From NCBI GenBank assembly GCA_031280375.1, contig JAITGU010000176.1, positions 1 to 38,927 on the forward strand: 38,927 nt of DNA. Direction: 5' to 3'. The position numbers were made by a program, and so were the translations under genes. Source of the DNA: Candidatus Methanovirga procula. Its GTDB lineage: Archaea > Methanobacteriota > Methanobacteria > Methanobacteriales > Methanobacteriaceae. Shown here piece by piece: positions 1-38,927 of the stretch (position 1 is its first letter; every line of letters begins with the position of its first letter). Under the pieces are notes generated by a model. It made no database searches, was not told where the DNA came from, and worked only from the letters and a program-made list of their open reading frames with translations.

Positions 1-528
1 AAAATATAGGATTTTGAAATTTTATAAAAGTTTTGATGAACCTTTTTTTAAAAGGTTCTTCTAAATTTTAAAAATTTAAGTTAATATTTTTATAATTTAA
101 AAGATTTAAAGAATTAATAACAAACAAATTTTTAATAAAATTTATTAACTTGACAGCATTGAATTTATAAATATTTTTGAAAAAGTTCTTAAATTTTGAA
201 AATAAATTAAATCATAAGTAATAATTATTTTTAAATTATATCATGTTAAAATTAACTATTATTAAAAATGACATTATTATAATTCTTTATTAATTTGATA
301 GACTATTTAAAATTGTTAAATTAAAAATATAAATCTTTTTTTATAAATTATTTATTAAAAACTTTATCAAATTGACTATAAATGTTATATTTTAAAAATT
401 TAGGTTTAAACTATTCGAGATTTTGAATTTAGAAGAGTTTCTATTTATCTTTAAAATTGAAGGGGATATGTTATGAATTATTTTATAAATTAATGATATG
501 GATGTAAATGAAAAAGAGTTCAATTTAT
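1..528. other. AT-rich intergenic region 3' of apgM
   Basis: No open reading frame of convincing length lies here. The stretch is almost entirely A/T. The one structured element I see is a 9-bp hairpin at 38-58, listed separately. It is the 3' side of the minus-strand apgM gene, so an apgM terminator may lie here. The only candidate is a short pyrimidine-rich stretch just after the stop on the minus strand, without a convincing stem. Confidence 0.5.
28..60. repeat. Dispersed hairpin repeat, copy 1
   Basis: Stem GAACCTTTT (38-46), loop TTT, stem AAAAGGTTC (50-58). About 33 bases including the preceding AAGTTTTGATGAA context recur identically at 23305-23337. A half-copy in reverse orientation is at 38786-38799 (AAGAACCTTTTAAA). 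Repetition at distant intergenic sites argues for a dispersed repeat family rather than a simple terminator, although the T-run could also end transcription. Confidence 0.6.
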
Positions 529-1767
529 CTAAGCCCCAAATTTATGGGTATTATCTATTAAATCCATAAGTATATTCATTAAATCAGAACCTTTAATTCT
601 TAAAAGTCCTCCTTTAACTGCATCGATTTCATTAAATCTTTTAACATCATCCACTCTCACACCTTTACCATATACAAGAATAGGAACAGGATCTGCACTA
701 TGGTCTTTAACAGTAATTGGTGTGGAATGGTCAGCTGTTACAACAGTAATCATATCTTGGAGTTGTGATATTTTACTAAACACGACTTCATCTATTTTTT
801 CAATAAATTCCACTTTTTCTTTGGCATTACCATCGTGTCCTGATTCATCTGCTCCTTTAATATTTATTAAAAAGAAGTCATAGTCTGTATTTTTTACATT
901 ATCTATGATAGTGTCTATAAAGTTGTCTAAGTTTGTATCTACACTGCCTGTTGAACCTTCAACCCCAATAATATCCATCCCAGCAAATCTTGCGATTCCT
1001 ATTATAAGTCCAGTTTCAGCGATACAAGCAGATTTTATTTCATATTTTTTATTGAGTTCTTCAATCTCAGGAACAAGACCAACACCACGAGGAATTATAA
1101 TATTAGCTGGTGCTTCATTATTTTTAATCCTGTTTAAATTTATTGGATGATTTCTAAGAATGGTATACGATTCTTTAATGATTTTGTTCAATAAATCAGC
1201 AGTTTTTTCTGCATTAGGAGAATTTGTTGTGGAGTGAACGGTTTTAGGTGCCTTTTCCACAACTTTGGGGTCAGCATCTGTTATTTCATCTGATAAATTT
1301 TCTCCTCTTAAAATTAAGGCTGCTCTATGGCCTGTTGATTCTTTAAATATAATTTCTATGTCTTCGTAACCTTCTATTTTCATTTTATTCAATTCATTAA
1401 TAAGGGGTGTGGTGTCTTCTTTTATTCTTCCAGCTCTTCGGTCTGTTACAATGTAATTATCATCAACAGTTGAAAAGTTACATCTAAAAGCAACATCTCC
1501 AGCTTTAATATCTAATCCAACACCAGATGCTTCGAATGGTCCTCTGCCAGTATAGACAGTGTAAGGGTCATAGCCTAAAATAGCTATATGGGCGGTATCA
1601 CTGCCTGGACGAATACCAGGGGCTATGGAATCCATAATTCCATTAATTCCATTTTCAGCCATTTTATCCAAGTTTGGAGTGTTGGCTTTTTGTAATGGTG
1701 TTTTATTGCCTAATTCCTTCACTGGGCGGTCCCCTAAACCATCGATTATTATTATCATACTTCTCAT
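529..1767 (-). CDS. apgM: 2,3-bisphosphoglycerate-independent phosphoglycerate mutase, archaeal type
   Basis: Interconverts 3-phosphoglycerate and 2-phosphoglycerate in cytosolic gluconeogenesis/glycolysis. The 412-residue product has the alkaline-phosphatase-superfamily start [11 protein letters not shown] (metal-binding Asp at about residue 9), the [15 protein letters not shown] segment with the catalytic Ser near residue 56, and the C-terminal metal ligands in [11 protein letters not shown] and TADHSTP. The length is typical of archaeal ApgM. The start ATG follows the stop of the upstream stomatin gene with no gap, and its Shine-Dalgarno GGTGAT (complement of 1771-1776) lies inside the last codons of that gene, so the two are translationally coupled. 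A second ATG three codons in (MIIIIDG) is an alternative start. Confidence 0.93.
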
Positions 1768-2733
1768 CTAATCACCTAACTTGTTGTCCTCTAATTTCTC
1801 ATTTTTAAGGTTTACTACTTTTTTATTTAAATCATCTTTATTGAATAAATCAGCTATTGCTCCAACAGAGCCTAAAATCCCAGAGAGTTCAGCTGGAAGG
1901 AATATTTTTGTTGAGTTACCATCAGCTATTTTTTCAAGAGCTTCTAAATATTTAATAGCTATTAATTCATTTGTAGGATTACCTTGATGGATGGACTCAT
2001 AGACAGATATATTCGCCTTTGCTTCACCTTCTGCAATAGCTATTTCCTGATATTTATTAGCTTCTGCTACTTTTTTAATAGCTTCAGAGCGACCTTCTGC
2101 TTCAAGAATAGCTGCTTGTTTATCTCCTTCGGCTCTTTTAATTTCTGATTGTTTATATCCTTCTGCTTCTAAAATTGATGCTCTTTTCATTCTTTCAGCT
2201 TTCATTTGTTTACTCATAGCATCAACAATATCTTTAGGTGGTTCAATTCTTTGAATTTCGACTCTCACAACTTTAGTTCCCCATTTATCTGTGGCTTCAT
2301 CAAGAACATCACGAAGATGTGTGTTAATCATTTCTCTTGAGGTTAAGGTTTGATCGAGTTCTAAGTCCCCAATAATATTCCTTAAATTAGTTTGAGCTAA
2401 CTTGGTAATAGCTTGATAAAAGTTAACAACATTGTAAACAGCATTAAAAGGATCTATAACTTCATAAAAAATTACACAATCAACAATAACAACAGTATTA
2501 TCTTTTGTAATAACTTCTTGAGGTGGAACATCCACAACTTGCTCACGAAGGTCAACAGTTCTGATATTTTCAATAAAAGGAATTACGAATATCAAACCAC
2601 TTTCAACAGTTCTCTGATATTTACCTAATCTTTCAACAACTCCTTTTTCATAGGGTCTCAAAATATTCAGTGTTTTTGCTGCAACAACAATCACTATTAA
2701 AAATATTATACCAACTATTATTATTTCATCCAT
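1768..2733 (-). CDS. Stomatin-like SPFH/band 7 membrane protein
   Basis: Membrane-anchored SPFH-domain protein of the stomatin/HflK-like (YbbK/QmcA) type, thought to organise membrane microdomains. An N-terminal hydrophobic helix (EIIIVGIIFLIVIVVAA) is followed by the diagnostic RPYEKGVVERLGKYQ segment, the band 7 core and an alanine/glutamate-rich coiled coil (repeated AEG motifs such as SILEAEGYKQ and AILEAEGRSE). I place the start at the ATG three bases after GGTGAT, which puts the membrane helix at the extreme N-terminus. The longer version from 2775 adds 14 residues without a better ribosome-binding site. It is immediately followed by apgM, with nfeD upstream on the same strand, the usual stomatin partner. 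Confidence 0.88.
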   Translation of the reverse strand: MDEIIIVGIIFLIVIVVAAKTLNILRPYEKGVVERLGKYQRTVESGLIFVIPFIENIRTVDLREQVVDVPPQEVITKDNTVVIVDCVIFYEVIDPFNAVYNVVNFYQAITKLAQTNLRNIIGDLELDQTLTSREMINTHLRDVLDEATDKWGTKVVRVEIQRIEPPKDIVDAMSKQMKAERMKRASILEAEGYKQSEIKRAEGDKQAAILEAEGRSEAIKKVAEANKYQEIAIAEGEAKANISVYESIHQGNPTNELIAIKYLEALEKIADGNSTKIFLPAELSGILGSVGAIADLFNKDDLNKKVVNLKNEKLEDNKLGD

Positions 2734-2775
2734 CATATCACCATTCATTTTTTTTATCATATCTTTAAAATTCAT

Positions 2776-3184
2776 TTAAACAATCAATTTATTTAAAAAA
2801 TTAATCTATTAAAAAATCAAAGTTTATTGATCAATTTATTTAAAGTTTGTTAACTAATTTATTTAATAATCAATATTTATTTGGTATCTAATATTGTCAA
2901 TCAGTATATAATTTTTATATTTTAAAAAATAATTTATTGATATTAACTTACATTATAAATAATTGAATTAAAAATATTATTAATTAATATTAAATTACAG
3001 ATAATATTATTATAATTAATATATTATTATAATTATACAATAATTTAAACTATAATTTAATAAAAGAATTTAAATATAATTGTAATAAAGCTATTAAACT
3101 ATTTATTGAATATACAGATATTTATTCGTTGATATTTGAATACTATAGAATTGGATACTATTGAATACTATGCAGATAATCCAA
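2776..3184. other. AT-rich spacer between nfeD and the stomatin gene
   Basis: About 400 bases with no ORF and no strong stem-loop. It is unusually long for a stomatin-NfeD pair, which are often adjacent or overlapping. It probably carries the promoter for the stomatin-apgM unit, but the TATA-like runs are too numerous in this A/T-only context to choose one. Confidence 0.4.
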
Positions 3185-3616
3185 TCATAATTTAGCTATT
3201 TTCTCAACAATTAATTTCACACCGTTGATTTCTTTAACAATTACTTTTTCTCCAACATCTATTTCTTCATCAGCTATTGCTTTCCAAACATCTCCTAAAA
3301 TTTTAACTGTTCCCATTTCATCAGGAACTATTTTCTTAATTACAATAGCTTCTTCTCCGATCAATCTGTCTGAATTAGATTTCTTTAAGGGGGATCCACT
3401 TGTTAGTTTTTTTGCTATTGGTTTTGAAAGCAAAACACAAATTATTGTAACAACAACAAAAGTGGATAGTTGAGTTGTGTAATCATAATTTAGATAGTTA
3501 ATTAATGCAGCAAATCCAGCACCAACACTAATTGATAATGAAAAGAAACTCATAGTTATAATTTCTCCTAAAATGAAAGCAACAGCCAACATTATCCAAA
3601 ATTCTAAACTGAACAT
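3185..3616 (-). CDS. NfeD-like membrane protein (stomatin operon partner)
   Basis: Short NfeD-family protein of 143 residues. Residues 1-70 hold two or three hydrophobic segments (EFWIMLAVAFILGEIITM, then SISVGAGFAALINYL and STFVVVTIICVLL). Residues from about 80 form the soluble OB-fold domain (SDRLIGEEAIVIKKI ... VKILGDVWKAIADEEIDVGEKVIVKEINGVKLIVEKI), which shows the NfeD pattern of G-E-A at the front and V-x-G-x-x-V-x-V near the end. There is no N-terminal ClpP-like protease domain, so this is the short class that partners with stomatin. The Shine-Dalgarno GAGGT lies about nine bases before the ATG. It could be co-transcribed with the YhgE-like gene 53 bases upstream. Confidence 0.85.
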   Translation of the reverse strand: MFSLEFWIMLAVAFILGEIITMSFFSLSISVGAGFAALINYLNYDYTTQLSTFVVVTIICVLLSKPIAKKLTSGSPLKKSNSDRLIGEEAIVIKKIVPDEMGTVKILGDVWKAIADEEIDVGEKVIVKEINGVKLIVEKIAKL

Positions 3617-3669
3617 TATGATTAGACCTCGTTAAGTTAATTAGATATTAAATTTTTGGCAACCAAATT

Positions 3670-5187
3670 TTAAAACAATCCACTTTCCTTTAATTTATCT
3701 TCAAAATTTTTAGAATATTTATTAATCTTTCCTTTGAAAAATATTGCAAAAAGAAGTACTGAAATAGCTATTAAACTTAAAATCTCAAGGTTATAAAAAT
3801 AGCTATTCCATGAAATTCCAGATATAACCTCTCTAAAAACTTTTATAGCATAAGTCATAGGTAAAATAGAGTTGATGGTTCTAAAAAATTGGGGCATAAG
3901 CTCCATTGGATAAATTCCTCCACTTCCAGGGATTTGCAAAACTAAAAGAACAATAGCTATTACTTTACCAACATTTCCAAATGTAGAGATTAATGCATAA
4001 ACAATTGTAATTATACATAATCCAATATAAATAATTGTGGTTAGGAATATTGGGATTGAACTAATTTGTAGGTGAAGTAAAAATAATCCAACAGCCATAA
4101 ATAATGCTTGAAAGATATTTATTAGTATAAATAATCCCATTCTACCAATAAAAACACTGGATGATCCGTATTCATAATTTTCATCTGTTTTAATCTGATC
4201 TCCAAAATTTTCTTCAACACTTTCTATTTCATTTTTTCTATTTCTTCTCTGAACTCTATTACTAATCATAGCTAAACTTACAATAGAACCAATCCATAAA
4301 GACAAACAAATGTAAAATGGAGAGATACTTGCTCCATAGTTATCACTTGGGTATAAACTATGTTTTTCTAATGTGACTGGGCTTTGGATATAATATTCTA
4401 CATCCTTAGTATTTATATTGGCAAGTCGAATTAGTTCACTATAATCTACAGAGTTAATCTTTGCTGTATCTATTCTCACTAAAGTAATTAGATCTTCAAC
4501 TTTATCTGAGACTTCTTCAGGAACAATCTGACTAAGGTTGGAGTTTTCTAATATAGGTTCCAATTGATTAAAAACATAATTCAGCTGATTTAAACGAGTT
4601 TTTATTCTGATAAAGTCATTCTCATTATCTTTTGCTTGCTCTCCAACATCATGTAATTTAGATGAAACAATTCCAGCTATTATTTCACTTATTTCTCCAT
4701 TAATCCCTGATTGAACTTGATCTAAGCCTGAATTAATTATTCTTGGACTAATGGGATTTGTTTTTTCATTGTTTAGGAGAATAATTTCAGATCTTTTAGT
4801 GTTTTTCCCCTCTTCAATAGAGTATACAGTCTCACTAAAATTTTTAGGGATTTCAATCAATGCATAATATTTTTCGCTTTCCAGTCCCTCCATACCATCA
4901 GTATAATTTACAAATTCCCATTTAAATCCACCATTTTCTTTTAAACCGTCTAATATATTCTGACCTATGTTAATATTCGTGTTGTTAGTTAAATAACCAT
5001 TATCATTATTTACAACAGCTATTTTAAGCTGATTTAGATTACTATAAGGGTCCCAATTAGCATCTATGTTCACTAAGGCATATAAGGAGGGAATCAGAAC
5101 TATAACTATCAAAACAAGCATTACAAATGGATTGTGTATAATGGTTTTTATGTCTGTTTTAAAAATATTTAAACTATCTTTTAACAT
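3670..5187 (-). CDS. YhgE/Pip family ABC-2-type membrane protein
   Basis: 505-residue integral membrane protein. One N-terminal membrane helix (FVMLVLIVIVLIPSLYALVNI) runs into the family signature NIDANWDPYSNLNQLKIAVVNND. A roughly 230-residue extracytoplasmic region follows, then five or so C-terminal helices (about 290-310, 350-375, 380-405, 408-430, 470-490), as in ABC-2 permeases. YhgE/Pip relatives include the phage infection protein of Lactococcus and type VII-secretion-associated proteins. This one is short, because the long coiled-coil middle of many homologues is missing. No ATPase gene is adjacent. Substrate and role are unknown. A weak AAGGT site precedes the ATG. Confidence 0.8.
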   Translation of the reverse strand: MLKDSLNIFKTDIKTIIHNPFVMLVLIVIVLIPSLYALVNIDANWDPYSNLNQLKIAVVNNDNGYLTNNTNINIGQNILDGLKENGGFKWEFVNYTDGMEGLESEKYYALIEIPKNFSETVYSIEEGKNTKRSEIILLNNEKTNPISPRIINSGLDQVQSGINGEISEIIAGIVSSKLHDVGEQAKDNENDFIRIKTRLNQLNYVFNQLEPILENSNLSQIVPEEVSDKVEDLITLVRIDTAKINSVDYSELIRLANINTKDVEYYIQSPVTLEKHSLYPSDNYGASISPFYICLSLWIGSIVSLAMISNRVQRRNRKNEIESVEENFGDQIKTDENYEYGSSSVFIGRMGLFILINIFQALFMAVGLFLLHLQISSIPIFLTTIIYIGLCIITIVYALISTFGNVGKVIAIVLLVLQIPGSGGIYPMELMPQFFRTINSILPMTYAIKVFREVISGISWNSYFYNLEILSLIAISVLLFAIFFKGKINKYSKNFEDKLKESGLF

Positions 5188-5923
5188 ATTTAACCTTTAG
5201 ATTACTTAATCCGCCCATAAATAATATGTTCTTTTAAGATTATCATTATAACAACAAATAATAATAATCACATATATGGTTAATATAATGATGATAATAA
5301 ATTTAATGTTTAATAAATTAAATAAAATAACTAAACCACATAGTAAAAGAAACCATACAAAATAGCCGACATATACATTGAATTAGTTATATTCGATGCA
5401 ATAACTTTTATAATCTTATTATACTATCATATACTAATTTTTTATGCACTGATACTAATTTTTTATGCACTGATCATAATTAATCACATTAAATTCCATA
5501 TAAATTTAATTTTTCTACAACTAATTTTTTATAACTATTTTATCATTTGTTATACATTATTTTACTTTTATTAATTAATTATTATAAGTCTATTTATTCA
5601 AATTAAATTTTATTCTTAATAATATTTATAATTAATTATTTGTTATAATAATGAAAACTATTTTTAACTTACTCTTTTTCTAATTGATTATTCATAAAAT
5701 TTTGATTTCGTCATCATTTATAAACTTTACTAATTAATCTTAAAGATAAACTTTATTATATATATTAAATAAAATTAAAATTCGTATACCAATAAATTAG
5801 GTTATATTGTTATTTGCTTTTTAGCTCATTCAATAGAAGCCTAAATTTATCAACATTGACTTAAAGTTTAATGTCTGGGTTGTATGGTATATTTTTTAAC
5901 TATATTTAGTTAGGAGGGAAAAA
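5188..5923. other. Divergent intergenic region carrying the mcr promoter
   Basis: This 736-base spacer separates the minus-strand YhgE gene from the plus-strand mcr operon and must contain both promoters. TATA-like candidates for mcr are TTTATAAA at 5717-5724 and ATTATATATATT at 5754-5765. Either would leave a leader of more than 100 bases before mcrB. A perfect 21-base tandem duplication lies at 5431-5472. I see no gene or stable RNA. Confidence 0.5.
5431..5472. repeat. Perfect 21-bp tandem duplication upstream of mcr
   Basis: Two identical head-to-tail 21-base units beginning ATACTAATTTTTTATG occupy 5431-5451 and 5452-5472. A partial third copy (ACTAATTTTTTATAACT) appears near 5520. It may be a slippage product or a paired protein-binding site; the sequence alone does not decide. 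Confidence 0.8.
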
Positions 5924-7258
5924 ATGGCGAAGTTTGATGATAAAGTCGATCTATATGACGACAGAGGTAACTTAGTTGAGTCTAATGTTCCTATTGAAGC
6001 ATTAAGCCCACTACATAATCCAGCTATTAAAAGTATCGTAAATGGTATTAAACGAACTGTAGCTGTAAACTTAGAAGGTATAGAAAATGCTTTGAGAACT
6101 GCAAGTGTCGGTGGGAAAGCTTGTAAGATTTTAGGAAGAGAAATAGACCTTGATCTTGTGGGAAATGCTGATGCTCTCGCAAATTCAATCAAAGAAATGA
6201 TTCAGGTAACTGAAGATGACGATACAAGAGTAGAACTTTTAGCTGGTGGAAAAAGAATTTTAGTTCAAATTCCAAATGCAAGATTAAATGTTGCTGCAGA
6301 ATATTCTGTATCTACATTATCCACATCCACAGCTTTGGTACAAGCTATTATTAATCAGTTTGATGAAGTAGATATGTACAATGCTAATATGGTGAAAGCC
6401 GCAATTTTAGGTAGATATCCTCAATCTGTTGATTATATGGGTTCTAACCTTGCAACTATGTTAGATATTCCGCAAAAGCTTGAAGGTGCAGGTTATGCTT
6501 TAAGAAATATTATGGCTAACCACATAGCTGCTGCTACTTTGAAAAATACTTTACAAGGAACTGCTCTTTCTTCTATTTTAGAACAAACTGCTATGTTTGA
6601 AATGGGAGATGCTGTTGGTGTTTTTGAAAGATTGCATTTATTAGGTTTAGCTTATCAAGGTATGAATGCAGATAATTTTGTTTTAGATTTAGTTAATGAT
6701 TCTGCTAAAGAAGGAACTATTGCTAATCTGATTAATGGAACGGTTGAAAGAGCTTTAGCTGATGGTGTAATTAAAGCAGAGAAAGATCTTAATGGATTTA
6801 CTGAGTATGCTGCTGCTGATTTAGCAAAATGGAATGCTTATGCGGCTGCTGGTTCAGCTGCTGCTGTAATGGTGAATGTTGGTGCTGCAAGGGCTGCTCA
6901 AGCTGTACCTTCCAGTCTTTTATACTTCAATGATTCAATCGAATTTGCAACTGGTCTTCCAGGTGTAGATTTCGGTAGAGCTGAAGGTGTAGCTGTAGGA
7001 TTTTCATTCTTTAGTCACTCTATATATGGTGGAGGAGGTCCTGGTCTTTTCAATGGTAACCACATTGTTACAAGACACAGTAAAGGATTTTGTATACCTT
7101 GTGTTGTAGCTGCAATGTGTTTAGATGCAGGTACTCAGCTTTTTTCACCAGAATCAACTTCTGGATTAATTAAAGAAGTATTTAGTAGTGTCGATGAATT
7201 TAGAGAACCACTCAAATATGTTGTGGAGGCAGCTGCCGATATTAAAGGCCAAATCTAA
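5924..7258 (+). CDS. mcrB: Methyl-coenzyme M reductase subunit beta
   Basis: Beta subunit of the alpha2beta2gamma2 methyl-CoM reductase, which makes methane from methyl-CoM and coenzyme B with nickel cofactor F430. The 444-residue product opens with [28 protein letters not shown]. It carries the conserved C-terminal stretch [41 protein letters not shown], which lines the coenzyme B channel. AGGAGGG at 5912-5918 sits five bases before the ATG. It is the first gene of mcrBDCGA. The presence of mcrC marks this as the McrI operon rather than the mrt isoenzyme, whose operon lacks C. Confidence 0.97.
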
Positions 7259-7300
7259 GTAATCTCATTTTTAAAGTCTAATGAATCTTAGAGGAAAAAT

Positions 7301-7750
7301 ATGGATTTACAAGTGTTCCCACATAGGATTTTAGGTCCAGATAGAACAGAAATGTTATTGAATGAAATTGAGGCTCTTGATGGTGTTAAAAGGACTGTTA
7401 TTCAAGGACCAAGGCTTCCACCTGAGGATCCTAATGAAAATCCTAAGTATACTGAAAGAAGAGTTATCAATGTTCATGGTAAAGAAATTGATCTTAAAGT
7501 AAAAACAGGCCGTATTTTTATTGATGTTTCGACTGATTTTGATATTGTCGAGGTTAAAGATAGCATTGATGAGATATGTAAAGAGTTACTTCCTTTTGGT
7601 TTTGATATTGATGTTGGAAAGTTTATCCGGACTCAAAGGACTGTTACTGATAATATTAAGTATGGTAGAGAGGGTATTCCTGATGAATTAATTGGAATGA
7701 CTGATCAATCTGCAAAACTTAAAGATCGCGTGACTATTCTTAAGAAATAA
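7301..7750 (+). CDS. mcrD: Methyl-coenzyme M reductase operon protein D
   Basis: McrD (149 residues) is not part of the mature enzyme. It is viewed as a chaperone-like factor associating with unassembled or inactive MCR. Recognisable features are the start MDLQVFPHRILGPDRTEMLLNEIE, the VIQGPRLPP segment and the RVINVHGKEIDLKVKTGRI core. It begins 42 bases after mcrB in the same direction. The ribosome-binding site is weak (GAGGAAA). Confidence 0.95.
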   Translation: MDLQVFPHRILGPDRTEMLLNEIEALDGVKRTVIQGPRLPPEDPNENPKYTERRVINVHGKEIDLKVKTGRIFIDVSTDFDIVEVKDSIDEICKELLPFGFDIDVGKFIRTQRTVTDNIKYGREGIPDELIGMTDQSAKLKDRVTILKK

Positions 7751-7840
7751 TTAAATAATACAATAATTAATAATACTTTATCCCTAATTCATTTGTATTA
7801 GCTATAAAATTATTAACATATACTAATAAAATTGATTATT

Positions 7841-8437
7841 ATGATTGGAAAATCTACTCATGTTGTTGATTGTAGAGAAACAATGGGTCTTGGTGAAGGT
7901 GGAGGAATTGCTCAAAGAGGTACATTTGCCGAATGTGGTTCAGATGTATTAGCTATTGGGATGTCTCCAGGTAAAAGGCATATTACAAAACCAGTTTGTG
8001 AAATTACTTTTGCTCTTCGTGAAGCCAATGTTTTAACAAGTACAATTATATTAAATGCTGGTGCAGGTGTTCCAGGTGATGCTCCTCATATAGGTGGGGG
8101 AAGTCTTTTTGGGTTAACAGAGAAGGAAATTCTTCAAATGAATAGATTTAAACTTCTTGTAATACATTTAGGTGGAGTTAGAAATCATCTTATTTATAAA
8201 GCAAGATTGATTTTAAGAAATACTGACAGACCTTGTGTCATCATTTGTGAGTATCCTGTTGATTTTGAAGACTTTGCTAAAATAGGTATTAAAACATCTA
8301 AGGTAATGCCTAATGAGGTCAAAACTAAGGGTCAAATTTTGGATATGGTTACTGGTGTTATTAGGGGAGAAACTTGTTCTCAAGATAAATTAGATGAGAT
8401 TATTAGAAAAGTTAAGTTAGCATTAGGAGGTGTATGA
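7841..8437 (+). CDS. mcrC: Methyl-coenzyme M reductase operon protein C (MCR activation component)
   Basis: McrC belongs to the ATP-dependent MCR activation complex described in Methanothermobacter and Methanococcus, with marker proteins and the A2 component. The product (198 residues from this ATG) begins [20 protein letters not shown] and continues [21 protein letters not shown] chose the ATG at 7841; a TTG three codons upstream would add MII without matching the family start. No Shine-Dalgarno precedes it, and the 90-base spacer after mcrD is pure A/T with a TATA-like CTATAAAAT, so an internal leaderless promoter is possible. The gene ends within the ATGA before mcrG. Confidence 0.94.
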
Positions 8438-8439
8438 TT

Positions 8440-9189
8440 ATGGCACAATATTATCCAGGAACTACACAAGTTGCTCAAAATAGAAGAAATTTCATAGATC
8501 CTGATTACAAATTAGAGAAGCTAAGAGAAATTTCTGATGAAGGGGTAGTAAAAATATTAGGTCACAGAGCTCCAGGTGAAGAATATAAAAGTGTTCACCC
8601 ACCATTAGATGAAATGGATGAGCCTGATGATCATATTAGAGAAATTGTTGAACCTATCGACGGTGCAAAGGCTGGCGACAGAGTTAGATACATACAATTC
8701 GTAGATTCAATGTATTTTGCTCCAGCTCAACCTTACTTAAGATCAAGATCTTACTTAAACAGATACAGAGGAGTCGATGCAGGAACTTTATCTGGTAGAC
8801 AGATTATAGAAGCAAGGGAAAGAGATTTAGAAAGAATTTCTAAAGAGTTATTAGAAACTGAATATTTTGACCCTGCAAGAACTGGAATTAGAGGAAAATC
8901 TGTTCATGGTCACTCTTTAAGACTTGATGAAAATGGTGTAATGTTCGATATGCTCAGAAGACAAATTTTCAACAAGGAAACTGGTAAAGTTGAAATGGTA
9001 AAAGATCAAATAGGTAAAGAACTTGATGAGCCTGTTGTTCTTGGTGAACCATTAGATGAAGAAACTTTGAAAAGCAAAACTACAATCTACAGAGTTGATG
9101 GTGAAGCTTACAAAGACGATAAAGATGCTGTGGAAATTTTACATAAAATCCATGTTACAAGATCCGAAGGAGGATTCTGCCCTGAATAA
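8440..9189 (+). CDS. mcrG: Methyl-coenzyme M reductase subunit gamma
   Basis: Gamma subunit of MCR, 249 residues from the chosen start [18 protein letters not shown]. An upstream in-frame ATG at 8434 overlaps the mcrC stop. AGGAGG at 8425-8430 is nine bases from 8440 but only three from 8434, so 8440 is preferred and matches the family N-terminus. Conserved internal segments include [20 protein letters not shown]-like residues near 35-55, [20 protein letters not shown] and [16 protein letters not shown]. It is translationally coupled to mcrC and followed 14 bases later by mcrA. Confidence 0.96.
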
Positions 9190-9203
9190 GGGAGGTAATT
9201 ATT

Positions 9204-10853
<1,650 letters not shown>

Positions 10854-10859
<6 letters not shown>

Positions 10860-10900
10860 GTGTTTTCACCTATTTACTTTTTTATTTTATTTTTATTCGT
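10854..10900 (+). terminator. mcr operon terminator
   Basis: Perfect 9-bp stem AAATAGGTG (10854-10862), loop TTTT, CACCTATTT (10867-10875), followed by a T-rich tract to about 10900. The mcrA TAG stop lies inside the 5' arm. It separates mcr from mtr, though read-through cannot be excluded. Confidence 0.8.
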
Positions 10901-11390
10901 TTAGAATTACTTGGTTTTTTTTAAATAAATTTAAAGTATTTCTAATTTGTTAATATAATAATGGAAATTAAAAAAATAGATATTATTAATTAAATGACTA
11001 CATTTAAATATTAAAATAATTATACTAACTATCATTAATCATTAAATCTTATGTAATTGAATTAATAATCTTATGTGGTTAAATTTTATTATTTAGAATA
11101 TGATTGAATTAATGTATTTTTCAAAATTAGAATTATATGATCATTATTATTAAATGATTAATATTTAATTACCATATTATAATTCCCATGATTTTAGTGA
11201 TTAATAATTTAATTAAAAATTAATTCATATATTAAATTACAATTTTAAGTAATTTGAAGTACTTAATTAATTACTCCTTAATTAATCGATATAGATTAAT
11301 TAAATGTTGTAGATTAATTAATGTAATTAGATTATAAATAGTTAGATTAAATTAATATATAATAATAAATTGCTTTGGAGGAAAAAAAAT
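10901..11390. other. mcr-mtr intergenic region with mtr promoter
   Basis: About 490 bases of A/T DNA without an ORF. AATCTTATGT occurs twice near 11044 and 11068. TAGATTAATTAA-type repeats sit at the 3' end, listed separately. A Shine-Dalgarno GGAGG at 11377-11381 serves mtrE. No RNA gene is evident. Confidence 0.45.
11292..11350 (+). promoter_or_regulatory. Probable mtr promoter with TAGATTAA repeats
   Basis: TAGATTAATTAA occurs at 11292 and 11310. Degenerate copies follow at 11328 (TAGATTATAAATA) and 11343 (TAGATTAAATTAA), spaced 18, 18 and 15 bases. The third copy contains a TATA-like TTATAAATA about 55 bases before the mtrE ATG, which would put transcription start near 11360. Direct repeats overlapping a TATA box could be an operator, or chance in A/T-only DNA. 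Confidence 0.35.
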
Positions 11391-12266
11391 ATGGATCCTT
11401 TGACATTGGGTGTTGTTGCATTAATGGGTGCGGCTGCTACTATTGCTGGAGCATCAGAAGATTTAGAATCTGATGTAGGTTCTCAGAGTAACCCTAACTC
11501 ACAAGTTCAGCTTGCTCCTCAAATGGGACATTTACACAGATTTTTGAATAAGGCAACCTCTGGTGAACCAGTTGCTTATGGTACATGGTGTGGTATTGCA
11601 GGAACTGTTGCATTTGTTTTAATTAATTTACATTTAATACCGATTTTTGCTATAGCTATTGGTGCTGCTGTTGGTGCTTTGGTTCATGTAGTTTACACAA
11701 TTACTTCTCATATGGGCAGGATTGTAAGTCAATCCCAATTTGAACAACCGTTATTTATGGATGCTTTAATGCAAGCATTAGGACCTATTGCTGGTCATGG
11801 TTTTATAACCTCTTTCTGTATTGTAGGTATTAGTTCTCTGATGATCATGCCAATTAATGGTAATCCTTTACATACCTTCCCCCTTCCACTATTGGCTGTT
11901 TTATGGGGTATTACACTCGGTGCGATTGGTTCTTCAACTGGAGATGTACATTATGGTGCTGAAAGAGAATATCAGCAGTACCCATTCGGTGGAGGTATTC
12001 CAGTGGCTATTCATGGTGATATAACTACTAAAGCTGAATTAGGTGCAAGAAACTCTATTGATGTAGGTAACTTCTGTGCTAAGTTTGGTGGACCTTTAAC
12101 TGGTTTTTGTTTTGGTGCTGTTGTATTTTTGAGCTTTTGGATAACTGTTGTATTTGGATTATTAGGCGGTTTAATCGTTGGTCTTATTATAGTTCTAACT
12201 CTTATTATTCTAAATGAGAGAATGGAGAGTTTTGCAAGAAATAAATATGGACCATATAAAGAATAA
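11391..12266 (+). CDS. mtrE: Tetrahydromethanopterin S-methyltransferase subunit E
   Basis: Integral membrane subunit of the Na+-translocating methyl-H4MPT:CoM methyltransferase. Translation from ATG 11391 gives 291 residues starting MDPLTLGVVALMGAAATIAG, as in the family. An upstream TTG at 11370 reads through the Shine-Dalgarno GGAGG and is rejected. The conserved SDVGSQSNPNSQVQLAPQMG and SGEPVAYGTWCG segments are followed by several membrane helices (about 75-105, 135-160, 165-185, 235-275) and a charged C-terminal tail. It is the first gene of mtrEDCBAFGH. Confidence 0.95.
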   Translation: MDPLTLGVVALMGAAATIAGASEDLESDVGSQSNPNSQVQLAPQMGHLHRFLNKATSGEPVAYGTWCGIAGTVAFVLINLHLIPIFAIAIGAAVGALVHVVYTITSHMGRIVSQSQFEQPLFMDALMQALGPIAGHGFITSFCIVGISSLMIMPINGNPLHTFPLPLLAVLWGITLGAIGSSTGDVHYGAEREYQQYPFGGGIPVAIHGDITTKAELGARNSIDVGNFCAKFGGPLTGFCFGAVVFLSFWITVVFGLLGGLIVGLIIVLTLIILNERMESFARNKYGPYKE

Positions 12267-12282
12267 TTAGGAGGTTTCAATT

Positions 12283-12987
12283 ATGGATCCTATAACTTTA
12301 ATTTTATTCATTACTGTTGGTGGAATTCTCATTGGTGGAGGTGTGCACTTCATACCTGTGGGAGGTGCTCCTGCGGCTATGGCAACAGCTACTGGTGTTG
12401 GAACTGGTACTGCAATGCTTGCAGCAGGTGCTGGATTAACTGGATTAATTACAGCAGCATCTATGATGGGTCAACCACCTTGGATGATTGCTTTGGCTGG
12501 TGCAGTTGGAGCAATGATGATGATGGGAATTACAATGTTAGTTGCTAACTTGATTTATGTTTTTGGTGTTGGTGTTGTACCTTCTTCTGCTAAAGTTGAA
12601 GTTGATCCAATCACTGGTAGAAATCAAGAAAAATATGTGACTCCTGGTACTGAAGGTCATGGTATTCCTACAGTGTGCTTTGTTAGTGGTATCATTGGTG
12701 GTTTACTCGGTGGTGCTGGTGGAGGATTAGTGTACTATGCAATTAACAGTACTTTCGGTGGATTATCAAGTGTTAGTCCAGAAATTGCTGGTGGTTTAGC
12801 AGCTATTGTAGCTGTAGGTATATTTTTCATAAACTCTGTTATTGCTTCATACAACATTGGAGGTACTATTGAAGGATTCCATGATCCTAAATTTAAGAGA
12901 ATTGGTAGTGGAATTGTTGCTTGTGGTATAGCTTCTGTTGTTATGGCTGTATTTGTCTATGTTTTAACTCTTGGAGGTGTTGTATAA
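12283..12987 (+). CDS. mtrD: Tetrahydromethanopterin S-methyltransferase subunit D
   Basis: Polytopic membrane subunit, 234 residues, start MDPITLILFITVGGILIGGGVHFIPVGGAPAA. It has about six hydrophobic segments and a conserved polar cytoplasmic loop VEVDPITGRNQEKYVTPGTEGHG around residues 105-127. AGGAGG precedes the ATG. The gene's TAA overlaps the mtrC ATG by one base (TAATG), so D and C are translationally coupled. It contributes to the membrane ion path together with MtrC and MtrE. Confidence 0.95.
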   Translation: MDPITLILFITVGGILIGGGVHFIPVGGAPAAMATATGVGTGTAMLAAGAGLTGLITAASMMGQPPWMIALAGAVGAMMMMGITMLVANLIYVFGVGVVPSSAKVEVDPITGRNQEKYVTPGTEGHGIPTVCFVSGIIGGLLGGAGGGLVYYAINSTFGGLSSVSPEIAGGLAAIVAVGIFFINSVIASYNIGGTIEGFHDPKFKRIGSGIVACGIASVVMAVFVYVLTLGGVV

Positions 12988-13820
12988 TGTCTGCTGCTGG
13001 TGGAGGTCCTGCTGGTTCCGCAATCTCTGGTGAATTATTACTTGCCATAGGTGTAATTGGAGGATTAGTTGGTATATACTTGGCTCCTATTAATCCTGTT
13101 ATTGGTCCAACTTTGGCTTCTCTTGGAGCTGTTTGTGCTATAGTATGGGGTGCAGATGCAATTAGAAGAGTTGCAAGTTATGGATTAGGTACAGGTGTGC
13201 CTTCTATTGGTTATATGTCTCTTTCTATTGGTATTATAGGATCATTAGCTGGTCTTGCATTAGCATCAAGTTCTTTATTAAAAGGATTTGGAATAGTTGG
13301 TCCTATTCTTGCTTTAGTCTTTTCAATGGTCTTAGGTTTAATCGTTGCTGTTATTGCAAAAGTGATTGTTAAAATGAAAATAGCTGTTTTAGAGAGATGC
13401 ACTGCTGAAATTGCTGGTGCTGCTGCATTATCTGTTCTTGGCTTTTCTGCAGCATTTGCAGGTAGCTATGACTTTGATAAAATATTGTCTCTTGTTGTAG
13501 GTCCTGGTTACATTGCGTTGTTCTTTATTATGAATACGATGGCTATTCAACATCCATTTAATGCATGTCTTGGTCCAAATGAGAATCAAGTAAGAACTCT
13601 TAAATTGGCAGGTGCAACTGGATTTTTAGCAATGGTTATTGCTGGTATTGTATCTATTGGAAATCCTGCTCTTCACTGGGCTGGAATTCCTGCAGCTTTA
13701 GTTATATCCATAGTTGGTGTAATTGGATGGGTTATATTCTTTAAATGTTATGTTTCAGCATCATATAAAGAAGCTGCATCTGTTAAATGGGCAGGATTAT
13801 GGCCTAAAGTTGAGGAATAG
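12987..13820 (+). CDS. mtrC: Tetrahydromethanopterin S-methyltransferase subunit C
   Basis: Membrane subunit of 277 residues with seven or eight helices. The longer frame opening at 12921 starts inside mtrD and reads the D sequence out of frame. The family start [10 protein letters not shown] at 12987 has GGAGG at 12973-12977, nine bases away. Recognisable segments are [21 protein letters not shown] and the [11 protein letters not shown]-like [20 protein letters not shown]. It is followed 11 bases later by mtrB. Confidence 0.94.
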
Positions 13821-13831
13821 GGGGGCAAAAT

Positions 13832-14164
13832 ATGGTTGAAATGTTACCTTTAATTAAAATAGTTCCTGAATATAGTCTGACCCTTGATCCATCTACTGGT
13901 TCAATTGGTGCAGCTCTTGGAAGGGAAGTTTTAATTTTATCAATGGATGATATTAATAAAGAAATCGAAACTTTAGAATTAGCAGCAAATGAATTAGTCA
14001 ATTCTTTAGATCCTAATACAGTTCCTATTGATGCTTTCCCAAAAAGGAAAGGCGTGTTCTTAACCGCTGGTCTTTTGACTAATATGGTTTATGGATTTTT
14101 ATTAGGTCTTTTAGTATTGTTTGCTGTAATTCCAGTATTACACTTTTATCTGGGGGTTTTATAG
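13832..14164 (+). CDS. mtrB: Tetrahydromethanopterin S-methyltransferase subunit B
   Basis: Small subunit (110 residues) with a soluble N-terminal part ([20 protein letters not shown], then [19 protein letters not shown]-like residues) and one C-terminal membrane helix, about residues 78-108 ([20 protein letters not shown]). A GGGGG run precedes the ATG. The stop abuts the mtrA ATG directly, so B and A are coupled. Confidence 0.93.
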
Positions 14165-14890
14165 ATGGTAGACAAAAAGGCCACTACGGACACTTGGCCT
14201 TCTGTAAATGGAGATTATATTACAGGAAATCCTGAAAGCCCTGTTGCTGTTGTAACACTCGCATCTCACAATGAAGATGTTCCTGCTGCAGCAGGTGCTT
14301 CTATTGCAGGACCTTGTAAAACAGAAAATCTTGGTGTTGAAAAGGTTGTTGCAAATATTATTTCTAATCCGAATATTAGATTTTTGATATTATGTGGGTC
14401 TGAAGTTCAAGGACATATTACAGGTCAAAGTATTGAAGCATTACATCAAAATGGTGTAGATCCTGAAAAAAGAAGTATTGTTGGTGCAACTGGTGCTATT
14501 CCTTATGTTGAAAACATACCTGATGAAGGAATTGAAAGATTCCAACAACAAGTTGAAATTGTGAACTTGGTTGATGTGGAAGATGCTGGTCAAATCGAAG
14601 CTAAAGTAAAAGAATGTATAGAAAAAGATCCAGGTGCTTTTGAAGAAGAAGCTCTTCTTATTTCTGTAGATGATAAAGGTGGAGATGATGATGATGACGG
14701 TGAAGAAGTCAGACCTGTATCTGCTGAGACAGCATTAATTGAAGCACGTATGAGAAATATTCAGACTCAAATTAAGTTGGTTGGTGCTGTTCAAAGAACA
14801 TTTTCTGGAATTTATGCTGGAAAAGTCCAAGGTATAATGATTGGGCTTGTTGTCACCATAATATTTGGATGCATAGCTATGTATATTTAA
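14165..14890 (+). CDS. mtrA: Tetrahydromethanopterin S-methyltransferase subunit A (corrinoid subunit)
   Basis: Carries the cobamide that accepts the methyl group from methyl-H4MPT and passes it to coenzyme M. The 241-residue product keeps His84 in [13 protein letters not shown], equivalent to the histidine that ligates cobalt in characterised MtrA. The soluble domain (about 1-170) is joined by an acidic linker with five consecutive aspartates at 174-178 to a C-terminal membrane helix (about 220-241). The Asp run is a feature of this linker, not of the catalytic domain. It sits between mtrB and mtrF in the usual order. Confidence 0.96.
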
Positions 14891-14906
14891 TAGGAGGTTT
14901 TATAGA

Positions 14907-15113
14907 ATGGTTAAATTTTCAAATAAACCTAATATAAAAGGTATTAGAAGTGTTGCTGAAGATGCTAATTACAAATCCAAATTAATTGGTAGAGATGGAA
15001 GATTATTTGCTGGTTTGATCAGCACACGTGTAACTGGTATGACATATGGTGTAATTCTTGCTTTTGTTTTGGCTTTAGTAATTCCATTATTAGTCAAGTT
15101 ATGCGGCGGTTAA
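14907..15113 (+). CDS. mtrF: Tetrahydromethanopterin S-methyltransferase subunit F
   Basis: 68 residues. The conserved head SNKPNIKGIRSVAEDANYKS, then KLIGRDGRLFAGLISTRVTG, is followed by one C-terminal helix (about 45-66). Length and order match MtrF of Methanobacteriales. AGGAGG lies ten bases or so upstream of the ATG. MtrF shares similarity with the N-terminal half of MtrA-associated membrane segments and is a single-span subunit of the complex. Confidence 0.92.
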   Translation: MVKFSNKPNIKGIRSVAEDANYKSKLIGRDGRLFAGLISTRVTGMTYGVILAFVLALVIPLLVKLCGG

Positions 15114-15129
15114 TTAAGAGGTGTATTAA

Positions 15130-15363
15130 ATGTCTGATGAAAATACAGTGCCAAGGGTACTTGTTTCTGTTGATGATTTCAATAAAGCTAATGAAAAATT
15201 AGATGAGATTGAAGAAAATGTTGAGTTTGCTGTTGGTGAATATTATCAAAGATTAGGTCAACAAATGGGTAGAGACATTGGTATAGTATATGGTATATTA
15301 ATAGGCATAATAATAATAGTTGTAATGCAGTCCTTCTTTACATACTTTTTTAGAGGGCTTTAA
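15130..15363 (+). CDS. mtrG: Tetrahydromethanopterin S-methyltransferase subunit G
   Basis: 77-residue single-span subunit. A charged helical N-terminus ([20 protein letters not shown], then [20 protein letters not shown]) leads to a C-terminal membrane helix ([19 protein letters not shown]). GAGGTG lies upstream of the ATG. It is placed between mtrF and mtrH as expected. Confidence 0.93.
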
Positions 15364-15388
15364 TGCTCTAAGGTGGAGGTTTTTATAA

Positions 15389-16321
15389 ATGTTTAGATTT
15401 GATAAAGAACAAGAAGTTTTAGATATTGCTGGCGTGAAAATTGGGGGTCAGCCAGGTGAATATCCAACAGTTTTAGCAGGAACCATTTTTTATGGTGGAC
15501 ATAATATTATTAGTGATGAGAAAGCAGGTGTTTTTGATAAAGATGCTGCAGAAGGTAGAATAAAAACAATGGAAGAAATGTCTGATGTGACTAAAAATCC
15601 ATGTTTAGTTCAAGTTTTTGGTCAAACAGAAGAAGCTTTAGTTAAATATTTGGAATTTGTAGGTGACTTCACTGATGCACCTTTCCTTATAGATTCTACT
15701 TCTGGTGCTGCAAGAGTTGCTGGTGCTAAATATGTTTCTGAAGCTGGTTTAGAAGAAAGAGGTATTTATAACTCTATTAACATGGCGGCAGAAGCAGATG
15801 AAATTGAAGCAGTTAAAGAATCTGCATTAACTGCATCTATTGTTTTAGGTTTTAATCCAATGAATCCTACTGTTGAAGGTAAAATTGGTATATGGGAAAC
15901 TGGTGATGGAACAATCGATCAAGGTTTACTCCCATTATCTGAGTCCTGTGGTATTACTAAACCATTAATGGATACTGCTGTAACACCTCTTGGTCAAGGT
16001 GCAGGAGTAGCTGTTAGAACTTCATTTGCAGTTAAAAGTAAATGGGGATTACCAGTTGGTTCTGGTATTCACAATGTACCTTCTGCATGGGATTGGTTAA
16101 GAACATACAAAAAGGAAAACAAAGAAGCATGGCCTGTTTGTGATATTGGTTCAAACATTGTTCAACAGATGGCTGGTGGAGACTTCGTACTTTTCGGTCC
16201 TATTGAAAATGCTAAAATTGCATTCCCTGCTTGTGCTATGGCAGATATATTCTTAGCTGAAGCAGCTAAAGATATAGGCACTGAACCTGTAGAAGATCAT
16301 CCAATAAACTTCATGATTTAA
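15389..16321 (+). CDS. mtrH: Tetrahydromethanopterin S-methyltransferase subunit H
   Basis: Soluble TIM-barrel methyltransferase subunit that moves the methyl group from methyl-H4MPT to the corrinoid on MtrA. It has 310 residues starting MFRFDKEQEVLDIAGVKIGG. Family segments include GTIFYGGHNIISDEKAGVFD, KNPCLVQVFGQTEEAL, APFLIDSTSGAARVAG, YNSINMAAEADEIEAV and the C-terminal GGDFVLFGPIENA. GGAGGT precedes the start. It is the last gene of the mtr operon and is followed by a hairpin terminator. Confidence 0.96.
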   Translation: MFRFDKEQEVLDIAGVKIGGQPGEYPTVLAGTIFYGGHNIISDEKAGVFDKDAAEGRIKTMEEMSDVTKNPCLVQVFGQTEEALVKYLEFVGDFTDAPFLIDSTSGAARVAGAKYVSEAGLEERGIYNSINMAAEADEIEAVKESALTASIVLGFNPMNPTVEGKIGIWETGDGTIDQGLLPLSESCGITKPLMDTAVTPLGQGAGVAVRTSFAVKSKWGLPVGSGIHNVPSAWDWLRTYKKENKEAWPVCDIGSNIVQQMAGGDFVLFGPIENAKIAFPACAMADIFLAEAAKDIGTEPVEDHPINFMI

Positions 16322-16369
16322 ATAAATATTTTTTTCTTTTTAATTATAAGTTTGGATGACTAAATTTTT

Positions 16370-16416
16370 AGATAGATGCTAAATTTTATTTTTCATCTAT
16401 CTTATTTTTTTATTTT
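16370..16416 (+). terminator. mtr operon terminator
   Basis: A 9-bp perfect stem AGATAGATG (16370-16378) pairs with CATCTATCT (16394-16402) across a 15-base A/T loop. A T-rich run (TTATTTTTTTATTTT) follows immediately, about 50 bases after mtrH. Confidence 0.75.
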
Positions 16417-16571
16417 CATTTCATGCATTCATATTAAATCTTATCTTTTTTTGATGAATTCCCATAAATATATTAATAAAGAAATTGTAAATATTATAAG
16501 TTATTAAAATATTCGTTTTTTTTATTTTAGTAATATTACTATTAGTTAATAATTACTTAGGAGTTCTTTTT

Positions 16572-17654
16572 TTGTTGGATATTGTAATCGATGTGGTAGT
16601 TCTTATTGTATCTTTGATAATTGTTATTAAATCCGCAGATGTTTTTATTGAGAATATTTCTTTAATTGGTGTTGCTCTTGGAGTATCCCAAATGTTATTA
16701 GGGGTCACTGCTGCAGCAATTGGAACTTCTTTACCTGAGTTTGGTTCAGCCTTATTGGCGATTTTGAATCATAGTTCTAATATGGGTGTTGGAATAGTTG
16801 TTGGATCTAATATCTGGAATGTGGCTGGAATATTTGGTATTACTGCTGCAGTAACTGGATTTGTTAAGGCGGATAAGAAGTCTTTGAATCGTGATGGTGT
16901 GGTAGCTGTTATCACAGGTTTATTGTTAATGTTTGTCATGATACTATCTGTTAAATTCACAAACCCATCAACTTTATCTAATAATGTGATTGGTGTTATA
17001 TCTTGTAGCATACCTATTATATTCGGATCATTAATTATGGTATTATTTTATTTATATTACTTTAAAATTTTGCTTAAAGATCAGAAAGAAGATTTAAATA
17101 GCTTCAAAAAAGAGGCTGCTGAAAGAATAGATGAAAGGCAAGACATTATTCTTGATTCATCATTGATTAATAGCAATCTTGAAAAAGAAAAAATTAAATC
17201 AAAGAATATTATTTTGGTGATTGTGTCTGTATTAGCCTTAGCTGTTGCTTGTGATTTATTAATTAATAGTGCAACTGAATTATCCCATATAATTGGTATT
17301 CCTGAGACTATTATGGCTTTATTTACATTATCTATCGGTACGAGCATACCTGAATTAGTTGTGACATTGTCTTCAGCTATGAAAGGTCTTCATGATTTAT
17401 CTTTAGGAACAATATTGGGTAGTGTTACTTTTAATATTTTGATACCAATTGGTCTTTTATCTTTTTTTAGTCATATTAATGTTGAAACACTTTCATTATA
17501 TTTTGATACTCCAGTGATGATATTGATTACAGCTTTGACTATTCTTATATTTAAATGGAATAATATGAGACTTAATAGAATTTCTGGTTTGTTTCTCATT
17601 GGAGTGTATGTTGTGTATGCTTATATAAGGATTTTCTTTTTAGGAGGATTATAA
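16572..17654 (+). CDS. CaCA-family sodium/calcium exchanger-like antiporter
   Basis: 360-residue membrane protein with the two inverted alpha-repeats that define the Ca2+:cation antiporter superfamily: GTSLPEFGSALLAIL with GSNIWNVAGIFGI in the first half, and GTSIPELVVTLSSAM with GSVTFNILIPIG in the second. The acidic residues in both G-T-S-x-P-E motifs are the expected ion ligands. There are about ten helices, with a charged cytoplasmic loop at 160-205. The start is a TTG (16572), supported by AGGAG at 16559-16563 eight bases upstream; a second TTG follows directly. The transported ion cannot be read from the sequence. Confidence 0.87.
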   Translation: MLDIVIDVVVLIVSLIIVIKSADVFIENISLIGVALGVSQMLLGVTAAAIGTSLPEFGSALLAILNHSSNMGVGIVVGSNIWNVAGIFGITAAVTGFVKADKKSLNRDGVVAVITGLLLMFVMILSVKFTNPSTLSNNVIGVISCSIPIIFGSLIMVLFYLYYFKILLKDQKEDLNSFKKEAAERIDERQDIILDSSLINSNLEKEKIKSKNIILVIVSVLALAVACDLLINSATELSHIIGIPETIMALFTLSIGTSIPELVVTLSSAMKGLHDLSLGTILGSVTFNILIPIGLLSFFSHINVETLSLYFDTPVMILITALTILIFKWNNMRLNRISGLFLIGVYVVYAYIRIFFLGGL

Positions 17655-17751
17655 CCTTTTTTTAATAATTTAACTTAATTTTATTAAATTTATTATTATA
17701 TTATTGTCATTATGGAAAAGTTTATAAATAAGTATTTATATAACTTAGTAC

Positions 17752-18563
17752 ATGATTTTAGAAGATTTAAAACCATGGCATGCACCGAACATTATTAAAA
17801 TACCAAATAGTCAGAAAATTTTAATCAAACATTTGAGTATTTATGAAATCAATGATTTTATAAAGCATTACCCAGATAAGGAAGTTGTAAAAATCATGAT
17901 TTTCTTAAAATCATTATATGAATTCGAAACTATAGCTGAATCAGCTAGAAAATTAGGATATAGATATGAAACTGGTTTAAGATGGCTTGAAAGATGGAAT
18001 GAGGAAGGATTCGAAGGAATAAAGTTCAAATGGGGTGATGGTAGACCATCAAAATTAACTGAAGGACAGCTCAAAGAATTGAAAGATGACATTATAAATA
18101 TGGAATCACGAACAACAAAACAGATACAAAAACATATATTAGATAAATGGAATGTAAATTATGCTACATCTTGGTTACCTACAGTTTTAAGAAGTATTGG
18201 TGCTAAATATGGTAAACCATACATGATTAACAATAAAGAGCCTGAAAATGCTGAAAAAATAATTCAGAGTCAAGTGAAAGAAATAAAAAAAGAATTTAAA
18301 GATAGAAAAATAGATGAAAAAGACCTAATTTTTGTTTTCATGGATAAATGCTCTTTTCAAAATACAGATAACTCGCAAAAAGTATGGTATTTTGGCGAAA
18401 ATAAAATTAAAAAAAATTTTTCTAAAGAATAGAGCTAAACATCCATCATGATAGAATCAAAGAAAAAGTTGTAAATGGATTTGAAAATCTTTTGAAATAT
18501 ACAAAGTGTGCTGAAAAATGGATTTACGAACATTGGACTTCAATAAACATTGGACTTCAATAA
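17752..18563 (+). pseudogene. Decayed IS630-family transposase
   Basis: The open part (17752-18432, 226 codons) has an N-terminal helix-turn-helix (ETIAESARKLGYRYETGLRW, then WNEEGFEGIK), the GDGRPSKLTEGQL linker typical of IS630, and the first catalytic-Asp segment FVFMDKCSFQ. It then runs into a stop after KKNFSKE. From 18438 another frame encodes HHDRIKEKVVNGFENLLKY and YEHWTSIN, the C-terminal end of the same family. The middle, including the second Asp and the Glu of the DDE triad, is therefore deleted. A 17-base tandem duplication at 18530-18563 later altered the extreme end. No terminal inverted repeats were found. The gene is dead. Confidence 0.8.
18530..18563. repeat. 17-bp tandem duplication in the transposase remnant
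   Basis: ACATTGGACTTCAATAA occurs twice head-to-tail (18530-18546 and 18547-18563). With one copy the remnant would end ...EHWTSIN and stop; the second copy changes the end to INIGLQ. The duplication therefore followed, or came with, loss of function. Confidence 0.85.
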
Positions 18564-18706
18564 ATTAAAAATTATAAAATATACCAAAAGACTATAATTC
18601 AAACTAATGTTTATTTACAATAAATTTATAATGTTTAATATATAAATTATATATTATTATGCCCTACTAATCTAATTATTATATTAATAATTAAAATGGT
18701 GTTGTT

Positions 18707-19147
18707 ATGTACAATAAGATCCTGGTTCCTACAATGGGTAAGTATATTTATCAATTAATGGATCATACTCTGAAGTTTGTTGATGACAGAGATGTTGAAA
18801 TCATTGCATTATATGTGGTTGATGATTCTGTTCCTTTTCTAATTCCAAATAGTGTGAAAGAGGAAATGATCGAAGAACTTAAATTAAAAGGAGGATATTT
18901 TTTAGATAAGTTTGAGGAATTATTGGATTTAAAAAATAATCCAAACATATCTCTTGAAAAAGTTTTAAAAAAAGGAAGTCCTGATGAAGTGATTGTCAAC
19001 TTTGCAAGAGAAAATGAAGTTCAAATGATAATTTTAGGCACTGGAAAAAGTATTGTTGATAAACATCTTTTAGGTAGTGTATCTGAAAAAGTAGTGCATC
19101 GTGCTCCATGTGATATATTTTTAGTAAGAACTGTTAATGATGATTAA
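18707..19147 (+). CDS. Universal stress protein (UspA family)
   Basis: 146-residue cytoplasmic UspA-fold protein. It starts MYNKILVPTMGKYIYQLMDH and ends with the nucleotide-binding signature ILGTGKSIVDKHLLGSVSEK followed by VVHRAPCDIFLVR, i.e. the G-x2-G-x9-G-S motif of the ATP-binding class. The first Asp of the usual LVPxDGS is replaced by PTMGK. A GGTG site precedes the ATG. It stands alone, with no adjacent partner to indicate its role. Confidence 0.88.
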   Translation: MYNKILVPTMGKYIYQLMDHTLKFVDDRDVEIIALYVVDDSVPFLIPNSVKEEMIEELKLKGGYFLDKFEELLDLKNNPNISLEKVLKKGSPDEVIVNFARENEVQMIILGTGKSIVDKHLLGSVSEKVVHRAPCDIFLVRTVNDD

Positions 19148-19572
19148 AATCATTAATACAAAATATATGATGCATTAGTAATTAAGATGAGAGAGATTAG
19201 AGCATGTAAATGTTTGATTTATTAATATTGCTCGATGTATTTATCATATCTATTGTTATAGTTAAGCTGATAAATTTGTAGATAATGTTGTTACAATAGG
19301 AAAAATAGTGGACATATCTCCAATGTAATTATCATTTAATTTTTTAAGATAGTTAATTTTAACTTATTAAAATTAAATTTTTATATAGTATTTTACCTAT
19401 TATTATAATATATTTTTGTTAAATTTTTCAAAAGATTTTAATATATTAAAACTGTTTAATTTTTAAATAATATTATATTGTTAAACACTATAAAATCTTA
19501 AATTCAATTTGAAGATATAGTTTGAAAAATAATAAATGATGGGTAAATGTAAATATTAAAATAGTGATTAAA
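19148..19572. other. Intergenic region with a possible gene scrap
   Basis: 425 bases, mostly A/T. At 19266-19328 a short frame reads ADKFVDNVVTIGKIVDISPM before a stop. It looks protein-like but has no start and is too short to assign, so it may be the tail of a lost gene. The remainder shows only poly-A/T runs and presumably the promoter of the marker 14 gene. Confidence 0.3.
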
Positions 19573-21033
19573 ATGTCTTTACTTAAAAAATTTTTCGCAG
19601 CTAAACCAACAATTGCGGAAAGCAAATACAAGAAAATTTCAGATGTTTTAACCTCTGGGTTTGCATCTAAAACTGTAGGTGCAGGTTATGCAATGAAGCC
19701 TGATGTTTACTATATTTCTGCATCAGTTGAACTTGGAAACACAACTACAAAATGTATTATTATTGCGACTAACTTAAATACAAGTCATAGCTATATAATT
19801 AATAAAACAGTTAAAATGACCAGGGATATACGGTCACCTAAAGAAGGAGAAGAAGTTTTTGGTAAAACTGTTTGGGGCATTGAATTAACAAAAGAATCAG
19901 TCGCTGAAATGGTTAAAGATACAATCAATCAATGCTTAAAAACTGCCAATATTGATGTGAATGAGAATTTAGATTTTGTTGTTAGGTCAACAGGTGTAAC
20001 AGCAGGATTTAAAACTACGGAAGAAGTAGGAAAGCTGATAATTGCTTTAGCTAATGGATGTTTGGATGCTGGCATTCCTCCAAGTAAAATGGCTCCAGCA
20101 ATGTCTACAAGTTCATTACCAAAGAGAATTAGAGATTATTCTTTATTGGATATGGTCGTGTTTGATGGTGCTGTTGTCAGTGTTCTACCGCCAAAAGGAA
20201 AAGAAGTTGTTGCTAATGAAATGGAAGGGGAACTTGTAACTGCAGGCATAAAACTTGGTGCAAAATGGACTGATGTAGATTATAGAAATCCCTGTGTTTC
20301 CATAGATTTTGGTTCAACATTAGCTGGTAGAGTAGTAAACAATGCTGAACCATATGCTAACACAGTTGGGAATTTTTTAGGTTTAGCAGGAATAATAGCT
20401 GATTCACTTGTTAAAGGCTCAGGACAAGTCGATAAGGATGGTGGAGCAGCGATAGATTTATATTCTAAAAGTGTGCTTAAAAAATCTGATTGGAAGAAGG
20501 CTGAATCAGATGCTGATAAGGTTCATAAGTTAATAGATATTAGAAAAGTTCCAATGGATGCTGATAGATTTGGGACTGTCCCTTTGGACCCTATTGCGGC
20601 TAAAACTGCAGGGACAACATTAATAGGGTGTGATGTTGGATTTAATGGTGATAAACTTCAAGACCTCATGGATTTAGGTCGAGAACTTTATGAAGAATCA
20701 GGTTTACCTACATTATTTGCTACTATGGATCATGTAACAGCTTTAATAGTGGAAAGAGTTCTTGATGTTGCATTTAAAGAAGATATAATATCTGAAGGTT
20801 CTGTACTTGGAATCACAGGAAGAGCAGGAATTACAGGTAAAAAACCAGAATTAATTTTTGATCTTGTTAAAGACAAATTCAAAGACACTGTGTTCGTATC
20901 TGATGGTTTAGCTTTAGGAACAGCTATAATGGCAAGATGTATGAATTCAATGGGAACTCCTAAAGCACCAATCGGTGGAAGTCAAGGGAAACGCTGTATA
21001 TTGACTGAAAGAGTTAATTTACAAAAAAGATGA
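19573..21033 (+). CDS. Methanogenesis marker protein 14 (ASKHA-like)
   Basis: 486 residues from ATG 19573; a GTG three codons earlier is the alternative start. It is recognised as methanogenesis marker 14, a family restricted to methanogens. Two actin/Hsp70-like phosphate-binding motifs are visible: SVELGNTTTKCIII (about residues 51-64) and SIDFGSTLAGRVV (about 243-255). Further glycine-rich segments follow (GITGRAGITGKKPE, SDGLALGTAIMARCM), consistent with an ASKHA ATPase fold. The biochemical role is not established. It stands alone between UspA and a long gene-poor region, with no clear Shine-Dalgarno site. Confidence 0.85.
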   Translation: MSLLKKFFAAKPTIAESKYKKISDVLTSGFASKTVGAGYAMKPDVYYISASVELGNTTTKCIIIATNLNTSHSYIINKTVKMTRDIRSPKEGEEVFGKTVWGIELTKESVAEMVKDTINQCLKTANIDVNENLDFVVRSTGVTAGFKTTEEVGKLIIALANGCLDAGIPPSKMAPAMSTSSLPKRIRDYSLLDMVVFDGAVVSVLPPKGKEVVANEMEGELVTAGIKLGAKWTDVDYRNPCVSIDFGSTLAGRVVNNAEPYANTVGNFLGLAGIIADSLVKGSGQVDKDGGAAIDLYSKSVLKKSDWKKAESDADKVHKLIDIRKVPMDADRFGTVPLDPIAAKTAGTTLIGCDVGFNGDKLQDLMDLGRELYEESGLPTLFATMDHVTALIVERVLDVAFKEDIISEGSVLGITGRAGITGKKPELIFDLVKDKFKDTVFVSDGLALGTAIMARCMNSMGTPKAPIGGSQGKRCILTERVNLQKR

Positions 21034-21072
21034 TTTTTTTGTTATTATTGATCAGTTTTTGTTTAAATAGTT

Positions 21073-21361
21073 TATAGTCCTTGAAATAATTTTTTTTAAG
21101 TAATAGAATTTTTAAATAAAATATAATACTACTTTATTTTAAATTTTTTGTTTAATTGAATAAGATATTTTTTAATATAATTAATTTTAAATTATTTAAT
21201 AAGGAAATAAATTATTTTTAATTGATATTTTTAAAGCGAAGAATAAATTCTTCTAAGTTAAAAATAAATTTTTAACAATAAAGAATAAATCCTTCTAATT
21301 AAAAGTAAATTTTTAATAACAGAAAAATTCATTAATTAAATTATTAATATCAAGGACTATA
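21073..21361. repeat. Inverted-repeat element enclosing a hairpin array
   Basis: Perfect 12-bp ends TATAGTCCTTGA (21073-21084) and TCAAGGACTATA (21350-21361) enclose about 265 bases. Inside, at 21238-21317, are four hairpins with TAAA loops: GAAGAA/TTCTTC, GTTAAAAA/TTTTTAAC, a one-mismatch AAGAA/TCCTT and ATTAAAAG/TTTTTAAT. They are arranged as a two-hairpin module repeated with a 43-base period. CTAAGTT and CTAATT link them, as in the other arrays. No target duplication is evident. Confidence 0.55.
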
Positions 21362-21692
21362 TTTATTTTAATCGCTTATTTTTTATTTTTATAGGTTATA
21401 TTAAAATTATTTTTGAAATTTTGAAGTATATGAAACTAAATCTTAGGTTAAATCCTCATAAAAAATTTTAATTTTCATTTTATGGTTAAAAAATCCTACA
21501 GTTAAAATTGATTCATGCAACAATTTTTAGGTGCTAAAATTATATATTTTGGAAAGTTTTTTCATAATTGAAGTTAGTATAGTTAGTTTAAAAAATACCA
21601 TAAAATAGCTAAAAAAGTATTACTTATGAAATCTTTATATACTATGAATTACAATAATAATAAATGCTAATGCAATATTTTAAAAAATTTTG

Positions 21693-22467
21693 TCATCGGT
21701 CTTCTGGGTTCTTTTCACACTCATTACAACTCCACATTGGTAATTCTCAGGAGATTGACCTTATTCTTTGAAATAACTTAGCATTATTTCTTTTTTTTAA
21801 TTTTTTTCGGAGATTTTTACTTATTTTCCACTAATATCTAAAACTTTTTTACTAATATCTAAAACTTCACAGAAAGACAAGTTAATAATTCTATTTTTAT
21901 TTGTAATAACTATGTGTTATTAATTAGCTATTCTTCAATTATCATAAAAGTAATCTAAATTTTCTTTATTTTTAAAAAGTTCATTTTTTTGAACTTAGAA
22001 AATTTTTTTATTTATACACTATTTTAATAAATTATTTTATCAAAGTTTTCAAATTTTATTTTTCTATTGGATACCTATAATGACATTTCAATTGTTTAAT
22101 CTTAGTTTTAAATTTAATCAAGTAAAATATCTTTATAAAGATTTTAAAAGAAAATCAAATTATTTATAATTTTAAAAGATTTATAACGGGTTTAAAACTT
22201 TAAAGAATAGCTTAAAATTGATTTAATGTTTATACACACCAGGAGTTTCTATTAACTCAATTTTGGATTATAGTAAGATTATTTAGAACCATTCATAGAA
22301 GGATTCATCATGGCACAATCATCATTATGGCCATTAGGCTTTGAATAAGATTTAAATTCTTTTCTCACCAGATAATTAAGTATTGAAAATTTTATTTCTA
22401 TATTTGGATTGTCTAATCTTTTATTAAATATATTGATAAATTCTTTTTGCTTATTATTTAAATAATT
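21693..22467 (-). pseudogene. Minus-strand coding remnants, unidentified
   Basis: Two protein-like tails in this A/T desert are locally richer in G+C. One ends at 21693 and reads MWSCNECEKNPEDR, preceded in frame by a TGA and then NNAKLFQRIRSIS. The other ends at 22279 and reads KRLDNPNIEIKFSILNYLV, then EFKSYSKPNGHNDDCAMMN, open back to a TGA at 22468 with no start codon. The second loosely resembles the G-H-x-D-D-C ending of phage large terminases or related nucleases. I cannot identify either. Confidence 0.3.
21830..21867. repeat. 17-nt direct repeat with 21-base period
   Basis: ACTAATATCTAAAACTT at 21830-21846 recurs at 21851-21867 after TTTT. It is one of several short tandem duplications of 17-21-base period in intergenic or dead sequence of this window. 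Confidence 0.75.
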
Positions 22468-22601
22468 TCAATATTCACAACCAACCAACTGAACGAAAAA
22501 TTTAATAATATATGATAGCAATAAAGTTTGGTAAAGTACTATAATTTTTAAATGTTTTATTTCTATCAAAATATCAATTTATCATAAATACAATATTATA
22601 T

Positions 22602-22745
22602 ACAACTGTCATCAACTTAACGATTTTTATTTAAATTGAGTTTTATATTTTTCATGGTTTTAAATAAATTGCAAATTTTTTTATATAAATTTGTCTAATT
22701 TTTTCACGAAAATATTTAACCAGATTTCTTAAGTTGATGACATTG
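22602..22745. mobile_element. Candidate MITE with CAA(C)TGTCATCAACTTAA ends
   Basis: Perfect 14-bp inverted ends TGTCATCAACTTAA (22607-22620) and TTAAGTTGATGACA (22729-22742) extend outward as CAAC/TTG with one indel. The interior is about 110 bases and has no ORF. Nine-base direct repeats ATATTATAT flank it (22593-22601 and 22746-22754), as a target-site duplication would. The A/T-rich flank makes chance possible, but the inverted ends contain G/C and are not low-complexity. Confidence 0.5.
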
Positions 22746-22793
22746 ATATTATATGGTGTTTTGTAAAATTAAGTTTTTTGAATTTTAAATTAC

Positions 22794-22842
22794 CAAAAAT
22801 TGCTTTGCAATTTTTGTAATTATGAAAATCCAAAGGATTTTC
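22794..22842. repeat. Two adjacent C-NNN-G micro-hairpins
   Basis: The first has stem CAAAAATTGC, loop TTT and stem GCAATTTTTG (22794-22816), ten perfect pairs. The second has stem GAAAATCC, loop AAA and stem GGATTTTC (22824-22842), eight perfect pairs. Both loops are three bases closed by C:G. A weaker AATC-TTT-GATT follows at about 22846. Confidence 0.65.
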
Positions 22843-22970
22843 AGTAATCTTTGATTTTCAGTGATTAAAAATATATTATTTTTTTTATAAATAATCTTTA
22901 TTAAATTGATTCAATGAAATAAACTTATTATTTATAAAATTTTTTTATTTTATAAATATCAAAAATCTTC

Positions 22971-22987
22971 GATTTTTTTTATTACTA
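22971..22987. repeat. Single C-TTC-G micro-hairpin
   Basis: AAAAATC, loop TTC, GATTTTT: seven perfect pairs closed by C:G. On the minus strand the loop is GAA. It has the same geometry as the other hairpins of the family. The following T-run would let it act as a terminator, but no gene ends nearby. Confidence 0.55.
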
Positions 22988-23189
22988 TTTAATTTATATT
23001 TTAAGATTAAAATATTGATTTTTTATTAGGTTAAATTTCAAAAATTTTATTTAAAAACTGTTGAATATAAAAGAATAAATATACAATTAACTAATATTAT
23101 GGTATTAGATTTATTTAATGTTATGCATTGAATAAAATTTTATAAATAGTAAAAAATTAAAGTTTTTTAAACTTATAAAAACTTTTGAT

Positions 23190-23252
23190 GAAACTTTTGT
23201 TTTGAACGAAGTGAAAAATTTAGGAGACGGAGTCTCCGTTTTTAAAAGTTTC
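23190..23252. repeat. Nested micro-hairpin element (minus orientation)
   Basis: Outer 9-bp stem GAAACTTTT (23190-23198) with AAAAGTTTC (23244-23252). Inside is GGAGAC, loop GGA, GTCTCC (23223-23237). On the minus strand the inner hairpin is followed by CTAAATTTTTC and a TTCACTTCGTTC segment. This matches the order hairpin, CTAA(G/A)TTTCTC, TTTCATTCGAAA seen at 31676 and 38802, so the element is an inverted copy of that family. Confidence 0.6.
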
Positions 23253-23304
23253 TTCTAAATAGTAAAATAATTCTTTAAAAATGGATTTTATTATTTTTAA
23301 AAAA

Positions 23305-23338
23305 TAAGTTTTGATGAACCTTTTTTTAAAAGGTTCTT
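23305..23338. repeat. Dispersed hairpin repeat, copy 2
   Basis: Identical over about 33 bases to the hairpin at 28-60: AAGTTTTGATGAA, then stem GAACCTTTT (23316-23324), loop TTT, AAAAGGTTC (23328-23336). It lies about 75 bases before gltX and about 60 bases after the nested element, with which it shares the TTTTGATGAA lead-in. Confidence 0.65.
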
Positions 23339-23413
23339 ATAATAATTAAAAATTTTATATTAATTAATCAATGTATAATATTTAATGTTACTATGTAATT
23401 ATTTAGTGATTTT

Positions 23414-25093
23414 ATGAGTGATTTAGAGAAAATTGTATATGAATATGGACTTTTAAATGCTAAAAAACACAATGGTAAAGCTAATCCTGGTGCGGTCATA
23501 GGTTCTATTATGAGTGCTCACAGTGAACTTAGGTCTAAAGCTAAAGAAATAGGGCAAATTGCCAATTCTATTGTTAAAACTATTAATAAGATGACTGTTG
23601 AAGATCAAGAAGTAAAAATATCCAATTTAGGTCTTACGATAGCTGAGAAAGAGAAAAAAATAGATGAAGGGCTACCTGATTTAGATAATGTTGCTGAAAA
23701 TGTGGTTATGAGGTTTGCACCGAACCCAAGTGGTCCTTTACATATTGGTCATACAAGAGCAATAGTGCCAAACGATGAATATGTTAAGAAATACAATGGA
23801 AGATTAATATTAAGAATAGAAGACACAGACCCAAAGAGAATATATGAACCTGCATATAAAATGATTGAAGAAGACCTTAAATGGTTGGAAGTTGATGTAG
23901 ATATAGTAGCTTACCAAAGTGATAGATTCCCTATTTACTATGAATATGCTGAGAAACTTATAAAACTTTCTAAAGCCTATGTTTGTAAATGTGATGGTGG
24001 AAAATTTAAGAAATTAAAAGATGAGTCTAAGCCGTGTCCATGTAGAAACTTCTCTGTTGAGGAAAATATTAAATTATGGTGGGAATTTCCAAATATGGAA
24101 GTAGGGCAAGCTGTTTTAAGAGTGAAAACAGATTTAAATCATAAAAATCCAGCTATTCGTGATTTTGTGGCTATGCGTCTTGTGGATGAGCCTCATCCTC
24201 GCCTTGGAAATAAATACCGAGTTTATCCAATGATGAATTTTTCAGTAGCTATTGATGATCATTTAATGGGAATTACACATGTACTGAGAGGTAAGGATCA
24301 TTTAGCAAATAGTGAAAAACAAAAATATCTATATCAACATTTTGATTGGAATGTTCCTGAATTTATTCATTATGGAAGATTAAAAATGGAGGATATTCCG
24401 TTAAGCACATCAAAAGCCCTTCTTGGTATTGAGGATGGAACTTATACTGGCTGGGACGACCCAAGACTTGGAACACTTAAGGCATTGAAAAGAAGAGGAA
24501 TTCAATCTAAGACAATATATGATTTAATGACTGAAATTGGAGTTAAAATATCTGATTCAGTACTTAGCTGGAAAAAAATATATGGTCTTAATAGGAAAAT
24601 TCTGGAGAAAGTTGCAAATAGATATTTCTTTGTTTTAAATCCTGTTAAGATACAAATAGCTGATAATGAATATTTTTCAGATGATAAACCCTTAAAAATT
24701 AAAAGGCCTCTTCATCCAGACTTTTTAGAAAGAGGAGACCGTGAACTTAGTTTTAATGGTGAGGCATTTATTTCAAAGGAAGACTTTAGTGATGGTCTTA
24801 TAAGATTGATGGATGGTGTTAATATAACCATTTCTAATGGACAAACAAAGTTCAACAGTGTTTCATTTGAATATGCAAGAGAAAAAAAAGCTAAAATCAT
24901 TCAATGGGTTCCAGTAAATGGAAACATGAGTGTTGAAGTCGTAATGGATGATAATTCTGTGGTTAAAGGATTATGCGAGCCTGCAGTAGGATTTCTTAAT
25001 GTTGGGGATACTGTTCAATTTGAAAGGTTTGGTTTTGCCAGACTTGATAGAAAAGAGGATGACAAGTTAATTTTTTATTTTACCCATAAATGA
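23414..25093 (+). CDS. gltX: Glutamyl-tRNA synthetase, archaeal type
   Basis: Class I aminoacyl-tRNA synthetase charging tRNA-Glu. In methanogens the same enzyme is usually non-discriminating, with GatDE correcting Glu-tRNA-Gln. The 559-residue product has the archaeal N-terminal helical extension (1-90), the HIGH motif in PNPSGPLHIGHTRA (HIGH at 110-113), the RIEDTDPKR segment and a KMSKS-equivalent LSTSK (330-334). The C-terminal half is the beta-barrel anticodon-binding domain of the GlnRS/archaeal GluRS type. The rqcH-like gene follows 71 bases downstream on the same strand. Confidence 0.95.
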   Translation: MSDLEKIVYEYGLLNAKKHNGKANPGAVIGSIMSAHSELRSKAKEIGQIANSIVKTINKMTVEDQEVKISNLGLTIAEKEKKIDEGLPDLDNVAENVVMRFAPNPSGPLHIGHTRAIVPNDEYVKKYNGRLILRIEDTDPKRIYEPAYKMIEEDLKWLEVDVDIVAYQSDRFPIYYEYAEKLIKLSKAYVCKCDGGKFKKLKDESKPCPCRNFSVEENIKLWWEFPNMEVGQAVLRVKTDLNHKNPAIRDFVAMRLVDEPHPRLGNKYRVYPMMNFSVAIDDHLMGITHVLRGKDHLANSEKQKYLYQHFDWNVPEFIHYGRLKMEDIPLSTSKALLGIEDGTYTGWDDPRLGTLKALKRRGIQSKTIYDLMTEIGVKISDSVLSWKKIYGLNRKILEKVANRYFFVLNPVKIQIADNEYFSDDKPLKIKRPLHPDFLERGDRELSFNGEAFISKEDFSDGLIRLMDGVNITISNGQTKFNSVSFEYAREKKAKIIQWVPVNGNMSVEVVMDDNSVVKGLCEPAVGFLNVGDTVQFERFGFARLDRKEDDKLIFYFTHK

Positions 25094-25164
25094 TTTGAAT
25101 AGGTTTGTAAGAATAATCAACTAATAATTTACATTAATCAATGATTGGATTGTAGGGACAAATA

Positions 25165-27207
25165 ATGAAAATAATGACGAACACTGATATTTTTGCAGTA
25201 ACACAGGAATTAAATGAACTTTTAAAGGGGGCAAGAGTTGATAAATCATTTCAACCAAGAAATGATATTGTTCTTATGAGATTTCATAAAACTGGTGTTG
25301 GAAGAATTGATGTGGTCTTCCAATCTGGTGTCAGAGCTCATAAAACTGATTATCCTCTTAATAATCCTATGATTCCCCCATCTTTTACAATGCTTCTTAG
25401 AAAAAGGTTAAAGGGAGCTCACATTATATCTATTAAACAACATAATTTTGATCGTGTGATTAAGTTAGAGGTTCAAAAAGAGCAGAAGTATACTCTTGTT
25501 ATAGAACTTTTTTCAAAAGGAAATATAATTCTTTTAGATGAAGAAGATAATATTATAATGCCTCTTAAAAGGCAATTGTGGAGTGATAGAGATATAAGTT
25601 CTAAAAGAGAATATAAATATCCTTCTATAACGGGTATTAATCCAATTAATTTATCTTTAGAAAAGTTAACTCAGCTATTTAAAGAATCAGACAGTGACTT
25701 AATTAGAACCTTAGCAAGAAATGGTTTAGGGGGCACATATTCTGAAGAAATCATTTTAAGAACAGGTTTAGATAAAAATATCCAAGCTATAGAGTTAACT
25801 GATGAGGAAATAGCTATTGTCTATGAGAAAATAAAAGAATTATTTGATCCTCTTATAAAATTAGATTTTAAACCTAACATTGTTTTAGAGAAAAAAAATG
25901 ATAATGTAAGTGTGTTTTCTTGTGATTCCAATACTGAGAGTTTAACTGATAATCAAAAGGATAAAAAATCTTCAAAAAGATTAGATGTTTTACCATTAGA
26001 GTTAAATATTCATAAAAATCATGAAAAAGAGTATTTTAATAGTTTTAATGAGGCAGCAGATGAATTTTACTCTGAGAAAGTCCAAAAAGAGATAAAATCA
26101 GTTGAGGAGAATGTGTGGGATAAGAAAGTTAACAAGTTTGCAAATAGATTAAAAAAACAGGAAGAGTCTTTATCTGAGTTTGAAAAAACAACTGAACTTT
26201 CAAAGAAGAAGGGGGAAATTCTTTACTCTAATTATACTCAAATTGAAGATTTATTAAAGGTTATAAATGATGCAGAAAAGAAGTATTCTCGAAAAGAAAT
26301 ATCTAAGATATTAAAAAGAGCTAAAAAAGATGGAATGATTGAGGCACAAATCTTTGAATCTATGGATACACTTGGAACACTTGTTTTAGATATTGAAGAT
26401 GTGAAAGTAGCTATTGATTATAGGAAATCTTTAGCTGAAAATGCTGAGGTCTACTATGAAAAAGGTAAAAAGGCAAAGAGAAAAATTAAGGGTGGACTTG
26501 TTGCTGTTGAAAATACTAAGAAACAACTTAAAGATATGGAGACTAAGAGAGAAAAAGGTATTAAAAAGATTGAACTTCCAAAGAGACGAGTTAAAAAACC
26601 TTTATTGTGGTTTGAAAAGTTAAGATGGTTTTTAAGTTCAGATAATCATTTGGTTGTTGGTGGTAGAGATGCTAATACAAATGAAATCGTTGTAAAGAAA
26701 TATTTAGAGAATAATGATATTTATTTGCATGGTGATATGCATGGTGCACCTTCAACTGTGATAAAAGAAGATGGTGTTGAAATAAATGATGAGACTTTTA
26801 AAGAATCAGCTATTTTTGCAGCTTCATTTTCAAGTGCTTGGGGAAATGGTTATGGGTCTGCAGATGTGTTTTGGGTTCATCCAGATCAGGTTTCAAAAAC
26901 ACCTGAACCTGGAGAATATTTGACAAAGGGTGCATTTGTTATAAGAGGTAAAAAAAATTATCTTCGTGGTTTAAATTTAAAAATAGCTATTGGGATTGTG
27001 GATTACAAGGGTAAAAGGATAATGGCTGGACCTGTTGAGGCATTGAAAGTACATTCTAATAATTATGTTATATTACGACCAGGGCATGTGAAAAAAGAAG
27101 CTATTGCAAAGAAAATTCTTCATAAGATAAATGAGGATGATTTGTTAAGTTTAGATGATGTTGTTAGGGTTTTACCTTCTGGTAAATGTGAAATAATTAA
27201 GGAATAG
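25165..27207 (+). CDS. rqcH: NFACT family protein, RqcH/NEMF homologue
   Basis: Ribosome-associated quality-control factor. Homologues bind stalled 50S-peptidyl-tRNA complexes and, in bacteria and archaea, direct C-terminal alanine tailing. The 680-residue product shows NFACT-N (about 1-220) with the conserved Asp-Arg pair at 96-97 (NFDRVIKLEV). A helix-hairpin-helix/linker region and a long charged coiled coil (about 300-470) follow. NFACT-R starts near W482 (WFEKLRWFLSSDNHLVVGGR) and includes DIYLHGDMHGAPSTVIK and SSAWGNGYGSADVFWVHPDQ. AGGGA lies six bases before the ATG; a second ATG is three codons in. A T-rich stretch after the stop may end transcription. Confidence 0.92.
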   Translation: MKIMTNTDIFAVTQELNELLKGARVDKSFQPRNDIVLMRFHKTGVGRIDVVFQSGVRAHKTDYPLNNPMIPPSFTMLLRKRLKGAHIISIKQHNFDRVIKLEVQKEQKYTLVIELFSKGNIILLDEEDNIIMPLKRQLWSDRDISSKREYKYPSITGINPINLSLEKLTQLFKESDSDLIRTLARNGLGGTYSEEIILRTGLDKNIQAIELTDEEIAIVYEKIKELFDPLIKLDFKPNIVLEKKNDNVSVFSCDSNTESLTDNQKDKKSSKRLDVLPLELNIHKNHEKEYFNSFNEAADEFYSEKVQKEIKSVEENVWDKKVNKFANRLKKQEESLSEFEKTTELSKKKGEILYSNYTQIEDLLKVINDAEKKYSRKEISKILKRAKKDGMIEAQIFESMDTLGTLVLDIEDVKVAIDYRKSLAENAEVYYEKGKKAKRKIKGGLVAVENTKKQLKDMETKREKGIKKIELPKRRVKKPLLWFEKLRWFLSSDNHLVVGGRDANTNEIVVKKYLENNDIYLHGDMHGAPSTVIKEDGVEINDETFKESAIFAASFSSAWGNGYGSADVFWVHPDQVSKTPEPGEYLTKGAFVIRGKKNYLRGLNLKIAIGIVDYKGKRIMAGPVEALKVHSNNYVILRPGHVKKEAIAKKILHKINEDDLLSLDDVVRVLPSGKCEIIKE

Positions 27208-27574
27208 TCATTTAATGGATATTTTGCTCTTTTCAATTTTTTATTTATTATATTTTATTTATTTAATATTAATTTATTAAATATTATGCTAAATTTTAAA
27301 ATTTTAGAAAAGTAGTTTAATGGTTTATTATATAATAATAGTCTATAATGATGTAATTTATAATAAAGTAATTAAATATAATAAAGTAATTTAAATCGTA
27401 AAACTGTTTTGTTTTATATATGCTAATAATTTATATATTTTAATATTAATATTGTTTGATAATTTAGATAACTTAAAATATTTTTAAAGTATTTCATATA
27501 GTTTAGTCATTCATATAGCTTAGTCATAATTTAAAATTTCTTATAACATTATTTAATCTTATTATCTAATTAAT
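27208..27574. other. Intergenic region upstream of marker 6
   Basis: Mostly A/T with two short duplications. An 18-base-period repeat of AATAAAGTAATT sits at 27362-27391, and a perfect-length 17-base tandem repeat at 27494-27527 is listed separately. The T-rich part directly after rqcH could terminate that transcript. No ORF. Confidence 0.4.
27494..27527. repeat. 17-bp tandem repeat upstream of marker 6
   Basis: TCATATAGTTTAGTCAT (27494-27510) is followed directly by TCATATAGCTTAGTCAT (27511-27527), with one difference in 17. It lies about 60 bases before the marker 6 start, where a promoter is expected, so it could be an operator pair as well as a slippage product. Confidence 0.75.
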
Positions 27575-27586
27575 ATGGTGAGAATT

Positions 27587-28054
27587 ATGGGGAATAATGC
27601 ATGTTCAAATGTTTGTGCAAGTTCAGATCTAAATTCACAAGATTTGGATCCAGATAATGTTACTCGGATGGTTATTTTAGGTCCTAAAGCAGAAGTCAGT
27701 GAAAGTGAAGTGGTTAATCACATTCATCTTTTAGGGCTGCCTGTGACAACTAAATTAACTTGTTACGGTGCAATGGTCAGTGGAAAAGAAAAAGATGTTC
27801 TAAAAGTTATTAAAGAAGTTAGAAAGTTAGATCCTTATAATCTGTTTACAAGAGATAGAGGCTTTCCAATTGGAGATCCAAGAAGATGTAGAGGTCATAG
27901 AATGGGTCCAAGAGAAGGATTTCATCAAATGGAAAGTGAGTATCGCTTATTGGAAGATGTTTCAGATGCTTTAAGGAACCCTAAAGAAGTTTCTCTTGAA
28001 GAAGAAAAACGAATGGATATTGATGAACTTGAACAAATATTTAAAGAAAGTTAA
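27587..28054 (+). CDS. Methanogenesis marker protein 6
   Basis: Methanogen-specific protein recognised from [20 protein letters not shown], then [19 protein letters not shown], and the conserved [20 protein letters not shown] region. From ATG 27587 it has 155 residues; GGTGAG lies a few bases before this ATG. An ATG at 27575 would add MVRI and lacks a ribosome-binding site. The N-terminus carries a local Cys pair (ACSNVCAS). Other cysteines are in TCYG and RRCRG. Its role is unproven, but it clusters with markers 5, 15 and 17, linked to MCR maturation. Confidence 0.85.
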
Positions 28055-28524
28055 ACCTTTTGATATATGATGATTTATTAATAGATAACGATTTATTAGA
28101 CAACTTAATTAAAATTCTAACTAATTAATCATCAATAATTTAAAATAGCTATTTATTAATTATAATTTTAATATTATATCTATTAAGTTTTTAAAAAACT
28201 TTTAATATATCTTTAAATTAAAAATTTGAATGATTTTAAGAATAATTTTTAGTAAACATTTTTAATAAAAAGTGTTATAAAATCTTGATAAATAGTGTTA
28301 TATGTATTTTCAAAAATAATATCTTAAATTCATTTTATTGTTAATAAAAGAAGATTTCATCCAATTAATAAGAAATTTCTAATAATAAAAAATTTTTAAT
28401 ATAAATTTTTAAATGTAAATATTATATATTGTAAATATAAAATAATAATCATAACCACGGTATTTATAAAAAATATTAAAAATAACTAAACATACATAAT
28501 AAATAAAACAAAAGGAATGTTAAA
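28055..28524. other. Intergenic region between marker 6 and marker 5
   Basis: 470 bases of nearly pure A/T with no ORF. It separates marker 6 from the 5-15-17 group, so the group probably has its own promoter (see 28463-28470). No strong hairpin is visible. Confidence 0.4.
28463..28470 (+). promoter_or_regulatory. TATA-box candidate for marker 5-15-17
   Basis: TTTATAAA preceded by the only G/C-containing patch nearby (ACCACGG). Transcription would start near 28490, giving a leader of about 35 bases before the marker 5 ATG. This is inference from spacing only. Confidence 0.35.
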
Positions 28525-29004
28525 ATGGTAAAAGTAGCAATATTTCCACCAAACTCACTAATTTTAGCTGATTTAATTGATAGAAAAGGACATGAACCAT
28601 TAGCTCTACAAAAAGCTGTTAGAAAAAAAGTCGTCGACCCTGAAATAGATTCACCACCAATGAACATAACTGAAGATGACCCTATTAAAGGACTAAAATA
28701 TGCAGCTATTGAAGTACCTTCGGGAGTTAGAGGAAGAATGTCCATCATTGGGCCATTAATAGATGAAGCAGAAGCAGCTATTATCATAGATAAAGCTCCA
28801 TTTGGTTTCGGATGTATTGGATGTGCAAGAACCAACGAACTATCTACTTTCTGTATAAGGAAAAGAGGAGTTCCTACATTAGAGCTAATTTATCCAAATA
28901 ATAGAGATGAAACCATAGACATGGTAAATAAAATTAACACATTTTTAGATAGCTTAGATGATTCTGAAACTGTCAAGGATTCTAAAAATAATGGGGAGGA
29001 ATAA
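28525..29004 (+). CDS. Methanogenesis marker protein 5
   Basis: 159-residue methanogen-specific protein beginning [20 protein letters not shown] and containing the conserved [20 protein letters not shown] region. A cysteine cluster C97-x2-C100-x9-C110 lies in [18 protein letters not shown] and could ligate a metal or an iron-sulfur cluster; no cluster type can be read from it. The last 20 residues are acidic and variable. It is six bases upstream of marker 15, whose Shine-Dalgarno GGGGAGG overlaps its last codons, so the two are coupled. Confidence 0.85.
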
Positions 29005-29009
29005 TTAAA

Positions 29010-30245
29010 ATGGTGAGAATAGCCTTAATTTCTTGTGGAACTGAATACAGCGGAGTTCAAAAAGAAATTGAAAAAGCAGCCAACACATTTGGTGGAGAAA
29101 TAGTAATTCCAGAAATTGATCTACCCTACATCGATGAATCATATAAAAAATTTGGGTTTAGTGCTGAAAGTTCAAGCTTAAGACTAACAATCGCAAGAGC
29201 AATGGCAATAGTTGAAGGAAGGACTCAAGTAGATGCAGTTTTCATAGCCACCTGCTTTAGATGTGCAGAAGGAGCCTTAGTTAGAAATGAAGTTAGAAGA
29301 TTTATCCAAGAAAATACTCGTATTCCAGTTGTCACATACTCATTCACAGAAAGAACAAAGGCAGATGAACTTTTCATTAGGATGGAAGCATTAACAACCA
29401 CAGTAGCACGAAAAAGTATTCTTGCTCGTGAAAAACAAGAAGGTCTAACACTTGGAATTGATTCTGGTTCAACCACCACAAAAGTTGTCTTAATGGAAAA
29501 AAATAAAGTTGTAGGAACAGGCTGGACACCAACTAAAGATATTATGGGTTCTGTTGATATAGGAACTAAAGAAGCCTTTGAAGGAACAGGATACTCAATG
29601 GATGATTTAAATGGGATTGGAACAACAGGATATGGAAGATTAACAATTGGTAAGAAACTTAACGCCGAACTTGTACAAGAAGAACTATCAGTGAATGCAA
29701 AAGGAGCTGTTTATTTAGCTGGACATCAAAAAGGTGAAGCAACAGTCTTGGACATTGGAGGAATGGATAATAAAGTCATAACAGTTAATGATGGTATTCC
29801 TGACAACTTTACAATGGGTGGAATTTGTGCTGGAGCATCAGGAAGATTTTTAGATATGACTGCAAGAAGATTAGATGTTGACATTAAAAAATTAGGGCCA
29901 TTAGCAATGAAAGGAGATTATAAAAATGCACTACTCAATAGTTACTGTATAGTTTTTGGTATTCAAGACTTAGTCACAACTTTAGCCGCTGGTGGGACAA
30001 AAGAAGATGTTGCTGCAGCCGCCTGCCATTCAGTTGCTGAACAAGTATACGAACAACAACTTCAGGAAATTGATATAAGAGAACCATTAATTCAAGTAGG
30101 TGGAACCTCCTTAATCTCAGGACTTATAAAAGCAGTTGGTGAAACATTAGGCGGTATAGATATTATAGTTCCAGAATATTCTCAATATATAGGTGCTGTT
30201 GGTGCCGCACTATTAGTTTCTGGAATGGGAAAACGACAAAAATAG
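29010..30245 (+). CDS. Methanogenesis marker protein 15 (BadF/BcrA-type ASKHA ATPase)
   Basis: Two-part protein of 411 residues. Residues 1-145 form a methanogen-specific domain ([20 protein letters not shown]; a CxxC at 82-85 in TCFRCAEG). Residues 146-405 form an ASKHA ATPase of the 2-hydroxyacyl-CoA dehydratase activator type: [13 protein letters not shown] (phosphate 1), [10 protein letters not shown] at 248-257, [13 protein letters not shown] and [10 protein letters not shown]. Cys273 and Cys313 match the two cysteines that in HgdC-like activators bridge a [4Fe-4S] cluster between subunits. That suggests ATP-driven low-potential electron transfer. Its exact partner is not known from this sequence. 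Confidence 0.9.
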
Positions 30246-30290
30246 GATTTTATACTGTTACTACTATTTTATACTAAAAATGTGATTTAT

Positions 30291-30845
30291 ATGCTAGTTG
30301 AAAGTAATGATAAAGATGGTGCAGAAGTATATGAAATGATAATCAAACAAATACTTCAAGACCTCCAACTATCACCATCTATTAAAGATATGAAATCATT
30401 TGTTAATCCTAATGAAGTTGTTTTTATGATAGCTATAAAAATGGATAAAACATCAACTTCTATTAAATTAAATGAAGTTTCAAGTGTCATGTATGATAAA
30501 GAAGAGAATAAAACTACTATAAAAATATCTGATGAAAACTATCTTCCAAACATTCTTAAATTATTGTGGAGAGAATTTTCTCGAGACCAGCTTTATCAAC
30601 CAGATAGATACACAATTCTCCTTGATGATGATGTCACATTTCTCAAAGATTTGATTGTTTTCTCTCCAAAAGAAAATCTTAAAATGAGACTTATAGATGC
30701 AATATTCAGAATTATTCCAGAAGGATTTAGAGTTTTAAGAGAACTATCAAAAGATGATATTGTAGCTATTGTTGCCACCGATGAAATGCTTAAAGATGAG
30801 TGGATATTGAAGTGTCAAGAGCTTATAAATCAACTTAAAGATTAA
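30291..30845 (+). CDS. Methanogenesis marker protein 17
   Basis: 184 residues from ATG 30291 (MLVESNDKDGAEVYEM); a GTG at 30282 would add MIY. GTGAT just before the ATG may serve as ribosome-binding site. Recognised as marker 17, reported as a component of the purified MCR activation complex with McrC, Mmp3 and Mmp7. Conserved segments are VYEMIIKQILQDLQ, LPNILKLLWREFSRDQLYQP and IIPEGFRVLRELSKDDIVAI. It is the last gene of the 5-15-17 group; mmp3 and mmp7 are not downstream in this window. Confidence 0.85.
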   Translation: MLVESNDKDGAEVYEMIIKQILQDLQLSPSIKDMKSFVNPNEVVFMIAIKMDKTSTSIKLNEVSSVMYDKEENKTTIKISDENYLPNILKLLWREFSRDQLYQPDRYTILLDDDVTFLKDLIVFSPKENLKMRLIDAIFRIIPEGFRVLRELSKDDIVAIVATDEMLKDEWILKCQELINQLKD

Positions 30846-30950
30846 TTATTTCTTTTCGTTTAAATATTGTGTTTTGTTAATTTATTCCATGATTTTTTTG
30901 TTAAATTATTTGGAGTAAAGTTTATGTGGGTATGGTAATAAATATTAATC

Positions 30951-31215
30951 ATGAGTATAGAACATTTAAAATCAAGAAGTGATCTTTCATTAAATGAGAT
31001 TAATCAATTATTTTCACACGAGAAATAAAGACCGTGCAATATTTAAATTGAAAAATGGAGCAAATAATTTTCATAAATCTGTATTGTTGGACGACCTCTA
31101 ATCAGAAAAAAAAATGTTAACATGATACATCCTCAGTTGGCAGAAAAAACTATGTCCAACAATTATGAAATAAATAAAAATAGCAATATAATATTGATTA
31201 ATATGGATATGTGAA
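30951..31215 (+). pseudogene. Decayed short ORF, possibly transposase-derived
   Basis: A start at 30951 reads MSIEHLKSRSDLSLNEINQL, then FSHEK, and stops. A one-base shift continues KDRAIFKLKNGANNFHKSVL, then LDDL and stop. A further shift gives VGRPLIRKKNVNMIHPQLAE. The three frames join into one protein-like string with a helix-turn-helix flavour, so I read this as a frameshifted remnant. The link to transposases is weak. Confidence 0.35.
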
Positions 31216-31237
31216 TGTTGATTTAAAATTGTGGGCG

Positions 31238-31465
31238 ATGATTATGAGAACTCAGACTAAAATAGATGTAATATCTTTTTCTTTGCAGGATTAGGACAAG
31301 CTTACAATAAACAATTAGGTAAAGCAATAATTTTTGTAATAATAGAATCACTTTTATTAGAATTATTTAGAATACAATTGATTCATAAGAATTTTTTATT
31401 ACTAATTGGTATTATATTCTATGTATGATGCATATAAAAATTTTAAAAATAGAGAGCTTCTATAA
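31238..31465 (+). pseudogene. Frameshifted TM2-like small membrane protein
   Basis: ATG 31238 (or 31244) gives MIMRTQTKIDV. The reading then needs a frame change near 31272 to continue FFFAGLGQAYNKQLGKAIIF and a second hydrophobic helix (NFLLLIGIIFYV), and a second change near 31425 to end DAYKNFKNRELL. GLGQAYN with two helices and a D-A-Y ending resembles the small TM2/DUF5683-type proteins common in archaea. Two frameshifts in about 75 codons make it a pseudogene. Confidence 0.5.
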
Positions 31466-31567
31466 ACTTAATTTAAACATATATTGATATGATGTTTTGT
31501 TATTATTTTCATTTTTTCATTGAAAATTCGCATATTTTGTCTTAAGGCTAATTTCATCACTATTTTT

Positions 31568-31986
31568 AGGGATTTCCCTAATTTTTTCATAGCTACCGCT
31601 AAGCGGAACAAATTTCCTTTAGTAATCTTGGTAGTTGAATTATAGTTAAATGCTGTACATTCAATTTTTTAAAACGGAACCTTCGATTCCTAAGTTTCTC
31701 ATTTCATTCGAAACAAACGAGAAATCGAAAGATTTTTCTAAGTTGTCTTCGACAACAAACAGGAAAATCAAAGATTTTCCCTAAATTATTGCGAAATCGT
31801 AGATTTTGCAATTAGTTAGAAAAGCGAAGCTTTTCTAAATTTTAAAAGCAATAGGTTTTAAACTTAGGAAAATCGAAGATTTTCCGTGTGTTGCAAAATC
31901 ATAGATTTTGCACAGTCAGAAAAAATTTTTATTTTTTCTAAAATTTCTCGTTTCACTCGAAATAAAAAACGGAAATTAAAATTTCC
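31568..31986. repeat. Dense micro-hairpin array (C-NNN-G triloops)
   Basis: At least a dozen hairpins in 420 bases. They are AGGGA/TCCCT 31568; CCGC-TAA-GCGG 31596; GGAACC-TTC-GATTCC 31676; GAAATC-GAAA-GATTTT 31721; GTTGTC-TTC-GACAAC 31742; GGAAAATC-AAA 31762; an 10-bp GTA-loop stem 31789-31811; TTAGAAAAGC-GAA 31816-31838; GGAAAATC-GAA 31867; TGCAAAATC-ATA 31892; AGAAAAAAT-TTTT 31918; GGAAAT-TAAA-ATTTCC 31971. All triloops are closed by C:G. Many hairpins run into CTAAGTT or CTAAATT. Stem sequences differ. No ORF. Confidence 0.75.
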
Positions 31987-32363
31987 TAAATTTCCTTTGA
32001 AAATATTGATTAAAACTTTTTGATCAAACTTTTCTTACATTTAGGTAAGTTAGGAAACAAAATCCCCCTTTTTTTAAAATTTTGACTTTTAACCCTTGCG
32101 GCGAGTTTTTTTTGATGACCTGGATCTTGTTATGTAATTATGCATCCTTGATTCATACTCTCTTCCAGACTCTAATCCATAATTATACTATCATATTCAT
32201 TGAACAAAGACCATTAGTTTCCATAATTCCATCTTCCACCTCTTTGTCTTATTTTTATAAAAGTCATGAAAATATTGTTTTATATTTTTTATATTTTATT
32301 AATTTTTTATTTAATATTCAATATATAAATTAATACTTAATATAATTAAATTATTAAAATTAT

Positions 32364-32400
32364 ATTAAATTAATAAAGTTATAATTAAATTAATAAAGTT
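32364..32400. repeat. 17-nt direct repeat, 20-base period
   Basis: ATTAAATTAATAAAGTT at 32364-32380 and again at 32384-32400. It is low-complexity A/T sequence, so it is less informative than the other short tandem duplications. Confidence 0.6.
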
Positions 32401-32654
32401 GATATTTCAAAATAATATGATATAATAATATAATGCAAATTTAGTTCATAATTTAGTTTATAAAATTCAAAAATACTGTAAATCATAAAAATTAAATTTT
32501 AATTTCTAAACAATATAAAATATTTATAAAAATAAAATAATCAACAATTAAGGTAACAAACAACTTAACCATTAAGAATGAACAATTTAAGCAATATAAT
32601 AAATAATTAGAATAATGAACAATTTAAATAGTGAACAATAATTAATTAAAAAAT

Positions 32655-32684
32655 CTTATAAGTAGTTTTGTTTTTGGGATCAGT
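32655..32684 (+). promoter_or_regulatory. Possible promoter of the helicase-nuclease gene
   Basis: CTTATAAGTAG at about 32655 is the nearest TATA-like sequence. Start of transcription would fall almost at the ATG, giving a very short or no leader. GGGATC just before the ATG is a poor ribosome-binding site, consistent with leaderless translation. This is inference. Confidence 0.25.
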
Positions 32685-35600
32685 ATGGGAAAAGATATTA
32701 AAAAAGAGTTTAAAGACCTTAGAATGAATTTACTGGATTTAACTTCAAAAAACCCTCTTCTTAGTTTTAAACAAAGATCTAAATCTATTGAAATAGTTAA
32801 CAGCACACCTTCAAACATTTACAATTTTCTTATTCTACAACATAAAAAAATGTATTTCCTTCCAAATAAGAAAGAGCCTGAAAGACAAACTAAATCAAAG
32901 TTTTCATCCATTACTGAACCTATTAAAGAAGCTTTTGAACCTATTACTGAACAGTTAACAGAATTAAATAAATCTTTACAAATTGATGATTCTCTTAAAT
33001 CTGATTTAACTCCACGAGAATTACAGAAAAAGCTTTTTTATATAAATCAGTTATCTAAAACTATGATTCAAGAAAAAGGATACAATGTTCTTTATTTGGC
33101 TGCTGGATTTTTAGAGTGGAGTGATAGATATAAACCAGCAGATATTAAAAGAGCTCCTCTTGCTTTAATTCCTGTTGTTTTAGAGAGAAAATCTGTGGGA
33201 AAATCTTTTTCTGTTCAGTGGAATGGTGAGGATATAAAGACGAACATATCTCTTAAAGCTAAACTTAAAGAAGATGGATTGATTTTGCCTGATTTTAAAA
33301 TGAAGGGTTATATTGATTCAATTGAACATTACTTTTCAGATATTAAAAAGAGTTTATCAAAAGGAGGTAATGGTGTTTTATCTTCATGGAATATTAGTAA
33401 CGATGTTGCCCTTGGATTTTTTTCCTTTACTAAATTTGTAATGTACACGGATTTAGATCCTAATCTTGATTTAAAGAACAATGAACTTGTAGAAGCTATT
33501 TTCCGTCCTGACTCTAATAAAGATATAGAGTCTTTTAATAGTGAAGATATTGATAAGAAGTTATCCTACAAGGATTTATACAACGTTTTAGATGCTGATT
33601 CCTCACAGATAGCTGTTATTGAAGATGTTAAAGCTGGCCGTAATCTTGTTGTTGAAGGACCTCCTGGAACAGGGAAGTCACAGACTATTGTCAATTTAAT
33701 AGCTGAGCTGATTGGTTCAGGTAAAAGTGTTCTTTTTGTAAGTGAGAAGATGGCTGCTCTTGAAGTTGTTAAGAATAGATTGGAGAGTGTTGGTCTTGGT
33801 AAGTTCGTTCTTCAATTACACAGTCATAGAACAAGTCGTAGGAGTTTGTTAAAAGAGATTAAAAGAGGACTTAATCGTCGTGATTTAGACGATGATTTAG
33901 ATGTTGAACAAACGATAAGAAAGTTAGAATCACTGCGAAGTCAGTTGGATGAGTATGTTGAGGTTCTTCATGAGAAAAATTATGCCATTGAAATGTCTCC
34001 TTTTGAACTTTATGGTATGAAAGAAATAGCTAATGACCATTTTTCAAAAAAAGGTATGATAATTCCATTGGTGCCATTTGATTCTCCTGAGAATATTACT
34101 AAAAAAGATTTAGATAATATGGTTATTGAACTTGAGAACTTAGCAGAGTTACATCATACAATTGGCGAAAACAATCCTTGGACTACTTGTTCACCTAACA
34201 GTTTACTTCCTGGTGATTTAAGAGAAATTCAGCAGTTATTGATTGATAGTGAAAATTATTTAAACGAGTTCACGGTGCTTGGGGACAATTTAAATAAATC
34301 TTTTGGGATTAAGTTTGCGGATAATCTGGAAATTTTTGAAGAGATAAAAGAAGCTTTGGATATATTCAACGATGAAAAGGTTAAATTAATTGATAAAACT
34401 ATTTTAAGTAGTTCTCAATGGTTTAATAATGGTTCTTATGGATTAGATTTAATTAAGAAACTTGATGAATATCAGAAAACTCTTTTTGTAATGAACAAAT
34501 TCTATGCTTCCATAGAAAATGAAGACATAGATTTATTAATCAATGAATTCATGGATTATAATAGTAAAGGTGTTTTAAAACTCTTTAAAAAGAACAAGCC
34601 AATTAAAAAGAAGATATTATCTTTTTATAAGGATAAGTACAAAGGAAGCAATGATAAAAATATTTTAGAAGATCTCCAAGATGTTAACAGATTTCTTAGA
34701 ATTAAGAATGGTTTACATAATTTAGATGATGATGGAAAGAAATATTTTGGTGATTTATGGTATTTGGATGTTGATATTTCACAGTTAAAATCTGTTGCAA
34801 CTTGGGTTGATGGTTTTAACAAATTTTTAAAAGATGGTACTTATAATAAGTTGACAATTGAAAAATTATCTGATGATTTGAGTATTAATAATCATTGGGA
34901 ACTTAATGAGTATCTTGAAATTGGTGAGAAATTTTGTAATAGCTTAAAGAAATTAAAATCTAAATTAAATCCTAACATTAATTTAATATTTAAAAATAAT
35001 TTTGAGAATGTTCCATTAACTTTATGGAAGAAACAAGTAAATAAATGGAGTAGTGATCTTTCAAGATTACATATATGGTCACAATATCTTAATACTAAAA
35101 ATAGCTGTTTAGAAACATCATCTAAGATGTTTGTTAAGGTTATTGAAGATAAAAATCTTAAAAAGGAAGATGTCAAAAGTTTGATTTATGGAAATTTTGC
35201 TGATGTACTTTTACAATTAATTTTTTCAGAAAATCAATATCTATCATCATTTATAGGTGAACTACATGAAAATAAAATCAAAGACTTTAAAAAACTTGAC
35301 TTAAAAATCATTGAGTTAAACAGGAAAAGAATATATTATAAACTTAACAAGGAAATTCCAGAAATTTTTGGTAACACTACACATAAGGAATCCAAGATAT
35401 TGGCTGGTGAACTTACAAGAAAAAGAGGAAATATACCTCTTAGAACCCTGCTCAAAAAAACAGGAGTGATTATAAAACAGATAAAGCCTTGTTTTATGAT
35501 GAGTCCACTTTCAATTGCAGAGTTTTTGGATCCATCTAACAGTGACCTAAAGTTTGATGTTGTTGTATTTGATGAAGCGAGTCAAGTGAAACCAGAAGAT

Positions 35601-38600
35601 GCACTTGGAGCTTTTATGAGAGCTAAAACAGCTGTTGTAATTGGAGATACACAACAACTCCCTCCAACATCCTTTTTTGACCAGATGATTAGTTCAGAGT
35701 CTGATGATGAAATAGCTACTGCACTGGATATGGAAAGTATTCTTCATCTATGTAAACTATCATTTCCAGTTAGAATGTTAAAATGGCATTACAGAAGTAG
35801 ACACGAAACATTAATTAATTTATCCAACAAAGAATTTTATGATGGTGAATTATTAGTTTACCCATCAGCAACATATAATAATCCAGAATTAGGATTAAAG
35901 TTTAAATACAATCCAGATAACCCTTATCAAAGAGGAAAAAGTGCGACCAATAGAGGACAAGCTATTGAAGTAGTTGATGAAATATTCAAACACTTTAAGA
36001 AATATGGTACCAGGAAAAGTTTGGGAGTAGGAACATTCTCGGTTTCACAAATGAATGCTATACTTGAAGAACTTGAAATTAGAAGAAAAGAACATCCAGA
36101 ACTTGAACATTTATTTTCAGAGAAAAAAGAAGACAGATTCTTCGTTAAAAACCTTGAAACAATACAGGGTGATGAAAGAGATGTCATGTTAATAAGTATA
36201 GGTTATGGATTTGATGAATTAGGCAAATTATCGAGTAACTTCGGTCCTTTAAATCAAGATGGAGGGGAAAGAAGATTAAATGTTCTAATAACTCGTGCAA
36301 AAGAAAAATGTGTTGTATTCTCAAACTTCAAAGCCTATGATATGCACTTAGGAGTTAACACACCATTTGGTGTAGAAGCACTTAGAAATTTCTTAGAATA
36401 TGCTGAAAATGCATCTAAAGGTTTAATTCAGCATAAAGAAAACAGGAAACAGGAAACATTTGTTAATAGTGTTTACAATTTTCTTAAAAGTGAAGGATTT
36501 AAAGTTCATAAGAATGTTGGAGATTTCTTTAAAATAGATTTAGCTATTTTAGATGATGAAGATCCTGGCAAATATATTCTGGGTATTGAATGTGATGGAG
36601 AAAACTATGAATCGTCTAAAGTTGCAAGAGATAGGGATCGTCTTAGAGATCAAGTATTAAATGGTCTTGATTGGAATTTGTATCATCTTTGGTCAACAGA
36701 TTGGTATAGAAACAGAAATTTTGCCCAAACAAAACTTATTAATTCCATTGACAAAACTAAGGAAGAAATTAAGATTAAGGAAGAAGAAAGAATTAAAGAA
36801 GAAGGATTGTTTAAAGAAAAAGAAAGACTTGAGCAGGAAAAAAGATTTACAGAAATGAAACTTGAAGAGGAAGGGAGACTTGAAGAAGAAAAAAAATTTG
36901 AACAAGAGAAATTTGAGCAAGATGAACTTGAGGGAGAGCTTAAAGAAGAAACAGGCACTTTCGAAGGAATAATAAGTGTTGAGGAAGGAATAAGTGATTT
37001 TGAAGAAGAAATTGATATAGTTGAAGAACTTAAAGAAAAAGAGGAATTTGAAAATGAAAAAATAGCTATTGGAAATGAGAAAGTAGCTATTGAAATTGAA
37101 AAAATAAGCCTTGAAAATGAAGATATAGGTATTGAAGAAAAGAAAGAAGAGTTTGAAGAAAATAAAAATAATAATAAAAAAGATGATGAAGAAAATATTG
37201 ATACTAAATTTAAATTTAAAAAATCTTTAAAGGATTTTATTAATCCAAATAAAGATAATAATTCTAATAAAAGTAGTATTAATAATTGTAATAAAAATAA
37301 TAATAAAGAAAATAATGAATATAATCATAATTACGGTGATAATGAAATAAATAGTAATGAAAATAATAAGAATAAGAAAAATAGAAGAAGTTACTTTAGT
37401 TTCTTGAATAATAAAACTAATAATAAAACTAATGATTTAAATAAAGATTTTGATTCAATTAATGAAAATGATAGTAAAAATGATAAAAATCAATTGAGTG
37501 AAGATAATGATTATTTAGAGGAAATAATATCTAGTTTTGATGATAATGATAATGGAACTAAAGATTATTCTAATATAAAATCTGAAGACTTTATTGAAAA
37601 TAATGAATTTAATAGCAACAAGCAAAATCAAGATAATTATGAAGACTATTCAAATGATGATTATTTAAACGATGACGAGTATTACAACCTAACTGACCTT
37701 AGCAATCCTCTTAGTAAAAATGCTGTTATTAAAAATCAAAAGGACAATAACCCATTTAAGGCTTTATCAGGACTAAAAAACGAAGTTAAATACATAAAAA
37801 AAGCTTTGAAACAGATTGAAAACAAAACTCCAAGAGAGACAATTTCGCTCATCGATAGAACAGATGATGAACTTGAGGAAGATAATACTTATATTAATAA
37901 AAAAATAGATTATAAAGATTCAAATCTAATGAATAAAAATTCAACTATTAATGATGAGTGTTTAGATGATAGTAATGATAATACTTTAATTGATGATGAT
38001 TTTGAGATTAATAAAAATATAGAATTTAATCATGATGAATATTCCGATGAATTTTTAGAGGACATAATTAATAGAGTTGACACTCCATTTAATTTGGAGA
38101 ATCAGATGAAACATGTGGACGATACCATAATTCCTAAAAAATTAAAAGATATTAAAAATTCCATAGAACCATATAAGAAAACCAAGTTAAATATAAATAA
38201 AACCCTTGATGAATTTTATAGAACTCCTGATAAAGAAATTAATCATATGATCAATAAAATCGTTTTAACTGAAGGTCCTATACATATTAAAGAAGTAATT
38301 GGGAGAATGAAAGAGGGTTTAAATCTTAGTCGTGCTACTTCAAAATTTAAGAATAAGGTTAATGAATCTATTAAAAATAGTGAGAACGCAGGACTAATCT
38401 TTGTCGATGATGATTTTCTATTTTCGACGAAAGAAGCCACTATTCAGGTTAGAAAACGTAAAAAACCTAATATAGACTTAATCTCAGATGTTGAAATTGA
38501 AGAAAATATTCGGATGATTTTAGAGAAGAATAACACTTTAAAGAATAAGGATTTAATTAAGCAGGTAGCTAAAAATTTTGGTTTTAAGTCAGCGACAAAG

Positions 38601-38693
38601 AAAACAAGTTTAAAGGTTGCTCATGTTATTGACTATTTACTTGCTAAAAAAGCTTTATTGGCTGAAGATGATGTATTAAAATGGAATAATTAA
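32685..38693 (+). CDS. DUF4011-SF1 helicase-PD-(D/E)XK nuclease-DUF3320 protein, probable anti-phage defence
   Basis: 2002 residues. The DUF4011 head is FKDLRMNLLDLTSKNPLLSF (about 10-260). The SF1 helicase has Walker A GPPGTGKSQT at 325-334, Walker B DEAS at 963-966, GDTQQLPPTSF at 987, WHYRSRHE at 1034, QGDERD at 1161 and LNVLITRAKEK near 1200. A Vsr/MTES_1575-like nuclease (about 1240-1345) has D1285, E1302-C-D-G, then RDRLRDQVLNGLDWNLYHLW. A Glu/Lys coiled coil (about 1360-1430), an Asn/Asp-rich segment (about 1490-1770) and a C-terminal DUF3320/winged-helix part (about 1840-2002) follow. The domain set resembles the single-gene Hhe defence protein. It is flanked by hairpin arrays; function is inferred. 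Confidence 0.85.
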   Translation: MGKDIKKEFKDLRMNLLDLTSKNPLLSFKQRSKSIEIVNSTPSNIYNFLILQHKKMYFLPNKKEPERQTKSKFSSITEPIKEAFEPITEQLTELNKSLQIDDSLKSDLTPRELQKKLFYINQLSKTMIQEKGYNVLYLAAGFLEWSDRYKPADIKRAPLALIPVVLERKSVGKSFSVQWNGEDIKTNISLKAKLKEDGLILPDFKMKGYIDSIEHYFSDIKKSLSKGGNGVLSSWNISNDVALGFFSFTKFVMYTDLDPNLDLKNNELVEAIFRPDSNKDIESFNSEDIDKKLSYKDLYNVLDADSSQIAVIEDVKAGRNLVVEGPPGTGKSQTIVNLIAELIGSGKSVLFVSEKMAALEVVKNRLESVGLGKFVLQLHSHRTSRRSLLKEIKRGLNRRDLDDDLDVEQTIRKLESLRSQLDEYVEVLHEKNYAIEMSPFELYGMKEIANDHFSKKGMIIPLVPFDSPENITKKDLDNMVIELENLAELHHTIGENNPWTTCSPNSLLPGDLREIQQLLIDSENYLNEFTVLGDNLNKSFGIKFADNLEIFEEIKEALDIFNDEKVKLIDKTILSSSQWFNNGSYGLDLIKKLDEYQKTLFVMNKFYASIENEDIDLLINEFMDYNSKGVLKLFKKNKPIKKKILSFYKDKYKGSNDKNILEDLQDVNRFLRIKNGLHNLDDDGKKYFGDLWYLDVDISQLKSVATWVDGFNKFLKDGTYNKLTIEKLSDDLSINNHWELNEYLEIGEKFCNSLKKLKSKLNPNINLIFKNNFENVPLTLWKKQVNKWSSDLSRLHIWSQYLNTKNSCLETSSKMFVKVIEDKNLKKEDVKSLIYGNFADVLLQLIFSENQYLSSFIGELHENKIKDFKKLDLKIIELNRKRIYYKLNKEIPEIFGNTTHKESKILAGELTRKRGNIPLRTLLKKTGVIIKQIKPCFMMSPLSIAEFLDPSNSDLKFDVVVFDEASQVKPEDALGAFMRAKTAVVIGDTQQLPPTSFFDQMISSESDDEIATALDMESILHLCKLSFPVRMLKWHYRSRHETLINLSNKEFYDGELLVYPSATYNNPELGLKFKYNPDNPYQRGKSATNRGQAIEVVDEIFKHFKKYGTRKSLGVGTFSVSQMNAILEELEIRRKEHPELEHLFSEKKEDRFFVKNLETIQGDERDVMLISIGYGFDELGKLSSNFGPLNQDGGERRLNVLITRAKEKCVVFSNFKAYDMHLGVNTPFGVEALRNFLEYAENASKGLIQHKENRKQETFVNSVYNFLKSEGFKVHKNVGDFFKIDLAILDDEDPGKYILGIECDGENYESSKVARDRDRLRDQVLNGLDWNLYHLWSTDWYRNRNFAQTKLINSIDKTKEEIKIKEEERIKEEGLFKEKERLEQEKRFTEMKLEEEGRLEEEKKFEQEKFEQDELEGELKEETGTFEGIISVEEGISDFEEEIDIVEELKEKEEFENEKIAIGNEKVAIEIEKISLENEDIGIEEKKEEFEENKNNNKKDDEENIDTKFKFKKSLKDFINPNKDNNSNKSSINNCNKNNNKENNEYNHNYGDNEINSNENNKNKKNRRSYFSFLNNKTNNKTNDLNKDFDSINENDSKNDKNQLSEDNDYLEEIISSFDDNDNGTKDYSNIKSEDFIENNEFNSNKQNQDNYEDYSNDDYLNDDEYYNLTDLSNPLSKNAVIKNQKDNNPFKALSGLKNEVKYIKKALKQIENKTPRETISLIDRTDDELEEDNTYINKKIDYKDSNLMNKNSTINDECLDDSNDNTLIDDDFEINKNIEFNHDEYSDEFLEDIINRVDTPFNLENQMKHVDDTIIPKKLKDIKNSIEPYKKTKLNINKTLDEFYRTPDKEINHMINKIVLTEGPIHIKEVIGRMKEGLNLSRATSKFKNKVNESIKNSENAGLIFVDDDFLFSTKEATIQVRKRKKPNIDLISDVEIEENIRMILEKNNTLKNKDLIKQVAKNFGFKSATKKTSLKVAHVIDYLLAKKALLAEDDVLKWNN

Positions 38694-38784
38694 ATAGTTT
38701 TAAAAAGGTTATAATAATCTTTAAATTAAAATTTGAATATATTGTTTCTCTTATTTATTAACATCATAATATTTTTATTATTTA

Positions 38785-38927
38785 TAAGAACCTTTTAAAA
38801 CGGAGAATCAAAGATTCTCCTAAGTTTCTCGTTTCATTCGAAACAAACATGAAATTAAAAAATTTCATTAAATCTCTTTCAGAAATAAACGAAACCTTCG
38901 GTTTCTAAGTTGTCTTCGACAACAACG
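38785..38927. repeat. Micro-hairpin array at window end (truncated by the edge)
   Basis: Begins with AAGAACCTTTTAAAACGGA, half of the dispersed hairpin. Then come GGAGAATC-AAA-GATTCTCC (38802-38820), TAAGTTTCTCGTTTCATTCG with GTTTC/GAAAC, ATGAAATT-AAAA-AATTTCAT (38849-38868), GAAACC-TTC-GGTTTC (38891-38905) and GTTGTC-TTC-GACAAC (38909-38923). The last hairpin and its flanks are identical over 23 bases to 31737-31759. The array starts about 90 bases after the helicase stop and runs off the window. Confidence 0.7.

Follow-up and report, generated by a model that had tools for sequence, protein, structure and literature searches.

Results

A stack of hairpins lies within a broken insertion sequence

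The window, by which we mean the whole 38,927-nucleotide stretch of DNA that was analysed, is contig C70 of a 2.25-Mb draft genome of Candidatus Methanovirga (G000). Its DUF2113 protein is 95% identical to that of Candidatus Methanovirga australis (G002), 83% to that of M. meridionalis and 80% to that of M. aequatorialis, and G000 and G002 share ~90% identity across their common sequence. Methanovirga is a genus of termite-gut methanogens formerly included in Methanobrevibacter (PMC10684969) and has been reported both from lower termites and from the flagellates of their gut (PMC10684969, PMC13135261); neither palindromes nor hairpins are mentioned in the text of these two papers. The forward strand encodes, at 32685-38693, a 2002-aa protein with DUF4011, AAA_11/AAA_12 helicase, MTES_1575 nuclease and DUF3320 domains, whose layout resembles an anti-phage defence protein and which adjoins a hairpin-bearing IS remnant.

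This remnant is a transposase copy on the reverse strand, preserved in two pieces, 31439-31661 (223 bp, 94% identity to the G002 locus L080) and 32080-32231 (152 bp, 89%). Between them, at 31668-32056 on the forward strand, lies an array of stacked hairpin units that is absent from the G002 copy; the latter runs on uninterrupted where the remnant meets the array, and a frame of it matches the DUF772 transposase domain (E 1e-6). In further copies of this broken IS (L021, L031, L016, L126) the arrays differ. The array folds far more strongly than its shuffles, with z-scores of -8.5 as RNA and -9.1 as DNA.

Read along the forward strand, the array begins with a hairpin of the type that we call alpha, GGAACC-ttc-GATTCC (31676-31690), which has one mismatch and is preceded by AAAAC and followed by TAAG. 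Next comes a beta hairpin, TTTC-attc-GAAA, with its flanks and the AAAC leading into the next unit (31695-31718), then the imperfect alpha hairpin of that unit, GAGAAATC-gaaa-GATTTTTC (31719-31738), and, in the beta position between CTAA and AAAC, GTTGTC-ttc-GACAAC (31742-31756). A block from about 31696 to 31738 is missing from the G002 contig L074. The array continues with GGAAAATC-aaa-GATTTTCC (31762-31780), followed by CTAAATT, TTGCGAAATC-gta-GATTTTGCAA with one mismatch (31788-31811), TTAGAAAAGC-gaa-GCTTTTCTAA (31816-31838), GGAAAATC-gaa-GATTTTCC (31867-31885), TGCAAAATC-ata-GATTTTGCA (31892-31912) and an alpha hairpin with a T:A-closed tetraloop in the same AAAC...TAAA frame, GGAAAT-taaa-ATTTCC (31972-31987). 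Outside Methanovirga, GGAAAATC-gaa-GATTTTCC recurs in a genome from another genus of the family (G019, L153 2941-3169), where a tandem repeat contains it three times at 105 bp spacing, a context unlike that of the array.

Related structures occur elsewhere in the window. A second double-hairpin family, CAAAAATTGC-ttt-GCAATTTTTG plus TGAAAATCC-aaa-GGATTTTCA, is found at 22794-22843 (forward strand), and other copies of it are missing from matching repeats. The reverse strand has a larger hairpin, termed the carrier, both empty (AGAAGAACCTTTTAAAAAAAGGTTCATCAAAA, 31-62) and holding one alpha-beta unit (carrier 23183-23256, unit ~23201-23239); an empty version of the latter lies at L039 (G000:C158:3080-3111). 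A carrier-type array starts at 38784 on the forward strand and runs off the contig end at 38927, with alpha hairpins at 38802-38820 and 38891-38905 and a further hairpin at 38909-38923. The contig thus ends within a hairpin array (38802-38927), and the start of contig C81 (L015 1-120) repeats ~120 identical bases and carries this array further. Units coincide with many contig breaks, and some arrays in these draft assemblies, which are interrupted at hairpin arrays, may be misassembled. Because the repeats break assembly, the true arrays are longer and more numerous than those visible.

Hairpins are strongly enriched and share a loose geometry

An earlier note on this DNA listed fifteen triloop hairpins, all closed by C:G. 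Twelve of them have perfect C:G-closed stems that reach 6 bp or more; the other three fall short, the hairpin at 31596 having a stem of only 4 bp and those at 31676 and 31789 one mismatch each. Statistics were drawn from 341-567 kb, partly selected for hairpin content, and triloops were counted in 341 kb of G000 (118.7 kb intergenic, 20.7% G+C). There, C:G-closed intergenic triloops with stems of at least 6 bp number 128 against 6.0 in order-1 shuffles, and those with stems of at least 8 bp 71 against 0.2, an enrichment that holds against shuffles of the same DNA although absolute density is inflated, because the sampled contigs were selected for one hairpin type. G:C-closed triloops are at chance (4 versus 5.0), and GAAAATCNNNGATTTTC occurs 77 times in the genome and not at all in the reversed control.

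A common geometry does exist, though it is less strict than the earlier note supposed. Its shared shape with differing stems and its common CTAA(G/A)TT linkers are borne out. T:A-closed loops (GGGAATttcATTCCC) and tetraloops (GAAGAATTAATTCTTC, GGGAACtgaaGTTCCC) are flanked by the same linkers as the C:G-closed triloops, so C:G closure is common and not a rule. The emphasis on C-GNA-G loops needs the same correction: 49 of the 128 C:G-closed triloops (38%) show GNA on one strand, but AAA/TTT loops are equally frequent (49/128, 38%).

Units of two hairpins fill a carrier in whole steps

Comparison of filled and empty sites defines the insertion unit as a double hairpin of 40-50 nt, AAA-C-[hairpin alpha]-TAA(G/A)-[hairpin beta]-AAA. 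The alpha and beta hairpins are unlike in sequence and always stand in that order. When several arrays are compared, they follow one grammar, AAAC-[alpha]-TAA(G/A)-[beta]-AAAC-[alpha']..., within the carrier, a hairpin with the pairing ends AGAAGAA(A/C)CTTTT ... AAGTTTCATCAAAA or AAGGTTCATCAAAA. The carrier ends are inverted (GAACCTTTT/AAAAGGTTC), whereas the unit itself has no inverted ends.

In sampled parts of two genomes we counted 39 carriers. Their inner length is 5 nt in the 11 empty ones, 23 nt in a single carrier with alpha alone, 45-52 nt in the 13 that hold one unit, 95-99 nt in 3 with two units and 114-374 nt in the remaining 11, which hold more. A gapped search of the whole G000 genome again gave a bimodal distribution, with 11, 1, 11 and 1 matches for gaps of 0-12, 13-42, 43-56 and 57-87; the 57-87 match is two consecutive empty carriers, and one of the 43-56 matches is a composite. 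Arrays with constant linkers and differing stems are the result of this whole-step filling of carriers by none, one, two or more units. As empty, one-unit and two-unit carriers are preserved, array growth can be read directly. The same carrier is present in G001, G002 and G003, and those of G001 and G003 hold other units.

Units are present or absent at matching sites

Matched sites of G000 and G002 differ by whole units: 36 bp is inserted into the A-run of CTATCAAAAA, between TATCAAAAA and TCACATATTTTGATA, 49 bp in another A-run and 48 bp at AAACG. Whole carriers are likewise present or absent between sites of the two genomes. Within G000 and G002 there are at least dozens of filled and empty repeat copies, many of them pairs of moderate identity for which loss is as possible as gain. 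The second family (CAAAAATTGCtttGCAATTTTTG, linker, TGAAAATCCaaaGGATTTTCA) has its empty sites at ATTAATTAATTAAAAA. Units insert in A-runs, especially in the loop of the carrier hairpin; either strand may hold them, and some lie in IS remnants or, in frame, within genes. Since the target is a homopolymer, any target duplication is hidden, and duplication of a few A would be compatible with the data. Units are thus present or absent at otherwise matching sites, both between sister species and between repeat copies, and their mobility is well supported, as is the earlier guess that the hairpins are a substrate of recombination or transposition.

Units also insert in frame within genes. The Elp3 genes of G000 and G002 contain, in their reading frame, a carrier together with a unit (QQPFKNEKSEIFLNSHASHENKRLIK in G000), whereas those of G001, G003 and G004 have a short loop at that place and no carrier plus unit. 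In G002 an empty carrier (CAACCTTTTAAAAAAAGGTTG) directly precedes the filled one, which is the clearest single picture of the insertion process. Carrier and unit give the Elp3 of these two Methanovirga species ~40 extra residues (L088 2523-2567, L128); the Elp3 of relatives has other low-complexity inserts in the same loop. Two AAA-ATPase/PDDEXK_9 genes contain in-frame 51-nt double hairpins (L007, L049).

Discussion

How the units may move

We conclude that the hairpins belong in pairs, each pair making up one very short non-autonomous mobile unit of ~40-50 nt, a reading to which we assign a probability of about three in four. In IS200/IS605 and REP-type systems, hairpins are recognised in single-stranded DNA. 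By analogy, an enzyme supplied in trans would recognise the hairpins in single-stranded DNA and then join units next to AAA; the A-run at the end of a unit would be the next landing site, so that arrays would grow. Stem letters may drift between unit lineages while hairpin and tags persist, and inserted copies would decay like neutral DNA.

Searches for a mobiliser or a source frame this proposal. Y1 transposase genes occur in seven hairpin-bearing genomes (G000, G001, G002, G003, G013, G028, G030), the copies in G000 and G002 being broken, and no Y1 match was obtained in the incomplete draft genomes of hairpin-bearing G004, G019 and G022. The only Y1 found in G000 belongs to a decayed IS605-type element with tnpA and tnpB fragments containing stops (L127, G000:C61). 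A reverse-transcriptase mobiliser was rejected, as G000 and G002 gave no RVT_1 match. The array had no match among phage and plasmid sequences, no viral contig contained the exact carrier motif, and an exact motif scan of GTDB genomes, from which near genomes may be missing, gave no match. The broken Y1 of G000, the unrelated IS605 ends (see below) and the negative reverse-transcriptase search in G000 and G002 count against this proposal. A hairpin-recognising single-strand enzyme is our best guess; given mobility, we consider this step about evenly poised. It is a tentative further suggestion that an unknown enzyme reads the double-hairpin shape, with its short and often C:G-closed loops, and the AAA/TAA tags, not the stem sequence. 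One machinery would then move several stem families, which would stack in each other's loops in whole-unit steps.

The units could instead be REPIN/RAYT-type or IS200/IS605-derived elements moved by a hairpin-binding Y1 (HUH) transposase. Two hairpins per unit, a short tag at the hairpin foot (CTTAG, on the other strand) and Y1 genes in seven hairpin-bearing genomes speak for this. Against it stand the hairpin-bearing genomes with no Y1 match and the broken copies in G000 and G002, and the IS605 end hairpins of relatives (CTATGACTGAAA...TTTCAGTCATAG; G001, G003, G028, G030) are unlike the units, on which ground we rejected an IS605 origin. We regard this alternative as unlikely.

A slightly less probable reading dispenses with a dedicated enzyme. 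Forks would stall at hairpins and the nascent strand would switch template at A-runs, copying the block elsewhere, while arm-to-arm copying would maintain perfect stems. The homopolymer targets fit such replication errors, as does the fact that a transposase partner was searched for and not found. Simple tandem gain or loss of a double hairpin does exist: a ~50-bp tandem repeat (TTATAAAATCtctGATTTTATAAGTTTAAAAATCtttGATTTTTTATTAT) differs in copy number between sister species (L044 4590-4690 versus L051). Against this reading, units with constant ends, always alpha before beta, are scattered over unlinked loci and genes. Slippage would yield near-identical tandem copies, yet neighbouring units differ in their alpha stems, which excludes tandem duplication as the sole source and agrees with the earlier note that simple repeat copying is not at work.

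Compensated between copies, decaying in place

Orthologous hairpins in a sister species comprise 155 stem pairs, a small sample, of which 146 are identical, 9 carry one-sided changes and none a two-sided change. This is the outcome that the earlier note had named as fatal to its proposal of selection for structure at each site, and a structured RNA family was rejected on it together with the Rfam result. Between copies, stem differences are compensated. Among alpha sequences chosen by their flanks, 340 of 702 cells are paired, whereas 500 shuffles average 240 and never exceed 274; the test used the beta context and its set includes non-hairpin members, so we treat it as supporting evidence only, and relatedness of the copies may add to the excess. 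An earlier covariation analysis with loose AAC...TAA flanks was drowned by the AT-rich background. Compensated diversity between copies with decay in place is consistent with units that move while well paired and thereafter decay neutrally.

The copies have no strand bias and no preferred gene arrangement. Between same-direction genes, 36 alpha units are sense and 43 antisense, which argues against the RNA processing sites considered earlier, and densities per kb are 0.40 in tandem, 0.35 in convergent and 0.24 in divergent arrangements. Mobile selfish DNA is favoured over conserved RNA because strand bias is absent and stem changes are one-sided only. Conserved structured RNA, terminators or processing sites under selection on structure, to which strong folding, shared geometry and compensated differences between copies would be suited, are very improbable given that Rfam matched no known RNA family in the window, that hairpins are absent from matching sister-species sites and that copies lie within genes and broken transposases.

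Comparison with known systems

The Methanovirga units would rank among the smallest known archaeal mobile elements, and conserved enzymes such as Elp3 acquire in-frame peptides from them. Their host genus is reported to live within flagellates of the termite gut, a setting in which selfish DNA may spread with ease. The many copies in a prokaryote also make it possible to test what mobilises hairpin elements as short as these.

Archaeal MITEs are likewise short, non-autonomous and multicopy. Their end repeats are those of a transposon resident in the same genome, whereas a parent transposon was not found for the Methanovirga units. Nor do the units appear to be miniature IS200/IS605 elements, as their ends do not match the resident IS605 hairpin ends. 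Cyanobacterial small dispersed repeats (SDRs) resemble our units in being very small, non-coding and repeated, and in showing signs of movement; no sequence relation between the two is known, and SDRs are not known to have a two-hairpin unit with a carrier system. REPINs and REP sequences with RAYTs, described in a paper that also names the SDRs, share dispersed hairpin doublets, compensated changes between copies and presence or absence at sites (PMC3116915). A REPIN pairs two inverted copies of a single REP whose end is conserved (PMC3116915), whereas the Methanovirga unit has two unlike hairpins in fixed order with variable stems, and on the unlike hairpins and their fixed order we rejected membership of REPIN/RAYT. 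No RAYT partner was found in the draft genomes.

Rickettsia palindromic elements (RPEs) are palindromic units that have entered unrelated genes without disrupting the reading frame (PMC10969869), and we find the same in-frame coding insertion in Elp3 and the two AAA-ATPase/PDDEXK genes. RPEs are ~150 bp long (PMC10969869), whereas our units are 40-51 nt and mostly intergenic; as both size and sequence differ, we do not file them as RPEs. The double-hairpin elements of Allomyces mtDNA and the repetitive hairpin-forming elements (RHE) of sponge mtDNA are also very short, lie in AT-rich host DNA, occur as single or double hairpins, both scattered and in tandem, with copies in genes, differ between close species and have no known enzyme (PMC2800124). 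No clear target duplication has been reported for the Allomyces elements, and in sponge RHE the stems are conserved and the loops vary (PMC2800124), whereas in Methanovirga the loops are partly conserved. As in these mitochondria, we find a dispersed two-hairpin unit present or absent between close species, here on an archaeal chromosome, with A-run targets and stepwise carrier filling; the likeness is one of behaviour, and we do not claim common descent. We regard the Methanovirga units as a new archaeal form of ultrashort, hairpin-based mobile DNA, which the features tested place in no prokaryotic family. On our comparison, those closest to them in behaviour are the mitochondrial double-hairpin elements, the REPINs and the Rickettsia palindromic elements.
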